Assembly: GCF_027706745.1 (NCBI RefSeq)
Contig: NZ_JAQFWP010000047.1
Span: forward strand, 1-54,939
Origin: Nocardiopsis suaedae
GTDB taxonomy: Bacteria; Actinomycetota; Actinomycetes; Streptosporangiales; Streptosporangiaceae
Length of the DNA stretch: 54,939 nt
Direction: 5' to 3'
Positions 1-54,939 of the stretch are shown one piece after another. Each line of letters starts with the position of its first letter. Position 1 is the stretch's first letter. Both the position numbers and the translations under genes were made by a program. Below the pieces are notes generated by a model, which saw nothing but the letters and a program-made list of their open reading frames with translations, was not told the DNA's origin and did no database searches.

Positions 1-363
1 CCTACCCGCCCGGACCGCGAGGGGCCCGCCGGACGGCAGGCAGGCCCGGGGAACCACCCCGCTCACTCCGTCGCCGCCATTCACGGTGACCACGCACGCG
101 CCGGGCGGCCGACAGCGCTGCAGGAGGAGCGTCAGCCTTATGTCCTTGCCGACCACACCGTCACCACCTACACGCCCGCCGCTCGGCTGATGTCCGTGAG
201 TGGGGGCCTGCCGAACCCGGCTCGGGAGGGGGTGGACTGGTGGCGGGCGGCCCTGGGAAAACGTCCCCGCTTGCGCCTTTGCCCCCGATATACGAATGTG
301 GGACCGCCATCGGCGGCCCCGCACCTGGGTGGGCGGTGACTCCCCTTCAGGGATTCACTACCC
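1..363. other. No supported gene left of sepH
   Basis: This is the window edge. One plus-strand frame stays open from base 1 to about 339, but it has no convincing start, no ribosome binding site and weak third-position GC bias. It could be the tail of a gene cut by the window, but I would not call one. The last part is the region downstream of sepH, where I see no clear terminator hairpin. Confidence 0.4.
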
Positions 364-1989
364 CTACTCCGGCTTCTTGGATCCGAACATGATCTCGTCC
401 CACGACGGGACCGATGCGCGGCGGCCTCGCCCCTTCTTCCGGGCTGGCTGGGCTGCCCCGCCTCCGGCGGCCGCGGCAGCCGAGACCGAGTCCTCGGCCC
501 CGCGGCCCTTCTGGTCGTCCTGGTCGGTCGCCCGTGCCGTCACCGGGGTGCGGCCGCGCGGCTCCTGGGGCCGTTCGGCGGGTCTGCGCGGCCCTGCGTC
601 CGGGACGGCGGGCCCCATCGACGGGCGCGGGCGCGCCGTCCGCTCGCCGCGTTCGGGCCGGTCGGGGCGCTCGCCCCGCTCAAGCCGGTCTCCCCGGTCG
701 GGGCGCTCGCCCCGCTCGGGCCGGTCGTCCAGGTCAGCCCGTTCGGGCCGCTCGTGCCGGGGTGCCTCCGCTGCGGGGGCGCCCCGGCGGGCGGGGGTGG
801 AGGGGAGGACGTCGTCCTCTGGGCCACCCCGCTCCGTGCGCTCGGCTGTGCGCTCGGGCATGCGTTCCGCCGTGCGGTCATGCATGCGCTCGGCTGCTCG
901 CTCATGCATGTGCTCGGCCGCGGGCTCTCCCCGCGGGACCGCCCGGTCGGTACCCGGAGCGCCCGGGTCGGCGCCGGGGTAGGCGCGCTCGGCTTCCTGG
1001 GGCACCCGTTCGGGCTCCTGGGCCGGGCGCTCACGTCCCGGGCGCGGGGACGGGGCGCCGGGGAAGGCCGGATCGGCCTCCGGGGCCGCGCGGTCGCGGC
1101 CGGTCCGGCTGAAGGCCCGCTCGGTCTCGGTCAGTGCGCGCTCGGCCGGTGCCGTGTGGGCCCGGGCCGCAGGCCGCTCGGCGGGTCCGGCCGGGGCCGC
1201 GTCCTCCCGGTCGGCGGCCGGGGGCGCCTCCGCCGGGGGCGGGGCCGGGTGCTGCGGGGGGTCGGCCGGGGCCTGCGCGGAACGCTGCGGGGCGGGCTCC
1301 TCGGCCCCGGGTCTGGCCAGCGGCCCGTCGGCCCGGGCGGCGGGCTCGGGCGCCCCCTGGCGGCGCGGCACGAACGGGGTGACCGTCGCCCCGCCGTCCC
1401 CGGACACCCCGCCCGCGGACGGGTCGGAGAAGCGCGCCGCCTCGTCGTCGACCGGGACGACCGTGCGCCGCCGCGGCTCGAACACCCAGTGCGCCAGGCG
1501 CTCCTGCCCGTCCAGCAGGAAGGCCAGCTTCACGTGCCAGCTTCCGTCCTCGCGCTTCCAGGCGTCCCAGACCGCCTCGCCGGTCTCCAGCTGGTGCGGC
1601 CCCACCCGTTCGGAGACCAGGTCGCCCAGCGCGGGGCCGGGCGCGGTGTCCCCGGGACCGCGTACGGAGGCCCGCTGCGCCTGCTGCGCCATGAACTCGC
1701 GCTCCTGCAGGACCGGGCCTTCGAACCAGCGGACGCGCTCGATGGGGATGCCAGCGAGCTCGGCGATCGCCTCCGCCGTCTCTCCGGAGCGGATCCGGGC
1801 CTGGATTTCCTTGGGGCGCAACGGATTCTCCACTTCGATCTCGTACTGGCCGAGCCGGGAGAACTGGCCGCGGACGGCGGCGCGGAGACGGTCGTCGACG
1901 GGCAGCGTGAAGCGGGTACCGCGGCCGGCGCTCGCCAGCACCAGGTAGGTGCCGTCCTCGCTCACGGCCACGAGGCGAAGCTCCTGCAT
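364..1989 (-). CDS. sepH: Septation protein SepH (DUF3071)
   Basis: The 541-aa product matches SepH, the actinobacterial cytoplasmic protein that binds FtsZ and promotes its assembly at sporulation and vegetative septa. The N-terminal ~110 residues are the conserved DUF3071/helix-turn-helix region, beginning MQELRLVAVSEDGTYL. The C-terminus carries the family tail motif RRASVPSWDEIMFG. The ~300 residues between are a disordered linker rich in Pro, Arg, Glu and Asp with short degenerate repeats (ERPERGERPDR, AERMHDRTAERMPER). The protein is longer than the roughly 340 aa usual in Streptomyces, and the extra length is linker. The start is the ATG at 1989, preceded by AGGGAGG at good spacing. 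The frame stays open far upstream only because of GC bias. The gene is divergent from the 2485 gene. Confidence 0.93.
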   Translation of the reverse strand: MQELRLVAVSEDGTYLVLASAGRGTRFTLPVDDRLRAAVRGQFSRLGQYEIEVENPLRPKEIQARIRSGETAEAIAELAGIPIERVRWFEGPVLQEREFMAQQAQRASVRGPGDTAPGPALGDLVSERVGPHQLETGEAVWDAWKREDGSWHVKLAFLLDGQERLAHWVFEPRRRTVVPVDDEAARFSDPSAGGVSGDGGATVTPFVPRRQGAPEPAARADGPLARPGAEEPAPQRSAQAPADPPQHPAPPPAEAPPAADREDAAPAGPAERPAARAHTAPAERALTETERAFSRTGRDRAAPEADPAFPGAPSPRPGRERPAQEPERVPQEAERAYPGADPGAPGTDRAVPRGEPAAEHMHERAAERMHDRTAERMPERTAERTERGGPEDDVLPSTPARRGAPAAEAPRHERPERADLDDRPERGERPDRGDRLERGERPDRPERGERTARPRPSMGPAVPDAGPRRPAERPQEPRGRTPVTARATDQDDQKGRGAEDSVSAAAAAGGGAAQPARKKGRGRRASVPSWDEIMFGSKKPE

Positions 1990-2484
1990 CGCCCTCCCTT
2001 TCGCGCTTCCCGTCGAGGGTGGGTCCTCGGCCATCCCCCGCGTTCCCAGTCTGTTCGGCATCCGGGTGTTCGGCCAGTACCCCGCCCGGCATGTCCGAAC
2101 CGTGGGCCTCCGTGCGCCGGCCACCGGCGCCCGGGCGTGCCCAGAGCCAATCTTGGCATGTGGGAGGGGGCGTGCGGCGGGTGCGCTCCGGTCGTCGGTC
2201 GGCGTCCTCCTGCGGGTGATGCTAACCCGCGCGCCCTCTGCGGACCATGCGACCGGCGCCGGGTGTCGGCACGGCCGGGCGGTGCGCACGCCAAACCGAC
2301 ACGCGCACCGTGACCGCAGGGTGATGTATTCAATGCCGCGCCTTAACAAGAGCTTAGATGGGATTCGCGTAGGTTGTCCGGATATGGGTCGGGAGTCGGG
2401 CGCCGCAGGGGGCGGCGCCGACCGGCCCGGACCCAGCGATCCGACGGGGGAGCGCCGCCGTGCGCGGCGTACAGAGGGGGGAGG
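1990..2484. promoter_or_regulatory. Divergent promoter region of sepH and the 2485 gene
   Basis: This 495-bp gap separates two divergent genes. Near its right end lies a relatively AT-rich patch (about 2320-2375, with CTTAACAAG and TTAGATG) followed by TAGGTT at 2370-2375. TAGGTT would serve as a -10 box for the plus-strand gene and give a leader of roughly 100 nt. No clear -35 box is visible. I see no RNA gene or small ORF with a ribosome binding site here. Confidence 0.4.
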
Positions 2485-3642
2485 ATGGCCGAGCCCGATG
2501 AGGGCGCGCGCCATGGCGCGCGCATGCGTGCCGCCGCCGATGGGGGCGGCGGCGACAGTGACACGAACGGCACCACGGACCCCGAGGGCGGGGCCGACGG
2601 CGGCCGCCGCCTCAACCTGAGCATGCCGCAGGTGGTCGCGGGCGGTGTGGCCACCCTGACGGCCGCCACCGCCGCGTCGTTCATCGGCGTCTACGGCACG
2701 ATCTTCGGCGCCGCCGTCATGAGTGTGCTCAGCACCGCGGGCACCGCCATCGCCCAGCACTGGCTGGAGCGCAGCCAGGACAAGGCCAAGGAGGCGGCGG
2801 CCCGCGCCGGGATGACCCTGCACGGCGCACGCATGCAGGGCGCGGCCCGCGCGGCCGCCGGGGGCCGCGGGGGCGCCTCCCGGACGGCCGCGGCCGGATC
2901 CGGCCACCGACCGGCGGACGGCCCCGAGGGCGCGCCCGACGCGACCGATGGTCCCGACGCGCCCACACAGGCGTTCGGCGGTGTCGGAGACCCCGACGCC
3001 ACCCGCGCCCTTCCCAGCCTTTCCGGCGACACGCTCGACGGTGAGGACGGCGGCGGGGCCGAGGACGAGCGCGGCTGGTGGCAGCGGTACAAGATGCTGA
3101 TCATCCCGGCCGCCGTCGTGTTCGTCGGCGTCATGCTGGTGATCCTGGTCTTCGAACTGCTGACCGGCCGGAGCCTGAGCGACACCGTGCACGGCCGCAC
3201 CGACCACTCGTCGCCGACCCTCCTCGGCGGCGCCTCCCAGTCCCAGCAGGAGCCCGACGGGACCGTGCAGCCGACGCCCGGCACCGGCGAGGGCGGGCAG
3301 CAGGAGACCGGCGGCCCGGACGGGACCGACGGGGTCGAGCCCACGCCCGGCACCGAGGGCACCGACGGGTCCGACGGGTCCGACGGCCAGACCGGCGGCG
3401 ACGGCACCGAGAACGGCACCGATGAAGGGACCGGCGGTGACACCGGCACCGGTGGCGACACCGGCGGCGACACCGGCAGCGGTACCGAGGACGGGTCGGA
3501 CACCGGCGGCGGCACCGGAGACGGCACCGGCTCGGAAGACGGCGGCTCCGTCGGCGGATCCGGAGGCTCGGGCCAGAGCGGCACCGGCGACCAGCAGCAG
3601 GACCCGCAGCGGTCGGTGCCCGAGAGCGGCGCCTCGCCCTGA
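2485..3642 (+). CDS. Membrane protein with Gly/Asp/Thr-rich C-terminal tail
   Basis: The protein has 385 aa and an unknown function. The layout is a polar N-terminus, a hydrophobic stretch at about residues 48-80 (VVAGGVATLTAATAASF), a basic/Ala-rich cytoplasmic segment, a strong transmembrane helix near residues 200-220 (MLIIPAAVVFVGVMLVILVF), then a ~165-residue low-complexity tail made of Gly, Asp, Thr, Ser and Glu repeats such as GGDTGTGGDTGGDTGSG. The tail probably lies outside the membrane and could span the cell wall. The ATG at 2485 directly follows AGGGGGGAGG. An upstream TTG in frame (2374) was not chosen because it lacks a ribosome binding site. The gene is convergent with the flavoenzyme at 3751, with a strong terminator between them. 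Confidence 0.75.
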   Translation: MAEPDEGARHGARMRAAADGGGGDSDTNGTTDPEGGADGGRRLNLSMPQVVAGGVATLTAATAASFIGVYGTIFGAAVMSVLSTAGTAIAQHWLERSQDKAKEAAARAGMTLHGARMQGAARAAAGGRGGASRTAAAGSGHRPADGPEGAPDATDGPDAPTQAFGGVGDPDATRALPSLSGDTLDGEDGGGAEDERGWWQRYKMLIIPAAVVFVGVMLVILVFELLTGRSLSDTVHGRTDHSSPTLLGGASQSQQEPDGTVQPTPGTGEGGQQETGGPDGTDGVEPTPGTEGTDGSDGSDGQTGGDGTENGTDEGTGGDTGTGGDTGGDTGSGTEDGSDTGGGTGDGTGSEDGGSVGGSGGSGQSGTGDQQQDPQRSVPESGASP

Positions 3643-3690
3643 CGCGCCGCACCCACAGGCGAGCCCCTCATCGCCGACCCGAGCACGCAT

Positions 3691-3728
3691 GAGGCCCCGC
3701 CCGGACCGAGAGGTCCGGGCGGGGCCTC
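3691..3728. terminator. Bidirectional terminator hairpin
   Basis: A perfect 17-bp stem (GAGGCCCCGCCCGGACC and its complement) encloses a GAGA loop, between two convergent genes ending at 3642 and 3751. There is no U-tract, as is common in high-GC actinomycetes. Confidence 0.85.
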
Positions 3729-3750
3729 ACCCGCGCCCGACGACCGCCCC

Positions 3751-5052
3751 TCAGGGCCCGAACACGCGCTCCGTATAGGCGTTGGCGAACCGGCGCTCGG
3801 GGTCCATCCGCTCGCGGACCTCCATCGCGTCCCCGAACCTCGGGTACACCCGCTCCAGGTACGACCGGTCCTTCGTGTGCATCTTCCCCCAGTGCGGCCG
3901 CCCCTCCGCGGCCGTGAACACCGCCTCGGCGTCGGCGAAGTAGCGCTGGTACGGCGCCCCCTTGTACACGTGCACCGCCACGTACGCGGTCTCCCGCCCG
4001 TACGCCGTCGACAGCCACACGTCATCGGCGGGCGCGAAGCGCACCTCCACGGGGAAGCTGATCCGGTGGCCGCCCCGGTCCACCAGCGACCGCAGCTCCC
4101 GCAGCACCCCCGGCAGCTCCTGCGCCGGGACCGCGTACTCCATCTCCACGAACTTCACCCGCCGCGGCGACGCGAACACCTTGTACGAGGTGTCCGTGTA
4201 CTCCCGCGCCGAAAGCGCCCGCGCGCTCACCTGGTTGATGGCCGGGATCGCCGACGGCAGCGCCCGGCCCGCCCGGTTGACCCGCTCGAACAGCGTGTTG
4301 GACAGGAACTCGTCGTCCAGCCACGCCTTGAACGGCGCCAGCGGCCGGGCCGGCCCCTCCACCGGGTTGTTGCGTTTGGTGTTGGCCATCCCGGTGTGCG
4401 GGAACCAGAAGAACTCGAAGTGCTCGTTCCCGGCCCGCAGCTCCGGCAGCCGGTCGAGCACCTCGTCCACGCGCATCGGCTCCTCGCGCGCGTGCAGCAG
4501 GAACGAGGGGCGCACCGCCATGGTCATCGCGGTGACGACGCCGAACGCCCCCAGGCCGACCCGCGCCGCGCCGAACAGGTCCGGGTCGTCGGCCGCCGAG
4601 CAGCGCACCGCCTCCCCGTCGGCGCGCACCAGCTCCATGCCGACCACCTGTGAGGCGAGCCCGCCGGTGGTGCGCCCGGTGCCGTGCGTCCCGGTCTGGA
4701 TCGCCCCGGCCAGGGTCTGCACCGCGATGTCGCCCATGTTGGCCAGCGCCGCCCCGTGCCCCGCCAGCGCGGTGTTCAGGTCGCTGAGCACCATGCCCGC
4801 GTCCGCCTCGCCGGTGCCCGCCTCCAGGTCGACCGCGCGCAGCCGGTTCAGCGCGGTGGGGGAGAGCATCACCCCGTCGGTGACGGCGGCGTCGGTGAAG
4901 GAGTGCCCGGCGCCGACCATCCGCACCGGCAGGCCCCGCCCGGCGGCCGAGCGCACCGCGCCGGCGACGTCGGCGGCCCCGTTGGGGGTGGCCGTGGTGG
5001 TCGGGAGGGCCTCGTGCGTGCCGGACCATGTGCGCCACATCACGTTCGTCAT
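3751..5052 (-). CDS. FAD-linked oxidase, D-arabinono-1,4-lactone oxidase family
   Basis: The 433-aa product belongs to the L-gulono/D-arabinono-lactone oxidase family of FAD-binding type-4 oxidoreductases. The N-terminal FAD domain has RMVGAGHSFTD near residues 44-54, where the His is the usual covalent flavin site, and QTGTHGTG near residue 120. The C-terminal ALO domain ends with the family signature HWGKMH followed by YPRF. It probably oxidises a sugar lactone or a related polyol, and the substrate cannot be read from sequence. The ATG at 5052 starts MTNVMWRTWSG. The gene is divergent from hemH with only 83 bp between. Confidence 0.85.
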   Translation of the reverse strand: MTNVMWRTWSGTHEALPTTTATPNGAADVAGAVRSAAGRGLPVRMVGAGHSFTDAAVTDGVMLSPTALNRLRAVDLEAGTGEADAGMVLSDLNTALAGHGAALANMGDIAVQTLAGAIQTGTHGTGRTTGGLASQVVGMELVRADGEAVRCSAADDPDLFGAARVGLGAFGVVTAMTMAVRPSFLLHAREEPMRVDEVLDRLPELRAGNEHFEFFWFPHTGMANTKRNNPVEGPARPLAPFKAWLDDEFLSNTLFERVNRAGRALPSAIPAINQVSARALSAREYTDTSYKVFASPRRVKFVEMEYAVPAQELPGVLRELRSLVDRGGHRISFPVEVRFAPADDVWLSTAYGRETAYVAVHVYKGAPYQRYFADAEAVFTAAEGRPHWGKMHTKDRSYLERVYPRFGDAMEVRERMDPERRFANAYTERVFGP

Positions 5053-5135
5053 GGTCCGGGAGGCTACCGGCGAGGGTGACGCCCGTTACGCGGGGGGTGG
5101 CCGAAACCCCGCCGAAGTGCTGGTTTCATGGAGTC

Positions 5136-6170
5136 ATGAGGCCCTACGACGCGTTCCTTCTCGTCTCCTTCGGAGGTCCCGAGGCCGAGGACGAGGTGAT
5201 CCCGTTCCTGGAGAACGTCACCCGCGGCCGCGGCATCCCCCGGGAGCGGCTCGCCGAGGTCGGCGAGCACTACTTCCTCTTCGACGGGGTCAGTCCGATC
5301 AACCAGCAGTGCCGCGACCTGATCGCCGAGGTCCGCGCCGACTTCTCGGCCAACGGTGTGGACCTGCCGGTCTACTGGGGCAACCGGTTCTGGGCGCCGA
5401 TGCTCACCGACACCGTCCGGCAGATGGCCCGGGACGGCGTGCGCCGGGTGGTGGCCATGGCCACGTCGGCCTACAGCAACTACTCCAGCCACCGCGCCTA
5501 CCTGAACGACATCGCCGCCGCGCGCGAGGCCGTCGGGCCGGAGGCCCCCGAGATCGAGCTGATCCGCCCCTTCTTCGACCACCCCGGGTTCATCGAGCCG
5601 CTGGTCGAGCACACCCGCCAGGCCCTGGACCGGCTGCCCGACGACAAGCGCACCGGTGCCCGCCTGCTCTTCTCCGCCCACTCCATCCCCACCGCCATGG
5701 CCGACGCCAGCGGCGCCCCGGGCCAGGGGTACGGCTCTGGCGGCGCCTACGCCGCCCAGCTGGAGGAGGTGGCCCGCATGGTGGCCGAGCGGGTCGGCGG
5801 CGGCCACCCCTACGAGGTCGTCTACCAGAGCCGCAGCGGCCCGCCGAGCCAGCCGTGGCTGGAGCCGGACGTCAACGACCGCCTGGAGGAGCTCTCCAAG
5901 GAGGGCGCCGAGGCCGTCGTCGTGGTGCCGCACGGGTTCGTCTCCGACCACATGGAGGTCAAGTTCGACCTCGACCACGAGGCACGCGAGACCGCGGCCG
6001 GGCTCGGCATCGCCTTCGAGCGCGCGCTCAGCCCCGGAACCCACCCGCGCTTCGTGCAGATGGTGCGCGAGCTGGTGCAGGAGCGCGCCGAGGGCGCCGA
6101 GCCGATGGGCCTCAGCGGTCTTCCCCTCTGTCATGAGTGCGTGGCCGACTGCTGCCCGCAGAAGCGCTGA
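5136..6170 (+). CDS. hemH: Ferrochelatase (coproporphyrin III type)
   Basis: The 344-aa product matches the ferrochelatase family. It inserts Fe2+ into the porphyrin late in heme synthesis. In actinobacteria the enzyme acts on coproporphyrin III (also called CpfC). Visible signatures are SFGGPEAEDEVIPFLENV at the start, the catalytic His182 in SAHSIP and the acidic helix VSDHMEVKFDLDHEA. The tail LCHECVADCC is cysteine-rich, as in actinobacterial enzymes that carry a 2Fe-2S cluster, although no internal fourth Cys is seen at the usual central place. The ATG at 5136 overlaps the stop of a three-codon upstream ORF (ATG GAG TCA TGA from 5128). The only Shine-Dalgarno-like GGAG is very close to the start. 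Confidence 0.93.
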   Translation: MRPYDAFLLVSFGGPEAEDEVIPFLENVTRGRGIPRERLAEVGEHYFLFDGVSPINQQCRDLIAEVRADFSANGVDLPVYWGNRFWAPMLTDTVRQMARDGVRRVVAMATSAYSNYSSHRAYLNDIAAAREAVGPEAPEIELIRPFFDHPGFIEPLVEHTRQALDRLPDDKRTGARLLFSAHSIPTAMADASGAPGQGYGSGGAYAAQLEEVARMVAERVGGGHPYEVVYQSRSGPPSQPWLEPDVNDRLEELSKEGAEAVVVVPHGFVSDHMEVKFDLDHEARETAAGLGIAFERALSPGTHPRFVQMVRELVQERAEGAEPMGLSGLPLCHECVADCCPQKR

Positions 6171-6185
6171 TCGGCCCGGTGCGCA

Positions 6186-6207
6186 CCGGTGCCGGCCCCG
6201 GCACCGG
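6186..6207 (+). terminator. Hairpin after hemH
   Basis: A perfect 9-bp stem CCGGTGCCG / CGGCACCGG with a 4-nt loop lies 15 nt after the hemH stop. No U-tract follows. It plausibly ends the hemH transcript before the next promoter. Confidence 0.6.
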
Positions 6208-6295
6208 AACCGCCCGCCCTCCGGAGGACCACGGCTCTCCGGCCGCCCGAAATCGGTGCGGAACCCCGGTCTCGTCGGCGATTCCGCATACCGGA

Positions 6296-6301
6296 TAGGG
6301 T
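6296..6301 (+). promoter_or_regulatory. Candidate -10 box TAGGGT for the S9 peptidase
   Basis: TAGGGT lies 36 bp before the ATG at 6338, in a less GC-rich patch between the hemH hairpin and the gene. No recognisable -35 is seen. The same hexamer recurs upstream of other genes in this window. Confidence 0.4.
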
Positions 6302-6337
6302 CGTGGCGTCCGACCCCGGTGTTGAGGGAGGAAGCGC

Positions 6338-8359
6338 ATGGTCCGCTCCTGGTACGAGCTGTCCGACTACGTCACTCTCAAGCGGGTGGGCGGCCTGCGC
6401 CTCTCGCCGGACGGGCGCAGGCTGGTGGCACCGGTGAGCGGCCTCAAGTCCGACGGCACCTCCTTCGGCACCTCCCTGTGGGAGATCGACCCCGAGGGGC
6501 GCGCCGAGCCGCGCCGCATCACCCGGTCGGTCGAAGGCGAGGCCGCGCCCGCCTTCCTGCCCGACGGGTCCCTGCTCTTCTCCTCCAAGCGCCCCGACGC
6601 CGAGTCCAAGGAGGACGGCGACAAGCCCGCCCTGTGGCTGCTGCCCGCCGACGGCGGCGAGGCCCGCCGCGTCGCCGCGCGCCCCGGCGGCATCGGCGCG
6701 GCGGCCGTGGCCCGCGACGCCGGGACCGTGGTCTTCGCCTCCGACACCCTGCCCGGCACCACCGGCGCCGAAGAGGACGAGGAGGCCCGCAAGGCCCGCA
6801 AGGACGCCGGGGTCACCGCGCTCCTGCACGAGTCCTTCCCGGTCCGGCACTGGGACCATGATCTGGGCCCCGGCGAGCCCCGCCTGTTCGCCGCCGCGCC
6901 GCCCGGGGACGCCTCCGGCGGGCTGGGCGAGCCCGCCGACCTGACCCCGGCCCCCGGCAAGGCGCTGCTGGACACCGACTTCGACGTCGCCCCCGACGGC
7001 GCCACCGCGGTCGCCGCCTGGACGGTCGTCGGCCCGGCCGCCCAGCCGCGCACCCGCCTGGCGGTCCTGGACACCGCGACCGGCGCCGCCCGCGTCCTGG
7101 CCGAGGACCCCGACCGCGACTTCTCCTCGCCCTCCTTCTCCCCGGACGGCCGCTCCGTCGCCGCGATCCGCTCCTACGACGGCGCGCCCGGGGGCGAGCC
7201 CCGCGACGCCACCCTGTGGGTCGTCGACGCCGCGACCGGCGAGGGCCGCGACGTGCTGGCCGACGCGGAGCTGTGGCCGCGCGAGGCGGCCTGGTCGGCG
7301 GACGCGCGGTCGCTGTTCTTCATCGCCGACGAGAACGGCCGCCGCCCCGTCTTCCGCCTCGACCTGGACACCTCCCGCCTGACCCGGGTGACCGGCGACG
7401 ACGGCGCCTACAGCTCCCTGCAGCCCGCCCGCGACGGCGCCGCGCTCTACGCCCTGCGCGACTCCTGGGACGAGCCGCCCACACCGGTGCGCCTGGACCC
7501 GGCCGCCGAGGACGGGCGCCCCGTCCGCCTGCCCGCCCCCGACCTGCCGCTGGAGGTGCCCGGGCGGCTCACCGAGGTGGAGGCCCGGGCCGACGACGGC
7601 ACCCGCGTGCGGTCCTGGCTGGTGCTGCCCGAGGAGGCCTCCGCCGCCTCCCCGGCGCCGCTGCTGCTGTGGATCCACGGCGGCCCCTACATGAGCTTCA
7701 ACGGCTGGTCCTGGCGGTGGAACCCGTGGCTGGCGGCCGCCCGCGGCTACGCCGTCCTGCTGCCCGACCCCGCCCTGTCCACCGGCTACGGCCAGGACAT
7801 GCTCCGCCGCGCCTGGGGGACCTGGGGGCCGCGCACCTTCGCCGACCTGATGGCGGCCGTGGACGCCGCGGCGGCCCGCGACGACGTGGACGGCGAGCGC
7901 ACCGCCGCGATGGGCGGCTCCTTCGGCGGCTACATGGCCAACTGGGTGGCCGGGCACACCGACCGTTTCCGGGCGGTCGTCACCCACGCCTCGCTGTGGG
8001 ACCTGGAGTCCTTCAGCTCCTCCACCGACATGCCGCCCGCCTGGACCGCCGAGTTCGGCGACCCCGACACCTCGCCGGAGCGCTACCGGGCCGCCTCCCC
8101 GCACCGCTCGGCCGACGGCGTGCGCACGCCCGTGCTCGTCATCCACGGCGACAAGGACTACCGGGTGCCCATCGGCCAGGGCCTACAGCTCTGGTGGGAC
8201 CTGATGCGCCGGGAGGTGGACGCCAAGTTCCTCTACTTCCCGACGGAGAACCACTGGATCCTCACGCCCGGCAACATCGCGGTCTGGTACGAGACGGTGT
8301 TCGCGTTCCTCGACCACCACGTGCTGGGCAAGGAGTGGAAGCGGCCCGAGCACCTGTAG
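6338..8359 (+). CDS. S9 family prolyl oligopeptidase-like serine peptidase
   Basis: The 673-aa protein has an N-terminal beta-propeller (residues ~1-400, with WD-like LSPDGRRLVAP and FSPDGRSVAAI blades) and a C-terminal alpha/beta-hydrolase domain. The catalytic triad can be read as Ser528 in GGSFGGYM, Asp607 in HGDKDYRVP and His639 in TENHWI. The S9C group contains acylaminoacyl- and dipeptidyl-peptidases that trim short peptides in the cytoplasm, and no signal peptide is present here. The ATG at 6338 follows GAGGGAGGAAG. The suhB-like gene starts 37 bp downstream and probably shares the transcript. Confidence 0.9.
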   Translation: MVRSWYELSDYVTLKRVGGLRLSPDGRRLVAPVSGLKSDGTSFGTSLWEIDPEGRAEPRRITRSVEGEAAPAFLPDGSLLFSSKRPDAESKEDGDKPALWLLPADGGEARRVAARPGGIGAAAVARDAGTVVFASDTLPGTTGAEEDEEARKARKDAGVTALLHESFPVRHWDHDLGPGEPRLFAAAPPGDASGGLGEPADLTPAPGKALLDTDFDVAPDGATAVAAWTVVGPAAQPRTRLAVLDTATGAARVLAEDPDRDFSSPSFSPDGRSVAAIRSYDGAPGGEPRDATLWVVDAATGEGRDVLADAELWPREAAWSADARSLFFIADENGRRPVFRLDLDTSRLTRVTGDDGAYSSLQPARDGAALYALRDSWDEPPTPVRLDPAAEDGRPVRLPAPDLPLEVPGRLTEVEARADDGTRVRSWLVLPEEASAASPAPLLLWIHGGPYMSFNGWSWRWNPWLAAARGYAVLLPDPALSTGYGQDMLRRAWGTWGPRTFADLMAAVDAAAARDDVDGERTAAMGGSFGGYMANWVAGHTDRFRAVVTHASLWDLESFSSSTDMPPAWTAEFGDPDTSPERYRAASPHRSADGVRTPVLVIHGDKDYRVPIGQGLQLWWDLMRREVDAKFLYFPTENHWILTPGNIAVWYETVFAFLDHHVLGKEWKRPEHL

Positions 8360-8396
8360 GGGCCGGGCGGAGTACGACGGAACTGGGGGGACGTGC

Positions 8397-9227
8397 ATGG
8401 CAGCCGAGGAGGGCGCCGCGTCCGCGGCCGACCCGCACGCGCTGGCCGCGCTGGCCGAGCGCACCGCCGCCGAGGCGGGCCGGGTCGCCGCCGGCGGGCA
8501 GGAGGGCATCGGGGTGCTCGACACCAAGAGCACCCCGACCGACGTGGTCACCGAGATGGACCGGCGGGTCGAGGAGCTGGTCCGCAAGCGCCTGCTGGAG
8601 GCCCGTCCCGGGGACGCGGTGCTCGGCGAGGAGGGCGGCGAGGAGGCCGGGGCGGACGGCGGGGTGCGCTGGATCGTCGACCCCATCGACGGCACGGTCA
8701 ACTATCTGTACGGGCGCGAGGAGTGGGCGGTGAGCATCGCCGCCGAGGCGGAGGGGCGGATCGTCGCCGGCGCGGTGGTCGCCCCCCGCCTGGGCGACAC
8801 CTACACCGCCGTCCTGGGCGCCGGGTCGTTCTGCAACGGCGCGCCGCTGCGTGTGGGCCCCGCGCCCGAACCGGCGCTGGCGCTGGTGGCGACCGGGTTC
8901 GGCTACGACCCGCGGCGCCGCGCCCACCAGGCCGAGGTGCTGCGGTCGGTGCTGCCCCGGGTGCGCGACATCCGCCGCGGCGGGTCGGCGGCGATCGACA
9001 TCTGCTCGCTGGCGCGCGGCCGCGCCGACGCCTACTACGAGCGCGGCCTCAACTGGTGGGACTGGGCGGCGGCCGGGCTGGTGGCCCGGGAGGCGGGACT
9101 GCGGGTGGAGGGCCTGCGCGGGGCGCCGCCCGGCGACGCCATGACCATCGTCGCGGGCCCCGGCCTGTTCGAGAGCCTGCACGCGATGCTGGAGCCCCTG
9201 GGCGCCGACACCGACGGCCCGGATTAG
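8397..9227 (+). CDS. Inositol monophosphatase family protein
   Basis: The 276-aa product carries both family motifs: the metal-binding WIVDPIDGTVNYLYG (residues ~92-106) and the C-terminal NWWDWAAAGLVAREAG, in place of the usual WDxAAG. The family (SuhB/IMPase) dephosphorylates inositol phosphates, histidinol phosphate or sugar phosphates with Mg2+. The exact substrate is not decided by these motifs. The ATG at 8397 follows GGGGGGAC. A gene of this family beside hemH and cutRS is also found in streptomycetes, which supports a conserved housekeeping role. Confidence 0.9.
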   Translation: MAAEEGAASAADPHALAALAERTAAEAGRVAAGGQEGIGVLDTKSTPTDVVTEMDRRVEELVRKRLLEARPGDAVLGEEGGEEAGADGGVRWIVDPIDGTVNYLYGREEWAVSIAAEAEGRIVAGAVVAPRLGDTYTAVLGAGSFCNGAPLRVGPAPEPALALVATGFGYDPRRRAHQAEVLRSVLPRVRDIRRGGSAAIDICSLARGRADAYYERGLNWWDWAAAGLVAREAGLRVEGLRGAPPGDAMTIVAGPGLFESLHAMLEPLGADTDGPD

Positions 9228-9252
9228 CCGGGACCCGGCCCCGGACGCGCGG

Positions 9253-9283
9253 CGGCCGGCCGCGGGGATTCCGCGGCCGGCCG
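9253..9283. terminator. Bidirectional terminator hairpin
   Basis: A 13-bp perfect stem CGGCCGGCCGCGG / CCGCGGCCGGCCG with loop GGATT sits between the convergent phosphatase gene (end 9227) and the 55-aa gene (end 9304). Confidence 0.8.
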
Positions 9284-9303
9284 TGCGGACCTGGGGGATC
9301 GGG

Positions 9304-9471
9304 TCAGGCGCAGTCGGCGTTGACACCGTTCCGGGCGGCGATGCGCTTGAGGTCTTCGAGCTCGGAGGAGTGCATCTCGGCCAGGAACTCGTCGCCGGCC
9401 GCGCGGGCCGCTTGAAGAGACGTGTAGGTCTCCGTAATACGGCCGTTGATCTCCGCGAGGAACTCGCCCAT
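9304..9471 (-). CDS. Conserved small protein, 55 aa
   Basis: This ORF is shorter than usual gene-finder cut-offs. It reads MGEFLAEINGRITETYTSLQ... and ends NGVNADCA. Most of it should form an amphipathic alpha-helical hairpin rich in Ala, Glu and Arg, without a membrane segment. A strong ribosome binding site (GAGGTGAAC) sits directly before the ATG at 9471, and the upstream bases are AT-richer than the surroundings. From memory, short proteins with the same MGxFLA...RITET...AGDxFL pattern occur near cutR in other actinobacteria, but I cannot verify this. The function is unknown. A cytoplasmic protein-binding role is only a guess. Confidence 0.72.
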   Translation of the reverse strand: MGEFLAEINGRITETYTSLQAARAAGDEFLAEMHSSELEDLKRIAARNGVNADCA

Positions 9472-9945
9472 GTTCACCTCACTCTAAAAGCACGTCCGGT
9501 GTTGCTCCGGGTCACTGCGCTGTGACACGGCGGATGCGCCCCGGCCCGCGGCGCGGGTCGGAACGCGGTGGCGGAACGGCGTCCCGCCTCTCGGGGATGG
9601 CGGGCGCCTGCGGCTTCAGGCCATACCCGCCCCTCCGGTCCGGTGAAACCCCCACTGTGGGGCGTGATCGATCCGTGATGGAAGGTGCCGGCGGCCGTCG
9701 GACCCCGGGGCCCCGCCTCCTGATCGATCATCCCAGGGGTGTGTGAGGCCCCGCACCCGGGTACCCCTTTCGCGTCACCCCCGTGTGGGCCGCCGGACGG
9801 CCCCGCGGCCGCGCCCGGCGGCGCGAACGCCCGCCACCAGGGGATTCGGGCGCGGCGGGTGTCCTATAGCACATCGGCCCGTTCGCGCCACCGCTTACTT
9901 GTTTCTTATTCTGTATGTGTCAGATTCGAGATGTGCGGGGTGAAC

Positions 9946-9984
9946 AGCCCTTGCCGGCGGTTGGGGGATGCGCCGGCAAGGGCT
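9946..9984 (+). ncRNA. RNA hairpin 1 with GUUGGGGGAUG loop
   Basis: A perfect 14-bp stem (AGCCCTTGCCGGCG with its complement) closes an 11-nt loop GTTGGGGGATG. The loop and the 3' side of the upper stem recur in the hairpin at 10173. No U-tract follows, so it looks like a structural or regulatory element and not a terminator. Confidence 0.55.
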
Positions 9985-10104
9985 CCCGTACAGGGGGAAA
10001 ATCGGTGGTCCGGTCCCGTTGGGGGACGGGGCCGGGCCCCGTACTCCGTTCCCCGGCGGCAGCCGCAGGTTGCCGCACGGCCGAGCCGCCCCTACGTTGG
10101 CGGC

Positions 10105-10124
10105 GGGCGGGGCTTACCCCGCCC
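10105..10124 (+). ncRNA. Middle leader hairpin
   Basis: An 8-bp perfect stem GGGCGGGG / CCCCGCCC with tetraloop CTTA is followed by TTATCC. It lies between the two related hairpins in the cutR leader. Confidence 0.4.
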
Positions 10125-10172
10125 TTATCCGGGCCGTGCGATAACGGCAGAGCGCGGCCGGGGACCACAGAC

Positions 10173-10217
10173 GCCGCTGCCGGTGTGTTGGGGGATGCGC
10201 CGGCAGCGGCCCTTTTT
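10173..10217 (+). terminator. RNA hairpin 2 with U-tract, attenuator-like
   Basis: A 13-bp stem (one T-G wobble) closes a 12-nt loop TGTTGGGGGATG and is followed by CCTTTTT, a rare intrinsic-terminator tail in this genome. It ends only 27 nt before the cutR GTG. It shares 19 nt (10187-10205) with hairpin 1 (9960-9978). The lower stems of the two differ but each pairs within itself, which is compensatory change. Confidence 0.65.
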
Positions 10218-10244
10218 ATCGGTGCCGCGAGGAGAAGGACGGCT

Positions 10245-10898
10245 GTGCGCGTACTTGTGGTCGAGGACGAGCAGGTCCTCGCTGACACCATCGCCGTGGG
10301 CCTGCGCCGCGAGTCCATGGCGGTGGACGTCGCCTACGACGGCGACAGCGCATTGGAGCACGCCGGAGTCAACGACTACGACGTGGTCATCCTCGACCGC
10401 GACCTGCCCGGCGTGCACGGCGACGACGTCGCCCGCGCCCTGGTGGACAAGAGCTACAACGGCCGCATCCTCATGCTCACCGCCTCCGGCCAGCTGGAGG
10501 ACAAGGTCGAGGGGCTCAGCCTGGGCGCCGACGACTACATGGCCAAGCCCTTCGCCTTCGCCGAACTGGTGGCGCGCGTGCGGGCGCTGGGCCGCCGCGC
10601 CGCCCCTCCGCTGCCCCCGGTCCTCAAGCGCAACGGCATCGTCCTGGACCCGGCCAACCACACCGTCGAGCGCGACGGCCGGGACATCCCGCTCACCCCC
10701 AAGGAGTTCGCCGTGCTGGAGGTGCTCATGCGCGCCAACGGCACCGTGGTCAGCGCCGAGGGCCTGTTGGAGAAGGCCTGGGACGAGAACGCCGACCCCT
10801 TCACCAACGTCGTGCGGGTCACCGTGATGACCCTGCGCAAGAAGCTCGGCGAGCCCGCCATCGTGCACACCGTCCCCGGCGCGGGGTACCGGCTGTGA
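10245..10898 (+). CDS. cutR: OmpR-family response regulator CutR
   Basis: The 217-aa product has a receiver domain (residues 1-115, acidic pocket E7/D8, phospho-acceptor Asp51 in VVILDRDLPG, Thr in LTAS, Lys in MAKPF) and a C-terminal winged-helix DNA-binding domain ending VHTVPGAGYRL. Segments such as VLVVEDEQ, DADDYMAKPFAFAELVARV-like text and EKAWDENADPFTNVVRVTVM closely match Streptomyces CutR. The GTG at 10245 follows GGAGAAGGA. An extended upstream reading was rejected because it crosses the structured leader. The gene overlaps the kinase gene by 4 bp. CutRS in Streptomyces has been linked to secretion stress and antibiotic control, and the role here is inferred. Confidence 0.88.
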   Translation: MRVLVVEDEQVLADTIAVGLRRESMAVDVAYDGDSALEHAGVNDYDVVILDRDLPGVHGDDVARALVDKSYNGRILMLTASGQLEDKVEGLSLGADDYMAKPFAFAELVARVRALGRRAAPPLPPVLKRNGIVLDPANHTVERDGRDIPLTPKEFAVLEVLMRANGTVVSAEGLLEKAWDENADPFTNVVRVTVMTLRKKLGEPAIVHTVPGAGYRL

Positions 10899-12211
10899 GC
10901 AGCGGCGGCGACGCCGGACGGCACGGGCCCGCGACCGACCCGGTGACCGCGGTCCCCGAGGGCGAGGTCCCGGCCACCCCGCCCGGCGAGACCGGCACCT
11001 GGCGGCGGCTCAACCCCCAGCCCGCGTCCCCGCCGACCCCGCCCGCCGGGAACAACCTGGGCGGGCAGGTCACCGAGGGGCTGCACCGCTTCACCGACAA
11101 CATGAGCCTGCGGGCCCGGCTCACCCTCATCTACGGGATGCTGTTCTTCGCCGCCGGGTCGCTGCTGGTGCTGCTGAACTACATCATCGTCGCCGGGGTG
11201 CTGGGCGGGCTCACCTTCACGCCGGCCGACGACATCAGCCTCGCCCAGGCCGAGGCGATGAAGAACAGCTTCATCGAGGCGGTGCTGGCCTCGCTCACCC
11301 GCTGGTCGGTGCTGGCGCTGGTGGTGGTCGGCCTGCTCGCGGTGGGCCTGGGGTACGCGGTGGCCGGGCGGGCCCTGTCGCCGCTGCAGAAGATCACCCG
11401 CACCGCGCGCCGCCTGTCCGAGCGGTCCCTGCACGAGCGCATCGCCCTGGGCGGGCCCGACGACGAGATCCGCGAGCTCGCCGACACCTTCGACGCGATG
11501 CTGGAGCGGCTGGACCGCGCCTTCGACGGGCAGCGCCGCTTCGTCGCCAACGCCTCCCACGAGCTGCGCACCCCGCTGGCGATCAACCGCACCCTGCTGG
11601 AGGTCGCCCTCAGCGACCCCGAGGCCTCCGCCGACCTCAAGACCGTCGGGCGCACCCTGCTGGAGACCAACTCCCGGCACGAGCGCCTCATCGACGGGCT
11701 GCTCTTCCTCGCCAAGAGCGACCGGGAGCTGGAGGTGCGCACCCTGGTCGACATGGGCGAGCTGACCGAGTCGGTGCTCAGCCAGCTCTCCGGCGACCTG
11801 GACGACTCCGGCCTGCAGGTGCGCACCGACCTGCGCCAGGCGCGCGTCACCGGCGACCCGGTGCTGCTGGAGCGCCTGGCGGGCAACCTCGTGGAGAACG
11901 CCCTGCGGTACAACACCGAGGACGGCGAGATCACCGTCCGCAGCGGCATGTACGAGGGCTTCCCCGCCATCCAGGTGGAGAACTCCGGCCCGGTGGTGCC
12001 CGCCTACGAGATCGAGGGCCTGTTCGAGCCCTTCCGCCGCTCCACCGGCAACCGGGTGGCCTCCGGCAAGAGCGCCGGGCTGGGGCTGTCCATCGTCCGC
12101 TCGGTGGTGCGCGCCCACGGCGGCAGCGTCAGCGTGTGGCCCCGCGCCGGCGGCGGCCTGGTCGTCACCGTCTCCTTCCCCGCCGCGGGCCGCGAACAGC
12201 CGGGTGTGTAA
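10895..12211 (+). CDS. cutS: Sensor histidine kinase CutS
   Basis: The 438-aa partner of the response regulator starts at the GTG inside its stop codon (GTGA). The layout is a ~65-residue Pro/Gly-rich cytoplasmic N-terminus, TM1 at about 75-100, a short extracytoplasmic loop of about 40 residues, TM2 at about 130-155, a HAMP-like segment, HisKA with His222 in VANASHELRTP, and HATPase with N, G1 (GLGLSIVRSVV) and G2 motifs. There is no cysteine anywhere in the protein, although Streptomyces CutS is reported to have a conserved Cys pair in its sensor loop. It could therefore sense by a different route, or be a close paralogue of CutS. Confidence 0.85.
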   Translation: MSSGGDAGRHGPATDPVTAVPEGEVPATPPGETGTWRRLNPQPASPPTPPAGNNLGGQVTEGLHRFTDNMSLRARLTLIYGMLFFAAGSLLVLLNYIIVAGVLGGLTFTPADDISLAQAEAMKNSFIEAVLASLTRWSVLALVVVGLLAVGLGYAVAGRALSPLQKITRTARRLSERSLHERIALGGPDDEIRELADTFDAMLERLDRAFDGQRRFVANASHELRTPLAINRTLLEVALSDPEASADLKTVGRTLLETNSRHERLIDGLLFLAKSDRELEVRTLVDMGELTESVLSQLSGDLDDSGLQVRTDLRQARVTGDPVLLERLAGNLVENALRYNTEDGEITVRSGMYEGFPAIQVENSGPVVPAYEIEGLFEPFRRSTGNRVASGKSAGLGLSIVRSVVRAHGGSVSVWPRAGGGLVVTVSFPAAGREQPGV

Positions 12212-12649
12212 CCGGCTGCGACCCCTCCCGGCGGCGTGATATCTATACGTGTCCGACGACACGACCACCCCGGGTCCGAGCGGCTTGCAGCGGTGGGTAA
12301 GCTTCCCCGGGCGTGAACACGCGGGGAACTCCGCCCCGCGTGGGATTGCCGCCGCTACCTCGTGCGATGCGCGGTTCGACCCGCTGCCGTGCACGCGCCG
12401 GAAGCGGCCGCGGGAATGGGTCGGAAACGTTCGGGCGTTGGGTAGCACAGTCAGGAGGCCGTACCGGGGCGCGCCGCGCGCGGCCGGGTCCGGCCAACCT
12501 CTGTCGCCATCCGGTGTGAGGGCACCCGGGAGGGGTCACAGTCCTCTTACGCCGCCGGAATTTTCCGGCTGAACCGGGCACAAGATTCGGGTCTCAAGCG
12601 TTACACCCGCGCGACGAGGCAGAGAACTGAGGGGGATGGAGCAACCAGA
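12212..12649. other. Intergenic region before the DUF4193 gene
   Basis: These 438 bp hold no credible ORF. They include a small hairpin CGTGTC-CGAC-GACACG (12248-12263) just after cutS and a 16-bp palindrome at 12554 (listed separately). An AT-richer patch near 12585-12615 (AAGATTCGGG, CAAGCGTTACA) probably carries the promoter of the DUF4193 gene. No rRNA or tRNA is seen. Confidence 0.4.
12554..12569. promoter_or_regulatory. 16-bp perfect palindrome
   Basis: GCCGGAATTTTCCGGC lies 81 bp before the DUF4193 start. It could be an operator or a short hairpin. The position upstream of a promoter-like patch fits an operator slightly better. Confidence 0.35.
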
Positions 12650-12946
12650 ATGGCCACCGACTACGACAGCCCGCGCAAGACCGAAGAGGACATGAGCGAG
12701 GACAGCCTGCAGGAGCTGCAGGCCCGGCGGGTCGACAAGGGCACCAGCACCATCGACGTCGACCCCGACGAGGTCGCCGAGGGCATGGAACTGCCCGGCG
12801 CCGACCTGTCCGGTGAGGAGCTCGCGGTCCGCGTGCTCCCGCGCCAGGCCGACGAGTTCACCTGCTCGCGCTGCTTCCTGGTGCACCACCGCAGCCAGCT
12901 CGCCGAGGAGCGGAAGGGGCAGCTCGTCTGCAAGGAGTGCGTCTGA
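12650..12946 (+). CDS. DUF4193 zinc-ribbon-like protein
   Basis: The 98-aa protein starts MATDYDSPRKTEEDMSEDS, the signature opening of the DUF4193 family found across Actinobacteria. The C-terminal third has two CxxC pairs, CSRC and CKEC, about 18 residues apart, which should bind one zinc ion. The N-terminal half is acidic and probably disordered. The function is unknown. Its small size, zinc ribbon and universal conservation suggest a role in basic gene expression, which is inference. The ATG at 12650 has a weak upstream GGATGGAG. It stands alone, followed by a hairpin at 13001. Confidence 0.9.
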   Translation: MATDYDSPRKTEEDMSEDSLQELQARRVDKGTSTIDVDPDEVAEGMELPGADLSGEELAVRVLPRQADEFTCSRCFLVHHRSQLAEERKGQLVCKECV

Positions 12947-13000
12947 AACGGCCACTCCCCCTCCTCGGCGCCTCGCCGGCCGAAGGGCAGCGATACCGCC

Positions 13001-13027
13001 GATGCGTCCCCGCCCAGGGGGCGCATC
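13001..13027 (+). terminator. Hairpin after the DUF4193 gene
   Basis: An 11-bp stem GATGCGTCCCC / GGGGGCGCATC (one T-G wobble) with loop GCCCA lies 54 nt after the stop codon and is followed by GCCTTGT. Confidence 0.7.
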
Positions 13028-13116
13028 GCCTTGTCTGGGGCGCCGCGGGGGAATTCCGGCCGCCGCCGGATCGTTGGCCCCCTCTGAGGAACGCTGCGAG
13101 GCCGAGGAGGACGCCC

Positions 13117-13962
13117 ATGGCCGCCGGTCCGACCCCGGAGCCGGAGCAGGGCCCCGGCACCGACCTGGTGCCCGCGGGACGCGAGGACGCGGGTGAGCTC
13201 GTCGGCGCCATCATCGCCGACGACGGCGCCGATCCGCGCCGCCGGGCCGGGCTGATCGCCCGCCTGGCCCGCACCCTGGGGCAGGGGGCGCGCGCGGCCG
13301 GGGTGCGCGGCGCGGCGGGCGGTCGCTGGCTGGCCGACGTCTTCGCCGACGAGATCGCCCCCCGCATCCCCGTGCGCGACCTGGAGACCCTGGCCCGCCA
13401 CCACAAGGGCCTGACCGGCGAGGAGCTGGCCGACGCGCTGGTGCGCAACGCCGCCAACACCACCACCGCGGTCGGTGCGGCCGGCGGGGCGCTGGCCGCC
13501 GCCCAGTTCACCGCCCCGCCGCTGCTGCTGACCGCCCCCGCCCAACTGGTGGCCGAGACGGTGGTGGTCGCCGCGGTCGAGGTGAAGCTGATCGGTGAAC
13601 TGCACGAGGTGTACGGGGCGCGCGCCGACGGGGGAGCGGTGCGGCGCCACGCCGGGTACGTGCAGGCCTGGGCCTACCGCCGGGGCATCGACCCGATGTC
13701 GGCCGGGGAGTCCGTCACCGCGGCCCTGGGCGCGGCGGCCAAGGTGGCGCTGCGCAAGCGGCTCATGCGGGTGCTGGGGCGGCACCTGACCACGCTCGGC
13801 CCGTACCTGACCGGCGCCGTCGCGGGCGGGACCCTCAACCGTGCGGCGACCCGGGCCCTGGGCAGGGCGGTCCGCAAGGACCTGGCGCGGACCGCCGTGG
13901 GGACGGGGCGCGGGTCCGGGGCCGTCGCGGGGGACGAGCGGGCCCTGGGCCGAGGGGAGTAG
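13117..13962 (+). CDS. Conserved actinobacterial hypothetical protein
   Basis: The 281-aa protein has unknown function. The middle has an Ala/Gly/Thr-rich hydrophobic region (residues ~110-155: TTAVGAAGGALAAAQFTAPP and LLLTAPAQLVAETVVVAAVE) that could enter the membrane or form a buried helical pair, followed by KLIGELHEVYG. The overall pattern is reminiscent of EcsC-like proteins, but I am not sure. The C-terminus is basic (GRAVRKDLARTAVG). The ATG at 13117 follows GAGGAGG. The open frame extends 60 codons upstream only through the DUF4193 terminator. In Streptomyces a similar gene stands between cutRS and dut, so it is likely part of the core set. Confidence 0.7.
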   Translation: MAAGPTPEPEQGPGTDLVPAGREDAGELVGAIIADDGADPRRRAGLIARLARTLGQGARAAGVRGAAGGRWLADVFADEIAPRIPVRDLETLARHHKGLTGEELADALVRNAANTTTAVGAAGGALAAAQFTAPPLLLTAPAQLVAETVVVAAVEVKLIGELHEVYGARADGGAVRRHAGYVQAWAYRRGIDPMSAGESVTAALGAAAKVALRKRLMRVLGRHLTTLGPYLTGAVAGGTLNRAATRALGRAVRKDLARTAVGTGRGSGAVAGDERALGRGE

Positions 13963-14019
13963 CGGAGTAGAGGGCCCCGCCGCCGGAGCAGGCGGGAGCG
14001 CCTCTCTGATCCCTGCCGG

Positions 14020-14301
14020 TCACGCCCCCTCGAGGGCCTCACGGGCCTCGCGGGGCATCATCCGCTTGTGGGTGGCGCGCACCGCCAGGACGCGGGCCAC
14101 CTCCATGCCGACGCCGGTCAGCACCGCCCAGCCCAGGGCCTCGCCCAGGCCGACGTCGAGGGACTCGGGGTCGGTCGGCGGCTCCTTGCCGGTCGCCTGG
14201 GTCCAGGCGAAGGTCAGCGCCTTGCGGGCGGCGAAGCCGGCCGCGAGCGCCGCGACGCCGCCGACGATCTGCGCCGGGATGTCACCGTCTTTCTTAGCCA
14301 T
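14020..14301 (-). CDS. DUF4235 small membrane protein
   Basis: The 93-aa product begins MAKKDGDIPAQIVGGVAALA and matches the DUF4235 family. It has two hydrophobic helices (about residues 12-32 and 52-72) joined by a polar loop (TGKEPPTDPESLD), then a basic tail. It should be an inner-membrane protein of unknown role. The ATG at 14301 has GGAGAG about 14 nt upstream. The gene is divergent from valS and convergent with the 13117 gene. Confidence 0.8.
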   Translation of the reverse strand: MAKKDGDIPAQIVGGVAALAAGFAARKALTFAWTQATGKEPPTDPESLDVGLGEALGWAVLTGVGMEVARVLAVRATHKRMMPREAREALEGA

Positions 14302-14466
14302 ATGGGTACCGGTCGCTCTCCATCGGTCGTTTCGGTGCGGCTGGACACCGTCCTCGGGGCCCATCCTTCCACGCGCCGCCCGGCCGCCGCCGCCGGGCGG
14401 GGGCGGGTCGCCCCACATCGCCTCCGGGGCACCGGAAACCGGGAGCGAGCAGGGCCGCAGAACCAA

Positions 14467-14472
14467 TACCAT
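14467..14472 (+). promoter_or_regulatory. Candidate -10 box giving leaderless valS mRNA
   Basis: TACCAT ends 6 nt before the valS ATG and no Shine-Dalgarno sequence is present near the start. The spacing places the transcription start on or next to the A of the ATG. No good -35 is visible. Confidence 0.5.
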
Positions 14473-14478
14473 TGCCCC

Positions 14479-17052
14479 ATGACCAACCGCTCTCGTTCCT
14501 TCCGCGTGCCTGACAAGCCCTCGCTCGACGGTATCGAGGCGAAGTGGGTAGACGCCTGGGACGAGTCCGGCGTCTACCGCTTCGACCGCACCAAGAGCCG
14601 CGACGAGATCTTCTCGATCGACACCCCTCCGCCGACGGTCTCGGGTTCCCTGCACATCGGCCACGCCTTCTCCTACACCCACACCGACCTGGTCGCCCGC
14701 TACCAGCGGATGCGCGGCAAGTCGGTCTTCTACCCGATGGGCTGGGACGACAACGGCCTGCCCACCGAGCGCCGGGTGCAGAACTACTACGGCGTGCGCT
14801 GCGACCCGTCGATCCCGTACGACCCGGACTTCACCCCGCCGGCCAAGCCCGACCCCAAGCGCCAGGTCCCCGTCTCCCGCCGCAACTTCATCGAGCTGTG
14901 CGAGCGGCTCACCGCCGAGGACGAGAAGGTCTTCGAAGGCGTGTGGCGCCGCATGGGCCTGAGCGTCGACTGGAGCCACACCTACGCCACCATCGACGAC
15001 GGCTCCCGCGCCGCCGCGCAGCGGGCGTTCCTGCGCAACCTCGCCCGCGGCGAGGCCTACATGGCCGAGGCGCCCACGCTGTGGGACGTCACCTTCCGCA
15101 CCGCCGTCGCCCAGGCCGAGCTGGAGGACCGGGAGCGCACCGGCGCCTACCACAAGGTGGCCTTCCACCGCCCCGACGGCACCCCGGTGCACATCGAGAC
15201 CACCCGCCCCGAGCTGATCGCGGCCTGCGTCGCCCTGGTCGCCCACCCCGACGACGAGCGCTACCAGGACCTGTTCGGCGGCACCGTCACCTCCCCGGTG
15301 TTCGGGGTGGAGGTGCCGGTGGAGTCGCACTGGCTGGCCGAGCCCGACAAGGGCTCCGGCATCGCCATGATCTGTACCTTCGGCGACACCACCGACGTCA
15401 CCTGGTGGCGCGAGCTGCAGCTCGCGACCCGGCCGATCGTCGGATGGGACGGGCGCATCATCTCCGACCCGCCCCCGGGCCTCGACTCCGCGGCCGCCCG
15501 CGAGGCCTACGCCCGCCTGGCCGGGGCCACGGTGCACACCGCCCGCGAGCGCATGGTGGAGATGCTGCGCGCCTCCGGCGACCTGGTCGGCGAGCCGACC
15601 CCCACCACCCGGCCGGTGAAGTTCTACGAGAAGGGCGACAAGCCCCTCGAGGTCGTCACCACCCGCCAGTGGTACATCCGCAACGGCGGGCGCGACGCCG
15701 ACGTGCGCGACCGCCTGCTGGCGCGCGGCCGGGAGCTGCAGTGGCACCCCGACCACATGCGCTCGCGCTACGAGCACTGGGTCGAGGGCCTCAACGGCGA
15801 CTGGCTCATCAGCCGCCAGCGGTTCTTCGGCGTGCCCTTCCCCGTCTGGTATCCGCTCGACGGCGACGGCAACCCGCGCTACGACGCGCCCCTCGTCCCG
15901 GACGAGGCGGCCCTGCCGGTCGACCCCAGCTCCGAGGCCCCGGCCGGGTACACCGAGGAGCAGCGCGACGCGCCCGGCGGGTTCACCGGCGACCCCGACA
16001 TCATGGACACCTGGGCCACCTCGTCGCTGTCGCCGCAGATCGCCGGGGGCTGGGAGCGCGACGAGGACCTGTTCTCCCGCGTCTTCCCGATGGACCTGCG
16101 CCCGCAGGGGCAGGACATCATCCGCACCTGGCTGTTCTCCACGGTGGTGCGGGCCGACTTCGAGAACGGGTGCCTGCCCTGGCGCACCGCGGCGATCTCC
16201 GGGTGGATCCTCGACCCGGACCGCAAGAAGATGTCCAAGTCCAAGGGCAACGTCGTCACCCCGCTCGACCTGCTGGAGCGCTACAGCTCCGACGCCATCC
16301 GGTACTGGGCGGCCAGCGGCCGCCTGGGCACCGACACCGCCCTGGACGAGGGGCAGATGAAGGTCGGGCGCCGGCTGAGCATCAAGATCCTCAACGCGAC
16401 CAAGTTCGCGCTGTCGGTCGCCGGGGAGGACGCCGCCGACCGGCCCGAGGCGGTCACGCAGCCGCTGGACCGGGCCATGCTGGCGGCGCTGGCCGAGGTC
16501 GTCGAGGACGCCACCGCCGCGTTCGAGGCCTACGACCACACCCGGGCCCTGGAGCGGGCCGAGCGGTTCTTCTGGGAGTTCTGCGACGACTACCTGGAGC
16601 TGGTCAAGGCCCGCGCCTACGAGGAGGGCACCGCCGAGAGCGCCTCGGCCCGCGCCGCCCTGCTCCAGGCCCTGTCGGTGATCCAGCGCCTGTTCGCGCC
16701 GTTCCTGCCGTTCACCGCCGAAGAGGTGTGGTCCTGGTGGCGCGAGGGCTCGGTGCACGCCGCCGAGTGGCCGCAGGCCGCCGGGGTGCGCGCCGCCGCG
16801 GCCGACGGCGACCCGGCCGTGCTGGAGGCCGCCTCCGCCGTGCTGCGCGCGGTGCGCAAGTCCAAGTCCGAGGCGAAGCTGTCGATGCGCGCCGAGGTGG
16901 AGCGGGTGGCCGTGCGCGGCAAGCACGTCGCCCGCGCCCGGGTCGCCGAGGGCGACATCCGCGCCGCGGGTCGGGCCGCCGCCCTGGACTTCGAGGAGAG
17001 CGACGCCGAGGAGCTCTCCGTGGAGGTGACCCTCCCCCCGGCCGCGGAGTAG
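14479..17052 (+). CDS. valS: Valine--tRNA ligase
   Basis: The 857-aa class I aminoacyl-tRNA synthetase charges tRNA-Val. HIGH is at residues 59-62 (SLHIGHAF) and KMSKS at 584-588 (KKMSKSKGN). The N-terminal [13 protein letters not shown] replaces the more common GxDHAGIATQ of bacterial ValRS, so this is the archaeal-like ValRS form seen in many actinobacteria. The CP1 editing domain spans about residues 195-350. The C-terminus has the anticodon-binding helices but only a short tail in place of the coiled coil. The ATG at 14479 is chosen because the family begins here and TACCAT lies 6 nt upstream, which suggests leaderless translation. The dut gene follows after 11 bp. Confidence 0.93.
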
Positions 17053-17063
17053 GCTCGGCGGAT

Positions 17064-17561
17064 GTGAGCAACGAGGACCCCACGACCGACGGCCGCGGCG
17101 GACGGGCACCCCTGACGGTGTCCGTCCGCCGCCTCGACCCCGACCTCCCGCTGCCCTCCTACGCCCATCCGGGCGACGCCGGCGCCGACCTGGTCAGCGC
17201 CGAGGACGTGCGGCTCGGCCCCGGTGAGCGCGCCACCGTGCGCACCGGGATCGCCCTGGCGCTGCCGGACGGCTACGCCGCGTTCGTGCACCCCCGCTCG
17301 GGGCTGGCCGCCCGGTGCGGTGTCACCCTGGTCAACGCCCCCGGCACGGTGGACGCCGGGTACCGCGGCGAGATCAAGGTGACGCTGATCAACACCGACC
17401 TGGGCGAACCGGTCAAGCTGTCCCGCGGCGACCGGATCGCGCAGCTGGTGGTGCAGCGGGTCGAGCGTGCGGTGTTCGCCGAGGCGGACGAGCTTCCCGA
17501 CTCCCGGCGCGGCCGGGGCGGGTTCGGGTCCACCGGCGGTTTCGCGGCCGGGGACAGATGA
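17064..17561 (+). CDS. dut: dUTP diphosphatase
   Basis: The 165-aa product hydrolyses dUTP to dUMP and PPi. The five trimeric dUTPase motifs are visible: GDAGADL (1), [11 protein letters not shown] (2), [13 protein letters not shown] (3), [10 protein letters not shown] (4) and [11 protein letters not shown] (5). The start is the GTG at 17064. A TAGGCT that includes the valS stop codon lies 8 nt upstream and could be a -10 for a leaderless message, because no ribosome binding site is seen. About 17 residues before the conserved core may be non-native if a later start is used. DUF3710 follows after 17 bp. Confidence 0.92.
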
Positions 17562-17578
17562 CGGGAGAGGTGTGAGGC

Positions 17579-18298
17579 GTGTTCGGACGCCGCAAGAAGA
17601 GCGAGAAGACCGGCGCCGACGCGGTGGAGGAGTCCCCCGCGGGTGCGGCTCCCGCCGACGAGCCGGAGAAGGAGGCCGACCGGCACCGCGTGCTCGGGCC
17701 CTGGGACCCCTCTGAGGACGTGCCCGAGTACCCCAGGGTCGACCTGGGGTGCCTGCGGGTGCCGGTGGGCGAGCGCACCCAGATCCGCTTCGACATGACG
17801 CCGGAGAACCGGATCATCGGGGTGAGCCTGATCGACGGCCCCTCCATGGTGCAGGTGCAGGCGTTCGCCGCGCCCAAGACCAGCGGCCTGTGGGACGAGA
17901 TGCGCGAGGAGCTCGTCGAGCAGATCACCAAGCAGGGCGGCAAGGTCGAGCCGTTCGACGGCGCGTTCGGCCCGGAGCTGCGCGCGGTCGTGCCGGTGCA
18001 GGGCAAGAAGGACGAGGAGGGCCGCCAGCTCGGCCAGCCCATGCGGTTCATCGGGGTGGACGGTCCCCGGTGGGTGCTGCGCGGGGTGATCCGCGGCGAG
18101 GGCGCGGTCAAGCCCGAGGTCATGGCCCAGGTGGAAGAGGTCTTCCAGAAGATCGTGGTGGTGCGCGGCGACGACCCGGTGCCGCCGCGGGAGATGCTGA
18201 GGATCACCGTGCCCAAGGAGATCCAGGAGCAGATCAAGGCCCAGCAGGCCAAGCGCGCCGAGAAGGCGGCGCCCGACGGGGCGGCCCGCAAGGCCTAG
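17579..18298 (+). CDS. DUF3710 family protein
   Basis: The 239-aa cytoplasmic protein has the conserved DUF3710 core at about residues 45-215, with RVDLGCLRVPVG, ASGLWDEMREE-like (here TSGLWDEMREEL) and EMLRITVPKEIQ. The ends are charged and disordered, with a Lys-rich MFGRRKKSEK start and an AQQAKRAEKAA finish. The gene lies next to dut in many actinobacteria. The function is unknown. The GTG at 17579 follows GGGAGAGGTG. It is probably co-transcribed with valS-dut and ends at the hairpin at 18315. Confidence 0.88.
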   Translation: MFGRRKKSEKTGADAVEESPAGAAPADEPEKEADRHRVLGPWDPSEDVPEYPRVDLGCLRVPVGERTQIRFDMTPENRIIGVSLIDGPSMVQVQAFAAPKTSGLWDEMREELVEQITKQGGKVEPFDGAFGPELRAVVPVQGKKDEEGRQLGQPMRFIGVDGPRWVLRGVIRGEGAVKPEVMAQVEEVFQKIVVVRGDDPVPPREMLRITVPKEIQEQIKAQQAKRAEKAAPDGAARKA

Positions 18299-18314
18299 GC
18301 TCCGTCGGACGTGG

Positions 18315-18338
18315 AGAGGCGCCCCTCGGGGCGCCTCT
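18315..18338. terminator. Bidirectional terminator hairpin
   Basis: AGAGGCGCC pairs with GGCGCCTCT around a short C/G/T loop, followed by TCCGTT. It sits between the convergent DUF3710 and serpin genes. Confidence 0.8.
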
Positions 18339-18360
18339 TCCGTTCCCGCCGAGGCCCGGC

Positions 18361-19479
18361 TCAGCCCTCGGCGGGGCCGGGGTCCTCGGGGCTGGTGATG
18401 CCGCCCATGAACAGGGCCGCGCCGCGGCGGCGCAGGACGAAGGAGAAGGGCCGGTCGGCGGTGAACTCCTCGGGCCGGGGCGGCGGCGCCAACGAGGCCA
18501 CCCGCATCACGACCGCCGTCGCGGCGGCGCCCTCGGCGCCCTTCTCGTCCACGCGCAGGCGCGCCTGGTGCACCACCTCGTCGATGAGCAGGCGGCGGTC
18601 GACGATGCCCGACAGGTCGCTGTCCGGGGTGAAGACGGTCGGCGCGCCCGCCGCCGACAGCGGCGAGGACAGCAGGGCCCGCCCGGTGATCTCGAAGCGC
18701 GGCAGGGCGAGCCGGACCCGGGCGTCCTTGGCCGTGCCGTAGAGGCGTTCCAGGATGCGGATCGGGGGCAGTGGCGCCTGGTCGGCGTCGTCGGCGTCCT
18801 CGGGGGGCAGCAGCAGGTCCAGGAACAGCTCCTCGCCGCCGGCCAGGGTGGCCATGGCCCAACCGTCCGAGCGGGCGAAGGGCATGTCGGCGCTGCGGTG
18901 CATCATGGCGGTGTCGAAGGCGCCCCGCGGTGCGTGGAAGGGGGCGGGCGCGGTCTTCCCGGGGTCGAACGGCTCCGCCCAGACCACGCGGGTCCACAGG
19001 GCGTTGAGCAGCATGGCCTGGGTCGAGGCCTGCACGTCGCCCGGCTGGAGCAGCTCGGGGATCAGGCCGCGGGTGAGGTCGGCGACCTCGGTGTTGGCGG
19101 CCTTGCGCACGCCCTCGGGGTCCCCGGAGAAGTCGGCGGTGCGCACCGAGGACGAGCGGCGCCCGGCCAGGCGCTCGGCGAAGGCGGGGTCGACCCGGAG
19201 CTCCTCGCGCACCCACAGCGAGGTGGCCGACTCCAGCTCCGGTGTGCCGGCGGCGCCGGGTTCCAGCGCCTCGACCAGCGCGTCCAGGTGCGCGGTGAGC
19301 CCCTTGCCCAGCAGCGCCTCCAGCTCCGAGCGGGTGCGGCCGCGCGCCCCGGTGGCCACCGTCCCCAGCGCCTCGCCGACGGAGAAGGGGGACCAGACGC
19401 GCGAGGTGCCGCGCAGGCGGGCGTCGAGGGCGAGGGCGAAGGAGAGGTGGTCGGGGTGGAGCGGGGCGCGGCGGGCCAT
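18361..19479 (-). CDS. Serpin family protease inhibitor
   Basis: The 372-aa protein is a serpin. Characteristic text includes WSPFSVGEALG (helix B), NTEVADLTRGLI, LLNALWTRVVWAEPFD and the C-terminal DRPFSFVLRRRGAALFMGGI. The hinge reads E312-KGAEGAAAT-A, close to the consensus ExGTEAAAAT of inhibitory serpins, so the loop should insert and trap proteases. Counting P17 = Glu312 gives P1-P1' = Ala328-Ser329, which points to elastase/subtilisin-type targets; this is inference. There is no signal peptide, so it probably acts in the cytoplasm or after lysis. The ATG at 19479 has GGAGG upstream. Thermopin from Thermobifida fusca is a characterised bacterial relative. Confidence 0.92.
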   Translation of the reverse strand: MARRAPLHPDHLSFALALDARLRGTSRVWSPFSVGEALGTVATGARGRTRSELEALLGKGLTAHLDALVEALEPGAAGTPELESATSLWVREELRVDPAFAERLAGRRSSSVRTADFSGDPEGVRKAANTEVADLTRGLIPELLQPGDVQASTQAMLLNALWTRVVWAEPFDPGKTAPAPFHAPRGAFDTAMMHRSADMPFARSDGWAMATLAGGEELFLDLLLPPEDADDADQAPLPPIRILERLYGTAKDARVRLALPRFEITGRALLSSPLSAAGAPTVFTPDSDLSGIVDRRLLIDEVVHQARLRVDEKGAEGAAATAVVMRVASLAPPPRPEEFTADRPFSFVLRRRGAALFMGGITSPEDPGPAEG

Positions 19480-19640
19480 GCGCTGCCTCCAGGAGGGCGG
19501 CCGGGACGTGGTCTGCGGCCCACAGTAGGCGGCGGGCGGCCCGCTGTCACCGGGACGGCGGGTGCGGCGGGCGGGGCCGGGAACGCGGGATCCGGGGGAA
19601 TCGGGTTCGGGAACCCGGGCGTTCGCGCCGCGCGTTGCCC

Positions 19641-19646
19641 TAGGGT
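19641..19646 (+). promoter_or_regulatory. Candidate -10 box TAGGGT for the DUF3159 gene
   Basis: TAGGGT lies 44 bp before the ATG at 19691 in the divergent serpin/DUF3159 gap. No clear -35 is seen. Confidence 0.35.
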
Positions 19647-19690
19647 GGGGTGGCGACGAGCAGGAGTTTCGCTGGACGGGCGGGAGCCGT

Positions 19691-20488
19691 ATGACCGAGC
19701 AGCACCGGGCGGTTGACGACACCGGGCAGGACCGGGACGGCGAGGGGCCGCCCGGCGCCCCGAAGGCCTCCGGGGGCTCCGAGGGCGCGGTCTCCGAGGG
19801 CGCGGTCTCCGAGGGCACCGTCGAGGCCGTCGTCCGCGCCCAGCTGTCCAAGGCGCTCGGAGGCAAGCGCGGGATGGTGGAGGCGGCGGTCCCCACCCTC
19901 ACCTTCACCGTCGCCTACCTGGCCTCCCAGGAGCTGAAGCTCGCCCTGGGGCTGGGCATCGGCGCCGCCCTGGTGCTGGGGGCGGTGCGGCTGGCGCAGC
20001 GCTCGTCGGTCCAGTTCGTCTTCAACAGCGTCTTCGGCATCGCCATCGCCGCCGTGTTCGCCCTGCGCAGCGGGGACGCCGAGGACTTCGCGCTGCCGGG
20101 GATCATCTACAACGCGGTCTACGCGGCGGTGCTGATGCTGACCATCGTGATCCGCTGGCCCGCGGTGGGCCTGCTGATCGGCGCGGTCACCGGTGACCCG
20201 ACCGGGTGGCGGGCCAACGCCGCGGTGGTGCGCCTCAGCTCCCGCCTGACGTGGCTGCTGGTGCTGCCGTGCGTGGTCCGGGTGGCGGTGCAGCTGCCGC
20301 TGTGGGCGGCCGAGAAGTACGAGGTGGCGAACACGTTCGCGTTCCTGGGGATCGCGAAGGTGGCCATGGGGTGGCCGCTGCAGGTCGCGGCGCTCGCCGC
20401 CATGGTGTGGCTCCTGGCCCGGGGCCGCACCCCGATGGAGGACGGCATGGGCCTGGGCCCCGCCGACGGCCGAACAACGCGGGACTGA
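19691..20488 (+). CDS. DUF3159 integral membrane protein
   Basis: The 265-aa product has a ~60-residue acidic N-terminus with an imperfect direct repeat (SEGAVSEGAVSEG), then about six membrane helices. The DUF3159 signature segments are AAVPTLTFTVAYLA, VFNSVFGIAIAAVF, RWPAVGLLIGAVTGDPTGWR and VAMGWPLQVAALAAMVWLL. The role is unknown. In streptomycetes this gene is directly followed by two TrkA/RCK genes, but here the LacI-beta-galactosidase operon lies on the other side. The ATG at 19691 follows GGGAG. Confidence 0.88.
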   Translation: MTEQHRAVDDTGQDRDGEGPPGAPKASGGSEGAVSEGAVSEGTVEAVVRAQLSKALGGKRGMVEAAVPTLTFTVAYLASQELKLALGLGIGAALVLGAVRLAQRSSVQFVFNSVFGIAIAAVFALRSGDAEDFALPGIIYNAVYAAVLMLTIVIRWPAVGLLIGAVTGDPTGWRANAAVVRLSSRLTWLLVLPCVVRVAVQLPLWAAEKYEVANTFAFLGIAKVAMGWPLQVAALAAMVWLLARGRTPMEDGMGLGPADGRTTRD

Positions 20489-20511
20489 CCCCCCGCGCAC
20501 CGCGGATTCCC

Positions 20512-20573
20512 GTTGATCTCGGGAGAGTCGGGCTTATGGTGTCCGTTTTAACCCCGAGTTCCCCGAGATCAAC
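20512..20573. repeat. 12-bp inverted repeat with 38-bp spacer
   Basis: GTTGATCTCGGG (20512-20523) and CCCGAGATCAAC (20562-20573) are perfect complements between the convergent ends of the DUF3159 and lacI genes. It probably serves as a terminator stem, but the spacer is long and the location is exactly where local gene order departs from that of Streptomyces. Confidence 0.5.
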
Positions 20574-20611
20574 AACGGGAGTGGCCAGGTGAGTGGGAAC
20601 TCCGGGCGGGC

Positions 20612-21700
20612 CTAGCGTGTCCGGGGCCGCCCCGAGCTGCTGCGGACGACGAGCTCGACCGGGAGCACCACGGGGCCCACGGCCCGCCCGTCTGAGCCGT
20701 CGGCACCGTCGGCACCGTCGATGCGCTCCGTGAGCAGGCGCAGAGCCCGTGCGCCGAGGGCGTCGAAGTCCGTGCGCACCGTCGTCAACGGCGGCAGGAA
20801 GTGGGCGGCCTCGGGGATGTCGTCGCAGCCCACCACGCTGACGTCCTCCGGGACCCGGCGGCCGGCCTCGTACAGGGCGCGCAGCAGCCCCAGCGCCATC
20901 TGGTCGTTGGAGGCGAAGACGGCGGTGGCCTCCGGGTCCTCGGCGATGCGGCGCCCCAGCGCGTAGCCGGAGTCCGCGCTCCAGTCCCCGGCCGTCGGCG
21001 GGGGGACCGGCGCCCCCGCCTCCTCCAGGGCCGCCCGCCATCCGGCGGCCCTCCGCTCGGCCGCGGCCCACCCGGTCGGCCCCGCGATGTGGTGGACGGT
21101 CCGGTGCCCCAGCCCGAGCAGGTGCTCGGTCGCCAGGCGCGCGCCGCTCACCGAATCCGCCATCACCCACGGACCGCCGTCCCCCGGGTCGCTGTCGACG
21201 GCGACGACCGGCCCGTCCAGACCGGCCCGGCCGAGGGCGCCGCCGACCTCCTCCTGGGGAGCGATCACGATCACCCCTTCGGCCCCCTCGGACGCCAGCC
21301 GGCCGGCGGTACGGGCCACGGTGCCGGTGTCGGAGGAGTCCAGGGCGATGGAGCTGACGAGGTAGCCCTCCTCTTGGGCGCCGGCGTTGACGGCGGCCAG
21401 GATCGACGCCGGGCCGAAGCGCGCGGCGTCGAAGGAGATCACGCCGAGCATCCGGGTCCTGCCGCTGGCCAGGGAGCGGGCGCTGCGGCTGGGCCGGTAC
21501 CCGAGGGTGCGGATGGCGTCGGTGACGGCCTCGCGCGTCGACGGGCGCACGGCGGGGTTCCCGTTGAGGACGCGGGAGACCGTCTGCTTCGACACACCGG
21601 CCATGCGCGCGACGTCGTCCATGAGGGGCCGGGCCCCGGCGAAACTGCGCCTGCTGCGCCCCTTGGGCGCGGGGGTTCCGGCGGCCGCGCTTCCGGTCAT
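20612..21700 (-). CDS. LacI family transcriptional repressor
   Basis: The 362-aa product has a LacI-type helix-turn-helix (DDVARMAGVSKQTVSRVLNG, residues ~27-46), the hinge helix region SRSARSLASGRTRMLGVI, and a periplasmic-binding-like sugar domain with FASNDQMALGLLRAL and DVSVVGCDDIPEAAHF. It should repress the operon in which it is the last gene and release DNA when a sugar binds. The ATG at 21700 has AGGAGGAGGA upstream. The upstream in-frame ATG at 21757 lacks that support. A 12-bp palindrome at 30551 is the best operator candidate. Confidence 0.9.
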   Translation of the reverse strand: MTGSAAAGTPAPKGRSRRSFAGARPLMDDVARMAGVSKQTVSRVLNGNPAVRPSTREAVTDAIRTLGYRPSRSARSLASGRTRMLGVISFDAARFGPASILAAVNAGAQEEGYLVSSIALDSSDTGTVARTAGRLASEGAEGVIVIAPQEEVGGALGRAGLDGPVVAVDSDPGDGGPWVMADSVSGARLATEHLLGLGHRTVHHIAGPTGWAAAERRAAGWRAALEEAGAPVPPPTAGDWSADSGYALGRRIAEDPEATAVFASNDQMALGLLRALYEAGRRVPEDVSVVGCDDIPEAAHFLPPLTTVRTDFDALGARALRLLTERIDGADGADGSDGRAVGPVVLPVELVVRSSSGRPRTR

Positions 21701-21790
21701 CGCGGGTGCGTCCTCCTCCTCAGGGCCCCGGCGGCGGTCGCCGGGGCACGAGTCCACAGGATAGGGGAGGTCACGGGGCCCGCCGGTGCG

Positions 21791-23563
21791 TCAGTGCGCC
21801 TCCGGCCCGAGATCCGGGGCGTCGGTGAGGCGGGCCGTCAGGCCGGCAGAGCCGTGCAGTTCGAAGAGGACGAGGTCGTTCGCGCCGGTCCGCAGCACCG
21901 GGCCCGGGACGTACAGGGTCCGCTGGGGCCCACGCCGCCAGTACCGGCCCAGCGCGAACCCGTTGACCCACGCCAGCCCCTTGGTCCATGACGGGAGGGC
22001 GAGGAAGGCGTCGGCGGGGGCCTCCACCTCGAAGGTCCCGCGGTGGAAGGCGGGGCCGACGCCCGTGGTGCGCCCCGTCGGCGCGAAGGCCGACGGCTCC
22101 GGGACGTCCGGCGGCAGGGCGCGGCAGGTCCAGGGCCCCACGGGTGCGCCCTCGAACGCGACGGGGCCGAGCAGGCCCTTGCGGTCCCCGATGCGCGGCC
22201 CGTAGTTGGTCCCGCCCAAGTCCTCCACCAGCACGTCCAGGGCGGCCCCGGCACGGGGGACCCACACGGTCAGCGCCTCCTCGCCGCGTTCGCGCTCCAG
22301 CACCCCCGCAGGGGCGCCGTCCACGAACACCTGGGCGCGGTCGCCGACGCCTCCGGAGAAGCGGAGCACCCCGTCGCCCGCCGCCGGGAGCGCGGACCGG
22401 TAGAGCGCGAACCCGGAAGGAGGGTCCAGCCGGTCCATCGGCAGGGGGGCGCGGTCGGCCGCGACGGTGGTGGAGGGCGCCGCCGACGCGGTCCCGGAGA
22501 ACAGCGGGGCGCACCGGTCCAGGACGACGTCGCGGGGGGCGAGCTTGGCGGCGGGTCCCGGTGCGGGCCCGTCCGGGACAGGGGCGTGGCGGGCGATCAC
22601 CTCGCGGAAGGCGTGGTACTTGGGCCCGGGGTCCCCGTGCTCGGTCAGCGGGGCGTCGTAGTCGTAGGAGGTGACGGTGGCCGCATAGGCGTGGTCGTGG
22701 TTGGCCCCGTTGGTGAGGCCGAAGTTGGTTCCGCCGTGGAACATGTAGATGTTCACCGACGCCCCGGCCGACAGCAGGCGGTCGAGGTCGGCCGCCGCGT
22801 CGGCCGCGTCCCGTACGTGGTGGGGGCCGCCCCAGTGGTCGAACCACCCGATCCAGAATTCGGCGCACATCAGCGGGCCCTCGGCGCGGTGGTCGCGCAT
22901 CCGGGCCAGGGCCCGTTCGACCCCGCCGCCGAAGGTGCCGGTGGCGAGGGCTCCGGGCAGGGCCCCGGCGGCCAGGTGCCGGGGGTCGGCCTGGTCGCAG
23001 GTGAACAGCAGTTCCCGGACGCCGCGGCCGCGCAGCGCCTTCTCCAGGTGCTCCAGATAGGCCGTGTCTTCGCCGTAGGCGCCGTACTCGTTCTCCACCT
23101 GGACCGCGATCACGGGGCCGCCCGCCTCGGCCATGTGCGGCAGCAGCGGGGGAAGGAGGAGGTCGAGGTAGGCGTCGACGGCGGCGGTGAAGCGCGGGTC
23201 GGTGCTGCGCGGCCGGATGCCGTCGTCCGCGGTCAGCCAGGCGGGCAGGCCGCCGCCGTCCCACTCGGCGCAGATGTAGGGGCCGGGGCGGAGCAGCACG
23301 TGCAGGCCCTCGGCGGCGGCCAGCCGCAGGAAGCGCGGCAGGTCGAGGATGCCGTCGAGGCCGAGCGGCGCGCCGGACCGGGGCTGGTGGAGGTTCCAGG
23401 GGATGTAGGTCTCGACCGTGTTCAGACCCATGAGCCGCGCCTTGTGCAGGCGGTCGGCCCACTGGTCCGGGTGGACGCGGAAGTAGTGGAGCGCACCGGA
23501 GATGATCCGGAACGGGTCCCCGCGGAGGAGGAATCCGTCGGCCGTCGTGGTCAGCGCGGGCAT
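21791..23563 (-). CDS. GH35 beta-galactosidase
   Basis: The 590-aa glycoside hydrolase is predicted to cleave terminal beta-galactosides. The TIM-barrel holds GALHYFRVHPDQW, WNLHQP, RPGPYICAEWDGGGLPAWL and the catalytic pair: acid/base Glu159 in QVENEYG and nucleophile Glu235 in CAEFWIGWFDHWG. The C-terminal beta-sandwich domains are of the jelly-roll type common in GH35, with GLAWVNGFALGRYW. There is no signal peptide, so its substrate must be imported or made inside the cell. The ATG at 23563 has GAGAGGA upstream. The MFS gene ends 17 bp before it, so the two are co-transcribed. Confidence 0.93.
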   Translation of the reverse strand: MPALTTTADGFLLRGDPFRIISGALHYFRVHPDQWADRLHKARLMGLNTVETYIPWNLHQPRSGAPLGLDGILDLPRFLRLAAAEGLHVLLRPGPYICAEWDGGGLPAWLTADDGIRPRSTDPRFTAAVDAYLDLLLPPLLPHMAEAGGPVIAVQVENEYGAYGEDTAYLEHLEKALRGRGVRELLFTCDQADPRHLAAGALPGALATGTFGGGVERALARMRDHRAEGPLMCAEFWIGWFDHWGGPHHVRDAADAAADLDRLLSAGASVNIYMFHGGTNFGLTNGANHDHAYAATVTSYDYDAPLTEHGDPGPKYHAFREVIARHAPVPDGPAPGPAAKLAPRDVVLDRCAPLFSGTASAAPSTTVAADRAPLPMDRLDPPSGFALYRSALPAAGDGVLRFSGGVGDRAQVFVDGAPAGVLERERGEEALTVWVPRAGAALDVLVEDLGGTNYGPRIGDRKGLLGPVAFEGAPVGPWTCRALPPDVPEPSAFAPTGRTTGVGPAFHRGTFEVEAPADAFLALPSWTKGLAWVNGFALGRYWRRGPQRTLYVPGPVLRTGANDLVLFELHGSAGLTARLTDAPDLGPEAH

Positions 23564-23580
23564 GAGGGGGTCCTCTCGTC

Positions 23581-24771
23581 TCACGTGGGCCGGGTGGCGC
23601 GCAGGAGCCAGAACGTGGCGGCCAGGCACAGGCCGGACACCGCGCCGAGGATCAGCGGGACGGCCTGCACTCCGGACCACTCGATGGCCCGGCCCAGGGT
23701 CGGCCCGGCGGCGACGCCGCCGGCCATGGACGCCGCGATCACCAGGGCGCCGGCCCGCCGCGCCTGCGGCGCCGCCTTGTACAGCCAGGTCAGGCCGGTC
23801 GGGAAGATCGGCGCGATGAACAGCCCCACCCCGGCGTAGGCGAACGGGGCCAGCGCGGGCACCGCCGCGGCCAGCAGGCACACCGTCATCCCCGCGCACG
23901 ACCAGCCGATGATGGCCTGCGGGGTGAAGCGCAGGGCCAGCGGCGCCACCAGGAACCGGCCCACCGTCATCGTCAGCCAGTACACCGAGGTGGCGGTGGC
24001 CGCCGCGGTGGCGGTGTAGCCGACCGCCTCCAGATGCGTGGGCTCCCACCCGCCGACCCCGGCCTCGATGCCCACGTGCAGCACGTACAGCGCGACGAAG
24101 ACCGCGACCACCGACGCCAGGCTGCGCCGCCGGGCCCGGGCGCGCGCGTCGTCGGCCTCCGCCTCCGGGGGTGCGGGCGCGTGGTCGCCGACCCCGCGCA
24201 GGAACAGCAGCAGCGGCAGGTTGGCCGCCGCGAACGCCAGGAAGACGACCGGGTAGCGGTCGGCGCCGACCGCGCCGATCACCGCCGGGCCGAGGATGGC
24301 GCCGATGCCGAAGTGGGCGTTGAGGACGTTGAGCATCGCCGTGGACCGCTCGCCGAACCCGACGGTGAACAGCCGGTTCAGCCCGTAGTCGACGCCGCCG
24401 AAGCCGAGCCCGGCCAGCAGCGCCATGGCCAGCGCGGCGGGCCAGGTCGGCGCCCAGGCGAACCCGGCGGCGCCCACCGCCATCAGCAGGTAGGACACCG
24501 CCAGCACCCGCCGGTTGCCCTGGCGCAGGTGCAGCGCGTCGAACAGCAGCACCCCGGCGACGCCTCCGACGAAGTGCGCGCTCAGCCCCAGACCGGCCGC
24601 CGCGGGCCCCAGGTCGAACTCGCGGCGGAGGCCCGGGATCGCCGGCCCGTACAGGGCCTGGAGGGCCCCGATGAGGACGAACCCGGCACAGGAGGCGACC
24701 ACGGCCGCCGGGCTGAACAGGGGCCGCGCCGCGGCGGACGGCCGCGGCGGGCGGGTGGCGGGTTCGCTCAT
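23581..24771 (-). CDS. MFS transporter
   Basis: The 396-aa protein has about 12 transmembrane helices in two halves, with a charged central loop (EAEADDARARARRRS) near residue 205. The first half includes FDLGPAAAGLGLSAHFVGGV and LAGLGFGGVDYGLNRLF, a pattern seen in sugar-type MFS carriers such as FucP-like proteins. It could import a galactoside for the neighbouring GH35 enzyme or export a product of the operon. Direction cannot be read from sequence. The ATG overlaps the GMC gene stop by 4 bp (ATGA), which indicates translational coupling. Confidence 0.88.
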   Translation of the reverse strand: MSEPATRPPRPSAAARPLFSPAAVVASCAGFVLIGALQALYGPAIPGLRREFDLGPAAAGLGLSAHFVGGVAGVLLFDALHLRQGNRRVLAVSYLLMAVGAAGFAWAPTWPAALAMALLAGLGFGGVDYGLNRLFTVGFGERSTAMLNVLNAHFGIGAILGPAVIGAVGADRYPVVFLAFAAANLPLLLFLRGVGDHAPAPPEAEADDARARARRRSLASVVAVFVALYVLHVGIEAGVGGWEPTHLEAVGYTATAAATATSVYWLTMTVGRFLVAPLALRFTPQAIIGWSCAGMTVCLLAAAVPALAPFAYAGVGLFIAPIFPTGLTWLYKAAPQARRAGALVIAASMAGGVAAGPTLGRAIEWSGVQAVPLILGAVSGLCLAATFWLLRATRPT

Positions 24772-26255
24772 CGCGCCTCCAGGTGACGGCCCACGATCCC
24801 GTGGGCGAAGGACATGATCGTGCCCTGCGGGCTGACGCCCGGGGCTCCCGGCAGGACGCTCGCGTCGCACAGGTGCAGACCGCTCCATCCGTGGACGCGG
24901 CCCGCCTCGTCGCACACCCCGCCGCGCTCCGGCCGGGCCATCGGGCACCCGGACGTGGCGTGGACGGACACCAGCTCCCAGTCGCCCGGGCGCACGCGCG
25001 CGCAGTACGCCTCGGCGTCCGCCGCCGACCTCAGCGGCCCCGCCGAGCCGGTGGGCGGCAGCAGTTCGACGGCGCCCGCGGCGAACAGCAGGCGCGCGGT
25101 GCGGCGGAAGGCCAGCCGCAGCATGTGGTGGTCGGCCCGGGTCATCCCGTGGCGGAGCAGCGGGCTCCCGCCGACCGCCGAGACGATGCCCGCGGGCCCC
25201 TGCATGCGGACCTGCGTGGTGAACACGGCCAGCCGGTCCTGCGCCGCGAGCAGGGCGTCGACCTGGCGCGGGTCGCGGGAGGCCAGGGCCGCGCCCAGGC
25301 CTCCGGGCGTCAGGTTGGACGGCATGACCAGGACGCCCAGACCGCTGTGCTCGTGGACCTGCGCGGTGAACATGGTGCCGCGCGCGGCGTCCACGGTGTC
25401 GGGGAACCGGGCGATGGTGCGCAGGTTGAGGTGCAGTTCGATGCGGCGGCCCGCGGTGCGCGTGTGGATGCCGCTGCGCCGCAGCAGCACGGGGGTGCCG
25501 ATGGGGCCCGCCGCGAGGAACACGGTGCGGGGGCGGTAGCGGACACGGCGGCCGGTGGCGGCCTCGACGGCCTCGACGGAGCGCACCCGTCTCCCCCTGT
25601 GCCCGATGCGCACCGCGCGGGTCCCCGGGACGATCCGCGCCCCCTCGGCCTCGGCCTGCGGCAGGTAGGTCAGCGCGGTGCTCTGCTTGGCCCCGGTGGG
25701 GCAGCCGGTGGCGCACTGGTTGCGGTGCAGGCACCCGCGGACCGCCCTCTGGGGGTGCTGCCACCGCCACCCCAGGGACTCGGCGGCCTCGGCGAGCAGG
25801 CGCGAGTCCCGGTTTCCGTCGCCGTGCCCCTGGACGGTCATGCCCAAGCGGGTGCGGACCTCGTCGAACCGGGCGGCGACGGCGGCGGGGCCGTTGCCGC
25901 CGTAGCCGGACCGGGCGGCCCACCGGTGCAGGACCGCGTCCGGCGGCGCCCACAGCAGGCCGCCGTTCACCACGGTGGTCCCGCCGACCGCGCAGGCCTC
26001 GCCGAAGGCGATGGTGGGGGTGCCGAACACGGCGGTGGCGCCCGCGTTCCGGTAGAGGCGGCGCATCGACGCGGCGGGGTCCGCCTCGGCCAGCTCCCGC
26101 GTGCCCACCCGCGGCCCCTCCTCCAGGACGGTCACCGACCGGCCGGCCCGCGCGAGTTCCAGCGCCGCCACGCTGCCGCCCGCGCCCGACCCCACGACCA
26201 GCGCGTCGCAGTCGACCTCGGCCGCGGGGCGGGGGGCCCGTCCGAGCCGCGTCAC
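24768..26255 (-). CDS. GMC family FAD-dependent alcohol oxidoreductase
   Basis: The 495-aa flavoenzyme has the Rossmann FAD motif VGSGAGGSVAALELARAG (residues ~18-35), the GMC signature AVGGTTVVNGG, a cysteine-rich stretch CLHRNQCATGCPTGAKQST typical of long-chain alcohol oxidase relatives, and the C-terminal block with HATSGCPMARPE and PQGTIMSFAHGIVGRH, which includes the catalytic His. It should oxidise a primary or secondary alcohol to the carbonyl. The start is the GTG at 26255, overlapping the small upstream gene by 4 bp. The adjacent aminotransferase suggests that the carbonyl is then aminated. Confidence 0.88.
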   Translation of the reverse strand: MTRLGRAPRPAAEVDCDALVVGSGAGGSVAALELARAGRSVTVLEEGPRVGTRELAEADPAASMRRLYRNAGATAVFGTPTIAFGEACAVGGTTVVNGGLLWAPPDAVLHRWAARSGYGGNGPAAVAARFDEVRTRLGMTVQGHGDGNRDSRLLAEAAESLGWRWQHPQRAVRGCLHRNQCATGCPTGAKQSTALTYLPQAEAEGARIVPGTRAVRIGHRGRRVRSVEAVEAATGRRVRYRPRTVFLAAGPIGTPVLLRRSGIHTRTAGRRIELHLNLRTIARFPDTVDAARGTMFTAQVHEHSGLGVLVMPSNLTPGGLGAALASRDPRQVDALLAAQDRLAVFTTQVRMQGPAGIVSAVGGSPLLRHGMTRADHHMLRLAFRRTARLLFAAGAVELLPPTGSAGPLRSAADAEAYCARVRPGDWELVSVHATSGCPMARPERGGVCDEAGRVHGWSGLHLCDASVLPGAPGVSPQGTIMSFAHGIVGRHLEAR

Positions 26256-26590
26256 GGGGCGCCCCCGTCCAAGGCCCCGTAGAGCGCCAGCGCCGTGGTC
26301 GCCCGAAGCACCTGCCCGTACCCGGGCACCGACCGCAGCCGGCGCAGGCCCGAACGGGTCTGTTCGGGCGTGGCCCGGCGCGGGCCGCGGCCGGTCGCGG
26401 CGAAGAACGCGGCGGGGAACGCCGCCAGCGCCGCCGCGGTCCCCCACCGGTAGGCGCGGGGCATGCGGTCGAGGCTGCCGCCGGTGTGGACGACCGCCCT
26501 GCGCAGCGCCGGGCGGTCCCGCATCGCCGCGTACACGCGCCCCCAGCAGGCCGGGAGGCCGGAGGCGGCCAGGGTCCGGGCGGCCCTCAC
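26252..26590 (-). CDS. Small protein coupled to the GMC oxidoreductase
   Basis: The 112-aa protein has no family I can name with certainty. A hydrophobic stretch (AAALAAFPAAFFAAT, about residues 52-66) may touch the membrane. The end (SGLRRLRSVPGYGQVLRATTALALYGALDG) resembles the N-terminal helical region of long-chain fatty alcohol oxidases, so it may be a split-off N-terminal domain or small subunit of the following GMC enzyme. The GTG start (26590) and the stop both overlap neighbouring genes by 4 bp, which fits stoichiometric co-translation. Confidence 0.72.
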   Translation of the reverse strand: MRAARTLAASGLPACWGRVYAAMRDRPALRRAVVHTGGSLDRMPRAYRWGTAAALAAFPAAFFAATGRGPRRATPEQTRSGLRRLRSVPGYGQVLRATTALALYGALDGGAP

Positions 26591-28041
26591 GAGGAGGCCT
26601 TCTCCCGGACGAGCCCGGCCAGCAGGCGGGCGGGGCCCCGGGCCAGGACCTCGTCCAGGGCGCCGAGGAACAGGTCCGCCTCGTCGGGCTCGGCCACCAG
26701 GGGCGGGGACACGATCAGCGCGATGCGCCGGTTGGACCCGAAGAAGGTGAGCACGCCGTGGTCCCGGTACAGGGCCGCGACCACGGCGCCGGTCAGCAGC
26801 TTCGACACCGCCTGGGGGTCCCCGGCGGCCGACGGCAGCACCTGCCTCCAGGCGTCGGGGACGCGCGGACCGGGCGTGAGGAACACGCCGTGCAGCGCGC
26901 CGCGCCCGGCGACGCGGCGGACGAGGCGGGGGTGGCGCCGGGCGATCCGGGCGAGCCCGGACTCCAGGCGCGCGCCGAGCTCGCGGGCCCGGCCGGGGAA
27001 GTCCTCCTCCACGGCGACGGCGACGGCCTCCATCGCGGTGGCGGTCTCCTCGCCGAACCCGTAGTAGGTGGTGCTGTGCAGGGTGGCGTCGGCGAGGTTG
27101 TCGTAGGCGGCCCGGAACACCGGCTCACGGGCGATGTACCCGGAGATCGACGACTTGCCGCCGCCGAAGGACTTGGAGGTCGCCACGACGTCGGGCACCA
27201 GCCCGGGGTGGTGCATGAAGTGGAAGAGGGCCCCGGTCTTGCCCCAGCCGGTGTACACCTCGTCGAAGACCAGCACGATGCCGCGCTCGGTGCAGGCGCT
27301 GCGCACCTCGTGCAGGAACTCCGGGGAGCACTCGCGCAGGGAGGAGGCGCTGAACGGCTCCAAGACGACGGCGTAGACGTCGCTCTCGCCGCGGGGGCCG
27401 GTGTGCCGCTCCAGGGCGGTGAGGAAGGAGGCGGTGTCGCCGTAGGCGAAGGCGTCGGTGCCGGGGATCCTCGGGTAGGGGAAGTGCACCTCCGGCGAGG
27501 CGGTCAGGCTTCCGGCGCCCAAGAGCTTGCCGTGGAAGGCGATGTCGCTGTGCAGGACCGTCCCCCGGCGGCCGCCGTGGTACTTGTAGGCGAGCTTGAC
27601 GGCCCCCTCCACGGCCTCGGCGCCGGAGTTCGGGAAGTAGCAGACATTGAGGTCGCCCGGGAGCAGCGCGGCGAGGTTGTGGCCGAGCGCGGCCACGTAG
27701 GGGGACAGGTAGTTCTTGTGCACCTCCATGCGGCGCCGCTCCTGGAACCGGCGGCGCGCCGCGAGGATGCGCGGGTGGTTGTGGCCGTGGTTGAGCACGC
27801 CCACGCCGCCGGTGAAGTCGAGGACGCGGCGGCCGTCGCGCAGGTGGATCCAGGCGCCCTCGGCGTGGTCGACCAGGTCGCGGCCGAAGCCGAAGGTGCC
27901 GATGAGGGAGACCTGGCTGCGGCTGACGTGGGCCCGGTACAGCTCGTGCACCCGCGCGGTGTCCATCGCCTCGGCCTGTTCCACGGTGATCAGCTCCGAG
28001 GCGGAGGGCAGGGGCGGGGCGGACGTCGTCGGTTCAGTCAT
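26587..28041 (-). CDS. Class III PLP-dependent aminotransferase
   Basis: The 484-aa enzyme belongs to the acetylornithine/GABA-type aminotransferases. Key features are FTGGVGVLNHGHNHPRI, PNSGAEAVEGAVKLAYKYHG (phosphate cup), VFDEVYTGWGKTG (PLP-binding Asp) and the Schiff-base Lys290 in VATSKSFGGG. It moves an amino group, often from Glu or Ala, to an aldehyde or ketone. Its pairing with a GMC oxidoreductase is the arrangement used in aminoglycoside pathways to turn a sugar CH2OH into CH2NH2. The ATG at 28041 overlaps the FAD oxidoreductase gene by 8 bp. Confidence 0.9.
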   Translation of the reverse strand: MTEPTTSAPPLPSASELITVEQAEAMDTARVHELYRAHVSRSQVSLIGTFGFGRDLVDHAEGAWIHLRDGRRVLDFTGGVGVLNHGHNHPRILAARRRFQERRRMEVHKNYLSPYVAALGHNLAALLPGDLNVCYFPNSGAEAVEGAVKLAYKYHGGRRGTVLHSDIAFHGKLLGAGSLTASPEVHFPYPRIPGTDAFAYGDTASFLTALERHTGPRGESDVYAVVLEPFSASSLRECSPEFLHEVRSACTERGIVLVFDEVYTGWGKTGALFHFMHHPGLVPDVVATSKSFGGGKSSISGYIAREPVFRAAYDNLADATLHSTTYYGFGEETATAMEAVAVAVEEDFPGRARELGARLESGLARIARRHPRLVRRVAGRGALHGVFLTPGPRVPDAWRQVLPSAAGDPQAVSKLLTGAVVAALYRDHGVLTFFGSNRRIALIVSPPLVAEPDEADLFLGALDEVLARGPARLLAGLVREKASS

Positions 28042-29431
28042 CGTCGCTCCCGGATGTGGCGAGGCGGTCGGCGATCAGGCGTCCGGCCCGGCGGCCGTCG
28101 CGGACGGCGTAGTTGGTGCCGCGGTCCTCGGGGAAGACCTGGGCCATGCCGCACAGGTACAGCCCCGGCACGGCCGACTCCACGGCGGGCGCGGTGCGGC
28201 CGTAGCCGGGGGTGATCACCGGCTGGGCGTGGTCGGCCCGCCACACGTGGAACCGGTCCACCCAGTCCCGGTCGAAGGCGGGGAACATGCGCCGGATGTG
28301 CGGGAGGCTGTACTCGAAGACCTCCGCGTCGTCCATGCGGTACAGGTCGGCGTCGGTCGGCAGGTACTTGGACAGGTAGACGACGTGCCGTCCGCCGTAG
28401 CGCTCGGGCCGGTCGAGGTTGGTGTGCTCGATGACCCCCACGTAGGGGAAGCCCGGGTCGTTGACGTTCAGCCAGTAGGTCTCGGACAGGCGGCGGTTGT
28501 TCTCCAGGACCAGGCAGATGTTGCCCAGGTAGTCCACGGCCGACCAGCGCCGCAGCAGCTCGGGCACGGCCGGGTGGTCGGCGCCGGGGTGGTCCAGCAG
28601 CCGCGCGGCCAGTGCGGGCGCGGTGGTGGCCAGGACATGCTGGGCCGGGTGGAACACCCCGCCCGCGCTCACCCCGCGGACCCGCCCCTCCCGGATGCGG
28701 ACCGCGTCGGCGGTCGTGCCGGTGCGCACGTCGGCGCCGAGGTTCTCCAGGCGCCGCCGCAGGGCGGTGAGGACCGCGTCGCTGCCGCCCCGGATGTAGT
28801 AGAGGGTCTCCTTGCCGGAGCGGGTGCGGCTGCCGCCGCGCAGGTTCAGCTTCGTCCACATCCAGGTCGCGCCCACCCGGTCGGCGTAGGCGCCGAACTT
28901 GCCCTCCAGCAGCGGGCGCCACACGACCTCGTAGACGCGCCGCCCGCCCAGCGCCACCAGCCACTCCTCGGCGGTGCGCGACTCCAGCTCGCGCCAGTCG
29001 CGCACGCGCCGGGCGCGCAGGGCGAGCAGCCCCAGCCGGAAGCGGTCGGCCAGGGGCAGCGGGGCGAAGCGCAGCACGTCCAGCGGGGCGGACAGCCGGT
29101 ACACGGAGTTGGCGTAGTACATGCCCGTCCGCGTCTCGTGGGCTTCGAGGCGGCCGGCGATGCCCAGGCCCTCGCACAGGCGGATCATCTCGGTGTCGGA
29201 GGAGAACCAGTGGTGGTAGAAGCGCTCCAGGCGCCGGCCGTCCCCGACGTCGAAGCTCGCGGCGAGCCCGCCGACCTGCTCCTCGCGCTCCAGGACGCGC
29301 ACGGAGCGGCCGCGCAGGGCGAGTTCGAGCGCGGCGGACAGGCCGGTGAAGCCGCCGCCGACGATGACGGTGTCCACGGGGTCGGCGGCGCGCTCCCCTG
29401 CGGGCCGGAACGCGGTCTCCAGCTCGGTCAC
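28034..29431 (-). CDS. NAD(P)/FAD-dependent oxidoreductase, amine-oxidase fold
   Basis: The 465-aa flavoprotein starts with the dinucleotide motif VIVGGGFTGLSAALELALRG (GxGxxG at 25-30), then LEREEQVGGLAASF and GDGRRLERFYHHWF, as in the protoporphyrinogen-oxidase/carotenoid-desaturase/UDP-galactopyranose-mutase-like group. The C-terminal FAD loop is GLYLCGMAQVFPEDRGTNYA. The reaction is unknown. It could be a desaturation, isomerisation or sugar-ring rearrangement. The start is the GTG at 29431, which overlaps the glycosyltransferase stop by 4 bp. Relatives of this group are often seen beside GT2 genes, and the link here is strict. Confidence 0.85.
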   Translation of the reverse strand: MTELETAFRPAGERAADPVDTVIVGGGFTGLSAALELALRGRSVRVLEREEQVGGLAASFDVGDGRRLERFYHHWFSSDTEMIRLCEGLGIAGRLEAHETRTGMYYANSVYRLSAPLDVLRFAPLPLADRFRLGLLALRARRVRDWRELESRTAEEWLVALGGRRVYEVVWRPLLEGKFGAYADRVGATWMWTKLNLRGGSRTRSGKETLYYIRGGSDAVLTALRRRLENLGADVRTGTTADAVRIREGRVRGVSAGGVFHPAQHVLATTAPALAARLLDHPGADHPAVPELLRRWSAVDYLGNICLVLENNRRLSETYWLNVNDPGFPYVGVIEHTNLDRPERYGGRHVVYLSKYLPTDADLYRMDDAEVFEYSLPHIRRMFPAFDRDWVDRFHVWRADHAQPVITPGYGRTAPAVESAVPGLYLCGMAQVFPEDRGTNYAVRDGRRAGRLIADRLATSGSDDD

Positions 29432-30438
29432 AGCGCCGCACCCCCGTTCGCCGCCCGCTTGGCGGTACCGGGGTCGCCGAGGGGGTGTCCGGGGAGGACG
29501 GCGGCCGGGGGAGCGCTCCCGCCGAGCGTCCGCTCGACCACGTAGTCGGGCCGGTCCTGGACCTGACGGAGCACCGCGTGCAGGTACTCGCCGACGAGCC
29601 CGAGGGCCAGGGCCTGGGCGCCGAAGGCGCCGGAGCGCGCCAGCACCCGCGGGTCGCGCCGGACCGCCGCCGCGGCCAGGCCCCCGGCCAGCGCCGCCGC
29701 CCCCAGCCAGGTGGTCAGCCGCAGCGGGGCGGCGGAGCCGGTGAGCAGGCCGCTCCGGGCCAGCGCGACCATCTTGCGGAGGGTGTACTTGGTGGATCCG
29801 GCCTGGCGGGCGTCCCGGTCGTAGGACAGGTGGGCCTCGGGCAGACCGTAGGCGCTGATGCGGCCGCGCAGGTAGAGGTTCTTGTCGGGGGAGGCGGTGA
29901 GCAGCGCGACGACCCGGCGGTCGAGCAGGCGGAAGTCGCCGGTGTCCAGGGCGGGGTCGTGCTCGGACACGGCGCTGAGCAGGCGGTAGAAGGCGTAGGC
30001 GGACGCCTTCTTGAAGGCGGTCTCGCCGTCGCGGCTGCGGCGCCGGGCCGAGACGACGGACCAGCCCTCCCGCCACAGCGCGGCCATCTCCGGGATGAGT
30101 TCGGGCGGGTCCTGCAGGTCGGCGTCGATGAGCACGACCGCGTCGCCCGCCGCCGTGCGCAGCCCGGCCAGGCAGGCGGCCTGGTGGCCGAAGTTGCGGC
30201 TGAGCTTGACGGCGCGGACCGAGGGGGACCGCTCGGCGAGGCGGCTCATGGTCTCCCACGTGCCGTCCGTGCTGCCGTCGTCCACGTAGACGATCTCGTG
30301 GTCGTAGGAGAGGAGCCGGGAGAGGACGGAGGTGAGCCGCACGTGGGTGCGGTCCAGGACGTCGGCCTCGTTGTAGCAGGGGAGGACGGCGCTGATGAGG
30401 GGGCGGCGGTCGTGGGGAGAACGCATGTCCCGCGGCAC
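29428..30438 (-). CDS. GT2 polyprenyl-phosphate glycosyltransferase
   Basis: The 336-aa protein is a DPM1/GtrB/ArnC-type glycosyltransferase: AVLPCYNEADVL, VDDGSTDGT (nucleotide), LSRNFGHQAACLAGL, DADLQDPPE (metal-binding) and RQAGSTKYTLRKM. Two C-terminal membrane helices (about residues 230-255 and 268-295) should anchor it. Such enzymes transfer one sugar from a nucleotide donor to undecaprenyl/decaprenyl phosphate. Start choice: the GTG at 30438 has AAAGG at 7 nt. An in-frame ATG at 30426 has no ribosome binding site. It is the first gene of the eight-gene operon ending with lacI. Confidence 0.88.
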   Translation of the reverse strand: MPRDMRSPHDRRPLISAVLPCYNEADVLDRTHVRLTSVLSRLLSYDHEIVYVDDGSTDGTWETMSRLAERSPSVRAVKLSRNFGHQAACLAGLRTAAGDAVVLIDADLQDPPELIPEMAALWREGWSVVSARRRSRDGETAFKKASAYAFYRLLSAVSEHDPALDTGDFRLLDRRVVALLTASPDKNLYLRGRISAYGLPEAHLSYDRDARQAGSTKYTLRKMVALARSGLLTGSAAPLRLTTWLGAAALAGGLAAAAVRRDPRVLARSGAFGAQALALGLVGEYLHAVLRQVQDRPDYVVERTLGGSAPPAAVLPGHPLGDPGTAKRAANGGAAL

Positions 30439-30550
30439 GGCTGGCCTTTCGCGTGAGGGCGCGGTGGATCGGTGGCGTCGGTGCGCGGCACTGCGCAGCC
30501 CTGGGGGCACGGAGAGGAGAAGCGGGGGCACTGCCCGGACCCCGGAGATT

Positions 30551-30562
30551 GTTACCGGTAAC
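30551..30562. promoter_or_regulatory. Candidate LacI operator palindrome
   Basis: The 12-bp perfect palindrome GTTACCGGTAAC sits in AT-richer sequence (GATTGTTACCGGTAACTCAA) 113 bp before the first gene of the operon that ends with lacI. Length, central CCGG and placement fit a LacI-family operator. I found no second copy of exactly this sequence in the window. Confidence 0.6.
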
Positions 30563-30717
30563 TCAACAGGGCGTCAACGGTCCCCGGGCCCGCGGCGGAC
30601 CCGGCGGCGGCGCCCGTGGAGACGGGGACGCCCGGGACCTGCCGGGGGCGGTCTCCGGCGGAGGGATGTGATGTCGCCTACCCCCGCACCCCGGTGGTCT
30701 TCCTACCGGTGTCCCGC

Positions 30718-31665
30718 TCAGCCGGCCGCGGGCTTGAGCAGCGGTGCGTCCCGGGACAGGGGCCGGAAGCCGACGCCGTAGTACAGTTCGCGCGCCGCCG
30801 GGTGGCCGGGGGCGCCCAGGCAGGCGACCGTCATGTGCTCGGCCCCCGCCGCCCGCGCCAGGTGCATCCCGTGCAGGAGCACCGCCCGCCCCAGCCCTCT
30901 GCGCCGGTAGGCCGGGTGCGTTCCGACCGGCTCGAACTCGGCGGTGGCGTTGGCCTCGTCGAGCCACATGACCGCCGAGGCCGCCATCGTCCCGTCCGGC
31001 GCCTCCACCAGGACGTGCAGGTCGCCCCGGTAGGCCGGGGTGCTCCGGACGCGCTCGTAGGCCTCCAGCGTGTACGCCGAGGGCGCCCACGCGTCCACGT
31101 GGGCCCGGACGGCCGCCTCGGGGCCGGCCTCGTCGGCGGTGCGGAACCGGTGGCCGTCCGGCAGGCGCGGCCGTTCGACGCCGCCGGTGAGGTCCCGTTC
31201 GTTGAGCTGCGTCCAGGACCCGGCGTCGCCCAGCGCGGCCGGGTCGGTCCCGTAGCCGTGCGCGGCCCACCGCTCCAGGGCGAACCCGTCGGCGGCGCCG
31301 GGCACCACCGAGCGCTCCAGGCCCGCCGCGGTTCCCTCGAACCACTCGGCCACCTCGTCGACCAGTTCGGGGTGGTCGGGATGGACCTGGTAGGCGAGCG
31401 AGGCGCCGGTGACGTCCCGCACCGACCCGTCGCTCAACCGGACCCGGCGCGGCAGGCGGGCCCAGCCCCAGGCCACCGGTTCGCCTCCCGAGGACCAGAC
31501 GCGGTGCCGGTGGGCGCCGTCGGGGTTCGGTGCCGCCTGGTTCCAGGCCAGCTCACCGTAGGACGCGTCGCTGTTGACGAGGTCGGGCCGGACGGCGGTG
31601 ACCCGCTGGGCGAGCCGCTGCATCAGGCTCAGGTCCGCCGGGGGAATCGGAGTGGAGGGCGCCAT
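30718..31665 (-). CDS. GNAT family N-acetyltransferase (two GNAT-like halves)
   Basis: The 315-aa protein has the GNAT acetyl-CoA motif V/P-x-x-RRRGLGRAVLLHG in PVGTHPAYRRRGLGRAVL (residues ~250-267) and the downstream AELYY-like ARELYYGVGF. The N-terminal half looks like a degenerate second GNAT fold (SLAYQVHPDHPELVDEVAEW). The acetyl acceptor is unknown. The ATG at 31665 starts MAPSTPIPPADLSLMQRL. It lies 52 bp after the methyltransferase gene on the same strand and is separate from the glycosyltransferase operon, which has its own promoter region. Confidence 0.88.
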   Translation of the reverse strand: MAPSTPIPPADLSLMQRLAQRVTAVRPDLVNSDASYGELAWNQAAPNPDGAHRHRVWSSGGEPVAWGWARLPRRVRLSDGSVRDVTGASLAYQVHPDHPELVDEVAEWFEGTAAGLERSVVPGAADGFALERWAAHGYGTDPAALGDAGSWTQLNERDLTGGVERPRLPDGHRFRTADEAGPEAAVRAHVDAWAPSAYTLEAYERVRSTPAYRGDLHVLVEAPDGTMAASAVMWLDEANATAEFEPVGTHPAYRRRGLGRAVLLHGMHLARAAGAEHMTVACLGAPGHPAARELYYGVGFRPLSRDAPLLKPAAG

Positions 31666-31717
31666 GGTGCCCCACCCTTGCAGGGCGGCACCCGCCCGTC
31701 GATCCGTTTTTCGGGGC

Positions 31718-33004
31718 CTACTTCTTGCTCTTGCGGGTCAGCACCGCCATGCACTCCACGTGGTGGGTCATGGGGAAGGCGTCGAAGGCCCGCAGGTCCT
31801 TCAACTCGAAGCCGTTCTGCTCGAAGGTCGCCAGGTCCCGCGCCAGGGTGGCCGGGTCGCAGGACACGTACGCCACGCGCTCCAGGCGCATCGACGCCAG
31901 CGCCTCCACCACGTCGCGCCCGGCCCCCGCGCGCGGCGGGTCCAGGACGGCGATGTCGGCGCGCAGGTCGGCCCACTCGCGCAGGCGGCCCTCGACGTCG
32001 CCGCCCTCGATGCGCACGTGCGGCAGGTCCTGCAGGTTGTACTGGGCGTCCCGGACCGCCTCGCGGCCGCCCTCGACGCCGAGAACGCGGCCCTCCAGGC
32101 CGACCGCCTCGCCCAGCGCCCCGGCGAACAGCCCCGCGCCGCAGTACAGGTCCAGCGCGGTCTGCCCCTCCTGGGGCTCCAGCGCCCCGAGCACGGCCTC
32201 CACCAGCGCGTCGGCGGCCGCGGGGTGCACCTGCCAGAAGCCGCCCGCCGACACCCGCCACTGGCGCCCGGCCGCCTCCTCGCGCAGGCCCTTCTTGCCG
32301 CGGATCGCCTGGGTGCGGCCGCCCTTGAGACGGCGCAGCACCGCCGCCGACGCCTCGGGGCGGGGCGGCTCGGGCAGGCGGGAGGCGCTCGGGGCCGCGA
32401 TCACGGCGCGGTTGCCGCCCGTGGAGGCCACCGCCTCCACCTCGGACACCCCGGGCCAGGGCAGCCGGGTCACGCCCAGCGCCTCCACCTCGGGGTGGGC
32501 GATGCGGCAGGAGTCGATCGGCTCGATCTCGTGGGAGCGGTGGCGGCGCAGCCCCGCGCGGCCCTGCGCGTCGACCGCGTAGCGCACGCGGGTGCGCCAG
32601 CCCAGGCCGTCCGGCGCGCCGGGCAGCTCCTCCACGGTGACCTCGCGCTCGATCCCGGCGATGCGGCGCAGCTGGTCGGAGACCACCTGCCCCTTGAGCC
32701 GGCGCTGGGCCTCCAGCGAGGCGTGCTGCCAGTCGCACCCGCCGCACAGCCCCGGCCCGGCGTACGGGCAGGGCGCCTGCACCCGGTCCGGCGAGGCCTC
32801 CAGCACCTCGACCGCCTCGGCGCGCAGGAACCGCTTGGTCTCCTCGGTGACCCGGGCGACCACGAGCTCGCCGGGAAGCGCGTGCCGCACGAAGACCACC
32901 AGCTCGTCGTGGCGGCCCACGCACCACCCGCCGTGGGCGACGCCGCCGTCCAGGCGCACGCGGATGCGGGAGCCGACGCGGCTGCGGGTTTCGGAAACGG
33001 GCAC
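31718..33004 (-). CDS. Class I SAM-dependent RNA m5U methyltransferase (RlmD/TrmA family)
   Basis: The 428-aa product has an N-terminal TRAM RNA-binding domain (residues ~5-60), a 4Fe-4S set of cysteines (CPYAGPGLCGGC plus Cys in DSCRIAHP) and a C-terminal methyltransferase domain with ALDLYCGAGLFAGAL. The catalytic nucleophile is Cys382 in YVSCDPATLARDL and the general base is Glu417 in HHVECMAVL, as in RumA/RlmD. It should make 5-methyluridine in rRNA or tRNA. The GTG at 33004 has GGAGGTG upstream at 10 nt. The ATG at 33043 lacks one. The TrkA genes are divergent. Confidence 0.92.
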   Translation of the reverse strand: MPVSETRSRVGSRIRVRLDGGVAHGGWCVGRHDELVVFVRHALPGELVVARVTEETKRFLRAEAVEVLEASPDRVQAPCPYAGPGLCGGCDWQHASLEAQRRLKGQVVSDQLRRIAGIEREVTVEELPGAPDGLGWRTRVRYAVDAQGRAGLRRHRSHEIEPIDSCRIAHPEVEALGVTRLPWPGVSEVEAVASTGGNRAVIAAPSASRLPEPPRPEASAAVLRRLKGGRTQAIRGKKGLREEAAGRQWRVSAGGFWQVHPAAADALVEAVLGALEPQEGQTALDLYCGAGLFAGALGEAVGLEGRVLGVEGGREAVRDAQYNLQDLPHVRIEGGDVEGRLREWADLRADIAVLDPPRAGAGRDVVEALASMRLERVAYVSCDPATLARDLATFEQNGFELKDLRAFDAFPMTHHVECMAVLTRKSKK

Positions 33005-33190
33005 GGTAAGGGCACCTCCGGGGAGCGGGGATCGTACGGGCATCGCGCGGGTGACCGGATCGGAGCCACCGCCCATCTGCGGCAACTCTAGCCGACCGGG
33101 CGCGGGGAGCGCGCCGCGCGAGACCGCGGGCCGCGCGGGTGTAGCGTCGCCTGAGTCCCGTCCGGACCGAGGCCAGGAGAGGGCACCGGC

Positions 33191-33859
33191 ATGCACATCG
33201 TGATTCTGGGATGCGGGCGGGTGGGGTCCACCCTCGCCCACACACTGGAGGACATGGGCCACACGGTCGCCGTGATCGACCGCGACCCCGAGGCCTTCCG
33301 GCGGCTGCGCCCCGGGACGGCGGGCGCGGCCGTGGAGGGCCTGGGGCACGACCGCGACGTGCTGGTGAAGGCCGGCATCGAGGACGCCTCGGCGTTCGCC
33401 GCGGTCAGCAGCGGTGACAACTCCAACATCATCGCCGCGCGCGTGGCCCTGGAGACCTTCGGCGTGCGGCACGTGGTGGCCCGCATCTACGACCCCCGGC
33501 GCGCGCAGGTCTACCAGCGGTTGGGCATCCCCACGGTGGGAACCGTGCACTGGACGGCCGAGACGGTGCTGCGGCGGCTGGTCCCCGGCTCCGACGGCCT
33601 GGACCTGGGGCCGCTGTGGCGCGACCCGTCGGGCACGCTGGCCATGACCGAGGCGCCGCTGCCCCACGGCTGGTACGGCAAACGGGTGGAGCAGCTGGAG
33701 TCGGCCCTGCCGCTGCGCGTGGCCTACCTGGTGCGCGGCGGGGAGCTGGTGCTGCCCCGCGGGGACGAGACGCTGGACGCCGGGGACGTGCTGCACGTGC
33801 TGGCGCGGGTGGGCGACCTCGAATCGGTGCAGGAGCGCCTGTCGGGAGAGGAGTCCTGA
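33191..33859 (+). CDS. TrkA/RCK potassium uptake regulator 1
   Basis: The 222-aa cytoplasmic protein has an RCK-N Rossmann domain (MHIVILGCGRVGSTLAHTLE, acidic D30 in VIDRDPEAF) that binds NAD(H) or ATP/ADP, and a C-terminal RCK-C domain ending GDVLHVLARVGDLESV. It gates K+ channels or transporters. The ATG at 33191 follows AGGAGAGGG. The second TrkA gene starts 2 bp after its stop, so they form one transcript and probably one hetero-oligomer. No K+ channel gene lies next to them in this window. A TAGCGT at 33142 may be the -10. Confidence 0.9.
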   Translation: MHIVILGCGRVGSTLAHTLEDMGHTVAVIDRDPEAFRRLRPGTAGAAVEGLGHDRDVLVKAGIEDASAFAAVSSGDNSNIIAARVALETFGVRHVVARIYDPRRAQVYQRLGIPTVGTVHWTAETVLRRLVPGSDGLDLGPLWRDPSGTLAMTEAPLPHGWYGKRVEQLESALPLRVAYLVRGGELVLPRGDETLDAGDVLHVLARVGDLESVQERLSGEES

Positions 33860-33861
33860 GG

Positions 33862-34557
33862 ATGCGGATCGCGATCGCGGGCGCGGGCGCGGTGGGGCGC
33901 TCCATCGCCGCCGAGATGTGCGCGGGGGGCCACGAGGTGCTGCTCATCGACCGCAGCGCCCGGGCCATCGACGTGGACGCCCTGCCGGGGGCCGAATGGC
34001 TGCTGGCCGACGCGTGCGAGCTGGCGTCGCTGGACAGCGCGCGGCTGGACGAGTTCGACGCCGCGGTCGCCGCCAGCGGCGACGACAAGGTGAACCTGGT
34101 GTTCTCGCTGCTGGCCAAGACCGAGTTCGGGGTCCCGCGGGTGATCGCCCGGGTGAACGACCCGCGGGACGAGTGGCTGTTCACCGGCGCCTGGGGCGTG
34201 GACGCCGCGGTGTCCACGCCGCGGCTGATGGTGTCGCTCCTCGAAGGGCCCGCGGACGGCGCGGGCGGCCCCGGCGCGGACGGCGGCGACGCGGACGGGG
34301 CGGAGGCGTTCTCCCAGGCGTCGGGGGAGACGGACCTGCTGGAGCTCACCCTGGAGGAGGGGTCGGCGTTCGTCGGCGGGCAGGCGGGCGCGCTGATGCC
34401 GCGCCTGCCCGAGGGCATCGTCCTGGTGGCGGTGGTGCGCGCGGGGGCGGTGGTCCCGCCGTCCCCGGAGACGGAGCTGCGCGCGGGGGACGAGCTGGTC
34501 TTCCTGAGCAGCGCCCCGACGGTGGCGGCACTGGACGAGCTGCTGGCCCCGGGCTGA
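33862..34557 (+). CDS. TrkA/RCK potassium uptake regulator 2
   Basis: The 231-aa partner of the preceding gene has MRIAIAGAGAVGRSIAAEMC with acidic D31 in LIDRSARAID, VVARVNDP-like VIARVNDPRDEW and an RCK-C domain ending AGDELVFLSSAPT. A disordered Gly/Asp-rich insert (about residues 131-155) separates the two domains. The ATG at 33862 has GGAGAGGAG upstream. The two-gene TrkA module after DUF3159 is a conserved actinobacterial arrangement, interrupted here by the 20.6-33 kb block. Confidence 0.9.
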   Translation: MRIAIAGAGAVGRSIAAEMCAGGHEVLLIDRSARAIDVDALPGAEWLLADACELASLDSARLDEFDAAVAASGDDKVNLVFSLLAKTEFGVPRVIARVNDPRDEWLFTGAWGVDAAVSTPRLMVSLLEGPADGAGGPGADGGDADGAEAFSQASGETDLLELTLEEGSAFVGGQAGALMPRLPEGIVLVAVVRAGAVVPPSPETELRAGDELVFLSSAPTVAALDELLAPG

Positions 34558-34731
34558 GGGGCCTGACCCCGCGCGGTCCGGAGTTCCATCCCCGCCCCGG
34601 TGGGCGTGCGCTCGACCCTTGTCCGGTGGGCCCGGCCCTCCCGAAGACGCGCGGCCTCCTAATGGGGCCCCAACCGGGCGGTGGTCCTTGTGACGTCCGG
34701 CGAGGGGGCCGACGCGGACGGCAGGCGGCCC

Positions 34732-34782
34732 GTCACCGGTGACCGGATGACCGCGGATCCGCGGCGCCGGGTCACCGGTGCG
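34732..34782. repeat. Cluster of palindromes between convergent genes
   Basis: GTCACCGGTGAC (34732-34743), CCGCGGATCCGCGG (34751-34764) and a second GTCACCGGTG (34771-34780) lie within 51 bp in the gap between the TrkA pair and the ABC permease gene. Repeated GTCACCGGTG suggests protein binding. Cruciform or termination roles are equally possible. Confidence 0.4.
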
Positions 34783-34791
34783 GGCCCACGG

Positions 34792-36387
34792 TCACGTGCA
34801 GGAGGCGGGCCGGATGAGCTCGACCTCCAACTCCGATCCGGACTCCGGCACCGCTTCGGTCATGACCCACGCGTCGGCCTCCCCGCCCTCCTCGAACGCG
34901 AACCACGACCTGCCCGCCATGTCCGACGCCTCGGCCATGTGCCGCGGCGCCACCTCGACGCCCAGCAGGGCGCCCGCCCGCTCCACCGGGGTGGCCGGGT
35001 CCACCAGCTCCTCCCAGTTCCGGGCGAGCGCCTCGGAGACCGCGCCGTCCGGGCGCTCCAGCAGGGCCAGGGCGGTCGCCACGTCCCGGGCCGAAGGGCG
35101 GGTGAGGCTCAGCGACAGGTACTCCTCCAGTGACGCCTTCTCGTCGTCGGCGCCCTGCACGATCAGCCACAGCGCCACCGGGTGGCGCGCCTGCCCGTCC
35201 AGGGTGCACTCCTCCCGCTGGAGGCGCTCGGGGGCGCCGACCGCGGCCAGGGCGATGGCCTCGGCCAGCCCGGTGCGGGCCCATTCCGCGTCCGTCTCCC
35301 AGGCCGCGGGCGTGTAGGCGACGCCGTTCTCCAGCATCTGCGCGTCGTGCCCGACCGTGGTCTCACCGGCGTAGGTGCTCTGCTGGACGGTCGGCAGGTC
35401 CGCGCGCACCCGTTCGGGCAGTGCCGCGGCTACCGGTTCGGCGGCCCGCTGCCAGACGGGGAACCACGACTCGTAGGTGGCGTACCCGCAGTACTCCAGG
35501 ATGAGCTCCTCGCACACCCGGTCGGGCACCGGCCCGACCGCGGCCGTCCACTCGCCGCCCAGCAGGGTGTCGCGGACGCGGGTCTCCATCCGCTCGATGA
35601 GGGTGTAGGTGCCCAGCGCCCCGGTGGTGAACAGCGCGGTCGCCGCCACGGCGGCCAGGCGCGCGCGGCTGCGGCGCCGCTCGGCGCGGATCAGGGCCAG
35701 CCCGCACCCGACGGAGGCCAGCAGCGCCAGGAAGCCCAGGTGCCCGGGGACCATGCTCCACAGGCCCGGGGAGTAGGAGCCGGTGGGCATCAGCATCTCC
35801 CAGCCGACCAGGAACACCCCCTCGACCATGGTCCGGCCCGGGACCGCGGGCAGCTCGATCGCCAGCGCCCAGGTCAGCCGGTACACCGGCACGACGGCGA
35901 TGAGCAGCGCCGGAAGTGCCCACGAGGGGAACCACATCCCCACGGCCACACCGCCCGCCGCGGCCGCCGCCCCCACCCCGGGCGGGATGGCCAGCGCCGC
36001 GGGGTCGAGCACCCCGGCGATCTCCGCCTCCGACCACGGGCGCGCCGCCAGCACCCCGGTCGGCACCAGGGCGAGCGCGCCCACGGCCACCGCCGCCGCC
36101 AGCAGCGCGGCCAGCCGCAGCCGGGGGGAGAGGGGCAGGGCCGAGTCGGCCCCGTAGCGCCGCTCCCGCGACCCGGGGAAGAAGGCGGCCAGGAACGCGC
36201 CCGCCGCCGCGTAGGGGGCGTTGTCGATCATGCTGTCGACGACCGCGCCCCAGTCCATCATGACCGCGGTGGTCTGGCTCGACCACTGCTCCCAGGCGCC
36301 GTAGCCCACGGCGACCAGCAGCACCGGGTTGCGCAGCATCCGCCAGAACTCCAGCCGCGTGAGCGCGGCGACGGCCCGGGCCCTCAC
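34792..36387 (-). CDS. ABC-2 type permease with large C-terminal domain
   Basis: The 531-aa membrane protein has about six helices in residues ~20-290 (for example LAALLAAAVAVGALALVPTG and ALPALLIAVVPVYRL), then a helix near 255-300 and a ~230-residue soluble C-terminal domain, probably extracytoplasmic, with CEELILEYCGY and WFPVWQRA. It is the permease partner of the ATPase gene that overlaps it by 4 bp (start GTG at 36387). No family name beyond ABC-2-like can be given safely. The long external domain is unusual and might bind a ligand or peptide. Confidence 0.75.
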   Translation of the reverse strand: MRARAVAALTRLEFWRMLRNPVLLVAVGYGAWEQWSSQTTAVMMDWGAVVDSMIDNAPYAAAGAFLAAFFPGSRERRYGADSALPLSPRLRLAALLAAAVAVGALALVPTGVLAARPWSEAEIAGVLDPAALAIPPGVGAAAAAGGVAVGMWFPSWALPALLIAVVPVYRLTWALAIELPAVPGRTMVEGVFLVGWEMLMPTGSYSPGLWSMVPGHLGFLALLASVGCGLALIRAERRRSRARLAAVAATALFTTGALGTYTLIERMETRVRDTLLGGEWTAAVGPVPDRVCEELILEYCGYATYESWFPVWQRAAEPVAAALPERVRADLPTVQQSTYAGETTVGHDAQMLENGVAYTPAAWETDAEWARTGLAEAIALAAVGAPERLQREECTLDGQARHPVALWLIVQGADDEKASLEEYLSLSLTRPSARDVATALALLERPDGAVSEALARNWEELVDPATPVERAGALLGVEVAPRHMAEASDMAGRSWFAFEEGGEADAWVMTEAVPESGSELEVELIRPASCT

Positions 36388-37301
36388 GCGCGCTCCGCGG
36401 TGAACAGCAGGTAGCCGTCCTCCAGGGTGGGCTCGACCGGGTGGGCCTCGCCCGCGTCCGCGGGCGGGTCGGCCGCCTCGGGGGTGAGCACCCGGTACCG
36501 CCCGTCGGGTCCGCGCCAGGCGGTGGCGGCGTCGCGGGGCCGCTTGGCCGCGGACCAGACGCGGCCGCGGGCGTGCCCGGTCAGCTCGTCGGGGGAGCCG
36601 TCGAAGACCAGCCGCCCGGCGTCCAGCACCAGGACCCGGGAGCACAGCGCGCCCACGTCCTCGATCTGGTGGGTGGACAGCACGGCGCCGCGGTCCCGGG
36701 TGAACTCCGAGACCAGGTCGCGGAACCGGATGCGCTGCTCGGGGTCGAGCCCGATGGTGGGCTCGTCGAGCAGCAGCAGCCGGGGCTCGCCCAACAGGGC
36801 GCAGGCCAGCGCCAGGCGCTGGCGCATGCCCCCGGACAGGCGCCGCACCCGGCTGTGCCGCCGGGCGTACAGGCCCACCGCGTCCAGCACCCGGCGCACC
36901 TCGTCGTGCCGTGCCCGGCGCCCGCCCAGCTCCTTGAGCACCGCGATGTAGTCGACCAGGGAGAAGGCGGTGAAGTGCGGGTACAGCACGGGGTTCTGCG
37001 GCAGGTGCCCGATGCCGCGCCGGATGCGGGTGCGCCCGGCGGAGGTCAGCGGGGTGGACCCCAGCACCTCCAGTTCCCCGCCGCCCGGGTCCAGGTCGGT
37101 GGCCAGGCAGCGCAGCAGGGTGGTCTTGCCCGCGCCGTTGCGGCCCAGCAGCCCGGTCACGCCCGGACCGATGTCCAGGTCGATCCCGGCCAGCGCGCTG
37201 CGCAGCCCGTAGCGTTTGGTCAGGCCGCGCGCGCTCACCAGGCCGCCGGTGCCGTCGCCGGTCCGCGCCGCCGTGTCCGGACGGTCCGCCGCCGCGGTCA
37301 T
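36384..37301 (-). CDS. ABC transporter ATP-binding protein
   Basis: The 305-aa ATPase has Walker A LLGRNGAGKTT, Q-loop LPQNP, signature LSGGMRQRLALA, Walker B RLLLLDEPT and H-switch STHQIED. It is of the drug/antibiotic-efflux (CcmA/BcrA-like) group. A C-terminal ~70-residue extension after the core ends EPTLEDGYLLF, common in ABC-2 ATPases. It overlaps both the anti-sigma gene and the permease gene by 4 bp, so sigma, anti-sigma, ATPase and permease are translated as one coupled unit. The ATG is at 37301. Confidence 0.92.
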   Translation of the reverse strand: MTAAADRPDTAARTGDGTGGLVSARGLTKRYGLRSALAGIDLDIGPGVTGLLGRNGAGKTTLLRCLATDLDPGGGELEVLGSTPLTSAGRTRIRRGIGHLPQNPVLYPHFTAFSLVDYIAVLKELGGRRARHDEVRRVLDAVGLYARRHSRVRRLSGGMRQRLALACALLGEPRLLLLDEPTIGLDPEQRIRFRDLVSEFTRDRGAVLSTHQIEDVGALCSRVLVLDAGRLVFDGSPDELTGHARGRVWSAAKRPRDAATAWRGPDGRYRVLTPEAADPPADAGEAHPVEPTLEDGYLLFTAERA

Positions 37302-38101
37302 GCCCGCACCCCCCGCAGCAAGGGGCGGGCGGCCAGCAGGGCGGCCAGGGCCACCGCCCACAGCAGTTGGGCCGTGGGCCCGAACAGGTGCACCGTGTTC
37401 CAGGTCCGCACCAGCTCGGCCCCGGCGAGCGCGGCCATCCAGCCCCCGGTGAGCAGGGCGCTGGACGCGCCCAGCGGGATCCACCGGGTCAGCGCCAGCG
37501 ACGCGGCCACCAGGGTGAGCGAGGGCAGCAGCCAGGAGGCGGGCGCCCAGGCCGGGCCGAAGGAGGGGAGCAGCAGCGCCGCGCCCGCGCACAGGGCCAC
37601 CGCCGGGACCAGGACCGCCAGCGAGCGCAGGAACAGCAGCCGCTGGCCGCCCATGGGGGTGGTGGAGGTGAAGGCGTGCGCCGGGTCCACGCGGCGCCCG
37701 TAGGCCAGGGCGACCCCGGCCAGCGGCAGCACCGGCGCCAGGTACAGGAAGAGCAGGGCGCCGCCGCGCACGGTGTGCGCCGCGAACAGGGCACAGACCA
37801 GGACGGCGACGGTGGCCGCCAGCCAGGCCCGGTACAGCCGCGGGGTGGCGGCCAGCAGGCGCGCCTTGTCCTCGGCCACGCCCGCGGCGGTCAGCACCTG
37901 TTCCAGCGGGCCGCGGCGGGGCCGGTCGACGACGTCGAGCAGCTCGGCCCAGCTCGCCTGGAGCCAGGCCTCGTCGGCGGGCAGCGCGGACCGGCAGGCG
38001 GGGCAGTGCACCAGGTGCGCCTCGGCCGACATGACGGCGATGTCGTCGGCGCGCCCGCGTGCGTAGGCGTCCAGTTGGCTCGGGGTCAGGTGCCAGGTCA
38101 T
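37298..38101 (-). CDS. Zinc-finger anti-sigma factor with polytopic membrane domain
   Basis: The 267-aa protein has an N-terminal ZAS-type motif His29-x3-Cys33-x2-Cys36 (HLVHCPAC) in a ~60-residue cytoplasmic domain, then about six transmembrane helices from residue ~90 to the end. Ordinary ZAS anti-sigma factors have one helix. The extra helices suggest that the membrane part itself senses or contacts the ABC transporter encoded next. The ATG at 38101 overlaps the sigma gene by 4 bp. It should hold the ECF sigma factor inactive until a cell-surface signal appears. Confidence 0.85.
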   Translation of the reverse strand: MTWHLTPSQLDAYARGRADDIAVMSAEAHLVHCPACRSALPADEAWLQASWAELLDVVDRPRRGPLEQVLTAAGVAEDKARLLAATPRLYRAWLAATVAVLVCALFAAHTVRGGALLFLYLAPVLPLAGVALAYGRRVDPAHAFTSTTPMGGQRLLFLRSLAVLVPAVALCAGAALLLPSFGPAWAPASWLLPSLTLVAASLALTRWIPLGASSALLTGGWMAALAGAELVRTWNTVHLFGPTAQLLWAVALAALLAARPLLRGVRA

Positions 38102-38682
38102 ACGAGCTGCTCCCGGAGTCGGGCCTTGGCCCGCATGACGCGGGTCTTGACGGTGCCCTCGGGCACGCCGAGGAGCTGGGCGGCCTCGCGCACGGTGAGC
38201 CCGTCCAGCACGGTGGCCTGTATGGCCGTGCGCAGCTCGGGGGAGAGGGAGTCGAGCGCCTGGCCGAGGGGGCCGTGCTCGACCCGGGTGAGCACCAGGT
38301 CCTCCGCCGAAGCGTCGCCGATGGTCTCGTAGGGGGCGGGGTCGGTGTCGGCGATCCACTGGTTGGCGCGCCGCCGGAGCTGGGAGATGAGCTGGCGGAT
38401 GGCGATGGTCCAGAGCCAGGCGGCCGCGTCCCCGTCGTCGTTGCGGGGGGTGAAGGCCCCGGCGTTCTTCCAGACCGCGAGGAAGGTCTCCTGCAGCGCG
38501 GCGTCGACCAGGTCCGGGTCGGCGGACCGGTAGCGCAGCCGCGCCCGCAGCCAGGGGGCGTGCCTGCGGTGCAGGGCCTCCAGGGCTCCGGTGGCCCCGT
38601 CGGCGACGGCCGCGAGGAGGGCGGCGTCGCTGCCGTCGGGGTCGAAGGAGGGCGGGTGTTTCGCGCGTCTGAACAGCTTCAC
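38098..38682 (-). CDS. ECF RNA polymerase sigma factor
   Basis: The 194-aa sigma-70 family regulator has region 2 (ALEALHRRHAPWLRARL ... AALQETFLAVWKNAGAF) and region 4 with the helix-turn-helix GLTVREAAQLLGVPEGTVKTRV. Its cognate anti-sigma and an ABC transporter follow in the same operon, so its probable job is to turn on that transporter and itself. The ATG at 38682 starts MKLFRRAKHPPSFDPDG. A small secreted protein gene ends 78 bp upstream on the same strand. Confidence 0.92.
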   Translation of the reverse strand: MKLFRRAKHPPSFDPDGSDAALLAAVADGATGALEALHRRHAPWLRARLRYRSADPDLVDAALQETFLAVWKNAGAFTPRNDDGDAAAWLWTIAIRQLISQLRRRANQWIADTDPAPYETIGDASAEDLVLTRVEHGPLGQALDSLSPELRTAIQATVLDGLTVREAAQLLGVPEGTVKTRVMRAKARLREQLV

Positions 38683-38760
38683 GGTGGTCCTATCGCGGCC
38701 GGGGCGCCGGGTGGTTCGGCCTCGGCGGGGAGAGGCTACCGCCCGGCACCGGACCGGGCG

Positions 38761-39117
38761 CTACCCGGCGGGCTGGAGCTCCGCGCAGCGGTCCTCGAGG
38801 GCTTCCAGGGCGCCCTCGTCCGGTGCGCGCTCCGCCGTCGGCTCCGTGAACACGACGCAGTCGTACTCGGCGGTGCCGTCGGCCCCGTCCACGGAGAGCG
38901 CCGCTTCGGTCTCGCAGGCGACGAGCCGGAGGGCGTCCTCGTCGGGGGCCGCGGTCCCGTCCGGCCCCGGGGCCTCCGCGATGCGGAGGAAGCCGTCGCA
39001 GGCCTCCGGGGCCTGCGACGGGGCGGCGCCGCCCGCGGCGCCGCCCGCGGACAGCAGGACGGCCGCCGAGGCCGCCGCCACCGAGGCGGCGGAGACGAGT
39101 CGTCGGGTGAGAGTCAT
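38761..39117 (-). CDS. Small secreted protein with four cysteines
   Basis: The 118-aa precursor has a clear Sec signal peptide (MTLTRRLVSAASVAAASAAVLLSAGG, cut probably near residue 32) and a mature acidic domain of about 85 residues with four cysteines (EACDG, VACETE, YDCVVF, DRCAEL), likely in two disulfides. The function is unknown. It lies upstream of the ECF sigma gene and could be a target, ligand or modulator of that system. The ATG at 39117 is preceded by a GGGAGGACC-type ribosome binding site. Confidence 0.75.
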   Translation of the reverse strand: MTLTRRLVSAASVAAASAAVLLSAGGAAGGAAPSQAPEACDGFLRIAEAPGPDGTAAPDEDALRLVACETEAALSVDGADGTAEYDCVVFTEPTAERAPDEGALEALEDRCAELQPAG

Positions 39118-39296
39118 CAGTGGTCCTCCCGGTCAGGGGTAGGGGTGTGTTCTCCGCCGCTATCGCCCTTCGCGCGCCGGGGGGTTTCCGGGGGGCCCGC
39201 GGGTGGCCGGGTACGGCCAGGAGAACGGCAGATGAGAACCCGGTGCGGCGCGCGGCGCGTTACTCGGGGGACCACAAGGGGGGAACAATAGGGCGT

Positions 39297-40229
39297 ATGC
39301 GCTTGAGGATCTTCACCGAGCCGCAGCAGGGGGCCTCCTACGACACCCTGCTCACGGTCGCCAAGGCGGCCGAGGAGCTTCGGTTCGACGCTTTTTTCCG
39401 CTCCGACCATTACCTGAAGATGGGCGACGTGGACGGCCTGCCCGGCCCCACGGACGCCTGGATCACCCTGGCCGGACTGGCCCGGGAGACCTCCCGGATC
39501 CGCTTGGGCACGCTGATGACGGCGGCGACGTTCCGCCACCCCGGCCCGCTGGCGATCAGCGTGGCGCAGGTCGACCGGATGAGCGGCGGCCGGGTGGAGT
39601 TCGGTTTCGGCGCCGGGTGGTACGAGGCCGAGCACTCCGCCTACGGCATCCCGTTCCCGGCCTCGGCGCGCGAGCGCTTCGACCGGTACGAGGAGCAGCT
39701 CGACGTCATCACCGGGCTGTGGGCCACCCCTCCGGGGGAGTCCTTCCGCTATGAGGGGCGCCACTACCGGCTCACCGAGGGCCCGGCGCTGCCCAAGCCG
39801 ATGCAGGCGCCGCGCCCGCCGGTGCTGATCGGCGGCACCGGCCCCAAGCGCACGCCGCGCCTGGCGGCGGCGCACGCCGACGAGTACAACGTGCCGTTCA
39901 ACTCGGTGGAGGACACGGCGGCGGCGTTCGGGCGCACCCGGGACGCGGTCGCGGCCTCCGGGCGCACCGCGCCGATGGTCTACTCCGCGGCGCAGGTGCT
40001 GTGCTGCGGCCGGGACGACGCCGAGGTGGCGCGGCGCGCCGGGGCGATCGGGCGGGACGTGGACGAGCTGAAGGCCAACGGGCTGGCCGGGACCCCGGAG
40101 GAGGTCGTCGAGAAGCTCGGCCGGTTCGCCGGGATCGGCGCCGAGCGGATGTACCTTCAGGTCCTGGACCTGTCCGACCTGGACCACCTGGAGCTGGTGG
40201 CCGCGAAGGTCGCCCCGCAGGTGGCCTGA
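39297..40229 (+). CDS. LLM class F420-dependent oxidoreductase
   Basis: The 310-aa protein is a luciferase-like monooxygenase-fold enzyme, probably F420-dependent: RSDHYLKM, LGTLMTAATFRHPGPLA, GRVEFGFGAGWYEAEH and PPVLIGGTGPKRTPRLAA are typical. Such enzymes reduce or oxidise diverse substrates, and the substrate here is unknown. The ATG at 39297 starts MRLRIFTEPQQG. AAGGGGGG lies about 13 nt upstream. The gene is single, with aconitase 300 bp downstream. Confidence 0.9.
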   Translation: MRLRIFTEPQQGASYDTLLTVAKAAEELRFDAFFRSDHYLKMGDVDGLPGPTDAWITLAGLARETSRIRLGTLMTAATFRHPGPLAISVAQVDRMSGGRVEFGFGAGWYEAEHSAYGIPFPASARERFDRYEEQLDVITGLWATPPGESFRYEGRHYRLTEGPALPKPMQAPRPPVLIGGTGPKRTPRLAAAHADEYNVPFNSVEDTAAAFGRTRDAVAASGRTAPMVYSAAQVLCCGRDDAEVARRAGAIGRDVDELKANGLAGTPEEVVEKLGRFAGIGAERMYLQVLDLSDLDHLELVAAKVAPQVA

Positions 40230-40536
40230 GCGGGGGGCGGGGCGGTCCGCGAGGGCGGCGCCCCGCCCAGGTAACTTGATATCGAGATAACCGTTCGATA
40301 CCTTGACGTCGAGATAACCGTCGCATCCGAGCCGCGGCGGCGCGCGGGGGCCGCGCCCGCCGGCGGGGGAGCGGGCCGGGGTGTCGGCGCCGGTGGGACG
40401 GTGTGTCTCGGAGGGGCCCACGGCGAATACGCCTCCGCACCAGGGGCGCGGAGCCGGGGGCGGCCTCAGTGATCTCCCGGCCCTCCCGTGCGGGAGGATG
40501 GGCGGGAGAAAGTGGCGAGATCAGGAGGCAGAATCC
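40230..40536 (+). promoter_or_regulatory. Promoter/leader region of aconitase
   Basis: This 307-bp gap contains the acnA promoter at 40276-40304 overlapped by two operator-like repeats (listed separately), then a ~230-nt leader. The leader includes a small hairpin CTCCCG-TG-CGGGAG at about 40484-40497. No ORF is supported. Confidence 0.6.
40275..40321 (+). promoter_or_regulatory. Tandem operator-like repeats on the acnA promoter
   Basis: Two 20-bp repeats, CTTGATATCGAGATAACCGT (40275-40294) and CTTGACGTCGAGATAACCGT (40302-40321), begin 27 bp apart and differ at two bases. Each has a near-palindromic core (CTTGA-N2-TCGAG). A good promoter is embedded: -35 TTGATA at 40276-40281, 17-bp spacer, -10 TACCTT at 40299-40304. 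A protein bound at both repeats would cover the -35 and the start region, which fits repression. Confidence 0.65.
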
Positions 40537-43269
<2,733 letters not shown>

Positions 43270-43291
43270 TCCGCACCGCACCAGAGGTGAA

Positions 43292-43326
43292 GGCCGCCGC
43301 CGTCTCCTGGACGGCGGCGGCCTTTT
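43292..43326 (+). terminator. Rho-independent terminator of acnA
   Basis: A 13-bp perfect stem GGCCGCCGCCGTC / GACGGCGGCGGCC with loop TCCTG is followed by TTTT, 23 nt after the acnA stop. Confidence 0.9.
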
Positions 43327-43390
43327 CGGCGGTGTGCGGGGCCGAGACCTCGTGAACCGGGCGATCCGCACCACCGATACCCTCTTCCCC

Positions 43391-45505
43391 ATGCGTGACC
43401 TCCCCCGACGCCGTTCCGGGCCGCTGAGATCCCTGGCGGCGTGCCTCCTCGCCGCGGCCGCCGCCCTCGCGGCGCCCGCCGCGGCCGCGGCCGAGCCCGC
43501 CGACCCGCCCAGCCCCGCGGCCTACCTGGCCGGGCTACTGGAGGAAGAACCCGCAGGGGAGGCGGTCGTGGTCAGCGACCTGCTCGCGGGCGCCTACGAC
43601 ACCGATGCGCTCGCCGAGCAGGTGCGCGCGGAGTTCTCCCGCACCGACACCCCCTTCTACGCCGTCGTCACCCCGCCGGTGCCGGGGGCGCTCGACGGCG
43701 ACGACCTCGTCGCCGCCCTGCGGGACCGCATCGGTGAGGAAGGGCTGTACGTCCACCTGGAGGCCGGAAGGACCACACCCTCCACTGCGGCCACCCCCGG
43801 CGTGCGCCTGCCGATGGACGATGCCGACACCGCCATGCTCGGTGACACGGGCCTGGATTACGACTCCTCGCCGGCGCTGATCGCGGAGCACTACGTCGAC
43901 GCCCTGCTCGACCCGGAGATCGAGCGCAAGGCCGAGGACGTCCGGGAGGACTACGGAGAGTCCGGGGATCCGGTCGAGGACGGTTCGGACTCCGACGAGG
44001 AGTCCGCTTTCTCGGAATTCCTGGACGAGATGCGGCCGGACGACACGGTCGGCCTGGGCAACCTGGGATTCGTATCGGCGACCGCGGCCGGGGCGCTCCT
44101 CGGCGCGGGCGGCGTCGCGGCCTTTCGGCGCCGCGGCAAGGGACGGCCCGTCCTGACCGCGGTCGCCTACCTGACCGGGGCCGTCCTCGTGCTGGGAGCG
44201 GGGGCGGGCTACGCCGCGACGAACCCGGAGCCGCCCTCGGAAACGCCGCCGGAGGCGTCCGGCACCGGATCCGGGGACCCGGCCCAGGCCCGCGAGGAGG
44301 TACCGCCGGAGGAGGCCCTGGCGGCGCCGCCGTACGTCGCCGAGACCGACCGGGTGGACCGGGTCGCCGCCGAGATGGAGGACGGGAGCATCCCCGTCGA
44401 CCCGCTCTGGCCCGGTGAGCGCGGCGACCTCGCCGGTCTCCAGGAGCGGGCCGCCCGGGCCCCGGTGCCGGTGTACATGGCGTCGGTCCTCACCGACAGC
44501 CACGACGAGTCCGGGGGCGACACTGAGGTGCTCGCGCACGCCTTGGCGCACACCGTGGGCGAGGACGGCCTGTACGTGGTCGTCGACCCCCGGCTGTCCA
44601 GGCCCGGGTTCGCCACACGCGGCGTTGAGCTGCCGACGAGCGCACGGTCGGACTTGACGGAGGGCGTGCAAGAGGCGGCGGGGGACGAGGCCCAGACGGA
44701 GGCGTCCGTGGCCGAGCTCCTGGCGCCCGCCGTCGATGCGGCGCAGGAGGCCGCACTCGCCCCCGAGGCAGAGGACAGCGTGCCGTGGGCCTTCCGGTCG
44801 CTGCAGATGGACGAGGAGGCGGAGAGCGAGGAGTCCCGCACCGCCGCCTTCTTCGCCGAGGGGTTCTTCCCCGGTCTGCTGGTGGTCGGGCCCGTCCTCG
44901 GCGCCCTGCTGTACTTCGCCGTCGTCTACCTCGGACGCGTCGGACGGTTCTGGGTGCAGGTCATGGCCGCTGCCCCCGGGAGGCGCCTGCGCCCGATGGC
45001 CCACCGCGAAGTCCAGCGCGCGCTGAAGGCCCTGGAGGAGGCCGCGTCGGACGGCCCCGAGGTCGCCGACGCCACACGCGAGGCCGACATCGCCCTGCGG
45101 GTGCTGCGCGACGGGCGCGCCGACGAACTCGACCTGGCCGCCGCGGTCGTCCTCGCCCGGCGCGCGGCCCTCAGGCTCGATCCGGCCACCGCGGACACCG
45201 CGGACCGGAAGGTGTGCATGGTCAACCCCCTCCACGGGCCCTCGGCCGGACTCGGCCGCTCCACGCTGGGGCGGAGCACGGGCCAGGGGGACGAGAAGAA
45301 GCCCAAGGGGGTGAAGGCCGCGCTCCCCATGTGCCAGGACTGCCTGGACCGGAGCGGCTCCCGGCTGTACCCCCTGCGGGTGCGCACCGGCACGGGCGGA
45401 GCGCGCGTGCCGCACCTGGCCCTCGACCGCATCTGGGTCCGCCGCGAATACGGCGCCCAGCCCATTCCCGACGATCCTCTGGAGGAGGAAGCCCGTGCGC
45501 GTTGA
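43391..45505 (+). CDS. Membrane protein with CxxxNPLHG/CxxC tail, copy 1
   Basis: The 704-aa protein has unknown function. It has a signal peptide (RSLAACLLAAAAALAAPAAA), a first ~150-residue extracytoplasmic module, helices near 225-245 and 255-275, a second similar extracytoplasmic module (residues ~300-460, with PVYMASVLTD and GEDGLYVVVDPRL), another helix near 500-525, and a cytoplasmic C-terminus with CMVNPLHG ... CQDC and RLYPLRVRTG. The cysteines probably bind zinc. The two modules look like an internal duplication of the single module in the next gene. The ATG at 43391 has no ribosome binding site. TACCCT ends about 8 nt upstream, so it may be leaderless. It overlaps the next gene by 11 bp. 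Confidence 0.75.
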   Translation: MRDLPRRRSGPLRSLAACLLAAAAALAAPAAAAAEPADPPSPAAYLAGLLEEEPAGEAVVVSDLLAGAYDTDALAEQVRAEFSRTDTPFYAVVTPPVPGALDGDDLVAALRDRIGEEGLYVHLEAGRTTPSTAATPGVRLPMDDADTAMLGDTGLDYDSSPALIAEHYVDALLDPEIERKAEDVREDYGESGDPVEDGSDSDEESAFSEFLDEMRPDDTVGLGNLGFVSATAAGALLGAGGVAAFRRRGKGRPVLTAVAYLTGAVLVLGAGAGYAATNPEPPSETPPEASGTGSGDPAQAREEVPPEEALAAPPYVAETDRVDRVAAEMEDGSIPVDPLWPGERGDLAGLQERAARAPVPVYMASVLTDSHDESGGDTEVLAHALAHTVGEDGLYVVVDPRLSRPGFATRGVELPTSARSDLTEGVQEAAGDEAQTEASVAELLAPAVDAAQEAALAPEAEDSVPWAFRSLQMDEEAESEESRTAAFFAEGFFPGLLVVGPVLGALLYFAVVYLGRVGRFWVQVMAAAPGRRLRPMAHREVQRALKALEEAASDGPEVADATREADIALRVLRDGRADELDLAAAVVLARRAALRLDPATADTADRKVCMVNPLHGPSAGLGRSTLGRSTGQGDEKKPKGVKAALPMCQDCLDRSGSRLYPLRVRTGTGGARVPHLALDRIWVRREYGAQPIPDDPLEEEARAR

Positions 45506-46811
45506 GACCGGGGCCGCCCTGACCGCCCTGCTCGCCGCCTGCGCGGCCGCGCTGGGACCGGCCCCTGCCGCCGGTGCCGCCGTGCAGGAGTCCAGCCCGG
45601 CCCAGACCATCGCCGCCGGACTGGAGGAGTCCCCGGTCTACGTGGACCCGGCCTTCGACAGCGCGCTGCCCCAGGAGGTGCGCAGCGGGCTGGAGGCGGA
45701 CATCGAGGAGAGCGGCATCCCCCTGAAGGTCGTCGTGGTGCCGCTGGTGGAAGGGGACCAGTGGGGCGGCGACTCCCAGGCCCTGGCGGCCGCGGTCCAC
45801 GACCGCATGGGGGAGCCGGGGCACTTCCTCGTCATCGACGACGACGGGCCCGACGGCGTCGACTACCCGCCGCCGGGCTCCGGCGAGGGCGAGGGGAGCC
45901 GTGCCTTCCACGCCGCGCTGGCGGCGTCCTACGCCACCGACTTCTCGGCGCCCATGGCCGAGCAGGCGGAGAAGGCGGTGGAGTTCGCCTTGGCGGACGA
46001 CCCCGAGGCCGTCTTCAACGAGCAGAAGGAGGCCGCGGACGTTCCCGGCTCCGGCGGCGGGGGAGCGGACACGTCGGACGGCTCCGCCGACGGGGGCTCC
46101 GCAGAGGCGCCGTCCGGCGGCGGTGGGCCCGGGGTGTGGCCGTGGGCGGCGGGGGCCGCGGTCCTGCTTCTGGCCGCGGGCGGCGGCGCCTACCTGCTGT
46201 ACCGCCCCCGGCGCCTGCCCGAGCCCCCGCGGCACGCCGCCTTCGACAACGTGGACCGGGCCCGCCGCGAAGTCCTGCAGGAGCGCGCCGAGCGCGAGCT
46301 CGTCGAGGTCGGCGAGCGGATCAGCGGCCAGGAGGCCGGCCCGGGGGAGGACTCGGCCACGGCGATGGCGACGGCCCTGGACGCGCACGCGGCGGCCCGG
46401 TCGGTGCTGGACTCGGCGCCCGAGGGCGACGCGGGCCTCGCCGACCTGGCAGGGGTCCTCGTCCTGCTGGACAAGGCCGAGGACGCGATGGCGCGCGCCG
46501 GAGCCGGGGGCCGGGGCCGGGAGCGCCGCCACTGCTACGCCAATCCGCTGCACGGCACGGCGACCGCCGACACCGACTGGCGGGCGATGGGCGCCGACCG
46601 GACGGTGCGCGTGCCCCTGTGCAAGGCGTGCGCCAAGTCGGTGCGCACCCGGATGCGGCCGGACCCCCTGCTGGTGGAGCACGAGGGCCGGACCGTGCCG
46701 TACTACGACGTCCCCGCCGAGGAGAGCGTCTGGGCCGCGACCGGCTTCGGGACGCTGACCGGCGACCTGGTCGCGAGGGTCCAGCGGGGTGAGCACACGA
46801 GGGGCGGCTGA
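45495..46811 (+). CDS. Membrane protein with CxxxNPLHG/CxxC tail, copy 2
   Basis: The 438-aa paralogue of the preceding gene has a signal peptide (LTALLAACAAALGPAPAA), one extracytoplasmic module (residues ~35-170, with VYVDPAFDSALP and GHFLVIDDDGPDGV), a Gly/Ser linker, one helix (GVWPWAAGAAVLLLAAGGGAYLL, about 213-235) and a cytoplasmic helical part ending with CYANPLHG ... CKACAKSVRTRM. The module resembles TPM-type domains but I cannot prove it. The GTG at 45495 follows GGAGGAGGAAG inside the previous gene, so the two are co-translated and may form a complex. Confidence 0.78.
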   Translation: MRVETGAALTALLAACAAALGPAPAAGAAVQESSPAQTIAAGLEESPVYVDPAFDSALPQEVRSGLEADIEESGIPLKVVVVPLVEGDQWGGDSQALAAAVHDRMGEPGHFLVIDDDGPDGVDYPPPGSGEGEGSRAFHAALAASYATDFSAPMAEQAEKAVEFALADDPEAVFNEQKEAADVPGSGGGGADTSDGSADGGSAEAPSGGGGPGVWPWAAGAAVLLLAAGGGAYLLYRPRRLPEPPRHAAFDNVDRARREVLQERAERELVEVGERISGQEAGPGEDSATAMATALDAHAAARSVLDSAPEGDAGLADLAGVLVLLDKAEDAMARAGAGGRGRERRHCYANPLHGTATADTDWRAMGADRTVRVPLCKACAKSVRTRMRPDPLLVEHEGRTVPYYDVPAEESVWAATGFGTLTGDLVARVQRGEHTRGG

Positions 46812-46885
46812 GCGCCGTCGCGGGCCTCGGACGGTGATGGCAGAAGCGGAGCCGACGGCGACGGCGGTGTCACCGGGTCTCCTTC

Positions 46886-47196
46886 GAGGATGCCCCGGCT
46901 TCAGCCGGGGGAGGGATCGAACCGCTGCGGAGCAGGGCAGGAACGGGGTTTCGCCCCCAGGGCGAAAGGGCGCCCACACGATCGGGTAACCGGGTAGGCT
47001 GCCCGGCGTGCGGTGCGAGAACCAAGCTCCGCACACGCGCTGGTCGAGAACCAGGACAGCGCACCAACGATCCTGCTTCAGGACCCCGGGCTGGTTTCAA
47101 CCCGGCTGGTGTTGAGGGAGTAAGACCTTTCAGGTCGCTGACCTGCGGGGCTTCCTGAGCCAGGAATCCCCCTGCTTCAGCTGGGGGAGGATTCAA
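46886..47196 (+). mobile_element. tnpB-less IS200/IS605-type element with omega-RNA-like interior
   Basis: Two subterminal top-strand hairpins of the IS200/IS605 style frame this ~310-bp unit: CCCCGGCTTCAGCCGGGG (46893-46910, followed by GAGGGATCGAA) and CCCCCTGCTTCAGCTGGGGG (47168-47187, followed by AGGATTCAA). Both share CTTCAGC. The interior codes for nothing but folds heavily: TTTCGCCC/GGGCGAAA near 46951-46970, GTGCGG/CCGCAC (47008-47034), CTGGT/ACCAG (47040-47054), GACCT/AGGTC (47124-47136) competing with CAGGTC/GACCTG (47131-47145). This layout matches the 3' end and reRNA/omega-RNA of IS605/IS1341 elements, but tnpA and tnpB are absent. It is either a deletion relic or a MITE. Confidence 0.68.
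46960..47196 (+). ncRNA. Putative orphan omega-RNA (reRNA) scaffold
   Basis: The right ~235 nt of the element hold successive hairpins and end at the right-end hairpin and TTCAA, the position where TnpB guide RNAs change from scaffold to guide. If transcribed, the guide would begin at about 47197 (TCGATCGTGTCGTACCC). The call rests on structure and layout only. No nuclease gene is present in the window. Confidence 0.45.
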
Positions 47197-47269
47197 TCGA
47201 TCGTGTCGTACCCGTGCGGCATCATCGGTGCCGCATGCTCCATGGAGGAGATCCGGTGAGGAGGAGAGC

Positions 47270-47662
47270 ATGGGCAACCGCTTGCAAACGGTCGTGCTGG
47301 AGGCCCGCGAACCGCACGCGCTGGCGCGCTTCTACTCCGAACTGCTGGGACTGGAGATCACGAGAGCGGACGGCGACTGGGTCGACATCGGCGACGCCTC
47401 CACGACGCGCCTGAGCTTCCAGCACGCCCCGGGGCACCGGCCGCCCGACTGGCCCGACGGGGCCTCGCCGATGCAGATGCACCTGGACATCGAGGTGGAG
47501 GACATCGAAGCGTCCGAGGCGCTGGCCCTGTCCCTGGGCGCGACCCGGCTGGACTGGGACTCGGCGCAAGAGGAGGCGAAAGGGCTGCGCCCGGTGGGAC
47601 GCGGCGGCTTCCGGGTCTTCACCGACCCGGCGGGCCACCCGTTCTGCCTGTGCTGGAACTAG
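47270..47662 (+). CDS. VOC (glyoxalase/dioxygenase fold) family protein
   Basis: The 130-aa protein has the vicinal-oxygen-chelate fold: RLQTVVLEAREPHALARFYS, LGLEITRADGDW, QMHLDIEVEDIEAS and FRVFTDPAGHPFCLCW. It has the compact two-module length of the common actinomycete VOC proteins annotated as glyoxalase-like. The likely metal ligands are partly present (His in QMHLDIEV). The enzyme activity cannot be assigned. The ATG at 47270 follows GAGGAGAG. It lies directly downstream of the IS605-like element, whose insertion may have displaced its promoter. Confidence 0.85.
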   Translation: MGNRLQTVVLEAREPHALARFYSELLGLEITRADGDWVDIGDASTTRLSFQHAPGHRPPDWPDGASPMQMHLDIEVEDIEASEALALSLGATRLDWDSAQEEAKGLRPVGRGGFRVFTDPAGHPFCLCWN

Positions 47663-47743
47663 CGTCGGCCGATGTTCCCGGCGGCCGCTTCCGGCCGCCG
47701 GGGGCGCGCGGGATTCCCGTGGTGCGGGCCACATGCGCGGCGC

Positions 47744-47749
47744 TAGGGT
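47744..47749 (+). promoter_or_regulatory. Candidate -10 box giving leaderless mRNA
   Basis: TAGGGT ends 6 nt before the ATG at 47756, and no Shine-Dalgarno is present. Transcription would start at or next to the start codon. Confidence 0.55.
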
Positions 47750-47755
47750 CATCGG

Positions 47756-49660
47756 ATGAGTTCAGTCGACCTTGAGCGCTTCCACACCCTCGGAGCCCCC
47801 GCGCCGTCCCCCGACGGGCGCACGGCCGTGGCGGCCACCAGCCGCCCCCACCTCGACACCGACTCCTACCGGGGCGAGCTGTGGGCCGTCCCCACCGACG
47901 GTTCGGCCCCCGAGCGGCGGCTCACCCGCGGCGGGCGCGACAGCGCCCCCGCCTACTCCCCGGACGGGCGCCACATCGCCTTCCTGCGCGCCGCCGACGG
48001 CGGGCGCCCGCAGCTGCACCTCATGCCCGCCGACGGCGGGGAGCCCTGGCGGCTCACCGACCTCCCGCAGGGGGCGGGCGCACCGGTCTGGAGCCCCGAC
48101 TCGCGGCGGCTCGCCTTCGTCTCCCGCGTCCCCGACGAGGGGCGGTACGAGGGCGAGCCCGCCAAGGAGGCGCCGCGCCGCATCACCACCTTCGAGTACC
48201 GCTTCGACGGCGACGGGTTCACCGCGGACCGGCCCGCCCACGTCTTCACCGTCGAGGCCGCCGAGCCCGGTGACGACGGGTCGCTGCCCGAACCGGTGCA
48301 GGTGACCGACGGCGGGTTCGACCACTGGGGCCTGGACTGGAGCCCGCGCGGCGACCTGCTGTGCTTCGTGACCGCGCGGCACGCCGACCGCGACCGCATC
48401 TACGCCGAGGACGTGTGGGTGTGCGCGCCCGACGGGTCGGGCGTGCGCAAGCTGACCCGCACCAGCGAGGGCATCGTCCATGCCCGCTTCTCGCCGGACG
48501 GGGCCACCGTGGTCTACGCGGGCTCCGACACGGGCCCCGATCGGCGGGGGTGCACCACCGAGAACACCGGGGTGTGGGCGGTCCCCGCCGACGCCTCGGC
48601 GGGCCCGGTGCGCCTCACGGACGCGGAGCGCTTCACCATGGCGCGCGGCACCGAGGTCACCCCCGTCGAGGACGGCGTCCTGTTCTGCAACGAGAACCGC
48701 GGCGCCGTGGACCTGCTCCTCGTGCCCTACGACGGGGGCGAGCCCCGCGTCCTCATGGACGGGCCCCGTCAGGCGGGCACCGCGGCGCGCGCGGGCGGGG
48801 TGACCGTCCTGCCGGTCGGCGACGGGGCGAGCCCGGGGGAGCTGGTGGCCCTCGGCGCGGAGGGGGAGCGGCGGCTCACCTCGTTCGCCACCACGCGCGA
48901 GTGGATCCCGATGGAGGAGGTCGACGGCACCGCCCCGGACGGGTACCCCGTGCACGGCTGGCTGCTGCGCCCGGAGGGGCCCGGCCCGCACCCCGTGCTG
49001 CTGATGATCCACGGAGGGCCGTTCGCCCAGTACGGGTGGCAGGTCTTCGACGAGGCGCAGGTGTACGCCGAGGCGGGGTACGCGGTCGTCATGGGCAACC
49101 CGCGCGGGTCCTCCGGATACGGTGAGGCGCACGGCAGGGCGATCCGCGGGGACGTGGGCCGGGTGAGCGCCGCCGACCTCCTGGCCCTGCTGGACGAGGC
49201 GCTCAAGCGCGACGGGCTGGACCCCGGGCGGGTGGGGGTGCTGGGCGGCTCCCACGGCGGGTTCATGACCACCTGGATGGCGGCCGAGCACGGCGACCGG
49301 TTCCGCGCGGCGATCAGCGAGCGCGCGGTCAACGCGATCGACAGCCACTACGGCAGCAGCGACATCGGGTGGGTGTTCGCCGAGCAGCTGTACGGCGACC
49401 CGTCGACCTGGGCCGAGCAGAGCCCCCTGGAGCGGGCGCACAAGATCGGTATCCCGATGCTGATCATCCACTCGGAGGAGGACTGGCGGTGCCCGGTCGA
49501 GCAGGCCCAGCGCCTGTTCGTGGCCCTGCGGGCGCGCCGGGCCGAGGTGGAGATGCTGCTCTTCCCGGGCGAGGGCCACGAGATGTCGAGAAGCGGCCTG
49601 CCCAGCCACCGCGTGGCGAGGTTCGAGGCGATCCTGGACTGGTGGAAGCGCCACCTGTGA
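47756..49660 (+). CDS. S9C acylaminoacyl-peptidase-like serine peptidase
   Basis: The 634-aa cytoplasmic protein has an N-terminal beta-propeller (PSPDGRTAVAA, YSPDGRHIAFL, WSPDSRRLAFVS blades) and a C-terminal alpha/beta-hydrolase. The triad reads Ser499 in GGSHGGFM, Asp576 in HSEEDWRCP and His608 in GEGHEM. It differs clearly from the S9 enzyme at 6338, so the two are not a recent duplication. It should remove N-acylated or short peptides. The ATG at 47756 appears leaderless (TAGGGT 6 nt upstream). Confidence 0.92.
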   Translation: MSSVDLERFHTLGAPAPSPDGRTAVAATSRPHLDTDSYRGELWAVPTDGSAPERRLTRGGRDSAPAYSPDGRHIAFLRAADGGRPQLHLMPADGGEPWRLTDLPQGAGAPVWSPDSRRLAFVSRVPDEGRYEGEPAKEAPRRITTFEYRFDGDGFTADRPAHVFTVEAAEPGDDGSLPEPVQVTDGGFDHWGLDWSPRGDLLCFVTARHADRDRIYAEDVWVCAPDGSGVRKLTRTSEGIVHARFSPDGATVVYAGSDTGPDRRGCTTENTGVWAVPADASAGPVRLTDAERFTMARGTEVTPVEDGVLFCNENRGAVDLLLVPYDGGEPRVLMDGPRQAGTAARAGGVTVLPVGDGASPGELVALGAEGERRLTSFATTREWIPMEEVDGTAPDGYPVHGWLLRPEGPGPHPVLLMIHGGPFAQYGWQVFDEAQVYAEAGYAVVMGNPRGSSGYGEAHGRAIRGDVGRVSAADLLALLDEALKRDGLDPGRVGVLGGSHGGFMTTWMAAEHGDRFRAAISERAVNAIDSHYGSSDIGWVFAEQLYGDPSTWAEQSPLERAHKIGIPMLIIHSEEDWRCPVEQAQRLFVALRARRAEVEMLLFPGEGHEMSRSGLPSHRVARFEAILDWWKRHL

Positions 49661-49667
49661 GAGGGAG

Positions 49668-49687
49668 CCCGCTCTCAGGGGAGCGGG
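49668..49687 (+). terminator. Hairpin after the S9C peptidase
   Basis: A 7-bp stem CCCGCTC / GAGCGGG with loop TCAGGG lies 8 nt after the stop codon. A second hairpin GGTCGCCC / GGGCGACC occurs at 49844-49863 in the same gap. Confidence 0.55.
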
Positions 49688-49918
49688 GCATGCCTCCTGG
49701 AGCGGTGTGACTTCAGGCCGGGCGGCCCGCCCGTGTCTCACCTTTGGCGGCCTCGGGGTCCTTCGCCACGCCGGATGCTCGATCCGCCGATCTCGTGCTC
49801 GCTGGGCCCGGAACGCCCCCTCAGGCGGGCCCCGAGGCCGGGCGGTCGCCCTCAGGGGCGACCCTGAACGTTCCCCCAACGACCCCTGGGACGGGTTACC
49901 GGCGGCCGTTCCGGCGCA

Positions 49919-49924
49919 TACCGT
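49919..49924 (+). promoter_or_regulatory. Candidate -10 box giving leaderless mRNA
   Basis: TACCGT ends 6 nt before the ATG at 49931. No ribosome binding site is present. It supports the small gene call. Confidence 0.5.
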
Positions 49925-49930
49925 GAAGGC

Positions 49931-50092
49931 ATGGGACGGATCTTTCTCATCGCGCTCGTGATCTTCTTGGCCTTCTTCGCGGCGAGCTGGCTCTTCGGGA
50001 TACTGCTCGGCCTGTTCAAGTGGGTGCTCTTCGTCGGCCTGGTGGTCCTGGGCGCGATGGCGGTGAAGAAGGCGTTCAGCGGCCAGAAGTGA
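49931..50092 (+). CDS. Small hydrophobic membrane protein, 53 aa
   Basis: This short ORF reads MGRIFLIALVIFLAFFAASW then continues through a second hydrophobic stretch to VKKAFSGQK. It should form two transmembrane helices (about residues 4-22 and 25-43) with a basic C-terminal end in the cytoplasm. Codon third positions are strongly G/C and the ORF fills the gap between an apparent promoter and a terminator, which supports it as real. TACCGT 6 nt upstream suggests a leaderless transcript. I know of no function. Small membrane proteins of this type are often regulators or subunits of membrane complexes. Confidence 0.72.
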   Translation: MGRIFLIALVIFLAFFAASWLFGILLGLFKWVLFVGLVVLGAMAVKKAFSGQK

Positions 50093-50153
50093 GGGAGGGG
50101 CGCCCGTCGGCGCACACGCGCCTGGACACCCCTTCGTTCCCGTCGAACGGCTT

Positions 50154-50185
50154 CGGCGAGGGCGGCCATGGGGCCGCCCTCGCCG
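50154..50185. terminator. Bidirectional terminator hairpin
   Basis: A perfect 14-bp stem CGGCGAGGGCGGCC / GGCCGCCCTCGCCG with loop ATGG lies between the convergent small membrane gene (end 50092) and rskA (end 50219). Confidence 0.85.
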
Positions 50186-50218
50186 ACGCATGCCCGGGGC
50201 CGATGGGCCCCGCCTCGC

Positions 50219-51049
50219 CTATACGTCGACCTTCATCGGCTCCTTGCTGGGCTCGGGCATGCCCGTGTCCGGCTCCATGGTGATGCCGAGCTGGGTCGCG
50301 CCGGACATCCCCTTGACCATGCCGGTCAGCATGCCCTGGCCGTCCTCCTCCAGCATCCCGGCCGAGCGCATGCCGTCCCCATCGACGTACCAGAGCTGGT
50401 AGGCCTTGCCTTCGGGGGCGGGCGGCAGCCCCTTGACCATGATCATCATCGTGTCGTGGTCCCCGGAGGCGAACACGGTGGCGTTGGCCTCGCTCTCGGA
50501 GACGGGCCGGTCCATCCTCTCGGTGCCCGGCGCCGCCAGCAGCGCCTCCACCTCGGCCGTGTGCGCCTGAAGGTCGTCCATGCGCCGCGCCTGGTCGACC
50601 GTGACCGCGCCCAGCGCGACGGCGACCGCGACCGCGGCGGCCGCCACGGCCCACGGCAGGCCGCGCACCACCCGGGACCGGAACGGGATCACGGTCGCGC
50701 CGGGGCCACCGCCGTCGCCGTCTCCGTCGGAGGGGCGGCCGTCGCCGTCGGAGGCGCTGCCGCCGGACCGGGCGCCGGTCCCGGCTTCGGAACCGGCCTC
50801 GGCGGCCTTCGGCGGGAGCTGGCGGGTGCGCGCGGCCTCCGCCTTCACCTTCCCCCACAGGCCCTCCGGCGGGCCGACCGCCTCCGCGGTGCCCAGCCGT
50901 GCCGCCGTCTCCCGGAAGTCCCGCAGGTCGCGGCGGCAGTCCTCGCACTCCTCCAGGTGCGCCTCGACCTCGGCCCGCTCGTCGCCCTCCAGCGCGTCCA
51001 GCGCGTACGCCGCCGTCAGGCCGTGCACGTCGTACCCCCGCGGGCTCAC
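50219..51049 (-). CDS. rskA: Anti-sigma-K factor RskA, methionine-rich sensor domain
   Basis: The 276-aa membrane anti-sigma factor has a cytoplasmic ZAS motif His31-x3-Cys35-x2-Cys38 (HLEECEDC), a linker, one helix (PWAVAAAAVAVAVALGAVTV, about 134-153) and an extracytoplasmic RskA domain with AYQLWYVDGDG. It should bind SigK and release it on regulated proteolysis. The external domain is rich in methionine, 13 in roughly 122 residues (TMMIM, GMLTGMVKGM, PDTGMPEP), well above what I expect for RskA. The GTG at 51049 overlaps sigK by 4 bp. Confidence 0.88.
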   Translation of the reverse strand: MSPRGYDVHGLTAAYALDALEGDERAEVEAHLEECEDCRRDLRDFRETAARLGTAEAVGPPEGLWGKVKAEAARTRQLPPKAAEAGSEAGTGARSGGSASDGDGRPSDGDGDGGGPGATVIPFRSRVVRGLPWAVAAAAVAVAVALGAVTVDQARRMDDLQAHTAEVEALLAAPGTERMDRPVSESEANATVFASGDHDTMMIMVKGLPPAPEGKAYQLWYVDGDGMRSAGMLEEDGQGMLTGMVKGMSGATQLGITMEPDTGMPEPSKEPMKVDV

Positions 51050-51636
51050 GCCTCCACCCCCAAGCAGTCGCGCAGCCGGATCAGCCCGTCCCGGAGCCTG
51101 CCCTTGACCGTGGTCAGCGGGACCTTCAGCGCGGCGGCCGCCTGGCGCTGGGTGTACCCGGCGTAGTAGGTCAGCCGCACCGCCTCGCGCTGCAGGCCGG
51201 TCAGCCGCCCCAGGCACCGCCGGACCCGCTCGCGCTCCAAGCGGTGCTCGACCGCCTCGGGCACCTCGTCGGCCGGCGTCTGCTGCGGCTCGGCCCGGCC
51301 CACGCGCGAGGTCCGGTCGGCCGACGCCTGCTCCGAGCGGACCCGGTCGACCGCCCGCCGGTGGGCGATGGTCAGCACCCACGACCGCACGCCCCCGGCC
51401 GCGGCGTCGTACCGCGCGGCCTGGCGCCACACCTCCACGAACACCTCCTGCGCGACCTCCTCGGCCTGGGCGTGGTCGAGCAGCACCCGTGCCGCGGTCC
51501 CGAACACGGGACCGGCCAGCTCCCGGTACACCCCCTCGAACGCCTCCATATCGCCCAGCGAGGCCCTGGCCAGCAGCTCGCCGAGCCCGTCGGCGCCCGT
51601 GCGGCCCGATGCCCGCGACGGCAGCGCTTCGTCCAC
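51046..51636 (-). CDS. sigK: ECF sigma factor SigK
   Basis: The 196-aa sigma factor has region 2 (VYRELAGPVFGTAARVLLD ... EVAQEVFVEVWRQAARYD) and region 4 (GYTQRQAAAALKVPLTTVKG). It has exactly two cysteines, Cys141 and Cys191, 50 residues apart. This is the same spacing as the Cys133-Cys183 disulfide reported to make Mycobacterium tuberculosis SigK redox-sensitive. It pairs with the overlapping rskA. The GTG at 51636 has GGGAGAGG at 5 nt. It is divergent from the molybdoenzyme gene, which is probably a target. Confidence 0.88.
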   Translation of the reverse strand: MDEALPSRASGRTGADGLGELLARASLGDMEAFEGVYRELAGPVFGTAARVLLDHAQAEEVAQEVFVEVWRQAARYDAAAGGVRSWVLTIAHRRAVDRVRSEQASADRTSRVGRAEPQQTPADEVPEAVEHRLERERVRRCLGRLTGLQREAVRLTYYAGYTQRQAAAALKVPLTTVKGRLRDGLIRLRDCLGVEA

Positions 51637-51747
51637 CCGACCTCTCCCGTCCCTCACGTCTTCGGCTCCGTCATCCTGCCATTCGGAGCGGGCGGCGGGG
51701 AGGCGACGCCGCACCTGTGGAAAGCCGCGCCGACCGGTGCGGGAAAA

Positions 51748-51766
51748 AACTTCGGAGAACTTCGGA
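51748..51766 (+). promoter_or_regulatory. Direct repeat AACTTCGGA in the sigK/molybdoenzyme gap
   Basis: AACTTCGGA occurs twice with a 10-bp period, just after an A6 run (GGGAAAAAAC), 54-72 bp before the molybdoenzyme start. CTTCGGA also occurs upstream of the lipoprotein gene (about 53483-53489). It may mark a shared SigK promoter or activator site. Confidence 0.4.
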
Positions 51767-51819
51767 CGGGGCGGTCGCCCGCGGCGGCCCCGCTCCGAAG
51801 GAGGGGTGTGTCGGAAGCG

Positions 51820-53400
51820 ATGAAACAGATTCCCCGGTGGGCGGCGGCGGCGTGCGGCCTGGTGGCCGGCGGCGCGGGACTGGCGGCGGCGGAGGCGGCC
51901 GCGGTGCCCTTCGGCCCGAGGGCCTCGCCCGTGCAGGCGGTGGGCGCCGCGACGATCGACCTGGCCCCGCGGCCGCTGAAGGAGTTCGCGGTGGCGGCCT
52001 TCGGCACCGCCGACAAGGCCGTGCTGCTGGTGGGCATCGGTGTGGTGCTGGCCGTGTTCGCGGCGGCGCTGGGCATCGCGGCGCGCGGCCGCCGGTGGGC
52101 GGCGGGCGCGGGGGCCGGGGTACTGGCGCTGGTCGGTGCGGTGGCCGCCTTCACCCGGCCCGACGCCGGACCCCTGGACATCCTGCCCGCGCTCGTCGGC
52201 GGGGTGGTGGCCTATGTGGCGCTGGTGATGCTGATGAACGCCGCCGGCGACGCCCCGGACGCCCCTCAGGCACCGGCCCCCGAGGAGACCGCGGAACGCC
52301 GGGGCTTCGACCGTCGGCGCTTCGTCCTCATCGCGGGCGCGGCCGCAGCCGCGTCGGCGGCGGTCGGCACGGGGGCCGGGGTCTACAGCAGGACGAGCGC
52401 GGGCAGCGCGGCGCAGAGCAGGGACTTCGCCCTGCCCAAGCCCGCATCCCCGGCGCCGCCCGTCCCCGACGGGGCCGACCTGGAGATCGAGGGCCTGGAG
52501 TCCTTCTTCACTCCGCCCGGGGAGTTCTACCGGATCGACACCGCCCTGTCGGTCCCGCGCGTCGACGCCACGACCTGGCGCCTGCGCGTGCACGGCGCCG
52601 GGGTGGAGGAGCGCGAGTACACGTTCCCCCAGTTGCTGGAGCGGGGCGACATCGTCGAGCGCGACGTCACCCTGGCGTGCGTGTCCAACCAGGTCGGCGG
52701 CGGCTACATCGGCAACGCGCGCTGGATCGGCGTGCCGCTGGCCGAGCTCCTGCGCGAGGCCGGGGTGCGGCCGCCCTCCGAGGGCGGGCCGGCCGACCAG
52801 CTCGTGTCCCGGTCCGACGACGGCATGACCATCGGCACCCCGGTCGAGACGGTCATGGACGGGCGCGACGCCATGCTCGCCCTGGGCATGAACGGGCGCC
52901 CGCTGGCGCCCGAGCACGGCTTCCCGGTGCGGATGGTGGTGCCCGGCCTGTACGGGTACGTGTCGGCGTGCAAGTGGATCACCGAGATCGAGCTGACCAC
53001 GTTCGACGCGTTCGACGCCTACTGGGTGCCGCGCGGGTGGGCCGCCAAGGCGCCGATCAAACTCCAGTCGCGCATCGACACCCCGCGCGACGGCGCGTCC
53101 GTCGGCGAGGGCGGTGCGGGGGTGACCATCGCCGGGGTGGCCTGGGCGCAGCACGTGGGCGTCGACGGGGTGCAGGTGCGCATCGACGGCGGCGAGTGGC
53201 GCGACGCGCGCTTGGCGGAGGAGGCGACCGAGGACACCTGGCGCCAGTGGGTCTTCGACTGGGAGGACGCCGAACCCGGCGAGCACACGGTGAGCGTGCG
53301 CGCGATGGGCCGGGACGGCGAGGTGCAGACCGCCGACGAGGCGCCCCCGGCGCCCGACGGTGCGACCGGGCACCACACGATCTCGGTCTCGGTGGGGTAG
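51820..53400 (+). CDS. Membrane-anchored molybdopterin oxidoreductase, sulfite oxidase fold
   Basis: The 526-aa protein has about four N-terminal helices (residues ~5-25, 64-86, 93-112, 122-145), then a twin-arginine-like segment DRRRFVLIAGAAAAASA (about 166-182), and an external SUOX-fold domain. The molybdenum ligand is Cys287 in TLACVSNQVGGGYIG, with RMVVPGLYGYVSACKWI and a C-terminal dimerisation domain (DGVQVRIDGGEW). The fold includes sulfite oxidase and the periplasmic methionine sulfoxide reductase MsrP (YedY). The ATG at 51820 is used. The in-frame GTG at 51808 is closer to the GGAGG and is also possible. It is flanked by sigK and a Met-rich lipoprotein gene. Confidence 0.85.
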   Translation: MKQIPRWAAAACGLVAGGAGLAAAEAAAVPFGPRASPVQAVGAATIDLAPRPLKEFAVAAFGTADKAVLLVGIGVVLAVFAAALGIAARGRRWAAGAGAGVLALVGAVAAFTRPDAGPLDILPALVGGVVAYVALVMLMNAAGDAPDAPQAPAPEETAERRGFDRRRFVLIAGAAAAASAAVGTGAGVYSRTSAGSAAQSRDFALPKPASPAPPVPDGADLEIEGLESFFTPPGEFYRIDTALSVPRVDATTWRLRVHGAGVEEREYTFPQLLERGDIVERDVTLACVSNQVGGGYIGNARWIGVPLAELLREAGVRPPSEGGPADQLVSRSDDGMTIGTPVETVMDGRDAMLALGMNGRPLAPEHGFPVRMVVPGLYGYVSACKWITEIELTTFDAFDAYWVPRGWAAKAPIKLQSRIDTPRDGASVGEGGAGVTIAGVAWAQHVGVDGVQVRIDGGEWRDARLAEEATEDTWRQWVFDWEDAEPGEHTVSVRAMGRDGEVQTADEAPPAPDGATGHHTISVSVG

Positions 53401-53432
53401 CGGGGAGAGCGGAACCGGCCCGCACGAGACCG

Positions 53433-53455
53433 GGCGCCCTGGGAAGCGGGGCGCC
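53433..53455 (+). terminator. Hairpin after the molybdoenzyme gene
   Basis: A 7-bp stem GGCGCCC / GGGCGCC with a 9-nt loop lies 32 nt after the stop. It could end or attenuate transcription into the lipoprotein gene. Confidence 0.45.
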
Positions 53456-53529
53456 GTGCGATGGAGCGATCAGACCGATCGGCTTCGGAATACCGAGTGA
53501 TCGAGAGAAATCGAGAGAAGGAGAGAACG

Positions 53530-53853
53530 ATGAGCGAGCGTCCCCTGAGCCTTCTGCGCCGCCTGGTCGCCGCCGGTGGCATCGCGTCGGTGGTGCTGCT
53601 GTCCGGTGCCGCCGCCTGTGACAACTCGGGCGATGGAGCGGAGAACACGGGCCAGGAAGAGTCGCAGGAAGGCGACGAGATGTCCGAGGACATGGAGGAA
53701 GGCGACTCCATGGAGGACGAGGGCATGGAAGGCGAAGGGATGGAGGACGGCGAGGAGAGCGGCGGCTCCATGGACGAGGAGATGGAGGGCGAAGAGGGCG
53801 GCATGCAGGACGAGGAGATGGGCGACGAGGAAATGCAGGAGGACGAGGGCTGA
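53530..53853 (+). CDS. Acidic methionine-rich lipoprotein
   Basis: The 107-aa precursor has a lipoprotein signal peptide (RRLVAAGGIASVVLLSGAAAC) with the acylated Cys at residue 30. The mature 78 residues contain ten Met, only acidic, Gly, Ser, Gln and Asn side chains otherwise, no Lys or Arg, and repeats such as EDEGMEGEGMEDG and EEMGDEEMQ. It should be a disordered surface chain. Met-rich acidic chains can bind Cu(I) or act as oxidant sinks through Met sulfoxide. Its position after a MsrP-fold enzyme favours the second. The ATG at 53530 follows AAGGAGAG. Confidence 0.82.
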   Translation: MSERPLSLLRRLVAAGGIASVVLLSGAAACDNSGDGAENTGQEESQEGDEMSEDMEEGDSMEDEGMEGEGMEDGEESGGSMDEEMEGEEGGMQDEEMGDEEMQEDEG

Positions 53854-53900
53854 CGGCCTGGGTTCCTTCGCGCCCTCTCGGAGGCGTGTGACTCCTGGCG

Positions 53901-53935
53901 GCTCCTGAGCGCTGCGGTTCGTGGCTCTCAGGAGC
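53901..53935 (+). terminator. Hairpin after the lipoprotein gene
   Basis: A perfect 9-bp stem GCTCCTGAG / CTCAGGAGC with a 17-nt loop lies 47 nt after the stop codon. The rest of the gap to 54112 shows no ORF or RNA gene. Confidence 0.6.
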
Positions 53936-54112
53936 ACCGTTGTGTTCATGGGGGTACTCGGGGCCAGGGCGACCAGTGGTCGTTGATTGAGGACACTTCA
54001 GGACCGCAGGAGATGCGAATCCGGTCGCTTTCCGATAACGTCCAGCATTAGCCCAGCTCGGGAAAGCGTGCGCTCCGCATAGGCGGAGACGGTCCTGGAG
54101 CCGCCCCGGCGT

Positions 54113-54730
54113 CTAACCCCAGGACTCGGCCGAGTTGTCCAGCACCAGATCCGCGTGCTTTCTGGGCTGGTGACGGGTGGCGAAGGCCTCTTCCTGGGCC
54201 GCCCACACCGGGCGCCACGGTGCGTAGAGCTCCGCGTCCCACCGCGCGTTCAACCTCTGGTGGCGTACCTCTTCCGGCGCCTCCACCCACACCAGCAGTG
54301 ACAGGAACTCGCGCAGCTCCTCGGCTCCGCAGCCGCAGCCCTCGATGACCAGCGTGTCGGCCACTTCGGCGCCGTCCCAGCCGCCCGCGTCGTCGGGAGC
54401 CCAGTCGCCGTTCTCCCAATCCCAGCGGCGCCACCGCGGGTCGCGCCCCTCCACCAGCGGCTCCAGCACCCACTCCCGCACCAGCGGGGCGACCGCCTCC
54501 AACCCCTCCCACCCGGGATACAGGTCGTCCATGTGCACCACCGGGCACCGCAGCCGCGCCGCCAACGCCTCCGCCAACGCCGTCTTGCCCGCACCCGATC
54601 GCCCCTCCAGCGCGAGCACCCGGCACCTCCCGGCCCGTGCGGGTGAGCGCTGCAGGAGGTCGGTGGTGCGGTCGCGCCAAGCGGCCGACCGTGTGGAAAT
54701 GGAACGCGTGGGGAACTCGGGCTCGGGCAC
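54113..54730 (-). CDS. P-loop nucleoside kinase-like protein
   Basis: The 205-aa product has a Walker A motif LEGRSGAGKTALAEALA (residues ~40-56), the acidic HMDDLYPGWEGL as in uridine/cytidine-kinase-like proteins, and VIEGCGCG (Walker B region), followed by LVWVEAPEEVRHQR. The substrate may be a nucleoside or a small metabolite; no lid signature decides it. The start is the GTG at 54730. TAGGCT lies 7 nt upstream on the minus strand and there is no ribosome binding site, so a leaderless start is likely. The longer open frame upstream is not supported. Confidence 0.8.
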   Translation of the reverse strand: MPEPEFPTRSISTRSAAWRDRTTDLLQRSPARAGRCRVLALEGRSGAGKTALAEALAARLRCPVVHMDDLYPGWEGLEAVAPLVREWVLEPLVEGRDPRWRRWDWENGDWAPDDAGGWDGAEVADTLVIEGCGCGAEELREFLSLLVWVEAPEEVRHQRLNARWDAELYAPWRPVWAAQEEAFATRHQPRKHADLVLDNSAESWG

Positions 54731-54737
54731 GCGCGGC

Positions 54738-54743
54738 AGCCTA
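54738..54743 (-). promoter_or_regulatory. Candidate -10 box for leaderless kinase mRNA
   Basis: On the minus strand TAGGCT ends 7 nt before the GTG at 54730. It supports the short start of the kinase gene. Confidence 0.5.
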
Positions 54744-54939
54744 CCGCTGATCTGGGTGATCGGCCGGGAGCGGGGCGCGGCGGTCGGCCGAGCCGAAAGG
54801 CGGGTGGCCGCTTCCGGACCCCTTCTCCGCCGGTGCCGGGCTCCGAGACTGCGTTCACGACTTGTAAGCTGCCTGACCACCGGCTCGACGAAAGCGTGCA
54901 GACCCCCACCTCCCCACCCCGTCCCCCCGACACCGCCCC

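Follow-up and report, generated by a model that had tools for sequence, protein, structure and literature searches.

Four adjacent genes of Nocardiopsis suaedae, encoding the ECF sigma factor SigK, the membrane anti-sigma factor RskA, a membrane-anchored oxidoreductase of the SUOX fold and a methionine-rich acidic lipoprotein, very probably form one functional unit in which methionine is the selected chemistry. They lie in the window, the whole 54,939-nucleotide stretch of contig that was analysed, and the host is a soil bacterium. We consider it probable that the unit mounts a methionine-oxidation response on the external side of the membrane, analogous to MrpX-MsrPQ and built from parts that are unrelated or distant, and its chemistry is likely one of oxidation and repair rather than of metal binding. 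More tentatively, RskA would be a methionine-based redox sensor that releases SigK, and a SUOX-fold enzyme other than MsrP would reduce both the sensor and the sacrificial lipoprotein.

All four genes were confirmed in the contig. On the minus strand, rskA (50219..51049) begins with a GTG that overlaps the stop codon of sigK (51046..51636), and this pair is divergent from the plus-strand SUOX gene (51820..53400, 526 aa); downstream of the latter, after a gap of 129 nt without an intervening gene, lies the lipoprotein gene (53530..53853, plus strand), encoding 107 aa with a mature chain of 78 aa and covered by a family alignment (A5). The start codon of sigK was assumed to be the GTG at 51636 and is uncertain, as is that of SUOX (ATG 51820 or GTG 51808). 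SigK scores 240.5 bits against NF007228 (cut-off 226). RskA matches PF10099, zf-HC2, RskA_N and NF052375 above cut-off, with scores of 94.8 for PF10099 (cut-off 29.4) and 186.6 for NF052375 (cut-off 100) and N-terminal scores of 33.3 for PF13490 (cut-off 22.2) and 28.5 for PF22618 (cut-off 27). The first-pass annotation had described this divergent arrangement, followed by a lipoprotein with ten Met in 78 residues and no basic residue, and the description is confirmed.

The methionine content of the lipoprotein is above chance. Ten of the 78 mature residues are Met and none is K, R or H; at a background of 1.58% Met, measured over 271 gene-like ORFs from a 400-kb portion of one related genome, the probability of at least ten is 5e-7, and the conservation of the trait outweighs this P value. 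Among 34 lipoprotein chains, 120 pairs have an identity of at least 60%; in these pairs, with a Met match weighted the same as a Glu match, Met was retained in 88% of cells, as against 77% for V, 71% for E, 64% for D, 57% for S and 55% for G, and only the lipid Cys is kept better among the mature residues. Related acidic lipoproteins encoded away from SUOX, in the same genomes or in SUOX-less ones, contain 15 Met in 908 residues (1.7%, n=19), compared with 349 in 2594 (13.5%, n=35) for the SUOX-adjacent lipoproteins of SigK-positive rows (p 2e-8); one of these 19 controls, L419, has 4 Met in 34 residues and comes from a genome without a SUOX match at E <= 1e-20. Loci L047, L098 and L100 carry a second acidic lipoprotein after the Met-rich one, with 0 Met in 32, 34 and 38 residues, respectively. 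A pooled control in which lipoproteins with at least 7.5% Met were counted gave 53 of 145 beside SUOX vs 2 of 9 others, a non-significant difference in a small sample (p 0.49), and the linkers of FAS1 proteins close to SUOX were not richer in Met than distant ones (3.9%, n=100 vs 4.3%, n=11). Met as the selected trait of the lipoprotein is well supported. The protein resembles MrpX in being short, exported and Met-rich and in sharing its locus with a SUOX-fold enzyme and an ECF sigma factor; it does not reach TIGR02953, the pentapeptide MXKDX model (14.9 bits, cut-off 41, E 0.02).

Within the order, 251 of 297 genomes have a SUOX match (E <= 1e-20, weak homologues counted); within the phylum, 148 of 396 sampled genomes have one at E <= 1e-60. 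In an unevenly sampled set of 183 distinct SUOX genes, drawn from 56 named loci and from others among the matches listed, with three of the listed places left out, the gene directly downstream encoded a FAS1 lipoprotein in 73, the commonest identified partner, a short Met-rich acidic lipoprotein in 34 and something else in 73, with no data for 3; the other class includes L155 and L158, later recognised to have a Met-rich lipoprotein of different make-up. SigK was present within the set distance in 33 of the 34 Met-rich loci, 51 of the 73 FAS1 loci and 9 of the 73 others, and the 34th Met-rich locus, L063, is truncated by its contig end. Co-conservation of enzyme and lipoprotein, a check named in the first-pass annotation, survived, as the 34 Met-rich loci among the 183 all fall in a single SUOX clade of 43 rows (FastTree; support 96 for the clade, and 99 for 42 of its rows). 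A wider set, drawn from across the phylum and from the genus to which L155 belongs, added 99 distinct SUOX loci. By a filter-based search, none of them has such a lipoprotein as its immediate downstream neighbour; in L292 one lies two genes off. The seven RskA ectodomains measured in this set have 0.6-3.3% Met.

Within the clade, a lipoprotein of at least 5% Met is found in 33 of 35 SigK-positive rows vs 0 of 7 SigK-less rows (Fisher 1.3e-6, a value that ignores relatedness, leaves out L063 and includes L008 entered by hand). Four SigK-less rows (L029, L045, L090 and L108) have no such lipoprotein and three (L008, L107 and L110) have an acidic lipoprotein with 0-2 Met; tblastn of the fetched stretches of all seven detected no SigK, and a partial RskA match only in L110 (36% over 223 residues). 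Independent SigK/Met-rich losses amount to 3-4 events, which in most pairings all point in the same direction but are too few for significance. There are two SigK-positive exceptions: L021, whose lipoprotein has 3 Met in 81 residues, and L051, which combines 16 Met in the RskA ectodomain with a sole lipoprotein of 0 Met in 53. By eye, the L051 lipoprotein is like the second copy of L098 and L100 and is preceded by a degenerate-looking first copy, and that of L008 is like the second copy of L047. Because of these resemblances, the Met-rich gene seems to have been lost from L051 and L008 rather than stripped of its Met, a reading made after the fact.

The same residue is concentrated in the extracytoplasmic domain of RskA (residues 154-276; 50222..50590, minus strand), a beta-sandwich in the predicted model (pLDDT 82.9) that contains 13 Met in 123 residues; residues 1-130 of the protein contain none. 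Across the clade, RskA ectodomains have 333 Met in 3625 residues (9.2%, n=30), vs 109 in 5609 (1.9%, n=46) for RskA of FAS1-type loci (p 4e-13). Met is not raised in the cytoplasmic half of RskA (0.65% in the clade vs 1.7% in the FAS1 type) or in SigK (0.46% vs 1.7%), and the catalytic part of SUOX has 1.5% Met in both groups, so the enrichment does not stem from Met use across the genome. In the main clade, Met occupies positions 157, 178, 202, 215, 219, 227, 232, 244, 248, 264 and 272 in more than 60% of rows, and at six of these (202, 219, 232, 244, 248 and 272) other RskA proteins mostly have Leu, Val or Ile. As judged from these sequences, RskA is the likely sensor in a methionine-oxidation response; that it senses through Met itself is a reading to which we give slightly less than even weight. 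The Met-rich ectodomain, like the two-way promoter motif described below, goes beyond the first-pass annotation.

A similar pairing of Met-rich RskA with Met-rich lipoprotein appears to have arisen convergently in a separate lineage. In loci L155 and L158, which are without FAS1, the place between SUOX and SigK-RskA is taken by a short Met-rich lipoprotein with MKSGDP/MKSHEP repeats and 11 and 9 Met, respectively, in 69 residues; the RskA ectodomains of these loci have 9.3% and 8.5% Met. In their sister L188, FAS1 is retained, its linker has 4 Met in 31 residues, and the RskA ectodomain has 8.1% Met. All three share Met at RskA positions 166, 167, 170, 171, 191, 204, 233, 244 and 261, a set largely distinct from the main-clade sites. 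Outside the two lineages, Met content of RskA and of its partner showed no correlation (rho 0.16, n=52, and -0.01 once L155, L158 and L188 were removed).

The region between sigK and SUOX contains the motif GTCGCC-N15-CCGAA[TCG] in both orientations: GTCGCC-N15-CCGAAT toward sigK (51681..51707, minus strand) and GTCGCC-N15-CCGAAG toward SUOX (51774..51800, plus strand), the latter lying very near the start codon and overlapping a Shine-Dalgarno-like GGAGG. In a relaxed form, which allows a single first-box mismatch and spacings of 14-17, it was found in 31 of 33 clade regions sigK-ward and in 30 of 33 SUOX-ward (background 6.1% per 360-nt strand), and in the strict form in 13 of 33 and 7 of 33 (background 1.1%); since the motif was derived from the same, related sequences, these counts describe it rather than test it. 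A better test is provided by the seven SigK-less loci of the clade, none of which has the motif (0/7). Nor was it found ahead of SUOX in the scanned loci of FAS1 type (0/9) or in the second lineage (0/3). Single loci depart from the pattern, as L046 and L065 have a Met-rich lipoprotein without the SUOX-ward motif and L051 has kept the sigK-ward motif without the SUOX-ward one. No copy was found just 5' of the lipoprotein gene of N. suaedae, which is therefore probably read through from SUOX. The common motif supports co-regulation of both operons by SigK, as far as promoter sequence can indicate, and to that extent the earlier suggestion of SigK-RskA as the switch is strengthened; the motif alone does not show the switch.

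The enzyme is where the first-pass annotation needs revision, as the comparison made there with a YedY/MsrP-type enzyme does not hold by family score, fold or domain make-up. The SUOX protein consists of N-terminal helices, a Tat-like helix after RRRF (RRRFV), a catalytic domain with Cys287 at the Mo-ligand position, invariant in alignment A3, and an Ig-like C-terminal domain (PF17957); Oxidored_molyb (PF00174) is matched with 141 bits, and the predicted model has a pLDDT of 86.9. It thus has the SUOX fold with the Mo-ligand Cys and the dimerisation domain that mark sulfite oxidase, SorA and SoxC. MsrP consists of the catalytic domain alone and lacks the C-terminal dimerisation domain. In profile and fold searches, the nearest relatives were SorA, SoxC and vertebrate sulfite oxidase, with MsrP much further: Foldseek aligned 344-383 columns with SorA (E about 1e-22) and 187-238 with 1xdq/1xdy (E 7e-9 to 3e-8). 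MsrP (YedY) was rejected as the identity of the enzyme on its NF003767 score (43.4 bits, cut-off 207), on fold and on the presence of the Ig-like C-terminal domain. There is no MsrQ partner in the SUOX-lipoprotein operon, as judged at this locus, Pfam finds no ferric reductase domain in the SUOX protein, and its residues 1-165 contain no His. An ordinary sulfite oxidase was rejected as well: the protein does not reach the SorA, SoxC and SorT models (102 of the 600, 98 of the 420 and 63 of the 570 bits required), and the catalytic Tyr236 of SorA aligns, with moderate local confidence, to Trp407, which is nearly invariant in A3. The entry 2c9x is titled Y236F and has Phe at that position in the alignment. 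By these tests the enzyme is sulfite-oxidase-like, neither MsrP nor an ordinary sulfite oxidase. Methionine sulfoxide is proposed as its substrate because of its partners, which makes it a candidate methionine sulfoxide reductase by inference only.

These components suggest a scheme in which an oxidant such as HOCl would oxidise Met residues of the RskA ectodomain, destabilising the beta-sandwich, as several of these Met sit where relatives have Leu, Val or Ile, and leading to proteolysis of RskA. Freed SigK would then transcribe sigK-rskA and the divergent SUOX-lipoprotein operon from the GTCGCC-like-N15-CCGAA promoters, the step to which the motif evidence applies. The membrane-tethered, disordered and negatively charged lipoprotein, usually with 9-14 Met per chain (10 here), may serve as a sacrificial sink, and the membrane-anchored SUOX enzyme may reduce methionine sulfoxide in the lipoprotein, and perhaps also in RskA, so that the sink would be recharged and the switch reset.

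Other readings of the same locus need to be weighed against oxidation and repair. In a copper(I)/silver(I) module, the RskA ectodomain would bind Cu(I) and so release SigK, the lipoprotein would chelate the metal on the outside of the membrane, and SUOX would repair Met oxidised by copper; we regard this as unlikely. Still less probable, in our estimate, is that SUOX is a dehydrogenase of sulfite or another organosulfur compound that feeds the respiratory chain, the lipoprotein being a disordered electrostatic spacer with incidental Met. Such an enzyme would agree with the fold and family searches, which place SUOX closest to SorA, SoxC and vertebrate sulfite oxidase, and with its C-terminal domain, missing from MsrP, but not with its scores far under the cut-offs of SorA, SoxC and SorT or with the near-invariant Trp407, nor would incidental Met explain why this residue is second only to the lipid Cys in conservation or why RskA is enriched in its ectodomain alone.

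To a comparably low degree we allow that the lipoprotein is a signalling buffer and not a bulk shield, competing with RskA for oxidant and for SUOX and thereby setting the threshold and shut-off of SigK. Such a role would be consistent with two Met-rich partners predicted on the same membrane face, and with the absence of Met-rich lipoproteins from all seven SigK-less rows of the clade, but in L051 only RskA, and not the lipoprotein, is Met-rich. Chance neighbourhood, with compositional drift in high-GC genomes producing an acidic tail that includes Met, has little left to recommend it beyond the repetitive, low-complexity nature of the chain and the acidity of its relatives. It is largely refuted by the Met-poor relatives found within the same genomes, some of them in tandem, the conservation of Met, the occurrence in two lineages and the coupling to RskA, and we consider it very improbable.

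The preferred reading, a methionine-oxidation response, has a proteobacterial precedent involving a Met-rich protein, as the first-pass annotation had pointed out. The yedYZ-mrpX genes of Azospira suillum are reportedly homologous to the BcrXQP system of Brucella with its BcrS/AbcS regulators. In Brucella melitensis, a Met-rich MXKDX protein and an MsrPQ-like system are induced by HOCl under the control of an ECF16 sigma/anti-sigma pair, and a periplasm-exposed Cys of the anti-sigma factor likely detects the signal (PMC8315932). BcrXQP-BcrS/AbcS is similar to the N. suaedae locus in its composition: an ECF sigma factor and a membrane anti-sigma factor are encoded next to a molybdenum enzyme of the SUOX fold and a short protein rich in Met. 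The parts differ: the sigma factor is SigK-type here and ECF16 there, the anti-sigma factor is RskA rather than a six-helix DUF1109/NrsF protein, a sulfite-oxidase-like membrane enzyme stands in place of MsrP plus MsrQ, the lipoprotein is under the cut-off of the MXKDX model, and the likely sensor residue is Met instead of Cys.

A literature search found no account of such a module in Actinomycetota. If the proposal is true, it would extend sacrificial-methionine defence to this phylum, built from different parts, and would offer a likely substrate for a widespread membrane SUOX family, for which the same search found no assigned function. RskA would then be the first anti-sigma factor known to us to sense through methionine, an ability that would have evolved at least twice. 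According to PMC7509140, the SigK-RskA cascade still has no known signal, and two SigK cysteines affect the activity of this sigma factor; the SigK of N. suaedae also has two Cys. The proposal would supply a candidate signal class for the SigK-RskA family; for part of that family, the Met-rich ectodomain seen in two lineages is a concrete answer that can be tested. The FAS1 lipoproteins of related loci are presumably of the MPT70/MPT83 kind. The mycobacterial SigK-RskA system with MPT70/MPT83 uses the same SigK and RskA families, but the N. suaedae unit has a Met-rich chain instead of the FAS1 protein, together with a Met-rich RskA ectodomain. Relative to SorA and SoxC, the SUOX enzyme shares the fold, including the C-terminal domain, and the Cys at the Mo-ligand position, and differs in its membrane anchor, in Trp407 at the catalytic Tyr position and in falling under the family cut-offs. 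The N. suaedae genome also contains a second SUOX locus, SUOX-FAS1-SigK-RskA (G000:C95), which lay outside what the first-pass annotation could see, with homologous SUOX (50% identical), SigK and RskA; unlike the unit described here, it has a FAS1 lipoprotein, a co-directional order and a Met-poor RskA ectodomain, with 3 Met in 130 residues, all near the C-terminus.

A possible third case of a Met-rich lipoprotein accompanying a SUOX-fold enzyme, besides the main SUOX clade and the L155/L158 lineage, is found at locus L292 (G621:C6), where an acidic lipoprotein with 12 Met in 80 residues is encoded two genes upstream of the SUOX gene, between 2970 and 2544 nt ahead of that gene's stop codon. 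We read the intervening gene as rhodanese-like, and a search for SigK at this locus did not find one. In distant Actinomycetota, FAS1 lipoproteins encoded near SUOX genes carry Met-rich linkers (12/55 residues in L283, 11/65 in L289, 7/50 in L281, and 7/51 in L080), and no SigK was found in the stretch examined around each of these four loci.

The genome containing the window has a second SUOX locus (L214, G000:C95, about 200-4288), in which the genes for SUOX, a FAS1 lipoprotein, SigK and RskA are all co-directional. The RskA ectodomain there has only 3 Met, placed near its C-terminus. The RskA ectodomains of loci L171 and L178, both adjoining a SUOX gene, contain 4.9% and 5.7% Met, respectively, and no Met-rich lipoprotein was seen immediately 3′ of either SUOX gene.

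In SUOX loci L047, L098, and L100, the Met-rich lipoprotein is followed in tandem by a second acidic lipoprotein, about 580-720 nt past the SUOX stop, that is devoid of Met (0/32, 0/34, and 0/38, respectively). L051 has a degenerate-looking lipoprotein start about 116 nt past the SUOX stop, in frame with the Met-free lipoprotein behind it, as if a Met-rich copy had decayed. L110 is apparently a decaying system; it lacks SigK, a partial RskA match (1913-2497) adjoins its SUOX gene, and its lipoprotein has 2 Met in 64 residues. Among 19 relatives of the acidic lipoprotein located away from SUOX, the highest Met content (4/34) belongs to L419, from a genome (G091) with no match in the SUOX protein search of 297 genomes of the order (E ≤ 1e-20).
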